The position numbers were made by a program, and so were the translations under genes. Under the pieces are notes generated by a model. The model saw only the letters and a list, made by a program, of their open reading frames with translations. It was not told the origin of the DNA and searched no databases. A stretch of 64,000 nucleotides of DNA from Zygnema cylindricum (taxonomy: Eukaryota > Streptophyta > Zygnematophyceae > Zygnematales > Zygnemataceae), in assembly GCA_037447655.1 (NCBI GenBank), contig JBBHKE010000190.1, forward strand, positions 1 through 64,000, written 5' to 3'. The first letter of the stretch is position 1; every line of letters starts with the position of its first letter. Of this stretch, positions 1-64,000 are shown piece after piece.

Positions 1-2002
1 TAGAGCGAAAAAAAAGAGGTGAACAAAAACATACCACAATCAAAAAGATAAAAAAAAAGACTTTGAAGGCATAACAGTAAAACAATCACATTTAGAGAGT
101 GGATTCACAGATTTAACAATCCAAAATAGAAATCAAACATTTGCATGAATGGTTAAAGAAATAATTTGACTAAAGTGAAGAGGTCATGGTCATGTGGACA
201 CGGTGAAAAATGAAAATAGGACTTGAATGATAAACCAAACAATCTTTTGAAAAATGGAACTAGACATATACCTTTAGAAATAAAACCCTTGTGTACATAA
301 TAGATTTGGATATAATAAAAAATATTTAGCAACATCATAAAAATGTACAAAACAATATTGTTTGGGAAAAAATTATGCGAAGAAATTTAAGCTCAAGTAG
401 TAAATCGCAACAAAGTCAACGCAATTTTTGCCATAATAACTACCATAAATTTCAAGAGTCGAGACATAAATGTTAAAACAACTTCTTGATTTAAAAAGTA
501 TTGAGACAAATATATGTATAATATATACATACATACATATAGCCGCACTAACGTACTACCATTCCAAATAAAATCCAAAAGTTTTTAGGAACCGACATTA
601 ACTCTTTGCAAACAAAATACCTACTTAGATCGACATGTTGTATATCATCAACATTAACGAGATTTGGGAAATAAAACGGTCCAAAAAAGAATAGAGACTA
701 TAATCAACATAAAGCTTAAATAATATAAATATTCTCGTTGTGATCTAAAGCGGCGACCAATTTTTCCCTCAAGATATAAAAATGAAAATTGACGAAACGA
801 CGACGACCCTCTAATGCAATTTCGAGATGGAAGATTTATAACAAAAAAAATGTTATAAAATTATGAGTAATGAAATCGAAAACATGTAAACCTTCAAATG
901 GGTTAACGAAAAAATCATCGTAAAATTGTTGAAGTTATTTATGATGCGACACGTTAAAGGCATTTCAATTACTTTTGAGACAAAAAAGAACATCAAATCT
1001 TTATGAGCATATTCATGATGCAAGACGTTAAAGGCATTTCAATCGTTTTTTAAGTATTAGAAAAAATACCAAACCTTTTAAAAAGTGAGCACTCGTTATT
1101 AAAAGACAAAACATACTAAACCATAGGTTATGAAATAAATTACACAAGCCTATGTATCCCTAAGGTACTGGAAATGGTTAGAGTTTCAAGTTTTTTAACA
1201 TCTTCAAAACCAACATTGGAATTTGATTAGAATAATGCTCTATTACGTTTTGTGTTTAATGTATCAGAATAAATAAATAAAACATAATATTTTATTGCAT
1301 GTCCCAACTGATACAACTCGAGGATGAGATGTTGGACTAATAATATCTACGCCCGATTATTTAGTAATCTTCGATCTTGAAGTGTCAGGTGGAATAATAA
1401 GTTAAAAAAAAACAGTAAAAATATCAATGTTGGGGTCAAAGTATGTCGTTGCAATTGCAACGGTTAGCAAAAAAAAAATCACTGTTGCAACATATTTGAA
1501 AATTGTCACGTTGAGTTAAAAGTGAGTAAAAACTTTGTTTACACATGTGCCAAATGTTATTTGGTACTAATAAAAAGCCTTGTAAACAGTCCTTACTCAA
1601 AATATGTAAGGATAAGGTACCACTTTCTTTGAGACGCCACAATAAAGGAAACCGTGGCATTTGAGTACCCAAACTAAACAATAAACAGTTGTTGCTATAG
1701 GCAACATAATTGTTCAAATGGAGAAACTAATATTTTGTCCATGTAATGTAAGATAGGCTAGAGATAAACACATGCCTATTTAAGAAGAAAATCGTGAGTA
1801 AAGATGAAAAACGAATGAAACATTGAAAATACAAAAATAATGAAAAGAAAACAATACATTTTAAAACATTGTATCAATGACCTATGTTTCAATTCTGATG
1901 GTCCTACATGATCCGTGAAATTACATCAAAGACAAATGTTCATAATTAGTCGCCATCAAAACATGTTCAAATACAACAACAAGTGTTCATTTATTGTTCT
2001 TA
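1..2002. other. AT-rich region without recognisable gene
   Basis: About 2 kb of strongly AT-rich sequence. The only open frames are short, carry no recognisable motif and look like chance frames. Two similar stretches around 945-975 and 1015-1040 share a 'gacacGTTAAAGGCATTTCAAT'-like core, which suggests a small diverged local duplication. Nothing else is supported. Confidence 0.6.
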
Positions 2003-2007
2003 AGGTA

Positions 2008-2963
2008 TAAACTATGTGGCCTCCATTGGCCCACATAATATGCAGTCTATGTAAAACCTATAGGATAATATTTGCCCCTTATACTTTTCCACTGAATAAG
2101 TGCCACTTAGGCACAAATATTGTGACCACCATCACCTCTGTGAGGGTCCGACTCCCCTAAGTCAGACGCAATAATAATCTATGATTTTGCTCAACTAAAC
2201 AGTAAGTTATTTATGGTCAAATATGACATTTATATACAAAAGCTCGCTAAGAGAGAGGTGGCTTAAAATTGACTAATTCATATAACGCCTACTCACACAT
2301 ACCTACTACTAGACCTTGGGCCAATTAGATGACTGTACGGTACAGGAAGGTACAACGGTTGATGTACTTCTTGTACGACCATAGTACAACATAGCCTTCC
2401 AAGCGACGCTTGACAGATCGGGAGCAATGGTTCCTGCTCCCGTCTTCTCCGGTGTCCAATGGTATAGTGACTCGTCGCATCTCATGAAGTCTTCTCCGAA
2501 AGCCGACAAAATGTCCATTCCGGGTTGGCGGCTACAACGATGGCCGTCCGATCAAAAGTAACTTATATGGTCGAGATTTATGTTCATGCATGCGTTTCGC
2601 GTTCATGCATGTCGTCGTAATGTGAACGCACGCCGTCGATTCACATGTGGCTCATAGTGTACTTTACGTCGTTTAAATGAATTAGCTGTCGTGTTACTTT
2701 TTAAATCTTTGTCAAACGTGATTCTTGTAACGATTCTACAACTATTTAGCGGAAAGGGTGGCAGGTTGTTTAAGACTGTGAAGGACCTAGGATCATATCC
2801 AAGGTAGTCAAACCTTTTTATAAATAATGACATCTTTTGTTTCATGCCTTTGTCTGCCGCCTTGGCTATCAAGGAGGCAGCCATGGTCTGATCTTTATCT
2901 GACTCTCTCTCTCCCTCAAGATTTTAACAAAGATAAGTGAACTATGAATTATCGTTTTCAACA
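2008..2963 (-). mobile_element. Solo LTR of a Copia-family retrotransposon
   Basis: This 956-bp block aligns over most of its length with the LTR at 22087-22973, where a Copia RNase H end and polypurine tract fix the LTR orientation as minus. It is flanked by a perfect 5-bp direct repeat, AGGTA, at 2003-2007 and 2964-2968, and no internal region is present. That is the signature of LTR-LTR recombination leaving a solo LTR. The plus-strand left end reads TAAACTATGTGG where the other copy reads TGAAATTCTGTGG, so the canonical TG/CA terminus is mutated on one side. The short minus-strand frames inside (2309-2518, 2603-2884) are taken as chance frames in LTR sequence. Confidence 0.75.
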
Positions 2964-2968
2964 AGGTA

Positions 2969-3445
2969 AAATTTATCTATAATGGTTTAATATTGTTATT
3001 TACTTTTCTTTTATGTGTCGATATTTGTTTTCTTTTTTTCACGTTGTATAATGAAGAGATGTAAACATTTGATATTATGTGTTAAATTAAAAGATATAAC
3101 TACGATGATGATGCAAGCTCGCCATGTGACAGATACGGTTGTGCAACGTGATGTCTAACAATGAAGTTGGAGAGAAGTGACGTGACCACCAAAATAAGGT
3201 TGATGCAAGACTTTCCATCTTTTGCCAATTGATGAAGGATGGCGACATTTCAAACTCTATACCTATTAAACTCGGTCGTCAAACAAACTTGGAAAACAAT
3301 GTAACAAGGGTTCGTGAAGGTCACGATCATTACTCTTATTCCCTGTTCGCCTTTTCCCCTCATTTTTACTGTATTCTACACTTTACACCAGGATGCAACA
3401 AGTGCTTTACCATTTTTATTTTCAAATTTTGCAGGGGTATTTTTG
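2969..3445. other. Intergenic stretch, nothing recognised
   Basis: AT-rich spacer between the solo LTR and the first TATCG-rich miniature element. The 93-residue plus-strand frame at 3229-3510 runs into that element and has no recognisable domain. Confidence 0.5.
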
Positions 3446-3447
3446 TA

Positions 3448-3844
3448 GTGTTGTGTATCGCTAACCATTTGTTGATAACGGATATGCCCCTTTTTTTGGT
3501 CTACCGATAATCGATATATCGGAAATATATATATCGATACCGGTGTTATTGCGATAAAAAACCGGTAATATCGGTGTCTTTTAACAATTTCTATTCTCGA
3601 TAACATTAGTTCGATAACTATCAGCGATAACTCCGTACTTTGGTACGGAATGGATTGTGATTTTTTTTTCAAAAGCCCTCCCACCGCTCCTCCCCCCTCC
3701 CCCCCTTGCGACATCTCTATACTCTTTTTATATATTATTGTCGTATCATAAATTTGGTAGTATTTGTACGAATATATCAATACCCTTACCAATTACCATC
3801 GATATTTGTTTTATCGCGATAATTTTTGACCCGATACACAACAT
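3448..3844. mobile_element. TATCG-rich miniature inverted-repeat element, copy 1 (family 1)
   Basis: The left end reads GTGTTGTGTATCG after TA (3446-3447). The right end reads CGATACACAACAT before TA (3845-3846). The ends are inverted repeats flanked by a TA duplication, as in Tc1/mariner-type transposition. The interior is saturated with TATCG/CGATA pentamers (for example 3505-3570 and 3595-3635), which pair with one another. It has no coding capacity, so it is a non-autonomous element. Relatives lie at 3908-4837, 44143-44977 and 59063-59833. Confidence 0.65.
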
Positions 3845-3907
3845 TATATTTATGTGTGTCCTTCTATGGTTGTCTGCAATTTCCCACTTAAATGAGACTC
3901 TTTACTA

Positions 3908-4837
3908 ATGTTGTGTATCAGCAAGGAATTAATCGCGATAACTCCGATACCAATAGTTAGCGGTTATCAAACGGCCAGGGCTCTCGATATATCGTTCCGA
4001 GACCAACAAATTCCTTATCGGTGACAAGTATAAAAAAAATAGTATGTTATATAATAGTACTTTATAATGTATTGCATTGTATTATTTATTGTATATATCT
4101 TGGCATGCCACTTATGACATTCTGTTGCGTACTCTGTATAACGTGATTTAGTAAGGACAGCGTAGCACGTTAACGTTAACAAATTTAAAATAGTAGTTTA
4201 TAGTTCTAAAACTATATTACCGAAACTAAAAAAATGATTTTATGGTAATATCTAACTTTTTAGAAAACCAAATGAACATAAATGTCAAACAGCTACCATT
4301 TACTGCCACCATTTTATGAGAATTATGTAAGCACGACATTTTGGAAAGGTATGGGTGCGTGGAACCCTATTAACCCCCCCCCCCAAAAAAAATGTTTAAA
4401 GAAAGTATCGCGATTTCTTTTCGAAATCGGGGGGGGGGGTGGAGCGGGTCGGAGGGTGAAATAAACCGAATAACTATACGGTCCGTATAGTTATCACCGG
4501 TACACCATGAATCGTTATTAGCGTTGAGAAATTATTAGCGTAAAGAACAAATTAGTGTCATTAATTATAATTTAGTGCCAAGAGACGTGGCAGATTATGG
4601 TCCACGTCCTTAAATAGTGTAGTTTATTATATTATAGGTATTAATGTCAAAATTTTTGGGTGCCGATATAGAGTTCATAACGCTAATAACGATTCGCGGT
4701 GTAGTTATTGGTATCGATGTTATCCCGATAAAATACCAATAGTATCAGTTTTTTTATCGGCGATAACACCGGAGTTGCTGGTAAGCCAAAAAAAAGTACT
4801 TACTGATTATTCGGTAAACCCTGCCGATTCACAACAC
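3908..4837. mobile_element. TATCG-rich miniature element, copy 2, carrying a nested element
   Basis: The left end is ATGTTGTGTATCAGC after TA at 3906-3907. The right end is GCCGATTCACAACAC before TA at 4838-4839. Subterminal CGATA/TATCG repeats are at 3932-3990 and 4700-4775. A 203-bp family-2 element (4501-4703) is inserted inside, so copy 2 is the older of the two. Its right TA is also the left TA of the next element (4838-5579), so two elements abut with a shared dinucleotide. A C-run and a G-run near 4375-4435 are odd but unexplained. Confidence 0.55.
4501..4703. mobile_element. ATTAGCG-type miniature element, 203-bp class (family 2)
   Basis: It starts TACACCATGAATCGTTATTA and ends with the near-complement GCTAATAACGATTCGCGGTGTA. 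TA forms both outer ends. The interior closely matches the element at 6296-6498, including the shared stretch around GGCAGATTATGGTCCACGT. Both copies are 203 bp long including the TA ends. It is non-coding. It sits inside family-1 copy 2, so it inserted later. Confidence 0.8.
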
Positions 4838-5579
4838 TACACCGTGAATTGCTATGAGCGTGTTGAACGCTACACCGCCAATCGCTATTAGCGTTGTGTA
4901 CGCTAATCCCGTCCTGCTTTTTTTTTGTTTTATTCTCAAATAGAATTATCCACACTATTTAAAAAAGCCCTAATTCCTAATTAGAGTAATCGATTTCTTC
5001 CAAAATTTCCAAATTCCCAATTAGCGTACACCACGCTAAATAATAGTATACGCTAATCAAACGTACACGCTAATAGCGATTGGCGGTGTAGTTGAGGTAC
5101 CCTGTTTTTTTCGGCAAAATTTATAATAGAATTAAACATTCTAAATGCTTCTACACGTCATTTGAGGTAGCCCATTAAATAGGATGCATGACTCTAACAT
5201 AGTGCCATTATAAATAGTGCGGTGTACGGTCTGTCAGAGTCGTACTATTTTGTACTTTTTTCAAGTAGAAAAGTACAGAAAATATATTCACGCTGTCCTG
5301 TAGTCGAGCTAACATGTAATTGCGTAAATATTTCCCGGCGTTCGCGGATGTCAAAAAAACGCGGCGGCGTACGATTTGAACAATTTTGCACATACACATA
5401 TTTGAGTGTGGAGATATTCTGCACCGATTTTTTTTACAAAGCAGTTTACCAATTAGAGTATACGAAAAATTAGAATAACAATTATTTCCAAAAAAAACGA
5501 CATTCCCAATTAGCGTAAATAACGCTAATTGTTTCATTACGTTGTCTATTTCATTACGCTAATAGCGATTCACGGTGTA
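4838..5579. mobile_element. ATTAGCG-type miniature element, long class, with nested copy
   Basis: The left end TACACCGTGAATTGCTATGA is at 4838. The right end CGCTAATAGCGATTCACGGT continues to TA at 5578-5579. The ends are inverted repeats with TA termini. A 220-bp member of the same family (4871-5090) has inserted about 35 bp inside the left end. ACGCTAAT/ATTAGCGT motifs recur near the right end (5505-5570). The overlapping frames at 5208-5537 and 5222-5473 are inside this element and are not considered genes. Confidence 0.6.
4871..5090. mobile_element. ATTAGCG-type miniature element, 220-bp class
   Basis: It begins TACACCGCCAATCGCTATTA and ends TAATAGCGATTGGCGGTGTA. The inverted repeats are about 24 bp and TA is at both ends. 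The octamer ATTAGCGT or its complement ACGCTAAT occurs about six times, clustered near both ends, as transposase subterminal sites often do (inference). It is nearly identical to 38438-38656, about 33 kb away. Confidence 0.85.
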
Positions 5580-6295
5580 CTCTTTACTTACATGATCACC
5601 ATCTTTTTTTATGGAAAAGGCTATCGTTATTAAGAAACGAAGCTATTTTGGTATAAAAAGATAGGGATTAAAACCCTGTATGACGAATGCATTTACGGAT
5701 GATTTGATTCAGGATCAAGCGTGAAAAAGTCAAAACACGGATTCAGTAATCCAAGGCGAAAATTTATCACATTACGCAGCTTCCTTTCACTTTCGCTTCG
5801 TTCGTTCCTATTCCTATGTGATAGTTCCACGACAGGAATAATTACGACTGCTCTAGTGTCGCAATTATCGTGAAACCTAAAGTTGTCGCAAATAGCGACG
5901 CCAAATGTCTACCATTGTGACGACATCCATAAATGATTTTCTAGTGTCACATTGGGACACTCGAAACGACTGGTAGGAAGAATCTTCGATTCTTCGCTTA
6001 GCGACAAAAAAGCTGGCGCTTCGTTCACATCGGGACGCCCTCCGACGGTTCCAATGTCACGTCACGTTGGTTCACATGACTGTACGGTAAATCTTGTCTC
6101 TTCTACAAAAATTTCGTGCTGACGTGCTATAGGCAGCAAAGAGTAAAATTGAAGCTCTACAGCAAAAAGACTTAACTACTGGACGGAGGATTACATAGAA
6201 CAGGTCGGAGCCAGGGTGCTGCCTGCCTCCCCCTGTGCCGTACAATTGTCGTCTTTTGTAATATTTTGACCGTGCAGATATAGCTCCGCAGCCTC
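5580..6295. other. Intergenic stretch, nothing recognised
   Basis: Low-GC spacer between miniature elements. It has no open frame with recognisable motifs and no RNA-gene signature was noticed. Confidence 0.5.
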
Positions 6296-6498
6296 TACAC
6301 CTTGAATCGTTATTAGCGTATAGAAATTATTAGTGTAAAGAAAAAAATAGCGTCATTCATTCTAGTTTAGTTTCAGGAGACGTGGCAGATTATGGTCCAC
6401 GTACCTAAATAGTGTAACTTATTATATTTAAGGTATCAATGTCAAAATTTTGGGGTGCCGATATAGCGTACATAAGGCTAATAACGATTCACGGTGTA
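6296..6498. mobile_element. ATTAGCG-type miniature element, 203-bp class, second copy
   Basis: It starts TACACCTTGAATCGTTATTA and ends AATAACGATTCACGGTGTA, with TA at both ends (6296-6297, 6497-6498). It has the same 203-bp length and the same interior as 4501-4703, with scattered substitutions. No coding capacity. Confidence 0.8.
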
Positions 6499-8230
6499 CT
6501 GTAACATAATGCCTAAATGATAAAATGTTTTAATATGATAAAATGTGCTGCACAGGTTACAAAAAGGGCATTCGCAGTTCTCCTGGACCGTTGGACGTTA
6601 TATTCTGTTCCAGAAGTTATCGATCATAAAATACTGTAGAAATACATTTGCAAGCCACAAAATGGCACATGGAATGAACACAGCGCGTTGTGATACGGTA
6701 CGGCAGTCCGAATATTAGAGAGGCGAAAGATACAGCCATAGAAAAGTATCAGGTTCGCATCCGTCAGATTCCTGGGCCATACGGCATCTAGCTCTCACGA
6801 TGACATCTGTGCCGTTGATAATCTGCCGATAATTCCGCAAACTGCTAATGCCATTGGATGCAGTTGGAATCTGGCAGTTTCTTTGCTGACGCACCTCACT
6901 ACAGTCCAGTTCGGTGCCTGTTACGCGTCGTTACAGATCGTTAAAGCGACGACAATGCGCGTCGGCTGGTGAACCGCATCGAGCTTCATCGAACAACGTC
7001 GCGGTCGTTGCCGAACGTGTCGAGCGGCCGTACAATACCAGTAACCTGTATGGCTGCTACTGTAGTGGAAGCCAACGGCGTGCTGGTCGCAGGTATGTAC
7101 GGTTATGTACGGAACTGTTCGTTGAAGAGAATTGTGCTGCGTGGGACCACTTCGCACGCGTGATCCGTTTGGCGAAAACTTTCCAAGCGACGTCTTTCAG
7201 ATTTTTTATTTTTTTCGGCTCATTTCTATTTTGGTCCTGTACAGTCGTTAGGTGCTGTACCGTACTGTACCGTACCGTACGAAAGATCAAACACTGTGAT
7301 TATTACCGCGTCGCTGTTAGAGGAACCTTCCGTTGCAATTGTCAATGCGAATAAATAAATTTTCAAAGCTTTTGCGGGAAGTCCTAAGTAGCTGAAAATT
7401 TGTTCCAATTGTTTATTGTACACAAAACGTACCTAATTCGTACAGTTTCTGTACCTTCTGAATTCATACATGCAAGTACATTTAATGCGTGGTTCAGGAG
7501 TAACGTTGTCAGTCGCAGTCAAACGAAAATAGAGGACTGTGCTGCTCTCTTATTGGTCTGTTCAGAAATCTGAAACGTGCCAGCGTGCCGGCGACAGCTG
7601 CTCCTCTGACATCACCTGGAGGCGCGTGTGGACGAAAAAGCCTCTGCGACATTTTCAAAAGCCGACACATGGCGTGGCGCAAGGCCTTCGGCACAATGTT
7701 TGATGCAGAAAAAAAATGACATTTTAACTTTTTCTCGTAGTGTTTTCAAACGGGGGTTTTCAAATCGTAATTTTCGCCAAACAGAAAACAGTACGGCAGG
7801 GTACGGCACGCGGCACGCTGGGAAGCCAGTCATCAAAAAATCATTTCTCGATCTCTCTAGCCTCCCTAGACCGAAAACGACCGACACAAACCTCCCACGG
7901 CACAAAAGCCGGAAAACAAACCATCCGACGACAAAAAAAAAAAAAAACCCGAAGAAAAAAAAAACCAACAAATTGGGCGAATATCGTACCTGTCGCGTCG
8001 CGAAGAATCCCATGCCTGAGGGAGCCAATCAGCGCGCGGTAAAAGACGCGTGGGCGTCGGAGCGACCATCGCCGGATTCTCCCGTCCGGTGGGGCGGGAA
8101 ATGTACACAAAGACCTCCCTCCCACACGTGCGAACTCTAATGCCACTGACGTTCTCTCCGACGCACATTCGCGCGTCCTCTCATCGCCTCCCTTTCCGCC
8201 ACGTCCCCGTCCCTCCGTACGTCCCCCGTT
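6499..8230. other. Upstream flank of the pyrophosphatase gene, no gene recognised
   Basis: GC content rises here. Many mutually overlapping frames exist on both strands (for example around 6914-7354 and 7628-8140), which is the pattern of GC-rich non-coding DNA with few stop codons, and none shows a recognisable domain. A short CGTAC-repeating stretch lies near 7250-7285 and poly-A/poly-K-coding runs near 7930-7970. Part of this stretch is likely to be the distal promoter of the downstream gene. Confidence 0.45.
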
Positions 8231-8246
8231 ACGTGACGCGTCACGT
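8231..8246. promoter_or_regulatory. 16-bp perfect palindrome with ACGT cores, putative bZIP site
   Basis: ACGTGACGCGTCACGT is its own reverse complement. It contains TGACG and CACGT/ACGTG cores of the kind bound by plant bZIP factors (G-box, as-1-like). It lies about 330 bp upstream of the pyrophosphatase ATG and just upstream of an AT-rich CAAATATTAA at about 8264-8273, which could act as a core element. A role as an operator is inference. Confidence 0.5.
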
Positions 8247-8289
8247 CACGCCCAGCCCCTGGGCAAATATTAACCCCCGCTCGCCCTCT

Positions 8290-8572
8290 CATTTCTCATC
8301 TCCTTTCATTCTCCCGTTCACATTCCCGTTCCAACAGCCTCCTGCGTATCCTCCGTCCACTCGCCCGTCCCTTCGCTTCCCACCTGCCAACCTCCTGTTA
8401 CCCTTCCCTCCCTCTTCCCTCCCTCTTCCCTTCCTCTCCTCAGCCGCCTTCCCTCTCCTCCTATCTCTTTCCTCTCTCACTTCCCGTTTGTCCTCCTCTT
8501 CTCACATTTCCACACTCCTCCACTCCTTCCCTTCCCTTCCCTCTCTCTCCCTCCCTCCCTCCACTCCTCACC
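8290..8572 (+). promoter_or_regulatory. Pyrimidine-rich leader of the pyrophosphatase gene
   Basis: About 280 bp of nearly uninterrupted C/T runs end directly in the context CTCACC-ATG-G, a good plant initiation context. Plant pyrimidine patches near transcription starts are a known core-promoter class, so this probably covers the initiation region and the 5' UTR. The broken phytocyanin gene at 14832 has the same kind of tract immediately before its ATG. Confidence 0.55.
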
Positions 8573-10540
8573 ATGGTGAACGTGGGCCACACCCGCCAGA
8601 AGGCGTCTGCTGACGTGTCCAGCCACGCCATCAAGACCGAATCCCAGGGCGTCGAGGGCACCTTAGACTACCGCATCCACTTCAATAACAGTGAGGGGAA
8701 AGTCGTCTCCCCCTGGCACTCGGTGCCCCTGTACGCGGGCCCCGGCCTGCTCAACTTCGTCTGCGAGATCCCCCGCAATTCCCGGGCCAAGTACGAGGTG
8801 GCGACGGACGAGCCGGGCAACCCCATCAAGCAGGACAGCAAGAAGGGCAAGCCCAGGTTCTACGCACTCGATATACTGTGGAACTACGGGATGCTGCCGC
8901 AGGTCAGGAGAGGAGAGGGGGGGAAGGGGGGAGAGGGGAAGGGGGGGAATGGGGGGGGAAAGACAGGGAGGGAAATGGGGAGTCTGAGATGATAGTCGAG
9001 AGAGGGAAGGTGAATAGAGGGAGGAGTGGAAGAAGCAAGGGATATGCGAGGGAAGAAAAAGTCTGGGGAATGTAAGGGATGAGAAGATGAAACATGTGGG
9101 AAGGGGAGGGAAGGGAAGGGGTGGGAATTTAAGGATTGAGGCGGGATCTGATTGTGTGTGTGTGTGTTTGTTGTCCGTACAGACTTGGGAGGACCCCCAC
9201 CATGCCAGCGAGGAGTGTGACGGTCACATCGGCGACAACGACCCGGTGGACGTGGTGGAGATCGGTGACAACACCGCAACTACCGGCGCGATATACGCCG
9301 TAAAACCCGTGGCAGGTAGGACCGGATCGACTGCTAGAGGGGGGGGGGGTGGCATGGCTGGGCTGCGGCTGCCACTGGGGCGCAGTCAGTCGGGCAGTCG
9401 GAGATGAGGGGGCGAACAGATGAAGCGGATAGGCTGGAAGAAGGCTCTTTTTTCTGGGATTTGTCGTCTTCTGGAGACTTTGTGGGGGAGTGAGGGAAGA
9501 TGGAGGGGGGTTGGAGAGTTAGGTTGGGAATGTGGGTTTGGGAAGGAGCTTCCGGGGGGTTTGAATGTCGGCTTTTGAGATTTGGAGGGTATGGAGGGAA
9601 GGAGAGGGAAGGACGAGGGTAAGTGTGGGATGCTGACGGTTGAGGGGTGGTTTCTTTGGCAGCTTTCGCCATGATCGACGAGGGCGAGCTTGACTGGAAG
9701 GTGGTGGCCATTGCCGCATCTGACCCGCGGTGTGCGCTGGTCAATGACGTCACGGACATGGAGGAGCATTTCCCAGGAACTCTCTCCGCTATCAGGTCAG
9801 GATTTTGGGTTTAAATGGGGTAGAAACGGACGATGGAATTAGGGGAAAGGTTTTGAAGGGATGGACTTGGTTGGAGAATGACAGGTCACTTCCCTTGGAT
9901 TTGATAAATAGACAATGTTTCAAGAATATGAACATAACCTAGAACTTGTATTTTATCAGTGAATCTTCCAATCTTCCCTAGCCTCTCCTATTTTTCATAC
10001 CAATGTTTCTTTAAAAGATTTTAAAAGGTTTAAAAGATTGTCTTTTTAGTTTGACGAAACCGTATATAACGGCTGGTCCAAACGCGTCTGCACAGTTTCA
10101 TCCGTACGTTTTCCTTTTCTGACACGTACGTTTTCCGTGATTTCAGGGAGTGGTTCCGTTCGTACAAGCTCCTGGAAGGCAAGCCTCTGAACAAGTTCGC
10201 TCTGGGCGAGCGTGCGATGCCGCGCGAATACACCATGAACGTCGTCGCACAGACGCACGGATTCTGGCGCTCCTTGGTGCACCGCGCTAAAGCCGGAACG
10301 GAACAGAAACTGGCCGTCGGCGATGTTCCGACGCCGATTCGATACTTCGTGCCACATACGGTCGGCAGTACGGACGAGGTGAAAGTACACGAAGGTGTGG
10401 AGAAGCTGAAGATCGTACTGGAGGCTGTGTCTGAGCATGAGAAACATGCCTTCCATAAGCGAGTGCATGAGCCAATCGACGACGCTGTGGCTCAAGAACA
10501 CGACAGCAAACGTGCGGAGCTTTTGTCTGTAAAGGCGTAA
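8573..10540 (+). CDS. Soluble inorganic pyrophosphatase, eukaryotic family I
   Basis: Hydrolyses pyrophosphate to two phosphates, a Mg-dependent soluble reaction that pulls biosynthetic reactions forward. Four exons with GT-AG introns are read as 8573-8902, 9183-9315, 9663-9795 and 10147-10540. The phases join exactly to give 329 residues. Family marks: PIKQD, WNYG, TWEDP at the exon 1/2 junction, the signature DNDPVD at about residues 128-133, and MIDEGELDWK around 158-167. These resemble the animal/fungal-type enzyme rather than the short plant cytosolic type. The protein is longer than the usual roughly 285-290 residues because of an acidic and basic C-terminal tail of about 30 residues. 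A few residues normally found just before WNYG appear to be missing. No transit peptide is obvious, so location is cytosolic by default. The start is chosen by its context and the upstream pyrimidine leader. Confidence 0.93.
8903..9182 (+). other. G-rich first intron with multiple G-runs
   Basis: Intron 1 of the pyrophosphatase gene is almost purely purine on the coding strand, with many runs of four to eight G in 8908-8980. It ends in a (GT)n tract before the acceptor. This follows directly after a C/T-rich leader, so strand composition flips at the coding exon. Intron 2 (9316-9662) is similarly G-rich. Such sequence can form G-quadruplexes or R-loops, which is inference. Confidence 0.6.
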
Positions 10541-13334
10541 AGAAGGGAAGGATTTGCAGGAAGGTTTTTACGGAAACCGAATTAGGGTTTCCATGCGACA
10601 CTACGTACGCTGGTTTTTATATGTATTACAAGTAACATCATAGGAGAGGATTCTGTACAGCTTTTTTTTGGGCCGACACTTTTGACGGATTATAGGAGAT
10701 GATAAACATGTATTACGATTTATTATTAGTATTATCATTTAGTACTATTATTTACTAGGGTAAGTGGTAAGAGGTTCGCTTAGATGTATGTAATGTCAGG
10801 GAATTCCTTTCGAGGTGGGAGGCGGGAAAATTGTTTGCAATAAACGATCTGCGGAGAAGCTTCCGTGATCTTGCAGGCAGCCAGAGGCGGGTTAGGGAGA
10901 GCGCAGTAGTGATTGCAAGGCGCCATGTGTCACCTTCTTGTTGGAAGGTGACAGGTGGCAAGGTCACTAGAGTGTAGCGGGTTCTAAAGGGTTAATAGTA
11001 TGGGGGAAATATAGAGAGGGAGGGCTATTGATTCGAGCATTTAGGTTTAGAAATATTGAATGCACACAAACAGTGCTACTTTTGTACGCCTATTTCAATT
11101 GGATATGGAAATCAAAGAATAATTTTTTATATGTGACTTTGGTGGATGATGTTTGTCCTTTTGTCCACAAATGAAAAGTTTTGCTTGTTTGTTTTTAAAT
11201 TGGTAGGTTAGACTCACTCAATTGTTAGGGATAAAGTTCTGGAGGATACTGCTTATGGTATTCAGTATGTCAGAAAATAGTTGCTGTATTTGTGAAGCTG
11301 GAAAGTTTTCTTATGTGAAGTTGGAATTTTTTTGCTGTCTTTGAGATTTTACCAATGGTATTCCCTGTACACTGCATTTTTACATATCCCTTTTTTACAC
11401 GTTTGTTGCCTGTAAAACCTCTTCCTATGTGATGACTCCTGTAACTAAGTTGACTCCTAGCAATGTCAGTTACTGCAGATGTATCTCGTCCAAAAAATAG
11501 TTTTTACTTTTCATGAGCTTTTTAGGGTGTGGATAGCATTGGTCCTCCTGTACGGTTGGTAGTCTCTTTATGTCTGAAACTTTTCCCCTTTGTACCCAGA
11601 TGGTTTTTTCAATTCAGAAGTTAGCAATAAAGATTTTTCCAGTCTCTGCAGCCATCACTATCGTTGGCCAAGGACTGCTTCTGGCCAGAAATTGCAGTAA
11701 CAACATTGGAAAATGTATTGAACATAGAAGTCATGTATGGTAGATTCAGGATCAATATCAGGACTTGGTTTTGTTTAGGTTTTATTAGTTGATGTTGGGA
11801 GGTAGGTGGTTTAGTTCAGATTCAGAGTTGGCTATTTTGTTTTTGTTTTTTGTTGTTGTCCTTTTCTGCGTCCTTTGAACCTGTTGCCTTATATTTGTTA
11901 GTTACCTAGTTCCTCTTCCTCTCTCTGTGTTTTCTCTTTTTAGTTAGTTTGACTCCGTACGTGTTCTTGGTTTCGTTTTGGCTTATCTTCCCTTTGTTTC
12001 CATGACACTCGTTTTACGAAACTTTTACGAAACTATCTGGAATTATTAGTAAATGCTTATCATTATTGGCTACAATCCCGTCAACTGGCAGTAATGCCAG
12101 TAATAGTGAATGTGTGGAAACCCTAACAGTAAAGTATTTTGTTAAAAGGAACTAGTTAGGTTACTGAAGGGCAAACCCTTAGCGTGAATGTGAAGTGTGG
12201 TGATCTGCGAATGTCTCTATACCATAGGGGAGAGGCAAAATTTACTGTGTATATGATAAGTTTTCGTAGTAGAGAATAATAAGCTAATTCTGAGTACATG
12301 GAAACAAAGGAAAGGAAAAGCCAAAACGAATCTGGAAAAACGAACGCGGGAGTAAAAGAAATGAATTAAAACATACTGGAAAAAAAAAACAAAAGGGATG
12401 ATAGGGAGAGGGGCTCCTCAAAAATCATCTATCACAAAAACGGAGGACGATTCGAAGTTCTATATCAACGTTGGTCTTGGAGTGGAATAACTCTGGAAAT
12501 GGATATCGTAACACTATATCTAGTAGGATGATTGTTCAACAAAGCTCGTTCGTCAATCATTTAGAGAGCTTAGTTTCGTGTGGATTGCCACTCCCCTCAT
12601 GTGGAAACAAGCCGTTTGTAAAAGCTTTGAGAGGGATGTTTCTTGTAAACTTTATAGATAGGCTACAATGCGCACGGCTATTAGTGACGGTAAGAGTAAT
12701 TTGGGCGCAATTTGTTTTGGCCAAAAATCAATAGGATATTCATACAACAATTTTTGCATGAGTGGCATGAAAGTTGCAATGTCTCTACAATAAATTAGTA
12801 TTACACACTCTAATATTGAATTTACACTTAAAAATCATTTCACATAGGAATAGGAAGTGTAATTGGTCAAGCACGAAGGACAAACACCATAGTCCTGTTT
12901 TGCTAATTTTTAAGCTTCTCAATTTGGCGGGTTGAATTGCCAGTTGTAGCTTTTGTTGGCCGACAACAAGTTGTGGGGTGAGATCTGTGTTTGTGTGCCT
13001 CCGAAGTCACTAATTTCCTGCATATACTTTGTTACCTTCTCTTAAATGACGCAGTGAAGACTTATCGAATGCGCGAATGCACAATAGCGGTAAGTATTTG
13101 GAGTACACGGGAATGAAAGAAATGAAAGAGGGGTAAGATGCGGCTTCGTCGTGAACCAAGAATATAGAAAATGATAATGACGACGACGACGAGGATGGTG
13201 ATGATCACCACCGATATCACAGTCATCCTCATTATCGTATTTACAGATCATGATTTAGCAATAAGACACCAACTGCGGCAAGTCACCTGCCATTGATTTT
13301 ACATCCATTTGGAATCAAGATAAATAGAGTGAAC
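10541..13334. other. 3' flank of pyrophosphatase gene and long intergenic stretch
   Basis: The first few hundred bases are presumably the 3' UTR. The rest is AT-rich with no recognised gene. The 87-residue plus frame at 12471-12734 and the minus frame at 13042-13251 have no recognisable features. A (GAC)n/(GAT)n-rich patch lies near 13165-13205. Confidence 0.5.
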
Positions 13335-14317
13335 CCTTTGCTTGAAACCACCAAAATAGAAACTTAAATAGTCGAAAATTAAATAGTTGACTTCTCATTT
13401 AAGAGTGATAAAGTTTCATAATGACTATGATGATGGTGATGACAGTCATGTCTGACCGAGTTCCAAGATATGACATTGGCATTAAGTACAAGAATGTACA
13501 TTTCAATGGTTCCACCGAGTAACCTTGGCTTGGTGAACAAAATGTAGAATACAATTTCAACTTAAAACATAAAAACAATACATTCCAACATTTTTTTAAA
13601 TACCGCATTCAGATGTTGCGAGACGTTCGCACAGGTCAGGCACAAAGTTCTCATTGGCTGATCACAACGGCCAAAAATAGACGACTCAACCTCCAATTTT
13701 AACGGTATCGATAAAAAAAAAACGTCATTGAGAACGCAGGATGGTAAACCATCGGAGTACATAGAAACGGAAAGGAAGGATAAACAAAGGCTCAATGATT
13801 GGTAAAGCAGGCGGAAATCTGGACGACCTATCATTATATGACGCGTGTATCCGAAGAAAAATTCAAAAACAACACTCGAAAAAACCAAACTATCTGTCAA
13901 ATTTTCTGTGGACCTTTTTGTCACTAAAAGCAGGCAGATGATTCGCCTAATTTTGGGAATTGGTCGCAAAAATAAATTAGACGCGTAAAGTACAGTAGAC
14001 TTGAAAAAGACCACTGTCGCATATTTTCTTTTCTTTTCGCTGTTTGTACCGGCGACGTGACGAGATGACATGAACGGTAATAAATGTGAAACGTGTCATG
14101 AAATGAGCCCATCGAGTCATCGCCCAAAACGGGCATTTTTTTGATGCGTAAATGGGACCAATGGGGGGGGGCCCCCGACCTCGAGGGCTCCGCTTCATCA
14201 GGAGCCAGAAGTTGGTCGTTACAACTTACAAGGATCTTTTCAAATGATTGGAATATGAAGCCGTCAGATCCGTCTAAATCCTACGGTGATAAACGGCCCA
14301 ATCATTTAAAAAAAGAT
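13335..14317. repeat. Dispersed repeat of about 1 kb, copy 1
   Basis: From CCCTTTGCTTGAAACCACC to the CCAATCATTTAAAAAA segment this closely matches 23571-24556 in the same orientation, with small indels. No terminal inverted repeats or target duplications were found at the outer ends, so the element class is unknown. An internal inverted pair, AAATGATTGG and CCAATCATTT, brackets about 80 bp at the right end and could be a small nested element. The minus frame 13562-14071 is partly preserved in copy 2 (23977-24177) but shows no known domain. Confidence 0.75.
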
Positions 14318-14831
14318 TTGAAAGGACTACTTTGGCCCTTGATGGAGCAGTGGTCTTCGCTACTAATTCTAAATACCGATGGTCGGTGTAGTGCGCTACA
14401 GCACTGTACTTTACGAATCAGCAGAGAGATCCGATGGGATCGTACGGAATCCCTAACATACGAAACCGTAGGTCCGCCGACATATTTACTTCTCCAAATC
14501 CCAAAAAGTCTAACTTACTGGGAGGCGGCGCCTCACCAAGGCTTAAGTCAAAACGACGACGAATCCTGGACGTTCAAATGGATGAATCTCGAGTCCGGTT
14601 GTACAAACTGTCGGCTTACAGGACTGTCTGAGTACGGATATTTGTCTTGGCGCGCAAAGCACACTCTACGACGTAAGGAACAAAAGTCTCGGGACACTAA
14701 ATTACTGTAGATGGCTCTGACTCTTTCTCCCCACCTCTCGCACTCTACTCACTCCCTCTCCCTGTCCCTCTCCCTCTCCCTCTCACTCTCCCCTCCCCCC
14801 CCCTCTCTCTCCCTTCTCACCCCTCCCAACC

Positions 14832-15214
14832 ATGACCTCCTAAACAATTCAAATACTTCTTGCCACGTGTCTTTTGTCCGCATTCGTCACCACATCCTAC
14901 GGTAGATATGTGATCGTGGGAGATCCTAAAGCCAAAGACGGATCTTCGTGGACCCACAAGGTGGTGAACTACACGACATGGATGAAGAAGAATCCTCTGT
15001 ACGTGGGAGATATCGCCGTTTTTAAATACGCCCGGAAACGTCATTTGGTCGGTTTACTACCCGACAAAAATTCGTACACCAAGTGCTCCTAAAAGAATGT
15101 GAAGTTTATCGGAAGCGACACGGCGGGTGTCGGGAAGGGTTTCTATGTGACAGTTACGAGCAAGCCAAAGTATATAGGGTGTATGATATTCGGACATTGT
15201 CAAGCCGGACAAAA
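14832..15214 (+). pseudogene. Phytocyanin (stellacyanin-like cupredoxin) with two in-frame TAA codons
   Basis: Phytocyanins are plant-specific secreted blue-copper proteins at the cell surface. One reading frame (14832 onward) gives a hydrophobic leader ILLATCLLSAFVTT, then YVIVGD, YTTWMKKN, YVGDIAVFKY, RHLVG, CMIFGHCQAGQK. These are the cupredoxin core with all four apparent copper ligands: His in RHLVG, Cys in GCMIF, His in GHC and axial Gln in AGQK, which is the stellacyanin type. The frame is cut by TAA at 14841-14843, right after Met-Thr-Ser, and by TAA at 15090-15092 after YTKCS. Both stops sit in TCC-TAA-A. The homologous sequence ends at AAG followed by GTAGATGG, a plausible donor. 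A downstream exon or glycolipid-anchor tail was not found. A pyrimidine-rich tract (14715-14830) precedes the ATG. Called a pseudogene, although sequence error is possible. Confidence 0.75.
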
Positions 15215-15349
15215 GGTAGATGGCTTTTTTATGCAACTCTGTTTTTGGTTTATAAGAATAGTTTTTCTAGTAGGTTGGTTTTTTTCTTTTTTTATGGATT
15301 TTTTATGTGTGGTTGGTTTATTTGGGTACAAATTACTGCGTGGAATTAT

Positions 15350-15510
15350 TGCACTTAACGCCAGATTACACATACTGCCAACTTACACATAATGCCAAAC
15401 TAGATATACTGCCTAATTACACAGAATGCCAAATGACACAGACTGCCAAATCACATATGATGCTAAACTACATATAATGCCAAATTACAAATAATGCCAA
15501 ATTACAAGTG
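15350..15510. repeat. 17-bp minisatellite, about eight or nine units
   Basis: Diverged tandem units of the form TACACATAATGCCAAAT follow one another without spacers; nearly all are 17 bp. It lies about 140 bp after the recognisable phytocyanin sequence, within its possible intron or 3' region. Confidence 0.8.
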
Positions 15511-16640
15511 GATGAGGTTGGTTCATTGGTTTCTAGTGGTGGAGATGGGATTGCAGCATATTTTTTTATTTTTTTTGTGAGGAAAGGTTTTTTGATGATA
15601 CTATTTCTATTTTTGTTGGTTGCAACTCTCTTCTATAGTTCGTTTGTTTTTATCTTTTTTCTTTTTTCAACATGTGAAAGTAGTATGGGCACAAAATAAT
15701 TAACATTTTTTCTAAAGAATGTTAAACCTTTTGGAGTTATTCTATTGTAAATTTCGCATAGTTTTTTGCGATTTTGGTGGTACATTCTCAAACTTGAAAA
15801 GTTAGGTTATCCTCAACTTTTGTCTTTTTGTGGTTGTTCTCAAACTTTTGTTACTTGATTTTCTATCTTTGCAGTACAATTCTGGTTTAAATGTTAAAAA
15901 ATGAAATGTGAAGGGACGGGGGGTTCCAAGGGAAACTTCCCATTTCCAAGTTGAAAGAAAATGGATGTGCGAATATCACAAAATGACAAATCGAATAATA
16001 ATATGTGACTATTGAGAGTGCATTGTAGATTTTTGTTTTGTTCTTCTACATTTGTAATTTTAGGATCCTTAACCAGTGCAACATTGACGAAGATGTTGTA
16101 AAATTTACAACCTTAGATTATTTATGTTTTGGTAACGTACCATCTTTATCGTTTATGTTTCGATAATGTACCATTTTATTGTTTATGTTTTTGTAATATA
16201 CCATTTTTATTGTTATTGTCGTTTATGTTTCGGTAATATAACATTTTTATTGTTTGTATTTTAGCAATATAGTATTTTTATGGTTTACCAGTTTCCTATT
16301 ATTGCTCGTAAAAGAGGTTTCTAGATGTGGAGTCAATAGGAATAGTTTTTGTACCATTTTGGTAAACAGATGGGTGGGTTGATGTAGCAATTAAAACTCA
16401 TTTTATGATTTTTACTATTGTTGTTAGCTGTCAACGTCTACAATTTGTGATAATGCACGTTTTTTTTTGTAAATGCTTGTGACGTCGCATGTCTTTTTGT
16501 GACATTGTAAACGTACCCCCTTCCAGCCTGTGTTATTTCATGGTTGAAGAAGATGTGCTTTCCATTTGCGTGTCCTGCCCTGTCGACGCGAAATGATATC
16601 GCAATCTTGAGATTCCTCCAAAAAAAATCCATACAAGACG
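15511..16640. other. AT-rich intergenic stretch
   Basis: No gene recognised. Around 16130-16275 a loose repeat of the type TTTATGTTTYGGTAATATACCATTTTTATTG occurs four or five times, a degenerate tandem repeat of roughly 35 bp. Confidence 0.5.
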
Positions 16641-16644
16641 CAAA

Positions 16645-17400
16645 TGGACAAAATAAATCAAATTGTGCACTTCTCCTTGCCAAACTAAACGCAAAAGGAC
16701 AAAAAACATAGATATTATTATACTTTTCATCTTCGCTTGAAATCGTTTGAAATTTTTCAATTTTTTGGACAAGTGCCAATATGTGTTTCTATTTGTTTAG
16801 CGGTGATAATTTAATTGAAAACACATCGCCCATGTGTTTTAAAATAAAGTTTTAAGTGACGTTTCTTGACGTGGTCGCGGGTCGAAAAACACAAGACGAG
16901 AACATGTAGTACATTCTAAGTTCGACGAAAATGCAAATTATGTACTTTGCCTTGTCGTACCTGAACGCAAACGGACAAAACATAGCGAATCGTGTACTTT
17001 TCGTTGTCGCTTGAATTCGTTTGAAATTTTTGAAAAATTCCTACACGTGCGAATATGTGCTCCTATTTTTTTAGCGAAAATACTTTGTTTGAAAACACAT
17101 CGCCCAAGTGTTTTAAGGAAAAGTTTGAGGATGACGTTTCTTGTCGTGGCCGTGGGTCGAAAAACGCCAAACGACAACATGTAGTACATTCTAAGGTCGA
17201 CGATGACGCAAAATGTACATCTCCTTTAATCGATTTTCTGTACGGTTGAAACTTACGCGGTACGGCGCTAAGTTTTTGAGGACAATGATAGAAAAAACCC
17301 TTACTTTGGCACATGGAGACTCACCCTTAAGCGGTGCGGCGCTAAATTTTAAAGGAAAAAGACAAAAAAAATCACTTACTTTGGCACATGGAGACATACC
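16645..17400. repeat. Two nested tandem duplications (about 276 bp and about 80 bp)
   Basis: The segment containing AACATGTAGTACATTCTAAG at 16901 recurs at 17177, a period of 276 bp. The match extends over the preceding two hundred bases with substitutions. Immediately downstream (about 17250-17400) two units of about 80 bp share ACTTTGGCACATGGAGAC. Related sequence occurs at about 58190-58400, so this belongs to a dispersed family. The minus-strand frames here are not preserved between copies. Confidence 0.65.
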
Positions 17401-17654
17401 CTAAGAATCTCGCGTCCTTTTGTCGTTCGGTGAACGGATAGTTTTGTTAGTTTGGTATGGCGTTCACAGTTGACGACCCTAAAGAATCTTCCGTAAAGAT
17501 GTTTTTCTTGTTTAAAAAAAAAAGTGGTACGGGCTTGTACGAAACGGTATGGCCCTCGGTAAACAACCCTACTTTTTTATTAATGGAAGTCCGCCCTAAA
17601 TGGTGATGTACCTCGAGAGTTATCTCACTCCGTTGATAATTTTTCCGCCTTCTA

Positions 17655-18330
17655 GAAGCTTCGGCCATGGCTGCCTGCTAGGGTTTTTCGACCTTCCCAT
17701 CGTCTATCCAACGTCAAATTTGGCATGCGGATACTCTTCGGAACGTATTTTTCAAGACCTTTCTGCTGATAGAAAATCAGCTCCATCTGCTCTTTCGTCT
17801 TTCCCTAATCGGAGTAGTTAATTTCGGTCGTTTTCCTCTTTCATTTTTGTGGCCATTTCTTGCAAACAATACCGCCTAAATTGGCATGCCATTAGCCAAC
17901 GATCAGAGTTTTCGCAGTTAATGCCTTTTTTCCGTCATACTAAGTTCGTATTGAGGAGAAATAACTTTAAGTCACTTCCTCCTGCAGTTTTTTGACCTTA
18001 TCTGACCTTATCTTCGCATATCTGGCGCCAAAAAGTATTTTTCAGGAAACTTTATTTTTGTGGACAAGCTAGCTGCATCCGTTCTTTCATATTTTTAATA
18101 ATCGGCTTTGCCACTTTCGGTCGATTTCCTACAAATAACAAGAAATTTTTGGCCGACGGCCTTTTAAAACCTTTGACCATGGCTTTTTGCTAGAGTTTCA
18201 TGATCTCCCCTTCTTGTATATGGTGCAAAATTTGGCGTGCTAGTACTCTCCCGAAGTTAATCTAAAGAAATCATCCACGACTTTTTCCGATTATTTTTCT
18301 TCTGTCGCTCAAGAGGCTTTTTTTTTTCAC
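17655..18330. repeat. Diverged monomers upstream of retrotransposon copy A
   Basis: Three related segments begin near 17665, 17983 and 18178. They share fragments such as CCATGGCT...TGCTAG, AATTTGGC and GTATTTTTCA. They directly precede the first open frame of copy A, as 5' UTR promoter monomers do in some non-LTR retrotransposons. That interpretation is inference and the repeat is strongly diverged. Confidence 0.4.
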
Positions 18331-18439
18331 TTTTCTTTCACCTCCTCCGATTCACCGAGGGGACCAAACCAAGCACATTCTGCACTGCCACCAAGCGTGC
18401 AACAGTACAAGTGATCGCCATCCACTGGCTCCCACTCTT

Positions 18440-21400
18440 ATGGCCCCTCACAAGCGGCGGGCGTCACGCTCCCCGTCGTCGTCTTCTTCGGATCATGCTC
18501 GACCACGGTTGAATACCTCAGATGAGACCCTTAACCTTAACCCTCCGTCGCCTACCTCCCAGAGTACCACTTTCCCCCTTCCACTGTACAATTACCCCCA
18601 CACAGGGTTCCCTCCACCATTCCTAACCCTTGTACACATCCTCCGGAGGCCACACCACCAATACTTTCTATAAAACCTATTCAATCCCCATCTTTAAGTA
18701 AAGAGCCTCCCCTTCTCATTGGTGCCCCTTACTGTCCACCCCACTTTCGAAGCATTCTCAACCAACGCATTCCACCCCTCTTTCACAACCACCTTCGGAG
18801 CATTCCCAGCCAATGCATTCCATCCCTCTTTCACAACCACCTTCGTTACCTCGATCGTCAAGTTTTGGTTCACCTAGGGTACCCTGTCCTAAGTGTGGAA
18901 GGTTATATGTGGCGCGTGGCGGTTTGTCGAGGCATTTGAAGTCATGTCCTCTGACTCCTAAGGGTATCCAACCTCCAAACAAGAGTCACCCTTCTCCACC
19001 AATTGTTCGCCATCAACCATCTCCGACTGATTGGCAATATGTTCGGCGCCTCAACGTTCTTGGGTGTTACCATTTGGGCTATCCACGCCCTCGATTGTAC
19101 ACTCGTACCACGAGCAATCTTCGTGATTCTATCCTAGCGGCTCTTCGACTCCCTTTAGCCTTATTGGCTGAAGACATCGCCAACGACGCGGCGTGGCACT
19201 TACTCCTTTGGTTTCCTCTTTGGGTTTTGGATTTGCCTTCAAAGGGGGGTGCGAGCGGGGCTCGTGAGACAAAAGCTCATTGCCAACGATTTTTGAGGGG
19301 GGATTGGGAGTCATTGCAATAGGAGCACACGGATTGTGCCATAGGTATTTCCATGTCCCCTCCCAAGCGTCATGCCCATTACCAGGCTCCACGGCGAGAC
19401 TACACCGAGCTGTCCATCTTGGTCATTCTGGAGAGTTTTCTCGAGATGCTCGTGCTCTTAGACCGTTCACCCTATCTCCATCTTTAGAGGCAACGGTTGA
19501 AGCTTTGCGTTTGCTCCATCCTCGTGCCCGTGACGAGCTCCTTCCTATCATTGAGGTGCATGATCCACTCGAGTTTTTTGACTTGGAGCGAGAAGCTTTT
19601 ACAAAAGCTTTGATTCGGTCTCCTCATCTTTCAGCTGGAGGCCCATATGGCATGGTTTACGAACTCTTGCGGGATGTATTTCCCCTTGAGACCCTTTCTC
19701 AAGGTTTTGACGTTCTTTTTAAAGTGGCTTCTGGGGTGGCTCGGGGGCACGTCCCTCATCATGTTGTACCTCTTCTCTCTGCGGCACGTCTTGTAGCTGT
19801 TTCGAAACCTGAGGGCGACATTCACCCTATTGCTATTGGAGAAGTTTTGTACCATTTGGTGCTTTGTGCGATGTGTAATCAATTTCAAGGGGCCTTCCAT
19901 GACCATTTTACACAACATCAGTTTGGACTTGCTACTAGCGAGGGTTGTGAGGCAGTTGTTTATGGCATTCGTGCTCTTCTGGATCTTCATCCAGATTGTG
20001 TGACCCTTCAAGTGGATATTGCCAACGCATTTAACACAGACAATCGCAATGTTATCTTTCGAGAATTAAGGCATGCACCATCGCCGATTAACCATATTTT
20101 CCCTTTTGTGTGTGCCTTTTATTCTCGTCCAAGCCCCCTCATCTTTCCTCTAGGCGGTCCGTTTGGTGATGTTGCCACCTTAAAAATATGCGACTGGCAC
20201 TCGCCAAGGTGATCCTTTGGGGGCACCCCTTTTTGCGTTGGCTCACCTTCAAGCATTACGTGACTCTAATGCGGCTTTTCCTCGTTGTTTATTCCCTTCA
20301 ATTATGGATGATACGCATATTGTCGGGCCCCGAGACCAAATTTTGTCTACCTTCGCCCATTTCGCAGAGCAACTTTCTAAGATCGGCTTATCAGTTAAGC
20401 CATCTAAGCGTGTGGCGTGGTGCCCCCAAGGCTTACCTTCCGACTACCCTGTCCCTATGGCTTTTCGAATTGCGTCTTCGATGGAGGGAATTAAGCTTTA
20501 GGATCCAGTATTGGAACCCCATCATTTGTTAACCAAGTTGTTACTGATGCTTTGTTGGAGGACCTCTCCCACTCGAATGACCTTCCTAAGCTCTTCGACT
20601 CCCAAGTGGCTTTCGCAATCCTCACCCGTTGTTTTGCTCAATGTCCGTTATATCTCGCGCGGACAGTCCCACCAACGGCTCTGTTTTTGTCTTCTTTGAA
20701 AGACTTTGACGACAAACCTTTTAGCGTGCTTCACCACATCGTTGGGCATGGGATTTTTGATCGGCTGGAAGGCTCATTTGCCCGCCAACAAGCAACTCTC
20801 CCTATTTCTAATGGCGGCTTAGGTTTGATTCCTGTGGCTAGCGGTGCTCCAGCAACCTATTTGGGTAGTTTGGCTTTGGTGGCATTTTCCATCACCTCTC
20901 GCTTTATCCTCAATGACGTTGCAATTCTAGCTCAGGTGGTCCCTAAGGTGGAGGAAAAGCTTTTTTCTTTTCATGAGGCCCTTCTCTCTGCGCGTGCACT
21001 GCTCCCGCCTAATGCACGAAACCAGGTTCCACCTTTTCAAACTCTTATTTCGCACAACAACTTCCATCTCCAATAGCGCCTAACTGAGCAATTGGCAGTC
21101 GCTGAATTCCATAACCTTTTGAACGCGCTACCTTCTGCTCAATCGCGTGCTCGTCTGCGTTCGTGTTCTTGAAGGGTTGGTGCGTGGTTGCAAGCCACGC
21201 CGATTTTTTCGACACTTCGTTTGACTTCGGATCAATTCACATCTGTCGTACCTCTACGCTTGGTTTTGCCGCACCCTGCTCTTCTTGAGCGACCCGATTG
21301 TGTTTGTAATCAACCTATCGACCTAGACGGAATTCATCTACTACATTGCTCTTGGGGCGGTGAACGTACTGTTGCGTAGACTCAATTGGTGCAATTGGCA

Positions 21401-21935
21401 ATGAAGCAGGTTACATCGTGAGGCGCGAAGTTTCTCATCTACTTCCTCCTCGCTCCCAATCTAACGGCCTTCGAAGTCCTCGGGTTGACATGGTTTTCCT
21501 CCATGGTGCTGGGAGGACTTTGGGTGATGTCGTACTCACGGATCCGACTAAGACCCACGCTTCTTCTCGCGCAGCGGTGCATACAGGCGTGGCGGCTCGG
21601 GACGCAACAACTTTTAAGGAAAATGATTATGCTCACCGAGACCCAGCGGACCAATTTGTGCCGCTTGCTGCATAAATTTTCGGTACTTCGGACAAGTCTT
21701 TTGATGATTTCCTAAGTAACATTGCAAAGAAGACATTTGATTTTCGGGGTTCAGGGAGCCCTCCTCCGAGCCTTCTTTTTGCTTTTTACTGTCAACAAGT
21801 ATCAGTAGCTCTTCAACGAGCGCAAGCTGCGGCCCTTCTACGACGGAGCACGGTTGAGGACGACAGGCGTGGCCACCCAGATCTTCCATCACGAGATCCA
21901 ATCCACATCCACGATCTTCGGGGGTGTGGGGTTTA
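18440..21935 (+). mobile_element. RLE-type (R2-like) non-LTR retrotransposon, copy A, degenerate
   Basis: One broken polyprotein read across shifting frames. The N-terminal part (18813-19322) has a C2H2-like finger CPKCGRLY...HLKSC, then PRPRLYTR. Reverse transcriptase lies at 19280-20501 with motif A LQVDIANAFNT, motif B RQGDPLGAPLFALAH and motif C IMDDTHIVGP. A C-terminal domain (21188-21675) has a C-x-C...H...C knuckle (CVCNQP...IHLLHC) followed by VDMVFL...GDVVLTDPT, resembling the restriction-like endonuclease of R2-type elements. Several frameshifts and stops (for example near 20200, 20500 and 21380) show it is dead. It represents a subfamily distinct from copies B, C and D. Short 3' sequence runs on to the Copia insertion at 22087. 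Confidence 0.8.
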
Positions 21936-22086
21936 GTTGGTTAGGGTTGTATAGTCAATTTATATATTGTCATCTTTAGTAAATTTGTTTGTTTTTTGCA
22001 GTTTTTCTAGTTAGATTTGGTGATTTCACATGTTTTCGTTTCCTTAGTTTCCTTTGGCTATTTTTCAACACTAAGTGTGTTTTCCC

Positions 22087-22973
22087 TGAAATTCTGTGGT
22101 CTCCATTGACCCACAGAATGAGCAGCCTATGTAAAGCCTCTAGGATAATATTTGCCCCTTCTACTTTCCCGCTGAATACGCGCCGCCTAGGCACACAAAT
22201 ATTCTGACCACTCTCACCCTTGTGAGGACAAGACTCCCCTGAGTCAAACGCAAAAAGAATCGATGAATTTGCTCACCCGAGCAGTAAGTTATGGCTAGTC
22301 AAAGATGACCTTTATAGTTACAAGCTCTCTTAGGGAGAGAGGTACCTCAATATTACTAAGTCTCGGTCTACCTACTCACGACTACCTACTACTAAACCCT
22401 AGTCCAATAGGAACACTATATAGTACAAGAAGGTACAATGGGCGATGTACTTATTGTACGACCATTGTACGACAAGGTCTACAAGGTGACACCTGTCAAA
22501 TCGGAAGCCATGGTTCCTCCTCCCATCTTCTCCGGTATCAAATAATGTGGCGCCACGTGGCACCACGTGACGCTATCGTATGCCGCCAAAAATCTCACTT
22601 CGCGTGGCGGCTATAATGCCGGCCGTCCGATCAAAACATATTTTACACGGTTCAGATTCGCGTACATGCAGAAATTGCTCCTTTTGGTTAGTCTGCTGTT
22701 AATTAGCTGCTTTGTTAATGTTTATATATTTATGAAACCCGTCACGTATATCGTTTCCTAACGCCTTAATGGTTAAGGCGTTAAGCTATAGGGAATCTAG
22801 AGGTCTCAGGTTTAAACCTAGACCTAGGCATCATTTTAGCAAAATACCCATTACTTCAAAAACTGCCACTTTCTAAATATGGCGGCAGCCATGGCGCGCC
22901 TTTGGTCCTCACTCTCTTTCTTTAAAGCGAAACTAAAATAGGGAAGTGAACTATTAATTACCTCTTTTCAACA
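22087..22973 (-). mobile_element. LTR of a Copia element
   Basis: In minus orientation it starts TGTTGAAAAGAGG directly after a polypurine stretch AAGGGGAG and ends CAGAATTTCA. It aligns with the solo LTR at 2008-2963. In plus orientation it contains TGGTTAAGGCG (22770-22780, an exact match to the Pol III A-box consensus) and GGTTTAAACC (22809-22818, a one-mismatch B box). An 11-bp perfect inverted repeat (22759-22769/22773-22783) overlaps the A box. Confidence 0.75.
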
Positions 22974-22986
22974 CTCCCCTTAATTC

Positions 22987-23209
22987 CTAGTCACTTTTCA
23001 ATTTTAATCCACAGTTTTCTCTGCGATAAATCAACTTAGGGGAAGGCACTGCTTTTGTCATCATGGCTGCAATCATTTCTCTATCAGTTTTATGAACCGG
23101 TTTAATAATTTTATTTTCTACCTTCTCTCTGACAAAGCTTAGTCTAATATCCACATGCTTAGCTTTGAAGTGATGTTTCGGATTAGCTGCAATAGAGATA
23201 GCAGTTTGA
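22987..23209 (-). pseudogene. Copia polyprotein 3' end (RNase H C-terminus), cut by gap
   Basis: The minus frame reads HHFKAKHVDIRLSFVREKVE and then AAMMTKAVPSPK up to TAG at 22987-22989. This is the typical end of the Copia pol RNase H domain (family form: KHIDIR-HFVRE...DIFTKAL). The frame is open to the N gap at 23210, so the upstream polyprotein is missing. Sequence on the other side of the gap does not continue it, so the gap may hide the rest of the element. Confidence 0.85.
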
Positions 23210-23219
23210 NNNNNNNNNN
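23210..23219. other. Assembly gap (10 N)
   Basis: Ten N characters. The true length is unknown. The gap truncates the Copia element at its RNase H domain. Confidence 0.99.
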
Positions 23220-23570
23220 AACACTAGTCGGTTACTCTTGAAACGCGGACTGTACACATTTGCAGAGCGTTGTAGACCTATGCCATAAATTTTTTTACAA
23301 CCTTACATAAATCCAAAAATATAAAAATTCGACTTTAACATAAGATGTAAATCAACGTGGTTCGGTTCCAATGAGCCACCTTGGTATCTTAACATGAAAG
23401 AACATGAAGATAACAAGATTCTACGGTTACAGTATAGAACCTTGAGCCAGTCTGTACTGACAGTAGTGGTAGTAGTATCAGCAATACTTTGAAATAGTGA
23501 GAATTAACTCTTCAGTTGATAAATTCAAAGCTGATAAGTTCAAAGATGAATCATTGAAATTTCTCCATCC

Positions 23571-24556
23571 CCTTTGCTTGAAACCACCTAAGTAGAAACT
23601 TGAATAGTCGAAACTTAAATAGTTGACTTCTCAATTAAGAGTGATAAAGTTTCATAACGACTATGATGATGGTGATGACAGTCATGTCTGACCGAGTTCC
23701 AAGATATGACATTGGCATCTTAGAACAATAGAAGTACAAGAAAGTACAATTCTATGGTTCCACCGAGTAACCTTGGCTTGGTGCAACTAAATGTAGAATA
23801 CAATTTCAGCTTAAAAATATAAAAACCTAAATACATTCCAACATTTTTTTAAATACCGTATCCAGATGTTGCGAGACGTTTACACATGTCAGGCGCAAAG
23901 TTCTCATTGGCTGATCACAACGGCCAAAAATAGACGACTCAACCTCCAATTTTGACGGTATCGACAATAAACGTCATTAAGAACGCAGGATGGTAAACCA
24001 TCGGAGTACATAGAAACGGAAAGGAAGGATAAACAAAGGCTCAATGATTGCTATAGCAGGTGAAAATCTGGACGACCTATCATTATATGACGCGTGTATA
24101 TCAAGAAAAATTCGAAGACAACACTCGAAAAGACCAAACCATCTGTCAAATTTTCTGTGGACCTTTTTTTCACTCAAAACAGGCAGATGATTCGCCTAAT
24201 TTTGGGAATTGGTCGCAAAAAATAAGTTAAAACGCGTTAAGTACAGTAGACTTCAAAAAGACTATTGTCGTATATCTTCTTTTCTTCTCGCTGTTTGTAT
24301 CGGCGACGTGACGAGATGTGATGAACGGTTATAAATGTGACACGCGTCATGCAATGAGCCCATTGAGTCATCGCCCAAAACGGGCATTTTTCTGACGCGT
24401 AAATGACTAAATGGGACCGATGGGCGGGCTCCGCTCCATCAGGGATTCAGGGGCCAGAAAGCTGGTCGTTTGAAGGATCTTTTCAAATGATTGGAATACA
24501 TAACCGTCAGATCCGTCTAAATCCTACAGTTATAATTGGCCCAATCATTTAAAAAA
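23571..24556. repeat. Dispersed repeat of about 1 kb, copy 2
   Basis: Second copy of 13335-14317, same orientation, with scattered substitutions and small indels. The flanks differ. See copy 1 for structure. Confidence 0.75.
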
Positions 24557-25749
24557 TTGCGTGGTTCACACTTGGAAAAATGGGAAAACGATATCATAAT
24601 GATTTGAAAGGACTACTTTTGGCCATAGAGGTACCAAGCGTTTTAAAAGCACGCATGAAACATCGAAAAAATAATGATATATGCGCACGGAAGAAATGCA
24701 ATTTTTTTTAAACTCGTTGACCGACTTTGACTTCGTCATAAAATATAAAATAAAAAACATTTAATCAAAAGTACTACTAAAAATTAGGGTATATGCCCAT
24801 GTATAAAAGTACCTGTTTTTTAGTGTATCTTCCGTCAAAGATTTTCTCGCGGCTTCCTCTGGCTTTGCATCCACGCTGGTGGAAGGCACATGGTCTATGC
24901 CACGTGTAGCCACATAATTGCGCGTTCGTCATGGATATTTATTTTCATTTCCACGAGGCGAAATGCTATACGTTCAAGCTGCTAAAATTGAACTCCTTCA
25001 GGTCACTTGTTGCAAACTGGCAGGTTTTAACGACGGCGTATCCGAATATGCATCCGACGGTCAAGGTTTACGCCCATAACCTTGGAGAATGAAATTAGTC
25101 ATCCAGAAACTTGTTTTTCTGACAAAAAAACAAAATTGGTACTGCATTGTCTGATAGCCCGTTCCCACCGGAAAAAAATTAACTTCCGCAACAGACGAAC
25201 GTTCGAATAATGTACGGCTTTCCGAGCACCGACTTTGTAGATTTCGGAAGTTCTCGAAAAACCGTACAAACGAACTTCCTCAAAATATTGCCGGATACAG
25301 AAGTAGGGTAAAAGTTGCGTCTTTCTGTGAAACAGGCCAACAGTAACCCGAAAAGCTGACGTAGCAAAAACAACATCCGAACGGCTATTTCGTTGTTTTC
25401 GCACGAAAAATATGCATGACTTTGAGCCACCGTCGTCGTCCTTCGAACATAGTAAATTTGAAAATCTGCAGGTTTGTTTCCGCGCCTTTGTTTGATGACG
25501 TCAAAGCGTGTGACGTGTCATAGGACACCTTCGATCGGAGCTATGTGCCAAAATTTTGGTGTGAACGACACCCGTTTTCCGATGAGTTTTCGGAAAATCA
25601 TCGGAATGGGCAAAAAGATACAAATGCTCCGGTGGAAATAGGCTATGAAACTGTACATCCAGCAGTAAATAACCTCATTTTCAATCCTAAATGTAACTTT
25701 CCCCTAACTCAAAAAAAAATACTTTAATATTGGAACTATTTAACTCATT
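24557..25749. other. Intergenic stretch, no gene recognised
   Basis: The minus frames at 25099-25404 and 25179-25430 overlap each other and have no recognisable domain. No RNA gene noticed. Confidence 0.45.
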
Positions 25750-26007
25750 GTTCAAAAGTAGGCGTTTTATGGTAGGCCTTTGGAAGGCGCAAGTTGTGTT
25801 ATGGGCTTTTCATGTGATCTTCTTAGATTGCTACTTTGATTAACGACCGTCCGATGACGTTTAATTCTCTATCGAACGATGTGCAACTCAACCCTGTTAC
25901 TTTTATTTTTCATTTTGCGACCAATACAATATGGGTCTTAAGGTCATATTGTATGTTTTGCGTACAATAGGCATATTGTATGGGCCTACTTTCACCTACT
26001 TTTGAAC
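25750..26007 (+). mobile_element. GTTCAAAAGTAGG miniature element, copy 1 (family 3, short)
   Basis: The ends are GTTCAAAAGTAGG and CCTACTTTTGAAC. The interior shares GTTTTATGGTAGGCC, ATGGGCTTTTCATGTGATC and the nested palindromic AATACAATATGGGTC...CATATTGTATG block with the other three copies. This copy lacks the TTGGTCCGAATG tandem units and has unlike flanking dinucleotides (TT and TG), so it is the most diverged. Confidence 0.75.
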
Positions 26008-26599
26008 TGTGGTTTAACTAGCGTAAATTACTCTACTGCCGAATATTTCTAGGTAGTGTAATGTACGAAATGTGTCAGTCCGTACTATAAATTCTCATTA
26101 TTTCGTACAGATGTTTATAATAAGTGTCAAATAATGGCGTCGACAGGGAAAATTGAGTGCGTCATGCGGAAAAGCGTACTCGTATTTGAATTCAAGTCAT
26201 AAAGACGAAAGAAAGTCGCGTTAACCTGTTCTCACGTGTTCATGCGTCGAATTTGTGAACATGGACTATCGCGGCTACAGTAAAAACATGGGAACTTGTA
26301 TCGATTCCTTAACTTTAACAGCGATTCACGGTGTACTTTTTGACTTTTATTGGAAAATTCCCTACATGTTTTCCGTACATTAAATCCGTACACGAAATCT
26401 ACGAGTTTTACGAAAATTTCAAAATCTTAAAAAAATAACGCATTTTTGTAGAAAAGTGAAAATCCGTACGTTTGGTACCTCTCCTTTTGGCCTTTGATGG
26501 AGCGGTGGTCTTACGCTACCATAGTTGTCCCGTGCGCATAATACGCACGAAACGAACGCGCGAATACTACGCACGATACGCATTTAACGATGATGAAAA
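26008..26599. other. Intergenic stretch with one family-2 terminus
   Basis: At about 26317-26336 the sequence ACAGCGATTCACGGTGTA matches a family-2 right end, but no left partner was found, so it is probably a relic. Nothing else recognised. Confidence 0.45.
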
Positions 26600-27140
26600 T
26601 GTAACAAAATACGTACCCGTACTTTTTTCGTACATTTTCGTACTGTCTTCGTACATTTCAATACTTTTAGGGTTATTAAAGGAGGTTTGAGGAACTTTAG
26701 GGTACATTCTTCTGCATTCTCATGTATTTATGTTAAGCATCCAGCTTTTATTCGTACATTTACGTACAATGTCCGTAATTTTTCGTAATTTTGACGGTTA
26801 TTATTTTGATTGTTTTAGGGTACGTTTTTGTACGTTTCCGTATATTTCAGTTATACGGACTTACATCTTTTGTACATCTACGTACAACGTCCGTATATCT
26901 TAGTACTTTTAGGGTTATTGAAGGGGGGAATTTAGGGTGTTTAGGGTACTTCCCGTGCATTTTGTACATTCCGGTAAATTACAGTTCAACTGCCTTGCAT
27001 TATTCGTACTCTTTGGTTTTTTAGGGTGCACCTTTCGTACAATGCCGTACATTTCCGTATGTTTCTCGTACGTTCTAGGATTTTCAAGGATTTTTTAGGG
27101 TTAAGGGGACGGTGTCCGTACGTTTTTGTACATCGTACAG
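26600..27140. repeat. GTAC-rich block with TTTAGGG motifs
   Basis: CGTAC/GTACA words recur every 10-40 bp, interleaved with TTTAGGG or TTTTAGGGTT words. Two longer segments (about 26640-26810 and 26880-27040) look like diverged copies of one another, sharing TACTTTTAGGGTTATT(A/G)AAGG. It is not a perfect satellite. Confidence 0.5.
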
Positions 27141-27457
27141 CCAAAGCTACAGTATTGTAACGAACGGTATGAAAGTAACGAATACTACGTAAAATCGTAT
27201 AAAAGTCGAAATCCGTACGACTAGGACAACTAGGGGAAAAAGAGCTCTGAAAAAGAAAAAACTTGATATTTTTTCGAAGAATCTGGTGACAGATCGAGAG
27301 ACATAAATAATATCAGAAGCCGTCGTGGAAAGTTCCAGAATTAGTGACGTCGACAGTGTCATAAACATGCATGACGCCGACAATGTCACAGAAAACCAGA
27401 CGTTTACAATGTCACTATGAGAGTCTACAAAAGTACGACTTCTGTATTCGAACCATA

Positions 27458-27754
27458 GTTCAAAAGTAGGCGTTTTATGGTAGGCCTTTGGTCGGCGACT
27501 TTATCGTAAGTTGAGTTATGGGCTTTTCATGTGATCTTCTTAGATCGCTACTTTGATCAGCGACCGTCCGATCGTCAGAATCTGACGGTGAAAGCAAATA
27601 TTTTTGGTCCGAATGTTTTAATTGGTCCAATTTTTGGTCCGAATGTTTTAATTGGTCCGAATAGGTCCGAATACAATATGGGTCTTAAGGTCATATTGTA
27701 TGTTTTGCATACAATAGGCATATTGTATGGGCCTACTTTCACCTACTTTTGAAC
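27458..27754 (+). mobile_element. GTTCAAAAGTAGG miniature element, copy 2 (family 3)
   Basis: 297 bp with inverted ends GTTCAAAAGTAGG/CCTACTTTTGAAC and flanking TA at 27456-27457 and 27755-27756. It contains two TTTTGGTCCGAATGTTTTAA units and the CATATTGTATG palindromes. It is non-coding, and the short frame across it is chance. Confidence 0.88.
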
Positions 27755-27860
27755 TAGGATTCGAACATTGTCATAACCGTATAGTGCGTACGGAGAGTCT
27801 TTAATACCGTACATTACAATCTCTGCTTGTACGGTTTCAGCGGTGCATGCCCTTAGCCTC

Positions 27861-28401
27861 TACACCGCGCATCGTTATTAGTGTCAAAGTTTAAATAGTG
27901 TGTAAGTAAATATACCATCATTGACGCTAATTAAGAATTTGAAAATTAAAAAAAAAAAGGTTTATTCTAATTTCAGTGTTAACGCTAATTTGGAACAGCA
28001 AAAATGGAAAATTTTCTGTACGATTATATACATATTATATGTATCCGTACAAAATAAAAAAATCGTACACCGTAGTGAAATTTAAATATCCGTACATGTC
28101 AGACTTATTTACATGTCAGACCAATCCCATTTTTTTAGCGCACGTTCCTATGCGAACGCGTCCGATTTAATTCATTTTTTGTAAAATTTTCAACTAAAAA
28201 GGTACATTTATGTACGGTCTGACATCAACCGTACACCACACTATTTACATATTAATGTACTTTCGTTCTGTACGCTAATTTGTACGGAACCTCAATTAGC
28301 GTCAAGGAAAAATTAAAATCACTTATACTATTTTTGGAAAAAAATCAAAATTTTAAGAACCCAAATTAGTGACCTTGACACTAATAACGATGCGCGGTGT
28401 A
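27861..28401. mobile_element. ATTAGCG-type miniature element, 541-bp class
   Basis: It starts TACACCGCGCATCGTTATTA and ends TAATAACGATGCGCGGTGTA, an inverted repeat of about 24 bp with TA at both ends. The interior differs from the 203- and 220-bp classes, with GTACA words and CTAATT/AATTAG motifs near the ends. It has no coding capacity. Confidence 0.8.
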
Positions 28402-29564
28402 GTATGTTAGGGGTACTTTTTCTTGGCGACTGTTGTAAGTGCTACGCACGAATCTCTATGACTGCTAGGAATCAGCCTGAACATGTCTTTTAGGGATTCT
28501 GAACACAGTCGTACAACAAAAAAATGAAGACAGCTGCAAACTCCAAAAGAAATTTTCAAGTACTGTACTTTTCGAATTGAAATCATATTGACCAATGTTG
28601 TGGATTCTGTTTACCGTTGACAAATTTCTTTCAGGAAGTGCACCGAATTGTCGGAATTTGTCAGGATTTTTGCGGACACCTTTGTTTGTAGGAGAGTACT
28701 GTACTTTTTTTGACTTTTTAGCCACGTGGCTAAGGCGGTCTCATTTCGCGGACGGACTTCTCGGCGAATGGACTTTTTGGGCGAGGACCTTTCATGCTCG
28801 TCCATTCCTTAACTTGACATGGGTATGTTGAGTGCGCAGAAATAAAAATTATGTTTGCGCTTAATTGGGTAATTAATTAATTATGAGTACGCGGTTCCAT
28901 TATGTTTGAAAAGTCTTTATTGCAAAAATTGCGATGGCAAAACCATCTGTGTACGCGGTATCTGGCGTTACGGGGCGCCAGTAATCGAAGCAACTGGGCA
29001 GAAACATAGAAAAGTTTCCGAGAAATGAGAAATCCCTCGCAACGCCATCGGTTTTGACTGCTAAGTCCATCGTGTATCGATGTTAGTGTTAAGTGTTTTT
29101 CTCGCCACTTAAACATCTTCCCTCCGTGTACACCTGTTCGATTTTCAATTGAGACCCCAATTGGAAGCTGAAGATTTTGCCTTTCAATCGCAACAGTCCG
29201 ATTAACAATGGGATCTCCAGAGAAACTCGTTAATGAATATTATCGAATCCTTATGTCAGATTAGGAGAGTTTGACGTCATGCGTGTAGATAACATCCAAT
29301 GAAGTGTCGAAGAAGGCAAACTCTCAAAGATCCAGTACTGATTTTTTTTTGCAGATTTGAGATTTGTCGAGCAATCAGTCGTACGTTGGCGTACGGATTA
29401 CGTTTCGGATGGCTCTCTGGACCTTTAGCCTGAGTGTTTGTTGTTTCTACTTCAAATGACGTGGACGATTTTGAACCGCTTAAGTAAATAATGCAAGGAA
29501 GAAAACAAACAACTTGTATTAATAAAGACTATTTTGTGTGAAATGAGGGGACGGGATTATCTGT
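28402..29564. other. Upstream flank of the RHM gene, nothing recognised
   Basis: Low-GC spacer with short chance frames on both strands (for example 28465-28725 minus and 28877-29116 minus). It likely includes the distal RHM promoter. Confidence 0.45.
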
Positions 29565-29572
29565 TATAAAAG
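29565..29572 (+). promoter_or_regulatory. Putative TATA box of the RHM gene
   Basis: TATAAAAG lies about 150 bp upstream of the RHM start codon, a suitable distance for a plant core promoter with a 5' UTR of about 120 bp. It directly abuts sequence at 29572-29594 that resembles a family-2 miniature-element end. Confidence 0.5.
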
Positions 29573-29722
29573 CTAACAGCGATTCGTGACGTAGCATTGT
29601 GCAGGGTTCTGTTTTGCTCAGTCTGTGAGGATCCTCACAGGGAGTGTAGATCTATTTTGCCAGACTCTTGCGTTGCACTTGCCGCAACTACCAACGTGTG
29701 AAGAATAGCTTAGCAGTAAGCC

Positions 29723-32700
29723 ATGGCGGATACTTATGTTCCCAAGGCTATCCTAGTTACAGGAGCTGCAGGCTTCATTGCCAGCCATGTGGCAAACCGG
29801 CTTGTTAAGAATTACCCTCACTATAAAATTGTGGTGTTGGATAAGCTGGACTACTGTTCCAGCTTGAAAAATTTGGCTGAGGCAAGGAAGTCTCCTAATA
29901 TGAAGTTTGTCAAGGGCGATATTGCAAGCGCAGATCTGGTGAACTACTTGCTTCTTTCTGAAGGAATTGACACGATCATGCACTTTGCTGCTCAGACACA
30001 CGTGGATAACTCTTTTGGAAACAGTTTTGAGTTCACAAAGAACAACATATACGGAACTCACGTTCTCCTGGAAGCGTGTAAAGTGGCTGGAAACATTCGC
30101 CGTTTCATCCACGTCAGCACAGATGAAGTTTACGGTGAAACTGAGGCTGACGCTATTGTTGGTAACCATGAAGCTTCTCAACTGCTACCGACAAATCCAT
30201 ACTCTGCCACCAAAGCTGGAGCGGAGATGCTTGTCATGGCTTATGGACAATCTTACAACATTCCTTTTATTACAACCAGAGGAAATAATGTATATGGTCC
30301 TAACCAGTTTCCTGAGAAACTGATCCCAAAGTTCATGCTGCTGGCTATGCAAGGCAAAAGCCTTCCTATCCATGGTGATGGCTCTAATGTCAGGAGTTAC
30401 CTCTATTGTGAAGATGTTGCAGAGGCCTTTGACATTGTTCTTCATAAGGTGACTGGACGAGAACTGTTTACCTACTTTGTTTTAGAATCCCTGATCCGTC
30501 TTTCTGCTTGTATTTTCCCCCGCGTCTTCATTTGTATTTTTGGCAATTTGTTTCTCTTTTTTTGTTTGAGATCTTGAATTTTGATTCTTTCAACTGATTT
30601 TTGTTCCAGTAAACGTTATAGTTAATCAGTGTTGTTGACAATATTGTTTTTATTACAGAGTATAAAATTTTCTACTATTACTGAAGCTCTCATATTGTTT
30701 CTTGTGCTCTTCATTAGTATGTTTGCTGTTTTTATTTCCTTCAGATCTGTCCTCCTGTGTTAATATTGACGATAAGCTGATATTTTTCTTCATTTGATTC
30801 GCTCTATGCGCTGCATATTACAGTCTCCTTGGTGTCTTTTTTCTCTTACCAGCAGAGATCTTACTGCTCACACTATTTATCAAACTCTTTGGTGTTTTTA
30901 CTTTGTTTTACCTGCACATGTCTTGCTGCGGGTAGTAATTTTGACGTCTACTTGATATTTTTTTTCTCTTGCTAGCACAGATCTCGCTGTTTTTGCTGCA
31001 AGTTAGTCTCCTTGATGTTTTTTTTTTTTCTCACCAGCACGAATATTTTCGGGTTCCTTGCTATTTCATGGCGTAATTTTCTAATGTTGTTGGTTATTTT
31101 GCAGGGTACTATTGGCAACGTTTACAACATTGGCACAAAGAAAGAGAGAAGAGTTCTTGATGTGGCAAGAGACATTTGCAGCCTCCTTGGTTTGGAAGCT
31201 GATTCATTAATCAAACTTGTTGAAAATCGGCCTTTCAATGATCAGCGCTACTATCTTGATGATGCTAAATTAAAAAATATAGGATGGCAAGAGCGCACTA
31301 CTTGGGAAGATGGGCTGAAGAAAACTTTGGAATGGTACCGTTCTCATCCTGACTATTGGGGAGATGTTTCTGCTGCACTTGTGCCTCATCCTCGTAACAA
31401 TACCATCATCGGTGGTGCTGCTATGCTTCCGGAGGAGATTAAAGAGGTGGCTGGCGGTGCCAGTGCTGGTCAAGGTGCTTTGAAATTCTTGATCTATGGC
31501 CGGACTGGGTGGATTGGAGGTTTGTTGGGCAAGTACTGTGATGAGCAGGGAATTGCCTATCAGTATGGTGCTGGTCGTCTGGAGGACAGAGCTTCTATTG
31601 AAGCTGATATTGCTGCCATCAAGCCAACACATGTTTTCAATGCAGCGGGAGTTACTGGCAGGCCTAATGTTGATTGGTGTGAATCTCATAAGACAGAGAC
31701 AATCCGAGCTAATGTTATCGGTGTCCTTACATTGGCAGATGTAACCAGGTGAATTTTTCAACTTGTTTCTCTTTTAGCTAGTGTATTTGACCCTCATGTC
31801 CCCTCTTTGGGTGGATCTCAATGTCATGATTAGGTCTATGATGGTGAGCTGAATAGGTTAGGTCTTTGGCCATGTGTGTGAGTGATGCCTTGACTTATGA
31901 AGTCAGCCTGGTTTTGTTTGGTCGTTGTGAAGCATGATTATTGACCTTTCATTAAATGTTCTGGTGACCACCTCACTGACTATTACAGGGCTATGATGCA
32001 GGAAGTATGATTTAACTGTGATCAATTATGCTACTGGCTGTATTTTTGAGTATGATGCAACACACCCGGAGTTCAGTGGCATAGGATTTAAGGAGGAGGA
32101 TAAGCCAAACTTCTTCGGGTCGTATTACTCACGAACAAAAGCAATGGTGAGAAGTAAATGGCAGCAGCAATGGTTCTTGATGGATGTTATGATTGCCCCA
32201 AGAATACTTTTACTTGTCTATTTACAGGCTATACCAGTGATTTTTGTTCTAGCTTAACTGCTCGATGAATTGAACAAAATGGCTTTCATATCGCTTATCA
32301 TTTCAACCATTAATATTGAAACTAATTTTATTTAAAACTGTTGTTTTAGTCCGCTATTGGTTTAAACCAAATGCACGCCTCACTGAATTACCTCTGAAGT
32401 TAGTGTACAATAAATTCAGATTATAGCTATGTACTCCCGAAAATTTGATTGTGCAACTTTTTGCGGATTTAATGAGCATCACTTCCTGAATGATTTTTTT
32501 TTTCCCTAGGACGCCATTGACGCTTCTGCTAATATATATTGAAATGTACATGATCTTGTAGATTACAGAATATTTTTGAAATGTTCTTCTTACGTCGTCT
32601 CTGTTTCTAAGCCACTAGTATCCGGAAGGCTGGATTTTCTGAAAATAAATATGAATTTTCTTTTTGCTGAAGGGGATAGTTTATGGTTGATTCAACTTGA

Positions 32701-33514
32701 TTATGAATGTTGCGTGCTGAAGAGTATTGAAATTTGTGGCTCAAATTAGCATTAAAATTGTGTTTTTAACACATCTTTAATCTGTCCGTTTTCTCTTGCA
32801 GGTAGAGGAATTGTTGCAAGAGTATGATAATGTTGCAATCCTTCGTGTCCGCATGCCCATTACCTCTGATCTGGCTAATCCTCGCAATTTCATCACCAAG
32901 ATATCTCGCTATCAGAAGGTGAGTCATGGTGATTGGATGGTTCACAGAGAAAGGATGTTCAGATTACAAATCTTACAGTTATATAGCTGTGCCACAATGG
33001 GCTATAGTTGAAAGCATTTGTCTGAAGGCAGGTGTTCAAATGATTTTTTCCTGGCAGGTGGTGAACATCCCCAACTCCATGACCGTTTTGGACGAGTTGC
33101 TGCCTATTTCAGTAGAGATGGCAAAGAGGAACTGTCGTGGCATCTGGAACTTCACTAATCCAGGGGTTATAAGCCACAACGAGGTTTTAGAGCTCTACAA
33201 AGAATACATTGATCCCAGTTTTACTTGGAGCAATTTCTCCTTGGAAGAACAGGTGAGAATTCTTGATGGATATCCAGAGCTCTGACGCGTTTGGGTTTAT
33301 CAGGACCTTCTGTGTGTGTGGTTGTTTTTTTTTTATTATTATTGCTTATAAAAGTTTTGAGATGCTGGTGCAGGCAAAGGTTATTGTGGCCGCCCGAAGC
33401 AATAACGAGTTGGATGCAAGCAAGCTGAAGAACGAGTTTCCAGAGTTGTTGGACATTAAGTCTTCACTGATTAAATATGTTTATGAACCTAATTCCAAAG
33501 TTGGGAAGAAGTAG
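29723..33514 (+). CDS. RHM: UDP-rhamnose synthase, RHM-type bifunctional enzyme
   Basis: Converts UDP-glucose to UDP-L-rhamnose in the cytosol for pectin and other glycosylation. Exons: 29723-30448, 31105-31748, 32002-32146, 32802-32918, 33058-33252, 33374-33514. All introns are GT-AG and the phases join to 655 residues, near the roughly 670 usual for plant RHM. The N-terminal 4,6-dehydratase half has the nucleotide-binding GAAGFIA (14-20), catalytic T-D-E (133-135) and Y160-SAT-K164. The C-terminal epimerase/reductase half has GRTGWIG (374-380), ATGCIFEYD and Y499-SRT-K503, then NIPNSMTVLDELLP and GIWNFTNPG. Every key residue expected is present and no stop or shift interrupts the frame. The start is supported by AAGCC-ATG-G context and a TATA-like box upstream. 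The gene looks functional. Confidence 0.96.
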
Positions 33515-34611
33515 ATCTGCTGATGTGTATTCTGTTATTGAATTCGAAAGGATGTTCCTTTGGGTAAATAGCCTGATTCTATGCCAGGGATACAACATAG
33601 GTTTTCCTTGAGTGTGTGTTATTAGTCAATGTCATAAACTGTGTGATTGCAATTTCATTCATAGTATCAGGTATATGGGAAAGTACAAGCTTATAGTTTT
33701 TTTCGTTCGATTGTTTTCAGTTATTGTTCACCATTGTTAGGAATCGTCCTTTAAATTGAAGCTGTGGAATCACTGTTTTTACTATTTTTCTCCTTTCAAT
33801 GAAATGTAATTTGTGAATGATTGCCTCAGCTCATTCCTATGCCGTTGGAAGTGTCAATTACCAATAATCATGTTCATATTCATGATCATGTAGATGTTTT
33901 TCTAATTTTCTGGAGAAATTTCTATTTTGTGATCATTAACGGCATCAAAATCTTTGAGTTCAGACTTAGAGGTCAGTGAGCATTTTTCTTTATATCCACT
34001 ATAATTGTGGTTGTCATTTCAATACAGAGTGATGCATGTAGTGGTGTATATGCAGTGTAACTTTTAGATACCTAGTATGTTTTCGTCTTGCTTTAGATAC
34101 ATATTATTTCATTTCTTCTCTTTTGGTGAGGTGTTTGACACAACGACCAGAAAAAACAAAAAGACCTGAACTTGGGAACCTGTAAAATCAGCCAATCATT
34201 TAAGAAAAATTTGACTATAGTTTACTTAAGTTCATGCTGTCACATTGCCTAAAACTTGCTGTTTCTAAAAAAAATCTAGATAAAGCAACTTTACGCTAAA
34301 ACCACCGAGCACAGGAGTGAAATGGTGACATTAAATATATAGAAATGGAAATACAGGAATAATGGAAGGACAGAAGGATATAGGAAATGAAGTATTAATC
34401 AAGAAGCAAGCCCTCAAGCTTCTGGATCCAAAATTACAGGGTCTAATTTGTGGGGACAACAAGGGAGACAAGTGCCATAACTGTGAAAAGTATTTATGAG
34501 TTATCGGAAAGGGCAGGATACAGACTTGACGTCCTAGCCAAAGAAAATCCAAGGTAATTACGTCAGATGGGCACTGACCGTACTCACCTTCGACTTTATG
34601 TTAATATGGCC
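33515..34611. other. 3' flank of RHM
   Basis: The first few hundred AT-rich bases presumably form the 3' UTR. No further gene recognised. A CCAATCATTTAAGAAAA stretch near 34191 resembles the right edge of the 1-kb dispersed repeat. Confidence 0.5.
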
Positions 34612-34619
34612 GACTTTAT

Positions 34620-35530
34620 TAAAAAGCGCGATGGTAAACCATCTGAGTCCATAAGAACAAAAAGAAGTAGCATTGCTAAAACTGAGAAACCACATAACAA
34701 GGGAATAAACAAAAGGGAAAATCAAGGCAAAAACTACGAAAATACGAAAGGATGGCAAGGAAGTCTAAAACACCCAAAAAAACCAAATCCAACAAACAAA
34801 ACATCAAAGGAAAATGCTAACACGTAGCAAAAAGAACCCCCAACATAACTAAAAATTTACAGAAAGCAACCACATATGTCCCCGAATCCCGGAGGAGCAC
34901 GAGGAGGAAGTTCCGGAACACGGCGTCGATCCATAACGGCAATAGACGATCGAAGTAATATAGAAGCCAACACCCGTTGTAGGGCCACGGAAAAACGTTG
35001 ACGATAAAAGGAAGTAAGGACTGAAACAGGAGGGCTCCCAGGTCCTCGCCTCTCGACCGAGCGTCGACCACAAGAACGGAAAAACTTGTCCAAAGCAACA
35101 CCCAAGCAACCAAATATCTCGACCGCCATCCGAATGAAGCCATCCTTAGCGTCGCGATGTGCATAATCACGCTCTTTCCTTTTAGCTGCGTCACGGTCAG
35201 CCACTCCCATATGCCGAGCCGCTTGGTTGACGACTGTAGTTGAGGTAGGGTTCGTCAAAACAATGTCACCAAATGTACGACGCGCACCATCAAGTAATAC
35301 AAGGTCGATCCGACGCGAAGGAATAATGTGAGAGACCTCGCGACGAACAGAAAATCCCCCCTCAGAAGCGATAGTAGCGATGGTGTCTCGAATCGTGTCG
35401 TGCGCATGAATCAACTCGCCCCCGTGGGAGCAACGAAGCAAATGGACCCCATTGGGCTCGAGAACGTGGCCGCAGGAGCAAACAAGTGAGCCAAGCAAAG
35501 GTGGGTGAGGGAGGCCAAGCCGGAATCTTT
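34620..35530 (-). mobile_element. RLE-type non-LTR retrotransposon, copy B, 5'-truncated
   Basis: The minus frame 34857-35498 encodes only the C-terminal part: CSCGHVLEPNGVHLLRC knuckle, RREVSHIIPSRRIDLVLLD, FGDIVLTNPTST, MAVEIFGCLGVALDKF and TSFYRQRFSVALQRV. It is collinear with the 3' ends of copies C and D. The insert is flanked by the 8-bp repeat GACTTTAT at 34612-34619 and 35531-35538. A 3'-anchored, 5'-truncated copy with a target duplication is what target-primed reverse transcription leaves. This fragment is open over 213 residues, so the insertion is fairly young. Confidence 0.85.
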
Positions 35531-35758
35531 GACTTTATGTGGTACAGACAGCCTTCGGACCATCTTTGTCCGCCAATTTAACGGTGGACACTTCTTATTG
35601 GATGTATTTTTATTTCCTGCCTTTTCTGTGGGATACCGAGTTTGTCTCACGCGGAGTCTTGCCGAATATTTGTTTCAAATAGATAAATACACACGAAAAT
35701 ACCTATGTACACAACCCGTATCCCGCGAGACACGTGGGAAACCCAAATTTTTTTCATA

Positions 35759-36045
35759 GTTCAAAAGTAGGCGTTTTTATGGTAGGCCTTTGGTCGGCGC
35801 CTTTATCGTAAGTTGTGTTATGGGCTTTTCATGATCTTCTTATATCGCTACTTTGATCAGCGACCGTCCGATCGTCCAAATCTGACGGTGTAAATTAAAA
35901 AATTTTGGTCCGAATGTTTTAATTGGTCCAATTTTTGATCCGAATGTTTTAATTGGTCCGAATACAATATGGGTCTTAAGGTCATATTGTATGTTTTGCA
36001 TATAATAGGCATATTGTATGGGCCTACTTTCACCTACTTTTGAAC
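35759..36045 (+). mobile_element. GTTCAAAAGTAGG miniature element, copy 3 (family 3)
   Basis: 287 bp, inverted ends as in copy 2, flanking TA at 35757-35758 and 36046-36047, with two GGTCCGAATG units. It is oriented opposite to copy 4, about 780 bp away. Confidence 0.88.
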
Positions 36046-36824
36046 TATGGTTTGTTTCTCTTGAAAACGAGCCGAATTTTTGTTTTTTCCTTCCGCAATC
36101 CTTTTTGTACGCATTGATGAAACGTACGCGACTGGACCTCTTGTAGCATTTTTTGGCACTGGACTGGACTGAACCGTGCATTTTTATGTTCGAAACCTTT
36201 TCATTTGGGACTTTTTTCGGTCGAGTTCGTTTTCAAATTTCGCGCTCTTTTCATGACAAGTTCAAATTCCACGTGCGATGTTGTTATTTGGATTACATGC
36301 GTTATTCGCATCACGGAAGAGCCGATGAGAGACTTATATGTCTGGAATTTTATTTCTTCTTTCAGAAGATGTTTGAATTGCAGTTATAAATTATCACTTT
36401 AGTGAATATTAGTGAAGCTTGAAATGGGGCGGGAAATAATGAACAGGGTTTACTGTATCTATGATTTCATTTCATTAAAAGAATGGTATTAAGTTTGAAG
36501 TAGAATTTCTAAATGTAATAAAGTTAGACAAACATTTTCAAACTGGCCAAAATTGATAAATATTCATCGTGGCCGAAAACGTTTTAGAGGAAACGATGTT
36601 AGCCGGAGTTGAAAGCTCAAATCTATATCTTCCATTGAATTTTTAATTGTTAAGTCCTATGTGGAATTGAAAACATTAAACTAATTTTACTATTTGTGCC
36701 ATGAAATAACAATTTTTGACGACTTAATTCTGTATGCATTATAAATCAGAATTCCTTCCTGGTATGAGATTTATTACTTTTCGTTTAAGCTACTAAAGGA
36801 ACCGTTTAACTAGGATGAAGTATA
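36046..36824. other. Spacer between inverted family-3 elements
   Basis: No gene recognised. Together with the flanking inverted copies 3 and 4 it would form a large stem-loop. Confidence 0.5.
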
Positions 36825-37150
36825 GTTCAAAAGTAGGTGAAAGTAGGCCCATACAATATGCCTATTGTAAGCAAAACATACAATATGACCTTAAGACCCA
36901 TATTGTATTCGGACCTATTCGGACCAATTAAAACATTCGGACCAAAAATTGGACCAATTAAAACATTCGGACAAAAAATTAGACCAATTAAAACATTCGG
37001 ACCAATTTTTTTTTTACACCGTCAGATTCGGACGATCGGACGGTCGCTGATCAAAGTAGCGATCTAAGAAGATCACGTGAAAAGCCCATAACACAACTTA
37101 CGATAAAGGCGCCGACCAAAGGCCTACCATAAAAACGCCTACTTTTGAAC
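36825..37150 (-). mobile_element. GTTCAAAAGTAGG miniature element, copy 4 (family 3, inverted)
   Basis: 326 bp, flanking TA at 36823-36824 and 37151-37152. It is the reverse complement of copies 2 and 3, with three CCAATTAAAACATTCGGAC units against two in those copies, which accounts for its greater length. Confidence 0.88.
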
Positions 37151-37152
37151 TA

Positions 37153-38437
37153 TGCATCAGACTGCAAAGTGAAAAGTGAAGTTGTTTACATAAATCAGGA
37201 CCTGTGCCACCTATTTTGTTTTATTTGCAGCAGAATATTACAGAGAGTTTCTGCCAAAATTTTCCAAAGGTCCGGGAGGTAACAGCGACCGTTGGATATT
37301 CATCTGCGAGGCATTCGCTCCAATCGGTTCTGTAATCGAGGAGATCGACGAGGTCGGTTGTCAGGTACAGAAATCGGAGAGTCGCGACACGCTGGATGAT
37401 AAATACGTGTCGCGGTGAACTAACACCTGAATTCTCAAAATTTGTACGTTGTGTGATTTTCGGACAAAGTGGACGCGAGTCCACCAAAATCCAACCGAAT
37501 ATCCAAAAGTTATTTCGTAACGCTCTTTCGTCACGCTATTTCCGGCAGCGCTCTTTTGTCACACTATTTCTTCGCAACGCTCTTTCGTCACGCGAGAACA
37601 GCAGCCGTAAAAAATGAGCTGGTGTGTAGACAGGCGTCTGCAAAGAGTACAAAAATTGTGTCGTATGATGACCTGGTACGCAAGTACATGGTACGCAAAT
37701 GAAGATTTTAAGTTAAAATTGGTCGGTGTTAAAAATCTTTAAGATCTTGCACCACTCAATTTAAAAGACGAGGTTTAACAGTCTCTACGCGATGGAACAT
37801 CGTCCAAAATATATCAGCCCGTAACGCTGGCCGTACAATTACAGAGTTTCCCGATGGAACGTCACCCTAATACCTGACTCGATTGCGACAAATTAGAACT
37901 TTTTTGATGGGACCCAAAACGCGCAAGCTCCATTGCCGAGAAAATCGTACAAGTTGTCCAGTTGGGCCTATCGGGGCACTTTTTGGACCAAAATGCGACG
38001 GTCTGCAAAAACAATAGTCGCGACAAACAATGATTGGGATAGCCGCGGGAAATCGAGCCGGCCAATTATTTTCTCGCCATGTGACTGAAGCAAATGATTA
38101 GGTATACAAGATTCACGAAAATTGTCATGAAATTTTCTAAAAACTTTTTCGACGTCGCAAAAAGTGATTGATTCGTGCAAATTCGTGAATTGGTTTAAGA
38201 AAAGTTTTGAGAAGCGTAAAACAGAGTAAAGAAAAAGGATTATCGATTTTTTTTGTTCTTCCCGGTTTTTTGTCCCTTCGTTCGTTAGGTGAATCTCGGA
38301 GCGGTGAATGGCGGTAAACTTCATCCTGGTCATTTCATTGGCCTCCGCGTACTTCAACGAATTTGAACCGTATTTTTATAATCTCCCGGTTAATTATTAT
38401 TTTTTTATCCATAAAATTGTAGCAAGATACAATACAG
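37153..38437. other. Intergenic stretch, no gene recognised
   Basis: Short overlapping frames only. A local repeat at 37515-37590 has three units of the type CGTAACGCTCTTTCGTCACG. Confidence 0.45.
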
Positions 38438-38656
38438 TACACCGCCAATCGTTATTAGCGTTGTGTACGCTAATTCTATCCCGCTTTTTTTATTTTTTAT
38501 TCTCAAATAGAATTATCCATACTATTTAAAAAAACCTAACTACTAATTATAATAGACGATTTCTTCGAAAATTTTCAAATTCCCAATTAGCGTAAACCAC
38601 GCTAATTATTCGTATACGCTAAAAAAACTTACACGCTAATGACGATTGGCGGTGTA
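38438..38656. mobile_element. ATTAGCG-type miniature element, 219-bp class, second copy
   Basis: TACACCGCCAATCGTTATTA to ACGATTGGCGGTGTA with TA ends. It is nearly identical to 4871-5090, including the interior TTCTCAAATAGAATTATCCA. Non-coding. Confidence 0.85.
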
Positions 38657-39217
38657 GAGGCTCTGAATTTTATGTATATTTGTGACCTGCCGTCACAGTA
38701 CGAAATTGTTTGGCGGATGATTTTACAGGCTATGCGATCTGCGACCGCAGGACGGCTGTTACAAACTTACAATCGCGGCAAGAAGTTAACCGGTTGCCGT
38801 ACACTTTTTCAAAGGTCAGAGGCTAGTCAACGGACTAGCCGTCAAATACTGCGCCTGAACCGAATTTGTACAATATGCACCATATAATACACGCTGACGA
38901 AGGCGCTGTTGTGCCCCAAACAAAAGTGACGTTTGCAAAATCAATTCCCAAAATTAATTTTGTATTGTTATTTTATTTTTTAATTTATGCACTTTTCTCA
39001 TTTTCGAGCACAAAGTGATTTTTTCACTTTTGTTGCTGTATATGGTCATTGATTCTCGTACAAAAGTTGGCATGATGGCAGCGCTTTGTTGCAGATGGTA
39101 AAATGTGTAAACTCCGGAGTCTGTTACCTTGTTCCTGTAGTCGTCGGCAATCAAGTGTGGTTCTTTTTGAAACGATGAACTTTGACAGTGGCCGAGCCAG
39201 CCGGAGTGTGAGACGTT
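38657..39217. other. Upstream flank of the helicase gene
   Basis: Spacer of about 560 bp. No TATA box or other clear promoter element was recognised. Confidence 0.45.
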
Positions 39218-42200
39218 ATGTTTTCAGGGCCTAGGAAGAACGGTTCACTTTCACTGCAAAAAGAGAAAAATCCTCTTCAGCTGAAGGCACATTCTATAGG
39301 TAACGTAAGTGATCTGGACGATGAACTTTCAGACCTGGATGGTACACAAGTTGGCCTTCAAGCATCAAGGGTTTTAGGACCGCTTCAAAAAAAGCTGGAA
39401 ACAGAACAGTTTGAGAGAAGCAAAATTCCAAACGGAAAAGGCAAGGCTGGAGTGGACACGCTGCAAGACCGTTATCAATCAGTAGATAAAATAAAAACTC
39501 GTTCAATTGACGGCAGTAGTGCCTCAGAGTTTCATCGACCATCATTTGACCAGTTTGTCCATAAAGCTCCTGTTAAGGAGCTTGCAGGTGGTCGACGTAA
39601 GCTCTACAAGGAGGAAGAGGGAGAAAGGGAAACGCAGAATCAGGGAGACGTATGCCCTGCTCCCATTTTGACAGAGGATGTAACAGTTGCTCAAGTTAGA
39701 AAAGCAAGCCAGTGTTCCGGAAGAAAACAAATTGGCCAAGAAGAGGGGATGGCTAAGAGAATGAGAGGTAGGTCGGCGGATGACGCTGTCATAAATCTCA
39801 GTGATGAGTGGGATGAAGACGAGAACAGCTTACAATCAGGTAGGGCAGTGAAGAAGGCGAAGGTAGGGAAGAGAAGAGTAGTGCTCGATGACAGTGATGA
39901 GGAGGAAAAAGTGGGTACAGATAGGCTCCACACTTCAATGGCTTCGACTGGAACTGTAAGCCGCATCGCAGATACTGATTGCACGACCTCTCAAGAGAGA
40001 AGGTCTTCTGTTAGTATGGAAGGTTGTGCATTAGGAGGATCCGTGATGGCAAAATACGATCATAAAAACAAGTCGACAGATGCGGAACATAAATTGCAGG
40101 CAGTCATTCATGATCATGCTGGTGTTGGCTCACAAGAAGATATGGAGGATGAGGAAGAAGTGGATCCAGTTCAAGAAGTGTTGCTGACATGTGAAGCAAT
40201 TGCTCTTAGTTTGAGGGAGATATTATCCTCTTCAATTTCAAGTAGTGAGCCGGCGCATCAAGATCGTTTTGCAGAAGTTGATCCTTCATCAGCAAGCCTT
40301 GTGTCGCAGGTGGACTATTTCTACATCTTAATAAATCGAATGCCTTTCGTTCATCCAATGCTTACATCCTTGGTCAAAAATGTTTTTTTTGTTTTTTGTT
40401 TTTTTTGCTGCCACTTGCTTATTTTAGATTTGCTGGGATGGCTATAGCGTTTTCAAGCCTTAAGATACTGTTGAATTGTCATGAGTGTTTGACTACCTTT
40501 GCCTGCTTTGTCTGTAAGTCATTTAAGATGGGTAACAGATGTGACAGAAGCTCATGTATGGAAATGAGGTTAAGGTTCATGATGTTGTCAATTCAATTGG
40601 ACGTGAAACACTGCCTGAAATTCTACATGTGCTGTGTTTGGCTACAACTTACTTGTTTAGAAGTCAGACTTCCAGAGGATGTACATCTCAAATAGAGCTC
40701 TTACAACTGCCAATTCGTGCACTCTTTGTCATCTAGATCTTGCTGCGGAGACAGGAATAAAACCTGGTTGGTTGCCTATCTTGTTCTGTCCAGTCAGGTG
40801 TCGATAGAGCCTGTGGTGAGGGCAACGTGCAACTGAAGCCCTATCAGCTCGTGGGAGTTAATTTTTTGCTTTTGCTCTTCCGACAGAATGTAGGAGGAGG
40901 TTTGTTCCCCGTCATCAACTGGCTGGTTAGGGCTTTTTGTATTGGGCTATGACATATGTAGAACATTAGGTAGGATGATTTATGGTTTGAATTTCGTATT
41001 CATGGTTGAGGTAGACAATGGTCTCTATCTACAATGAAGTCTTTTGCTGTACAATGGACTGGTGAAAAGGGCTGCGATTTCACATAGGTGGTGCACAGCA
41101 GGTGTTCGTTTGATTTTCTTCTTGGAATGAGAGTGCTTGACATGGGCCTGTTTTGCTCACATGTGGCTTATTAGCTCATTCTGTTGGTTTTTGAATTGAC
41201 ATGCAGCAATTCTGGCCGATGAGATGGGGCCTTGGGAAGACTGTACAGGTAGGCTGGTGAAATCCTTTATTTTGGTAAGTCTTAATCCAGGTCTCAAATG
41301 TGTCTTTGAGCTTTTGTTTAATTAGCACTGTCACTGATGCTACTGATTTGCTTACTATTTCTTGCATCCTTGCACCACAGCTTGTGCTGTACGTTTTTTC
41401 ACTCCAGCAGGACTCTACAAGAGTACTTTATATAACGATGAAAGAAATTTATTGAAGCATTGATTTCAACACTCTGCAGACTGTTACAGTTTTATTGGCA
41501 CAGTTGACATTCTTGAGAACTGTAGCTATGGTCTTGGTTGTTAACCTTGAATACAAACGGGGACAAATCCACAGCTCTTTTGTGCCTTCAGAGTTTTTTT
41601 GCATTTACAGCCATCTTCCGGTCAAGGCTCACTTTGTGCAGAGACTGGGCACATAATTTGCAACCTTTTTACAACTTTATGTTTTTGTGCTCTTGAGCAG
41701 GCTATCACCTTTTTGGCTCTTGTGTCGCGCTTGGATAAAGATCCCCGACCTCACCTCGTTGTAGCACCAGCTTCTCTTTTGGAGAACTGGCAGAGGGAGC
41801 TGCAGCGATGGTGTCCTTCGTTCCGAGTTGTTCTTTACCATGGTTCCGGGAGGATGGCCCTGCGGCAGGAGCTCTCTAGCAAAGCTGCATTGGGGTTAGG
41901 AGTGGGCTTCGATGTCATGTTGACTTGTTACTCCTTTTTTGAACGTGACAGGTGGTGCTTCCAGCTCTAGTCTGATATTTACGGTGATGCAGTCCGCCAG
42001 ACACAATATTTTTGTGCACATTTGAGGGTAATTGATTAAGACGAGTATAAGATGCATTTCTGTTATACATATCCAATGAACCAACAGATGGATCATTTAT
42101 CTCCACGAGGACATGAAGCGGACCATTTCTTTGAACAATCCACACATTTTGATTTTATTGGATTGACCTCAGTTCACTTTAAACTAAAGAATGTCCAGAG

Positions 42201-45200
42201 TCAATGTCAATGGTGACTGAGTATGTCTGAGTTATTGACTGGAAGTTACACCATACTGCAAATGGTGAGGAAAGATTCCTCTGAAGCTTTGCATTTTTTG
42301 TTTTTATTTCTGTTTAGAACGTTTATCAACTACTACGGTGGATTAGCAAGATAATTCAATTAATTATGTTTTTATTAAATAGTGATCCACTGATCATTGA
42401 ATGGCAAGGAATTACCCGCGAACTGAATGCATAGAGTGAAGACGAACCTCAAGCTCCTGAAAGTTAGTTTGTGGCTAGTATGTTTGAGCTTGTGGAGTTG
42501 TTCCTTCACTTCAGGTTCTTGAGCTACAGCTGCAGTTTGTTTCTTGTTTAGGGAACTTGGGCCCTGGGCCCTGGAATGGCCTCTCCACTGAAAGATTCAT
42601 GTTTGGACATATTGCTCATAGGCTAGTGTTTTTATGGCACAAAAAACCTATGCTCCACACTCCATCGGTATTTGTCTGTTTTTATTTTTCCTTTTCCTGT
42701 GTTGTTTTCTCTGGGTTTTTTGGCCTTGGCAAAGCTTTTCAGGTGACTTGTTGAAGAGTTAGAGGTGATAAATACTTCTCTTTCCCAACTTCTGTTCAAT
42801 GCGTTGAAATTGGAAAAAAATACTTGTAATTAGAATTATGAATCAATGCAAACAACAAGTGCATGGGCTTCGCAATGTGTATGAACTTGTGTCTGTTTTT
42901 TTTTCTGTTTTATTCTGAATATCCTGCATTGCTGCTGGAATGTGGTGGTTTATAGTCCTGTGCAGAAAGATGACAGGAAGTTTCTTCGCAAGTTTCCATT
43001 CTCTTGCCTGGTTATGGATGAAGCTCATCTGCTGAAAGACCGGTCTTCTATGCGCACAAGGAGACTGCGTGATCTCTCTGGAAAAGCACGCCATCGCCTT
43101 ATGCTTACGGGAACTCCGCTGCAGAATGATCTCCAGGTAAATGATCACCTAATTCTTGTATTCCTGGGAGAAGGCTTCTGCTGAAATCTTTTACTGGGGT
43201 ATTAGGGGCACATGGATGGCTATGCATCATGATGTTCTAACCAGATTTGGATCACACCCATCAGCTTGGACTAATTGCTATCACATATAATCTGTCAGAG
43301 GTTAGGGGTTCAACAATGCATAGTTCGTTTTTTTTAAGGGTGACAAAGAGACAGACAAAATTCTTGAAGTGAGAGATCAGAAACTGATTGGACATATTAC
43401 AATTCAGTTTCTTCCTGACCAATGTGAAATAGATGATAAATTCATGAGTTTATGCCTCTTTTGCCAATGACTAGTTGTAGATTGTGTAGCTCGTCACTAT
43501 GCAACTTTATAAGATGGTTGTATGCGTGGCAGGTAGAAGCATAACCGTTGATAACACAGCGGGATTTCTACTTGAAAAAAAAACTGGAAAAAATATTACA
43601 AGAAAGCTTTAGTTTCACCGAATGTTAAATTTTTTTCACAAAGCTTTGGTATTTTAAAATTTTATTGTTGTATGGCTTAGAACAGATCCTATGACTATCA
43701 CGTCAAAATGTGGCTGGTAGTATTTTTATCATTGTTTTTGTCAAGCTCCTTCCACATCAGTATATGTTCGATGTTTGGATTTCATGCTGTTGGCCTCTAT
43801 GACGTGGTCAAGTATGGCATGTAATTCAGCTTATTTTGGTATCAACAATTCATAGTTATTTTAGTTTAGTTGTGGATGGCCACATTCTTATTCATCTTAG
43901 TTTGTCAATTTGAGCCCCCTATCGCTTTTGCTCTTCTGCCTTTCTTTTGTTGATCAATAGATGTCCTACGGTTTAATGAATTCAGTTTTCTACTTTAACC
44001 CCATAACCCCTTTTGTTACATTGTTATCAAATGATTTTCATGAAAATGTTACAGTTGACAATGTTTTGTAACATCACCTCAAGGACCTTTCATTGATAAT
44101 GGCATGAATTTCTAGATTATCAAACTGATAAACATTTTACTAGTGTTGTATATCGGTAAATAAATAATCGCGATAACACCGATACCGATAGTTATCGGTT
44201 ATCAAACGTTCAGAGGTCCCGATATATCTGTACTTTCTGTACTTTCTGTTCGGAGTACTTTCTGTCCGGTAAACTGAACGGGAAATTTACGGGAAATGTA
44301 CGGACTTTGACGAAAAAATACGTTGCACTTTGTAGTACTTTCTGGCCGGTTAACTGAACAGAAATTTTACGGAACGTACGGCATTGTACCGACAAACTGA
44401 TGATCATGGAACGGTAAAAGGACGGCGGACACAAAGTACAACGGACGCAAAAGAACATTCTGCGCGCCGCCGGAATCGAACGGACGACTTTCAATGAGAA
44501 AATACGAGCGGACGGCCAGCGTGATCGCCGGCATCCCGGAATGGCTCTTTTGGCGGCTTATGCCAAAAAAGCCGACGGATTGACACGTGGCAGGTTTCCA
44601 GTGGATCCCAAGGAAGAAAGGGACAAAGCCATGGCGTCGGATGTGAAAGGTACATCGTTTTAACTGGAGCCGCACTAAAGCCGTATATATCTTATGCCGG
44701 CTACTGTACTTTCGGCTTGTACAAATGATCTGATTGGTAGGCACCTCAGTAGATAGGGGTTGTGAGTAGGGCGCGTCGGGGGAATAACACGTACAGTTGA
44801 GTGAATCGGCCGTACATTTATCTGTACGGTCCGTACATATATCGCCAATAGTTATCGATATCGGTGTTATCGCCGATAATAACCGATAAATATCGGTTTT
44901 TTATCGGCGATAACACCGATAACGATATATCGTACCAATATATCGATTATCGGCAAATCCTTACCGATACACAACACTAGTTTTTACTGACCAAGTTTAG
45001 GGTGTGGGCAACCTAAGGTGTGATGTATGCTAAAAGAGAAAGGTTTTACAAAAGTGCAAAGTGGAAAAAAAAAATGATTTCCTTATTTTCTGTACATTTA
45101 TGCTAGTGCTCACTTGAATTACCTCGTTTCAAGATGTTCATTGTATGTAAGCGCTAGTATAGGCTCTGGTGGCGGTTCGTGTAACATCGATCTTACTTGT

Positions 45201-48200
45201 TGGTCTTACTGGTTTTATGATTTGAGTCTCTGACCCTTCTTTGCTGTATACATTATAGCAAAGAACTGATTGCTTGCACAAAAAACCATTGATAGTCATT
45301 TAAACAGGCTAAAAAAAAGTCCATTCTCATTTTTCCCATTGAAGCCTTATCACATGTTGTTGTTTATATTATTTTGTTTGTGTAGGAACTCTGGTCCCTC
45401 CTTGAATTCTTGATGCCTGCAATATTTACAACAAAAGGTCAAGACCTTAGTAAATACCTGGGCGACCGTGGTATTCCAGCGCAAGACGATCTTATCTCGA
45501 GAGTGAAAAGTATTCTTGGGCCGTTTGTTCTTCGACGCATAAAGGCAGACGTTATGAAGCAGCTAGTCGCAAAAACTCAAAAGGTACTCTCTATAATGTT
45601 TGCCTACCTCCATGTTGCAGGTCCATATAGAATCGCAGTTGTCTATTTTGAATGATGGGTCAAGAACTTAGATATTCTATAAGATGGATGTTGAGGACTA
45701 TTGAAACGTTTCGAAGTACTATAAGACAGCTGAAGTCAGCTGAAGCTGAGCTAAAATAGATTCTGGCGGCTAAATATAATTGAATATGTCAGTAGATTGT
45801 TCAGTTTGCATCTTTGAGTTTTCGTCTATATATGGTACAGCAGGACATCTGTTTAACGAGGGCATGCCATTTGTAAGATGATTTTTTTTTGACATAAGAG
45901 CAGATCTGTTTTGCTGTACCAATGGGGGTGTGTTAGCGAGTAGAAATTCTGCAATGCTAGAATGCTCCTACGGAATACCGAACTGAACTTCAAGCATTCG
46001 CGCTAAACACTGTATTTGAATGGGTCATGGAATGCTTTGCAATGTTTTCTGCTAGCGTCTGAATGTGCATGGTATCATGTGCATGCATAAAGGTGTTTTA
46101 ATCTGTTATTCGTTAATTGGTATTATGATTTCGATGTGCTCTATAGACACAAATATTGAAATGTGATAATCGCAGTATGATGGTGATGGCAACATCAAAT
46201 GTTTAAAACCTCGTTCCATAATTCTCGTCGGAAGTCAAATACTTCATCAGAAAGGTTTGCAAGCATAGTTTGCAAGAGTTATGTAAAAGGTTTGTTATTT
46301 ATATGATTGACTTGTTTCGATCGACTTTATGTTTGGTGACAACCACATCCACTAGGAAATGTTTGATGTTAGGCAACTTTCACGTGTGGTACATACATGT
46401 GAGATACTGTCAGGACATATGTGATTTTTTTTTTATAATGTGTGTCTCTATTAGTGTGAAGAAGTATGTAGCGTGGGGAATGTATTAATGTTATTGACGC
46501 TATTTTGGGTTTTTGTCCATGACGTGAACGCCGATTTAGGTACATAGCCACGTAACCTCCGTGCATAACTGACGGTAACATTAAATTAGGCCCCTATCGT
46601 CAATTTGTATACACATGTAAAGTGCCGTACATTACGCCGGTGCAACAAAAATTATGGTCTTTTAATATCGATTATTTACCTGTAATACTATTTAAGGTAT
46701 TTCAACACTATTTATGTTACCCTTCCTGTAAATTCTGACTTTAATTAGGCGGCGTAATTTGTTCTTAGTTAGAAGAATGTCCTAAATGAAAATTGTGACT
46801 TTAACAGTTGTATAGTTTTGTCCTTGAGAATGTGAAACAAGACATAAACTTCCGTCCGTGTGTGGCTGGAAAACTGAACTGTAACCTTTGTGAACTGGTT
46901 ACTCAGTCGTTATCTGGTGTCACAATGACGAATTTTGTACCATATAGCACGTTTATGTACTGACTGAGACTCACCGTTTGTTACTCTAATTTTGTCTTGC
47001 ATAAAATAGTGTAATTGACAGTATTTTGTCTTGCATAAAATAGTGTAATTGACAGTATTTTTTCCGTATTTTATTAGCGTAAAGGAAAATTAATTATTCA
47101 CGCTAATAGCGATATATGGGGATTTTACAGTAAGTTCAGTTACCGATAATTTGTGATTGGTAATGATTGGCAACTTAGATGACTATCGACACGAAGTTTT
47201 GGTAACTATCTGCAAAACGAGCCTCAGCTATTGAGATTTTGCTGGATAAGCATGTGCTAAAAAGCCGAAGTTTTCTAGTTTAAGTTTAGCTTGGTTACCC
47301 AATTAAAGTGATGTTGAAGATTGACAGAAGGGCCGAATTACTAAATTTTTGAAGGCATTTGAGCAGTATAAATGCTAAAATAAGTCCACGTGTTTCCCTT
47401 GTCGGTGTCAAATTAGGAGGACACATCTTTCATGATAAAATCAATCTGAAGGAGTAGTGTGGATCATGATGTCCGTCTGCCTTCTGTTGTTGTCATGTAT
47501 TCTGACTTTGGCGTGTGCATTTCAACAATTAGTTTGTAACCGTATGTGATGTCTATGATTGACACAAGTCTCCTGGAGTTCAAGACATTTGAGTTTTATT
47601 GAGTTTCCTTATGAGCATTATTGATTTTTACCTTTTGTCCCCAGTCCCCAACATGCTCGAAATACCTTGATCCATCACTCTGATCAAGCTTATGAAGGTT
47701 AATGATATGTTTATACATGTTTGTCCACGTTCCACTCTTCCCTTGGTTGTTCTAAAAATGTACTGGCTCCCTGGAGGAGTTAGCACATTATTTTCATTGG
47801 ATGTCTCGATGAACAGAATTGTTAGAGATTTTATAAGTTTCAAAAAGCTAGGATGTAATTAGGAATTATTTGAGCATATGTTAAGGGATTATCGCTTTAT
47901 TCGGTCGTCAGTTGGATGTTCACAGAGAGGAGCTGGGATATATTTGGTATACTATGGAGAAGTGGTGCAGGCGTGACTGCCTTAAATGGAGCTGAATCTA
48001 AAGTTAGTTGGGGTTGGTAAAAGGGTGGGTTGCTGGAATGAACAAGGAAACTTCACTGTGTCAGACGACAAGACATTGCTGCACTATGCAGTTCATGAGT
48101 TTTTGTACAGCGAGAATCTGGGGGCTTTGGGTTTTGTAGAGTTACAAACGTCCTACTTGCTTATCTGTTAATTGGTTTGGGTGTCTCATGAGATTTGGTT

Positions 48201-51200
48201 TATAGCTGTTGAGGTGATTCTGTAGAGGTCCCACTAAGAAATGTTAATGGATGGGTGTCTCTTACAGCATCTACCAAAAGGGTCGTTTTTCAAAGTCAGA
48301 AATCCCTAGTAGAAAATAGCTCCTTGAATGCAGCTGGTTCAGCAGCTTCGTATAGCTCTATGTTGTTCTATTATTTTTGCTTTTGTGATTGTTTTACTTA
48401 TGCTTTTTCATCTGCCCTTGCCAGGTGGAGTTTCTTGATATGGTGGTAGAACAGGCAGAAGCATATTCTGAGGCAGTAGAAGATTACAGGCAGAAAGTGG
48501 CTGCTAAGGCAATGGCAGGAGATGGGTCCAATTGTACGAATCTGGAAGTGATTCTTCCCAAACGTCAAATTGGCAATATGTTTGTTCATTTACGAAAGGT
48601 AAAGGCATTTCACATTCTGTACCATCTAAGCTGCTGACTACTCTATGACCCTTACGCTCGTCAGCGAATTTACTCCATTCCTTCCGCAGCAGCCTCTGCT
48701 GGCCGGCCGTATTCTCTATTTTCGTGTGTTATGTTTCTTTTGGGCTGTTCAAAGCCTTTTCGCTGTTCGTGCTATTTGTCAGCTTTTCTCATGACTGTTC
48801 TTCTCTCAGCTTTTGGCGAACCAAGTTGTCACATGGCTTATGTTATGGCCATGGGATTCTCAGTGTCTGTTCCCATTTCCATGTTTTATGCCTTTGTGTG
48901 GACTGTTCATCTGTTCAGTTCTAGTTCGCACTGCAGTAGAAGCATTTTCTTTGGTTGATTGTTCTTTGTTGTTCAGACACCAGCCAATAACATGGTGGTA
49001 AGTTCTGCTTTTGATGGGCAGGTTGCGAATCATCCTCTGCTGGTGCGAAGGCTGTACAAGAAAGAAGCCTTGATCAGCATGGCAAGAACTTTGCATTCTC
49101 TCCAATATTTTGGTAATGAGTGCACAGAACAACGGGTGTTGGAAGAGATTCAGGAGTATAGCGATTTTAAGCTTCACCAGGTAAACACAAAATGAGTTTT
49201 TTTTATGAACGAGCTTGGCGCAACTTGTCCCGTTATTGCTGTGCTGTTCAGTGAAGTCATTTTGTGGTGGTTAGGATTGAATTATGTACGTGGTTCAGAC
49301 AGTAAGGTAGGTCATTGTTGTCATTGGAGAGATACGCTGGTGAAAGCCAGGTAGGTTCATCAAGTAGGTATGCTGCTAAGGGAATACTGAGAAAATCTTA
49401 TCTTGGAGGAAGGAGGAAGCAATGCATGCTGGTTCCGTGACATTGTAATGGACAGTACACTTTTCCTGGAGTCACTCTTACTCTGGAAGGGGCAGGGCTA
49501 AAACCAGAAAATGATTGGTTATCAACCAGTTTCTGCAAATGATCATGGAGGATATTGCTGTATTTGTTGCAAAGTTTTGATATTTGACATATTATTCAGT
49601 TACGGGCAGGAGTAAGCTGTTTATTTGCACTGAAAAAAAGGCTGTTATTCAGCAACATTTCAGTCGTCCTGACACAACCAAAGTGACTTGTTACCTGCAG
49701 CTGTGCATATCTTGTGGTGGTCCACTTGCAAGCAAACAATTGCCAGGAAAGTTTTTTCTCGCTTCTGGAAAATGTCAGGTGAGAGTCAATTGTCTGTTTG
49801 CCTCACTCAATTCATTACGTAGTCCGGTCATTTTTTTTTTTGTGGTGTAAAATTACTGGTTTTTTTCAAAGATGTTGTTTTCTATTTTGCAGGCTCTTGC
49901 TCAGTTACTTCCAAAGCTCCGGGAGGAGGGCCACCGGGTGCTGATCTTTAGTCAATGGACACAAATGCTGGATATATTGGAGGCCGCTCTGGATTTTTTG
50001 GATTTTCAGTGTACCCGCCTCGATGGCAAGTGAGTTTCATGGCTATCTTTTCTTCTACCGTAAATTACATCTGCTTCATCATCTTCTTTTATTAGTCTAC
50101 TTCAGCAAAAGGGCACTAGAAGTATGCATGGCAGTTTTTCTTAGACTTGTGTGGCGTTGGCGAAGGATAACAGAGCCGTACAGGAACAATTTTATATTGC
50201 CCACAATTTTGTTGTTCCATGCTTTTCTTCCATTTTTGTCTTTTTTGCACATGATTTTGCTGCTGGGTGAAGTCCAATTCCAAGTACCTGAATTTCGTTT
50301 ATCTGCTCATTGTCTGGTAAGCTTTTTTCTTGTATCGGCCCGATGATGACCATCACACTGAAACAAAAGATATTGTTGGAATGGAGGCAAGCATATGAGT
50401 TCATTTCTCGATATAACATATGTTGATTCTCCATCATATGTGAATCCTCGTTTGTACGGATTATCCCCTGATAAGGTGGGGCCGGATAAAGATGAGATCC
50501 TAGACTGTTATCTAGCAGCAGAGCAAGCGTGCAGCCAATTGAAAAAGCACCTTGGGCTTACATTAATCGTTGCAAGCGAGAGCTTGGCTGAAGTAGTACT
50601 TCGGGTGTTTATGCAAGTACAAAGAAGATTTGGAGCAATGTCTTCTAAAAGCGACAGTCCTGCAACTGATGGGAACTGGCATGGCTACAGGACAGAGATT
50701 CGCGAACGGCAAACTTTGGTGGACGAGTTCAACTCAGATAAAAACATTTTTGCCTTCCTGCTCTCCACTAGGGCAGGAGGGGCAGGTCTCAATCTTACAG
50801 GAGCAGATACTGTGGTACTGCATGATGTGGATTTCAACCCACAAGTGGACAGACAGGCAGAGGACAGGTGTCACCGCATTGGCCAGACCCGTCCTGTCAC
50901 TGTTTACAGGTGGGAAAAACTCTACCAAATTTTTTCTCCTCTACCTTTGAATTCAAGACAATAATTTGCATTCCTAAAAAAAATTGTCTGCATAAGTTAT
51001 TGTTTGTTGGAGTTTAAGGACAAATATGAAGCACATCATGGTCACCATTCTACTCGACCAATGGGGCATGATATGTTAGAAACTTGGCCCTAATGACACT
51101 TATCCCAGTCATTTGCTTTAGAAGTAATTGATTTCGCTTGAATCGACTTTCTTGGTTGGCTTTTCTTAATCTTTACTCAGCAGCTTAACATGGCATTTGT

Positions 51201-52444
51201 AAGATTTCCTTATCATCCACCAATTCACTCTATTTGGTAAACTTAACTTTTACTGTATATTTCTGGAATTGAAACTCTCGTCATGGGTTTTTATGTTCTA
51301 ATTGGTTAAATGGATATAAAAAGGGCTATTTAGATTCTACACAAATGAAATGTTAATATTGACAGCTTTTGACGCAAGGATGTATTCATTTTAATCTTAT
51401 GACCATTTGTGATTTTATTAAGTTGTGGCTCATTGCTCTTTTATGTGCTTTTTACTTACTGCTGTGTTTCTTACATGATCGTTTGTTATTTGCCTCATAT
51501 AATTGAAGTTAACATTATTGCAAAATTGAAAGATGTTTCCTATTTGAAGTGGTTCACATGTTTACACAAGAGAAAAGTGCCTTTCTATTGAATTGTTTCC
51601 TGTATTCCTCAAATTTGTATAACACATATATCTCACTTTTCATAAAATGTTATAATCAGTAAATAGTTTGTCTGTTTTGTAGCTTGTGGGTCACGATGTA
51701 TATTTGAACAAATGCGTGGTTTTGGTGTGTGTCTTTAAACACCAGGTTAAAACGTTTGCAAATCATAATATGCTTATGGAAAATTATTTATTGAAAATAA
51801 ATGGTTATTGAAAACTGCCCTGGCTATTTAAAGTTAACCCCTATATTAGCGCAAATGTGAGTAAAATGCTTGTAGTTTATACTACTCTTGGGACTGAGTT
51901 TTTGTAAAATTGAGAAGCAAACTAAGTAAAGCTAAAATAAACTCAAACCGGATAAGTAAAAACGCCTCATCCATATTCTTCAAAATGGAAGTCATTTGTA
52001 AAGACGCATACTGTAAAGAGGGGAATTTTAGACATTTTTACTCAAGCTCGTTGCACTAATTGATCTATGATATTTTTTTCGGTTCGTACAGGTGAATGCT
52101 AAAATATAAACCAAGTGTTGAGGGATTGCTGTTGTAAGCTGAATGCTGGTCCTCCAAAGGGAGCATTTTAAGCATAGCTTTGGTGAAGGTGTTTGGAAGT
52201 TTTCATTTCCTTCTTTGACTACTTTACTCTTTTTTTTTTTTTTTTGTTTGGCAGGCTAGTGTCACGAGACAGTGTGGATGAAAGCATCTTAAAAATTGCA
52301 AAACGCAAACTAACACTTGACGCGGCTGTTTTGGAGCCCACCGCTAAAGACGGAGATAATCACTCAATGGGAGAGATTTTGGCGGCTCTCCTGAAGGACC
52401 CGGCATCGCAAAAGGTTTTGAATCAGAAGAGAACGGAGCATTAG
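39218..52444 (+). CDS. SNF2-family chromatin remodeler, ETL1/SMARCAD1 (plant CHR19) type, with a 1-nt frameshift
   Basis: ATP-dependent nuclear chromatin remodeler. Exons: 39218-40309, 40794-40899, 41207-41248, 41701-41951, 42956-43136, 45386-45583, 48425-48598, 49022-49180, 49701-49778, 49893-50029, 50691-50909, 52255-52444, all GT-AG. The acidic, lysine-rich N-terminal third (about 364 residues, with DDSDEEE and KKAKVGKRR) is followed by [15 protein letters not shown], Walker A region, [15 protein letters not shown] (about 518-521), [72 protein letters not shown] and [12 protein letters not shown]. Phases join perfectly to 941 residues only if one G is removed from GGGG at 41226-41229. As written, DEMG and LGKT (Walker A) are in different frames. 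This is either an assembly error or an inactivated gene. The start codon is the first in-frame Met and is less certain. Confidence 0.92.
44143..44977. mobile_element. TATCG-rich miniature element in helicase intron 5 (family 1)
   Basis: The ends are GTGTTGTATATCGGTAA and TTACCGATACACAACAC, with TA at 44141-44142 and 44978-44979 inside a wider ACTAGT palindrome at each end. Dense CGATA/TATCG repeats lie at both ends (44165-44230, 44840-44965). It accounts for a large part of the 2.25-kb intron. The middle (44230-44800) has no recognisable coding sequence. Confidence 0.8.
46991..47058. repeat. 34-bp tandem duplication in helicase intron 6
   Basis: TTTGTCTTGCATAAAATAGT and the following bases to GACAGTAT occur twice in exact succession (starts 46991 and 47025). 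About 30 bp downstream, CACGCTAATAGCGAT at about 47099-47113 resembles a family-2 terminus, so a decayed element may occupy 46490-47115. Confidence 0.7.
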
Positions 52445-54281
52445 CTTTTGAGAATGTGTATGATTTCTGGGTTCCTTAGTCTTTTCTGTTCCAATTTTGA
52501 AAGACAGTGGGGTATTGAGACTACTAATATATACTATTTTATCATTGAAGGCGAGGCACGCGGGCATGTGCTGGCACTGGACCATTAGTCTCTTCAATCA
52601 CAAGAAATGTTTGTTGTCTGTAAAATCTAGAGGAAACAGTTGAACTGATTACCAAAATATTGCATTCTTTTTTTCTCCGACCATTTTTTTCAAGTTGATC
52701 AGCTATGTTCCAACTTCCGCTATTGTAACTCAAGCAAACAAATAAGAATGGGTTACTCTGTAGTTGTTGGTTACTAGTAAAGCCAATACCATGATGGTGT
52801 GAATACTCTGTATTGGTTGCTTGTCATTTATATTCCATTTACAAGGAAAGCGACTATCTTTTGAAATTGGAATTATGAGACATTTGTCTCTCGGCAAGAT
52901 CCAATTTTTGTTATGACTCGAACAAATTGTTGATGGTTATCCTATTCATTGTCATTGTTTCGTTCCAATTCTTTGAGTTAGTTGCTTGTTATTAGCAATT
53001 TACTTGCAAGGAAAGCGTCATCCTTATGAAATATGGAAATGTCTGAATGGGACATTGATATTTTTCTGGCAATCCATATAAGTTCTGAATTGTTGATTGT
53101 TGGGAATGCCGATAGCTATACTATCAATTGTCGGAAGAAAAAAAAAATGGAATTATGTCGAAACGGTGGCAACATATAATTCATGTAAGTTTTGAGCTGT
53201 TAATGGTTGAGACTGCTGATAGGGTAATTGCATTGAAGAAGTGTAACCTGATGTTGAGGGTAAATTGTACAAATTTGGTACAAATCGTACGTAAATTTAT
53301 TCAAAATGCTCTATGAATTGGACGATTTACCCTTAACAAGGATAAAACTTCAATGGTGTAATTGGCCTGCAACTTACATTGTAGTCATTCACATCAGAAT
53401 CGGTCCTATGCTACCGCAGTCTCTCTATATAACCAGCATACATCATATTCAATAATAATGTACTTGCTGAAAACTTTCTAGCATTCACAATTCCACAGTA
53501 CTGTAAAGGTGTAATTTCTTTCCATCAAATCCAACTTTTTTGATGTGTTTTTGCAGTTGCATTAACACTTGAATCTCCATAGCCACATAATTATGGTGCA
53601 TAGGCGGACATGGGAAGTCAAACATGTCATTCGTTATTTGTAGGACTTGACCATGGTATCTAAGCAGACATGGGAAATTCCAGTAAACCACGGGTTGTGT
53701 GGCTGATGGTTGTCATGTAGAGTTGGGAACTGTCCTAAGTTGTAAAGCAAAGAGAAGTGAAATCGTGTGCAAACACTATATCTGGTAGCCCAGTATTATA
53801 AGTAATGCAATAAACAAAAAAACATGCATAATGCACACATACCATGGGTTACTAGATATAGCGCTTGCACACGTTTTTGCACATGATTTTTGTTTGGATG
53901 GCTGATCAATGGCAATAGGTCACTCTTTAAGCTTTCTAGAAGCGGGCGAAGTCTTGTGTCATTGTCGCAGAAAGAGTGTTGTGCATGGACACATTTAGAT
54001 CGCACTATTGTGATGAAAACATTTCACGTAAAATGGGTCTTATGCATTTGCAAGATGTTTGACCTTAAACGAATGCCATAATTACTCGAAACAGCGAGGA
54101 TTAGGAAAACAGCTCGAATAAATAAACTTTTGCAAAATGATTTTGATAATTATAATTGGCTTTACAGCGAGCGAAAGCTTCTATCCTCCTTCGATCGGCT
54201 ATTGCTTTATGGATTGTCGGGGGGTTTTGAAACTTTTTCAGTGTGTTTCCCTGGCCAAGGGGATTTAAGTACAACGCAGGA
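52445..54281. other. 3' flank of the helicase gene and intergenic stretch
   Basis: Presumed 3' UTR then AT-rich spacer. No gene recognised. Loosely repeated GTTGGTTACT/GTTGATTGTTGG-type stretches occur at 52750-53110. Confidence 0.45.
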
Positions 54282-57200
54282 TAAATTAAAAAGCACGATG
54301 GTAAACCACCTAAGTCGGTGGGTACAAAAGGGGTGGCATGGCCGAAACTGAAAAACTATCGGCAGGGGAATAAAATAACAGCACAACAAAACAAAAACAA
54401 AAACAAAAAGAAAACAACAACATGGAAAATAAAAGCACCCAAACTCAAAATGAAAAGCACGGCAATTGAAAAAACCAAAACTACAACCCCAAACCCAACC
54501 CAATTAAATAACTACGAAAAGCAACCCCGTAAGTCCCCCCATCCCGGGGGAGCACGTTGAGGGAGTTCCGGAACCCGGTGACGATCCATAGCCGCAACAG
54601 CCCATCGGAGGAGAATAGAAACTTGGACTCGTTGTAAAGCCACAGATAAGCGTTGACGATAAAAAGAAGTAAGTACCGGCTCCCAGGTCCTCGGCGCTCG
54701 AAAGCACGTCGAGCGCAAGTACTGAGAAACTCGTCCATTGCAACACCCAGACAACCAAACATCTCGACCGCCATCAGAATAAAGTCATCCATAGGGTCCT
54801 GGTGGGCATAATCACGCTCCTTCGCCTTAGCAGCATCACGAGCCGCCACCCCAACATGTCGAGCCGCCTGACCAACAAGTAGCTGAAGTAGGGTTCGCCA
54901 AAGCAATATCACCGAAGATGCAACGGGCACCATCAATCAAAACAACATCGATCCGACGCTTGGGAATAATATGAGAAACCTCCCGACGCATAGAAAAGCC
55001 CCCATCTGAAGCGATAGTCGCAACGGCATCGCGAATAGTGTCGTGCACTTGGATCAAATCTCCCCCATGGGAGCAATGAAGCAAATGGACACCATCTGGC
55101 CCCAAGACGCGACCACATGCACAAATAAGAGAGCCAAGTAATGGAGGATGGGGGAGGCCAAGGTGAAACCGGAGGGCGATGGTAAACTAAGCCGGTGAGA
55201 ATCGGAGAGTGGACAAAATCGGTGTAGCGAAAAGTCAAGACCCAAAACCAGGTCCACCACAAGAGAGAAGACGGGCACGCAAAGAATCAGAGGGAAGCGC
55301 CTTGAGAAGGTCGGATTTAATGGCGGCGACAACCCGATCAGAAATCCATTCCTGAATACGCTCAACAGATTTTGGAGCAAGGGTGGAGAAAATTGGCACA
55401 TCCACTAGGGCATGGGGAGGAAGAGAATTTGACGCGTCCAATAGAGATCGCTGGAAGGCGAACAAACCGTCTGAAACCCGGGGGATAACAGTAGCTAGAA
55501 CGGGGGTGTCCCCAGCCAAGAAACGAGAAACATGAGTGGAGGCAATAAGACACGAACTTCCCAAATAGGCAGCGGGAGCAACACGAGCAGTGGATAATAG
55601 ACCCAACCCCCCAGTAGAGATAGGGAAGGATGCCTGAATGGGGGCCGATGGCCCAGACTCGCGATCAAATGCCCCATGACCGATCAAATGCCCCATGACC
55701 TAACAGAGTGTGGAGGACGTCCATGAGGCGATCGTCAAAAGACAAGAGAGAGGAGATAAATGTTGGGGTGGGAGGGGAAGAATGAGTAAGGTAAGAAGGG
55801 CGGTGGGAAAAACACCTAGTTAACATAGCAAAAACAACTTGGGGATCGGGAAGGTGAGGAAGATCGTCCACTCGGGCCAGATATGTCTGTAAAGCATTAT
55901 GAAGGAATTGGGTGACGAAAGTATCTGAACCAAGGGGGCAACCAATCACCCGAATGCCATCGGAGGGCGAAGGGGTTTGAAAACCAGGAGGGGGAGTAAA
56001 CGAAAGTGGAATATCCTGAGGAGACCAAATAACACAGTTCAACGGCTGGACTGAAAGGCTGAGTTCGACTAAACGTTCCTTGAAAAAATCATATGCCAAC
56101 ACGACTTGTTCTCTGGGCCCAATAATGTGCGTATCATCTACAACCAAAGGGAAAAGGCTAGAAGGGAAGGCGGTTGCGGAGACACGAAGGGCCCGGTAAT
56201 GGGCGAGGGCGAACAAAGGTCCGCCGAGAGGGTCGCCTTGGCGAGTGCTAGCAGAGGTGAGAGGAATGAGATCAGCATCGGCCGAGATGTAAAGGCTGCT
56301 TGTCAAAAAATAGAGAGCCCTCACAAAATGGAATAATTAGACAATTGGAGATGGAGCCGCCATAAGCTCTGAAAAATTCACGTTTCGATCCACCGTATTA
56401 AAGGCATTGGAAACGTCGACCTGATGGACCAACCAATCCGGATGTACATCCAACAAAGCCCGAATTGCGTGGACCACGGCCTCACAACCCCTTCTCGTGG
56501 CCACTCCAAACTGATGAGGAGAAAAGTAATCATGGAAAGCTGGTTAGAGCTGGAGACATATTGCACGAGCCACCAATCTATATAAAACCTCTCCCACAGC
56601 GATAGGGCGGATCCCACCATTAGGTTTGGCGACTGCCACAAAGCGGGACGCCGTGAGAAGATCACAAATCAGAGGGGGAACATCCCCACTTGCAATAAGG
56701 GAACATACTCGAAAAAACACATCGAACCCCCGGGCACCCGATTCAGGGGGCAAATCATCGCAAAACAACTCATACACTGTGCCCGAGGGCCCCCCCGCTG
56801 AAAGGTGAGGAGAAGAGCTAAGAGCCTTAATGAAAACCTCCCGATCCAAAGTAAAACTCTCAGAAGGCTCAAAGGCGTGGGTGGAAAGGGGTAAAGGGGA
56901 AGGTGCAGGGGGGTGGAGAGCTCGAAGGACCTCAATAGTGGAAGAAGATCCAGGGGCAAGGGTGAATGGTTGTAGGGCCCGAACTGCTCAAGAAAACTCA
57001 CCAACACGGCCTAAGTGAATAGCTCGACGATAAGAGGCCAGGACATTCGATGGCCTAGGTGGCTAACATGGTATAAAAGAGGTGCTCGATACCCGATCGG
57101 CGTGGAGGACTTTCTAGTCACCACGAAGGAATCGGCGACAACGGGCCATAGTTTCTCTAGCCCCACTGCCCCCTCCACGACCTGGAAGGACTAGCACCTA

Positions 57201-57870
57201 GAGAGCGAACATAAGAAGAAGGTGCCAAGGAGCAATGTCTGCCGAGTTTCAAGAAATGTGGGACAAAGGTTGGTGGAGGGCATCTTGTACTATTTTCCTG
57301 ACGACCATAGGTATACGCGTGTACAATCGCGGGCGAGGAGCTCCCAAATCGTAAGCCCCCAAAACATCTAACTCAAGAATGAAACTCCAATCCTCGTCTG
57401 TGGGGCCGGAGGGGGGTGTGATCGACAACGATTGAGGAAAGGTGATAGACAAAGGACCACCCAGGGTTATACAATGTCGACAACTCCGTGTGTGAAGGGA
57501 AATATCGGCCCCAGCGGCAAAAAGATTCCGACACCCAGGACATTCCAAACGCATAGAAGATTTACAAGGTTACTGGAGGTGGGGAAGGGAGAAAGGAATA
57601 AGAAGGGCTTCCGGACATGGTTAATAAGTCAAAGAAGCCATGGGAATTGGGAGGGTCAACAGAAGTGAAAGTGTGGGAGAGGAAAAGGAACCATGTGGGT
57701 TGGATGGGGAAATTGGTAGTTGGCCAGAATATAACATAAAGTTTGATGCTGTGGTTTTGCCAATGTGCGTGCTGTTGGCAGCGGCCGCGAGCCAGATCCG
57801 GAGGTACATGGCTACGGGAAGTGGGAGCTGTCACGTAGTGCAGGAGGAAAAGACAAAATAGAGGAGATCC
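54282..57870 (-). mobile_element. RLE-type non-LTR retrotransposon, copy C, near full length
   Basis: Minus-strand remnants in order: finger CPGCRNLF...HTRSC and PRPRLYTR (57249-57554); reverse transcriptase start SPHLSAGGPSGTVYELF and GIRPIAVGEVLYRLVARA (56544-56849); motif B TRQGDPLGGPLFALAH and motif C VVDDTHIIGP (55665-56324); thumb region LLSTARVAPAAYLGS (55235-55696); CCHC knuckle and endonuclease region RRIDVVLID...GDIALANPTS (54836-55105); SFYRQRLSVALQRV near 54600-54660. A TAG replaces a Gln codon at about 56545-56547, and frameshifts occur near 54860, 55690 and 56340. The 3' end at about 54282 has the AAATTAAAAAGCACGATGG terminus shared with copy D. The exact 5' end is obscured by tandem repeats and the N gap. 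Confidence 0.85.
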
Positions 57871-57911
57871 AGAGGTAAATGGCTACGGGAAGTAGGAGAT
57901 GTCGCGTAGTG
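57795..57911. repeat. 46-bp direct repeat at the 5' end of copy C
   Basis: GATCCGGAGGTACATGGCTA and its continuation (57795-57840) recur with few changes at 57866-57911, a 71-bp period. This position would be the 5' UTR of the minus-strand element, so these may be promoter monomers (inference). Confidence 0.65.
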
Positions 57912-57950
57912 TGGTTGGGTAGTGGTGGTTCTTGGTACACTATTTGTTGT

Positions 57951-57960
57951 NNNNNNNNNN
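57951..57960. other. Assembly gap (10 N)
   Basis: Ten N characters just beyond the 5' end of copy C. The true length is unknown. Confidence 0.99.
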
Positions 57961-58447
57961 AGCAGTACACTTGCGTAAAACCGCAAAAGGGGAAAAGCTG
58001 GGGGCCCGTTCTCTTAGGTCGGGTTTTTTTTTGAAGTAGGTTTTAGTGGAGCTCCCCCACTAAAATCAAGTTCATGACGGGTTTGTCGCTTATTATTGGC
58101 TGGGTGCGTGCGCGGTGTTCTCACCCTTTTAAAATCCTGCTCCCGCTCAGGATGATTTTGGATGAAGTTTTTTTTTGGGCTGGATTCTCTTGCCCGGGGG
58201 TCGAAAAGGGGAAAACGCCAAAATGCGTTCACATGACGACAAACACGCCGTACATCCAAAGTATGAATTGACGTTCACTCTACTTTGGTAAAAATGATTT
58301 TCTCGTACGGCTAAAGTTTTTGTCAAAGTTCCCTGAATTTTAGGGCAAAAAGACAGAGAAAAGTAGATACTTTAATACATGGGGACGTACCCTAATACTT
58401 TTAATACTTCAATGTGCTCTTCGGTTTTCTACGGTCTAGGGTTTGGT
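57961..58447. other. Intergenic stretch related to the 17.1-17.4 kb repeats
   Basis: GGGTCGAAAAGGGGAAAACGCC and a later ACATGGGGACGTACCCTAA resemble segments at 17153-17180 and 17380-17403. It is therefore a diverged member of that dispersed family. No gene recognised. Confidence 0.45.
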
Positions 58448-58914
58448 CAGAGGTCGCAAACGGTTAATAAGAACCGTAACCGACCGTAAACCGACCGCCC
58501 GCGTCGGATTCGGAACGGATTCGGTTGCCAAATTTGGGGGGTCGGCGGATTCGGGCGGGTGATTCATGAAAAAAAAATAAAAAAATCGGTTACAGTCGGT
58601 TAAGCAAAAAACGACAAAATTTGAAGGTTTTGTACTGTCAATATTATCCAACATTATTGTACTTTGTACTCTTGGTATCGTGGAAGGTATAAGGGAGATG
58701 TACCAGTAATTTTATACTTATTCAAGTACGGGCGGGTACGGGTAGTCGCGAGAAATCGAGTTTCGATTAACTTTTTTTTTGTAAACGCGTTTCGGGTAAC
58801 GGTTAACAATTTTGGAGCGTGACATAACCCGGTTGGGCATCGGTTACTCAGATTAAAAAAAAAAAAAAAACGTTCGGTTTCGGTTATCTAAAATTTTGAC
58901 TTTTGCGACCTCCG
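58448..58914. mobile_element. hAT-like non-autonomous DNA transposon
   Basis: It starts CAGAGGTCGCAAACGG and ends TTTTGCGACCTCCG, so about 11-13 terminal bases are inverted repeats. The flanking 8-mers GGTTTGGT (58440-58447) and AGTTTGGT (58915-58922) match at seven of eight positions, which fits the 8-bp duplication of hAT elements. Subterminal CGGTTA/TAACCG words are frequent. There is no transposase. Confidence 0.65.
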
Positions 58915-59062
58915 AGTTTGGTATGGTTGCGCTGTTTCAGAAACCGTTTGGTTCGGCTCGACCAATTCGATTCCGGTATGAGGCGATGTACGAACGTGCG
59001 GTAATACGGACACGTGTAATACTGTAGAGTATGGGTTTTGAACAAGCCTCCATACTACTGTA

Positions 59063-59833
59063 GTGTTGGGTATCGGGTAAATTTATATCGCGATTAATTT
59101 CGATATTCTATGCATCAAATATCGATCAAACAGACTCCTCGATATATTGTACTGAGACCAACATAATCAACGCGATATAAATCGCGATATATAGTATATT
59201 TTAAATATAATATTTTATTTAATATGCTTTTTTGGCGAAAAAAGACTAATTGTTTCATACGCCATGTTCAACGTGATTTTCGTTCCATGACTTAAACGTA
59301 GACGCAGCAAAATGTAACCGACAAAAAAGTACTAATTATGTAATTCATATAATTAATTATTTAGTACGTAGAGAACTTCACATACGAAAAAGTCACACTA
59401 ATTAAGTCAAAGCGTGATCTGAAAAATAAAAAATTGTAGACTTGTTATTAATATTATAAATTATTTTTTGAAGTGTACAAAATGTGATTTTTTATTATTA
59501 TTTTTAAGGTTTATTTTTTGAAGTGTACAAAATGTTAATTTTTATTATTATTTTTATTAATTATTTTTTGAAGTGTACAAAATGTGAATGTTTATTTTTA
59601 TTTTTATTTTTATTAATTTGGAGTAGTAGTAGCTACGACTACCAGCTGCAGCAGTAGCACTAGTACTGGCAGCAGCAGTAGTACTAACAAAAATAGCAAG
59701 AATAATTATATATATATATATTTTTTAAAAGCCTCGATATATCACAATATTTAGCTTTTCCATATATCGATTATCGGGTAAATGAAATTCGATACATGTC
59801 GAACATTGGCAAATGGTCCTCGATACTCAACAC
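59063..59833. mobile_element. TATCG-rich miniature element, copy 4 (family 1)
   Basis: The ends are GTGTTGGGTATCGGG and CGATACTCAACAC, with TA at 59061-59062 and 59834-59835. ATATCG/CGATAT words cluster near both ends. The centre holds a tandem repeat (59461-59620) and an AGT/AGC trinucleotide patch (59625-59690). Confidence 0.7.
59461..59620. repeat. Three tandem units of about 55 bp inside the TATCG element
   Basis: Units begin TTATTTTTTGAAGTGTACAA and are followed by AATGT and A/T-rich runs. There are three copies with small length differences. Confidence 0.8.
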
Positions 59834-59835
59834 TA

Positions 59836-60540
59836 CTCCATACATTTGTGGCACCTTCAACACCCCTTGACACCTTCGGGACCTTGCGGGGTCGGGTATG
59901 TGAATAGGGCTCAGATGTTTAGGGTCATTTATTATTGGTTTTTTTAATATTAAAAAAAAATAACAAATAAACCTTAAACATACGGCAGCGCGGAGAAAAT
60001 GGGAGGCCGGGGCGACGTGGACGCTTTCGGCACCCCTCCGGAGGCCAAAAAAGTTGCAAGATTTAGTACTGTGGCGCTCGGCCCGGTTTGAGACGAAACC
60101 AAACTGAACAAAACCAAACAGTTTTTTTTGGCGGTTCGGCAGTGAAATTCAAACCAGGTTTGGAACGGTTTGGTTTAGGGTAAAGTTCCATTAGGACATT
60201 CTGTAATTGTACGGCCAACATTATAGAATGCTACAATTTGAACAAAGTTCCATTGCGGAGACATTGTAATCCACGTGTTAGCAAAAAAGTGGTGGCACGT
60301 AGTTATAGATTTGATATTGAAGATCGTCAAGTAAATTTCACACTGACCAACTTTTGTTAAAAAGTGAACTTCGCTTCTCATGTACTTGCGTTCCAGGTGA
60401 TCGTACGACACAATTTTCGTACTTCTTATTTACGCCTTTATCTTCCACACCACCTCATCCTTTAAGGTTTGTGATTTTGAAACGAACATTAGGTTTCCAC
60501 CGACTTTAACTTTCTTAACGGCTATTATAATAAAAAAACC
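59836..60540. other. Intergenic stretch, no gene recognised
   Basis: Contains an ACCAAAC/GTTTGGT-rich patch at 60090-60180. The minus frame 60175-60411 has no recognisable domain. Confidence 0.45.
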
Positions 60541-61098
60541 CAAGATAAATTAAAAAGCACGATGGTAAACCATCTGAGTCCGGGGGTACAAAAGGGGTGG
60601 CATGGCCGAAACTGAAAAACTACCAGCAGGGGAATAAGATAACAGCACAACAAAAACAAAAAGAAAACAACAACAAGGAAAATAAAAGCACCCAAACTCA
60701 AAATGAAGAGCAAGACAATTGACAAAGCCAGAACTACAACCCCAACCCCAACCCAATTAAATAACTACAAAAGCAACCCCGTAAGTCCCCCCATCCCGGG
60801 GGAGCACGTTGAGGGAGTTTCGGAACCCGGCGAGGATCCATAGCCGCAACACTCTATCGGAGGAGAATAGAAGCTTGCACTCGTTGTAAAGCCATAGATA
60901 AGCGTTGACGATAAAAAGAAGTAAGGACCAAAGGAGGAGGGCTCGCTGATCCTCGGCGCTCGAAAGCACGTCGAGCGTAAGTGCGGAGAAACTCGTCCAT
61001 TTCAACACCCCGACAACCAAATATCTCGACCGCCATCAGAATAAAGTCATCCATAGGGACCCGTTGGGCATAATCACCCTCCTTCGCCTTAGCGTCAT

Positions 61099-61327
61099 TG
61101 TTGGATTGGCACGTGAAGCCGGTCCAATACGGGGTAGAATATGGAAATATCCATACTCGAGCCGCCCGTAATAAATGGGTACGGACCCGCCAGTCTCAAC
61201 ATCGAGCTGGTGGCACAGTGGTAGTGCGTTCGCAGCTGAAGTGAAAGGTCCCAGGTTCGAACCCTGGCCGGCTCAATTTTCCCAAGTGTGGGACATGCCG
61301 AATCCCGGATTTCTAGGAAATCTAACA
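61099..61327 (+). repeat. TRIM 5' LTR (229 bp)
   Basis: TG...CA termini with short inverted ends TGTTGGAT/ATCTAACA. Contains the tRNA-like module at offset 106-177 and a TTTT directly after it. Confidence 0.93.
61204..61275 (+). ncRNA. tRNA-like cloverleaf in TRIM 5' LTR, Pol III unit
   Basis: A 72-nt sequence folds completely. Acceptor stem is GAGCTGG/CCGGCTC (one G-U). D stem is GCAC/GTGC with loop AGTGGTA. Anticodon stem is TTCGC/GTGAA with loop AGCTGAA. Variable loop is AGGTC. T stem is CCAGG/CCTGG with loop TTCGAAC. Discriminator base is A. The A box TGGCACAGTGG (61211-61221) and B box GGTTCGAACC (61254-61263) match Pol III consensus. TTTT at 61277-61280 is a terminator. The formal anticodon is CTG (61236-61238), but the base before it is G instead of the universal U, so it is unlikely to be a working Gln tRNA. 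It looks like a tRNA-derived promoter kept inside the LTR. Confidence 0.85.
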
Positions 61328-61340
61328 TGGTATCGGAGCC
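61328..61340 (+). other. TRIM primer-binding site
   Basis: TGGTATCGGAGCC immediately follows the LTR end with no spacer. It is complementary to the 3' end of initiator Met-tRNA except for one base. Confidence 0.85.
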
Positions 61341-61373
61341 AGCGGGATTGCGGATGGTTTGACCGGCTTTCCC

Positions 61374-61384
61374 GTGAGGGGGGG
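61374..61384 (+). other. TRIM polypurine tract
   Basis: GTGAGGGGGGG directly precedes the TG of the second LTR, where plus-strand priming occurs in LTR retroelements. The whole interior is only 57 bp. Confidence 0.8.
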
Positions 61385-61613
61385 TGTTGGATTGGCACGT
61401 GAAGCCGGTCCAATACGGGGTAGAATATGGAAATATCCATACTCGAGCCGCCCGTAATAAATGGGTACGGACCCGCCAGTCTCAACATCGAGCTGGTGGC
61501 ACAGTGGTAGTGCGTTCGCAGCTGAAGTGAAAGGTCCCAGGTTCGAACCCTGGCCGGCTCAATTTTCCCAAGTGTGGGACATGCCGAATCCCGGATTTCT
61601 AGGAAATCTAACA
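61385..61613 (+). repeat. TRIM 3' LTR (229 bp)
   Basis: No difference from the 5' LTR was seen on reading the two through base by base. Followed by the GTCAT target duplication. Confidence 0.93.
61490..61561 (+). ncRNA. tRNA-like cloverleaf in TRIM 3' LTR, Pol III unit
   Basis: Second, identical copy of the 72-nt cloverleaf with the same A box, B box, discriminator A and trailing TTTT (61563-61566). The two copies are 286 bp apart. Confidence 0.85.
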
Positions 61614-64000
61614 GTCATCACGAGCCGCCACCCCAATATGTCGAGGCGCCTGACCAACAACTGTAGTTGAAGTAGGGTTTGCCAAAACAATATCACAGAA
61701 GATGCGACGGGCACCATGAAGCAGAACAACATCGATCCGACGCTTGGGAATAATATGAGAAACTTCCAGACGCACAGAAAAGCCCCCGTCTGAAGCGATA
61801 GTCGCAACAGCATCGCGAATAGTGTCGTGCGTCTGGATCAAATCTCCCCCATGGGAGCAACGAAGCAAATGGACACCATCGGCCCCCAAAACGCGTCCAC
61901 ATGCGCAGACAAGAGAGCCAAGTAAAAGAGGATAGGGGAGGCCAAGGCGAAACCGGAGGGCGGTGGTGAACTGAGCCGGTGAGAATCAGAGAGTGGACAA
62001 AATCAGTGTAGCGAAAAGCCAAGACCCAGATCCAGGTCCGCCACAAGAGAGAACACGGCCACGCGAAGAATCAAAGGGAAGCGCCTGGAGAAGGTCAGAT
62101 TTAATGGCGGCAACAACCCGATCACAAATCGAATCCTGGACACGCTCAATAGATTTTGTAACAAGGGTGGAGAAAATTGGCACATCTACTAGGGCATGAG
62201 AAGGAAGAGAATGTGACGCGTCCAATAGAGATCGCTGGAAGGCGAACACACCTGTCTAAAACCCGAGGGATAACAATAGCTAGAACGAGGGTGTCCCTAG
62301 CCAAGAAACGGGAAACAAGAGTGGAGGCAGTAAGACACCAAATTCCCAAATATGGAGCGTGAGCAACACAAGCAGTGGATAGTAAACCTAACCCCCTAGT
62401 AGAGACAGGGAGGGATGCCTGAATGTGGGCCGATGGTCCAGACTTGCTATGAAATGCCCCTCGACCTAACATAGTGTGGAGGACTTCCATGAGGCGATCG
62501 TTAAAAGCCGAGAGAGGGGAGATAAATGTCGGAGTGGGAGGGGAAGTACGAGTAAGATAAGAAAGGCGGTGGGGAAAACACCTGGTTAACATAGCTAAAG
62601 CAACTCGGGGATCGCGAAGGCTAAGAAGATCGTCCACCTTGGCTAGATCTTTCTGTAAAGCATCATGAAGGAATTGGGTCACGAAAGTATCCGAACCAAG
62701 GGGGCAACCAAGCACTCGAATGCCATCGGAGGCAGAAGGGGTTTGAAAACCAAGAGGTGGAGTAAACGAAAGTTGAATATCCTGAAGAGACTAAATAACA
62801 CACTTCGACGGTTGGACTGAAAGGTTGAGTTCGGCTAAACGTTCCTTGAAAAAATCATATGCCAACACGACTTGTTCTCTGGGTCCAATAATGTGCGTAT
62901 CATCTTCGACCGAAGGGAAAAGGCAAGAAGGGAAGGCGGCTACAGAGGCACGAAGGGCCCGGTAATGGGCGAGGGCGAACAAAGGTCCGCCGAGAGGGTC
63001 GCCTTGGGGAGTGCCAGTAGTAGAGGAGAGAGGAATGAGATCACTATCGGCTAAGAAGGAAAGGCTGCTTGTCAAAGAATAAAAAGCCCTCACAAAGGGG
63101 AATAATTGGACAATCGGAGATGGAGCCGCCATAAGCTCCGGAAAAATCACTTTCCGATCCATCGTATAAAAGGCATTCGAAACATCGTCCTGAAGTACCA
63201 ACCAATCCGGATGTACATGCAACAAAGCCCGAATCCCGTGGACCACGGCCTCATAACCCCGTTTCGTGGCCACTCCAAACTGATGAGGAGAAAAATAATC
63301 ATGAAAAGCTGGTTGGAGCTGGAGACATATTGCACGAGCCACCAATCTATATAAAACATCTCCCACGACGATAGGGCGGATCCCACCATTAGGTTTGGCA
63401 ACTGCCACAAGGCAGGACGCCGTGAGAAAATCACAAATCCGAGGGGGAACATCCCCACTTGCAATAAGGGAACATACTCGAAAAAATACATCGAACCCCC
63501 GGGCACCTGATTCAGGGGGCAAAACATCGCGAAAGAACTAATACACTGTGCCCGAGGGCCCCCCCGCTGAAAGGTGAGGAGAAGAGCTTAGAGCCTTAAT
63601 GAAAACTTCCCGGTCCAAAGTAACACTCTCAAATGGCTCAAAGGCGTGGATGGAAGGGGGTAAAGGGGAAGGGGCGGGGGGGTGGAGAGCTCGAAGGACC
63701 TCAATAGTGGAAGAAGATCTAGGGGCAGGGGTGAATGGCTTTAGGGCCCGAACCGCTCGAGAAAGCTCACCAACACGGCCTAAGTGAATTGCTCGACGAT
63801 AAGAGGTCGGGACATTCGATGGCCTAGGTGGCCGACGTGGTATGAAAGATGTGCTCGATACCCGATCCTCATGCTCGGCGTGGAGGGCCTTCTAGTCACC
63901 ACGAAGGAATCGGCGACAACGGGCCATAGTTTCTCTAGCCCCACTGCCCCCTCCACGACCTAGAAGGGCTAGCACCTAGAGAGAGAACATAAGAAGAAGG

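Follow-up and report, generated by a model that had tools for sequence, protein, structure and literature searches.

The window analyzed here, that is, the whole 64-kb stretch of DNA, contains a 515-bp TRIM-type, non-autonomous LTR retrotransposon, and we consider it probable (roughly 0.6) that this element is a single recent insertion of the Helenus type, carrying a tRNA-derived Pol III unit in its LTRs and mobilized in trans. Direct comparison of the two LTRs revealed identity at 229 of 229 bases; the LTRs have TG...CA ends, and their 8-base termini (TGTTGGAT / TGTTAGAT) are near-inverted. The interior is limited to 57 bp (61328-61384), with an initiator-Met-like primer binding site (PBS) at one end and a polypurine tract (PPT) at the other, and GTCAT is found on both sides of the element as a target site duplication (TSD). 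A short LTR pair, a PBS and a PPT at the ends of the interior, a length below 1 kb and a TSD together define a TRIM, and the LTR-retroelement anatomy that an earlier note on this DNA had claimed is thus borne out in full. The longest stop-free stretch in all frames of the 515 bp was 127 aa, too short for a reverse transcriptase or an integrase; judged by this length, the element is without transposition proteins. The coordinates of its features are collected in Table 1.

Table 1. Features of the TRIM and of the repeat that it interrupts, in window coordinates.
Feature	Position	Strand	Basis
5′ TSD, GTCAT	61094..61098	.	direct reading
5′ LTR, 229 bp, TGTTGGAT...ATCTAACA	61099..61327	+	identity to 3′ LTR
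TATA-like TAATAAAT, -35 to -28	61169..61176; 3′ LTR 61455-61462	+	direct reading, no chance control
CAA, -7 to -5, plausible Pol III start	61197..61199; 3′ LTR copy 61483-61485	+	direct reading
tRNA-like module, 5′ LTR, 72 nt, anticodon-position CTG, no U33	61204..61275	+	ARAGORN, Rfam, pairs
A box (presumed) TGGCACAGTGG	61211..61221	+	label taken from consensus
B box GGTTCGAACCC	61254..61264	+	direct reading
TTTT, Pol III terminator-like, 5′ LTR	61277..61280	+	sequence scan
PBS TGGTATCGGAGCCAG, initiator-Met type	61328..61342	+	14/15 vs presumed plant tRNA-iMet
PPT GAGGGGGGG, adjoins 3′ LTR	61376..61384	+	direct reading
Interior ends of the element, TGGTATCGGAGCCAGCGGGA and GTGAGGGGGGG			
3′ LTR, 229 bp	61385..61613	+	identity to 5′ LTR
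tRNA-like module, 3′ LTR	61490..61561	+	ARAGORN, Rfam
TTTT, 3′ LTR, proposed genomic-RNA end	61563..61566	+	sequence scan
3′ TSD, GTCAT	61614..61618	.	direct reading
Host repeat, LINE-like, RVT_1 reverse transcriptase, broken by the TRIM insertion	60537..64000	-	self-comparison and Pfam

The element interrupts a LINE-like repeat in which a Pfam search of six submitted proteins, one of them matching RVT_1, located a reverse transcriptase domain (PF00078; E 1.3e-14; 62794-63537, minus strand). Self-comparison of the window showed that a LINE copy at 54273-57222, 89% identical to the host repeat, is unbroken at the insertion point, as is a third copy at 34618-35525 (72-77% identical); at the position of the GTCAT target these copies have AGCAT and TGCGT, respectively. 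From these two related LINE copies, whose equivalent site is empty, we conclude that the insertion is real, and since its flanks are LINE-like repeat, the target was already a repeat and not a gene exon. A further LINE-like piece, in addition to the host repeat and these two copies, was found at 19268-20339; the pieces at 55668-56336 and 19268-20212 had no Pfam match.

The uninterrupted sites also speak against the structure being an assembly artefact, or a plain tandem duplication of a tRNA-containing segment. Tandem Repeats Finder does report the element as a 286-bp unit in 1.8 copies, and two short runs of N are present elsewhere in the window, but the nearest of these lies at 57951-57960, and GTCAT on both sides, the TG...CA ends and a PBS and PPT at the right junctions leave this explanation with almost no probability. 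With 0 of 229 sites differing between the LTRs (95% upper limit, 1.3% divergence), the insertion is young, in agreement with the recent activity proposed in the earlier note. The window holds one copy of the TRIM, and BLAST of the 57-bp interior retrieved no significant relative within the 64 kb, and hence no autonomous partner there. Exact-pattern scans of viral contigs and a blastn search of plasmids found no further copies, although collections of viruses and plasmids say little on this point. A T-arm pattern scan covering prokaryotic genome contigs gave matches in two of them, which we rejected as copies: they are ordinary tRNAs, each contig having a single ARAGORN call that spans the matched stretch (tRNA-Asn and tRNA-Arg).

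ARAGORN made two calls in the whole 64-kb window, one module per LTR, and in an Rfam search of the window nothing but these two modules reached the gathering score (RF00005; 53.6 bits per module, E 9.9e-9, gathering cut-off 29). All 21 of the 21 cloverleaf pairs are standard, two of them G-U, whereas none of 127,447 other template positions, taken from both strands, was fitted by more than 18 of 21; of 100 dinucleotide-preserving shuffles of the window, one produced an ARAGORN call. The folding energy of the module is ordinary for its composition (z -0.66, with 48 of 200 shuffles at least as stable), so that what distinguishes it is tRNA shape and boxes rather than stability. CCA is not encoded. 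The claim that each LTR holds a foldable cloverleaf with an A box, a B box and an immediate T4 terminator therefore stands, the TTTT beginning 2 nt past the module. We also read CTCAA on both sides of the module (61195-61199 and 61272-61276; no chance control), a pair that could be a trace of the entry of the module into the LTR, or chance.

ARAGORN labeled the module tRNA-Gln(ctg), and with its complete cloverleaf it might be taken for a working tRNA-Gln(CUG) gene that travels with the element. This is highly improbable. Decoding tRNAs have U at position 33, but the base before the anticodon of the module is G, and the "Gln" label rests solely on the anticodon triplet CTG. We aligned the module to a reference set of 11 presumed plant tRNA sequences; the set is incomplete, lacking a Gln-CTG gene, and ARAGORN returned the intended anticodon for all 11. 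Gln ranked only ninth (score -3), with 8 of the 10 others aligning better. The body and the anticodon of the module thus point to different tRNAs, and Kojima regards such a mismatch as indicating a non-functional tRNA (PMC10886601, cited throughout from the part of the article available). We therefore rejected a functional tRNA-Gln on the G at position 33 and the body/anticodon disagreement, the latter as judged by an isotype test with the presumed sequences. The highest score was that of initiator Met (14), followed by Phe, Trp and Ala (11 each); on these presumed sequences, the lead of initiator Met appears too small to name the parent tRNA of the module.

For the PBS assignment we took as reference the presumed 3′ end of plant initiator Met tRNA. 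The PBS region matched it at 14 of 18 bases, compared with at most 10 of 18 for the other 10 tRNAs of the reference set. The module itself, with CCA added, also reached 10 of 18, equal to tRNA-Asp, -Glu and -Val, and its longest exact complement to the PBS was 5 nt, a length equalled in 591 of 1000 shuffled PBSs. Self-priming by the tRNA-like module of the LTR was rejected on these two results, and the suggestion that the module acts by tRNA mimicry in priming was not upheld. This is concordant with Helenus, for which module-PBS complementarity is stated to be absent in the available text of PMC10886601.

We then considered the signals around the module. On the plus strand of the element, TTTT occurs at 61277 and 61563 only, one spacer base after each module. 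In 10000 shuffles of the LTR that excluded the module, a TTTT arose no more than 10 nt downstream in 62, and 16 had in addition a CAA no more than 10 nt upstream; at random window positions the pair was found in 1.2%. The CAA alone is weak, as 1636 of the 10000 shuffles place one in the same upstream interval. Upstream CAA and TATA-like motifs have been described for plant tRNA genes, and the upstream regions of flowering-plant tRNA genes are A/T-rich (PMC11700998, as far as its text was available). The -50 stretch of the element, by contrast, is not enriched in A+T (44%, versus 47% for the LTR and 58% for the window), which counts against transcription by Pol III. The first 10 bases of the B box GGTTCGAACCC form a perfect palindrome (GGTTCGAACC).

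Considering these features, we propose the following course for a Helenus-type element mobilized in trans. Pol III would bind the A and B boxes of the 5′ LTR and start near the CAA. Most transcripts would stop at the first TTTT, giving a short RNA of ~80 nt, and a minority would read through to the second TTTT, giving an RNA of ~369 nt with the tRNA unit as R region at both ends. Initiator Met tRNA would prime this RNA at the PBS, and the enzymes of an autonomous LTR element would copy it and insert it in trans with a 5-bp duplication. A promoter internal to the transcribed unit would be copied along with the RNA; the terminator of the tRNA unit itself would set the 3′ end, and R at both ends would supply the repeated ends required for strand transfer. 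The anatomy, the empty LINE sites, the tRNA-like unit, the placement of TTTT and CAA and the match to the Helenus description argue for this reading, as does the finding that yeast Pol III reads through many tRNA terminators (PMC4937561, available in part). At odds with it, read-through in yeast typically extends 50-200 nt according to the same text, whereas 286 nt past the first TTTT are needed here. In addition, RNase P/Z could cut the intact cloverleaf and thereby destroy the genomic RNA, and the case consists of one insertion whose autonomous partner was not found in the window.

The position of the first TTTT bears on a different division of labor, in which a U3 promoter would direct synthesis of the genomic RNA by Pol II, and the tRNA-like unit would be a separate Pol III gene yielding a short RNA only. 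With a TTTT directly past the module, most Pol III would terminate in the 5′ LTR; the element also has an AATAAA at 61170-61175. For Cassandra, an arrangement of this kind is implied by the title of Kalendar 2008 ("independently transcribed 5S RNA"). Furthermore, Cassandra transcripts detected by RT-PCR and as ESTs run through the intervening LTRs (PMC7215508, available in part). However, inspection by eye of the 105-bp U3 did not reveal a convincing Pol II promoter, and the AATAAA is included in TAATAAAT and so doubles as the TATA-like stretch on which the Pol III reading draws. We regard Pol II transcription of the genomic RNA as possible but doubtful.

A variant of the Pol III reading addresses the fate of the cloverleaf in the long RNA. 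The tRNA unit, as the whole R region, might act as a conformational switch, with a tRNA fold in the short RNA and strand exchange in the long one. Within the full-length RNA, the two LTR copies would swap strands between their acceptor and T arms by way of the palindrome in the B box, GGTTCGAACC; both ends would thereby be shielded from RNase P/Z, and the two R regions would be kept in contact for the first strand transfer. ViennaRNA gave the 369-nt RNA -155.2 kcal/mol when folded freely, -148.0 and -146.8 kcal/mol with one cloverleaf enforced and -135.4 kcal/mol with both, and assigned zero probability to the own acceptor and T stems of each copy. The RNA folded better than 100 of 100 shuffles (z -4.50), a lenient control because shuffling destroys the duplicated ends. 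Stems formed from LTR strands have also been modeled for Cassandra (PMC7215508). Cotranscriptional folding, by contrast, would favor the first cloverleaf, and we consider a switch of this kind quite unlikely.

TRIMs with tRNA-derived LTRs were named Helenus by Kojima 2024 (PMC10886601), who reports them from fungi, animals and the plant Selaginella moellendorffii and unites them with Cassandra and Ajax under the name TRIMp3. Helenus is defined there by structure, and on this structural basis the present element is a Helenus. It shares with Helenus two short LTRs with tRNA-derived sequence, a B box and an A-box-like motif, a PBS, a PPT and the lack of proteins; its 5-bp TSD is that of the plant and fungal members, and its 515 bp fall inside the reported range of 311-1263 bp (PMC10886601). 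Most Helenus LTRs hold the A-box TRGCY..YGG and the B-box GGTTC (PMC10886601); the corresponding motifs here are TGGCA..TGG and GGTTC, so that the B box and YGG fit, but the fifth A-box base is A, not Y. The only plant family in that source, Helenus-1_SMo, has 120-bp LTRs and an 85-bp interior, compared with 229 and 57 bp here. The present host appears to be a streptophyte alga, a group absent from the taxa of Table 1 of that source. Although the box motifs are conserved in Helenus, most described families are without a credible tRNA, unlike the complete cloverleaf of the present element. Since 7 bivalve and 15 fungal families are able to encode a tRNA (PMC10886601), a full cloverleaf is uncommon but not unique. 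We conclude that the architecture is a known one, of which this is a new and well preserved example, not a new kind; the solution parallel to Cassandra that the earlier note saw in the tRNA module had already received its name from Kojima 2024.

The parallel as such holds. As in Cassandra, the 5S rRNA TRIMs of land plants, both LTRs of the element carry a Pol III-type unit, and the PBS is of the initiator-Met type, differing at 1 of 12 bases from the Cassandra motif TGGTATCAGAGC (PMC7215508). The element carries a tRNA-like module in place of 5S rRNA, the two Rfam matches in the window both being tRNA, and its proposed R region of ~83 nt includes the whole tRNA unit, whereas that of Cassandra measures only 18 bp (PMC10886601). 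Ajax, the 5S TRIMs of nemerteans, has the TRIMp3 architecture and a 5-bp TSD in common with the element, but differs in its partial 5S sequence and tRNA-Leu primer (PMC10886601). tRNA-derived SINEs likewise are short and non-coding and have an internal Pol III promoter of the tRNA type. The element, however, has LTRs, a PBS, a PPT and a TSD of fixed length (5 bp) and lacks a SINE tail, and it therefore belongs to the LTR-retrotransposon cycle and not to target-primed reverse transcription.

The module could nevertheless be a passenger, a tRNA or a tRNA-derived SINE copied into the LTR of one lineage not long before that lineage moved, and without a role in mobility. One insertion is known, and the completeness of the cloverleaf would be consistent with a recent capture; the two LTR copies give no independent evidence of selection because both descend from one event. 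On the other hand, the presence of the module in both LTRs implies that it has passed through at least one full cycle of reverse transcription, the terminator and the CAA are correctly placed around it, and tRNA units recur in the LTRs of TRIMs from the fungi, animals and Selaginella surveyed in PMC10886601. Taken together, these observations make a passenger unlikely.

The window contains further features apart from the TRIM. A family of ~300 bp (25745-26015, 27454-27756, 35755-36048, 36822-37154, minus) looks like a MITE: its BLAST pieces are 75-99% identical, its termini are inverted, (C)ATAGTTCAAAAGTAGG / ...CCTACTTTTGAACTAT, and repeats of 30 bp lie inside it. A gene of the UDP-rhamnose synthase (RHM) type, with at least three exons, lies at 29720-32155, and its protein is 81% identical to the nearest among the matches listed. 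In a tree of 26 rows, selected from the 240 proteins listed plus the window protein, the latter grouped, without internal resolution, with Closterium, with rows presumed from their identifiers to be Spirogloea and Mesotaenium, and with unnamed transcripts; 14 land-plant rows formed one branch (support 94/100, slightly below the level that the tool marks with a star) with the window protein outside. The host is therefore likely to be a streptophyte alga, probably a zygnematophyte. At 59445-59608, an A/T-rich unit of 50 bp is repeated in tandem 3.3 times.

The literature searched, which lay outside subscription journals and Repbase, yielded no report of a TRIM with a tRNA module in streptophyte algae. 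The main text of a plant TRIM survey (PMC4717578) does not contain the word "tRNA", and in the available part of the Zygnema genome preprint tRNAs are mentioned only in the methods, references and software table. Each insertion of such an element also produces two false "tRNA-Gln" calls, a warning for tRNA annotation; in rust fungi, Helenus has caused false tRNA calls on a large scale (PMC10886601). If confirmed as a family, the element would extend the tRNA-type TRIMp3 elements into streptophyte algae. With a proposed RNA of only ~369 nt, it would also offer a compact system for a question left by PMC10886601, namely whether Pol III by itself suffices for an LTR retrotransposon.
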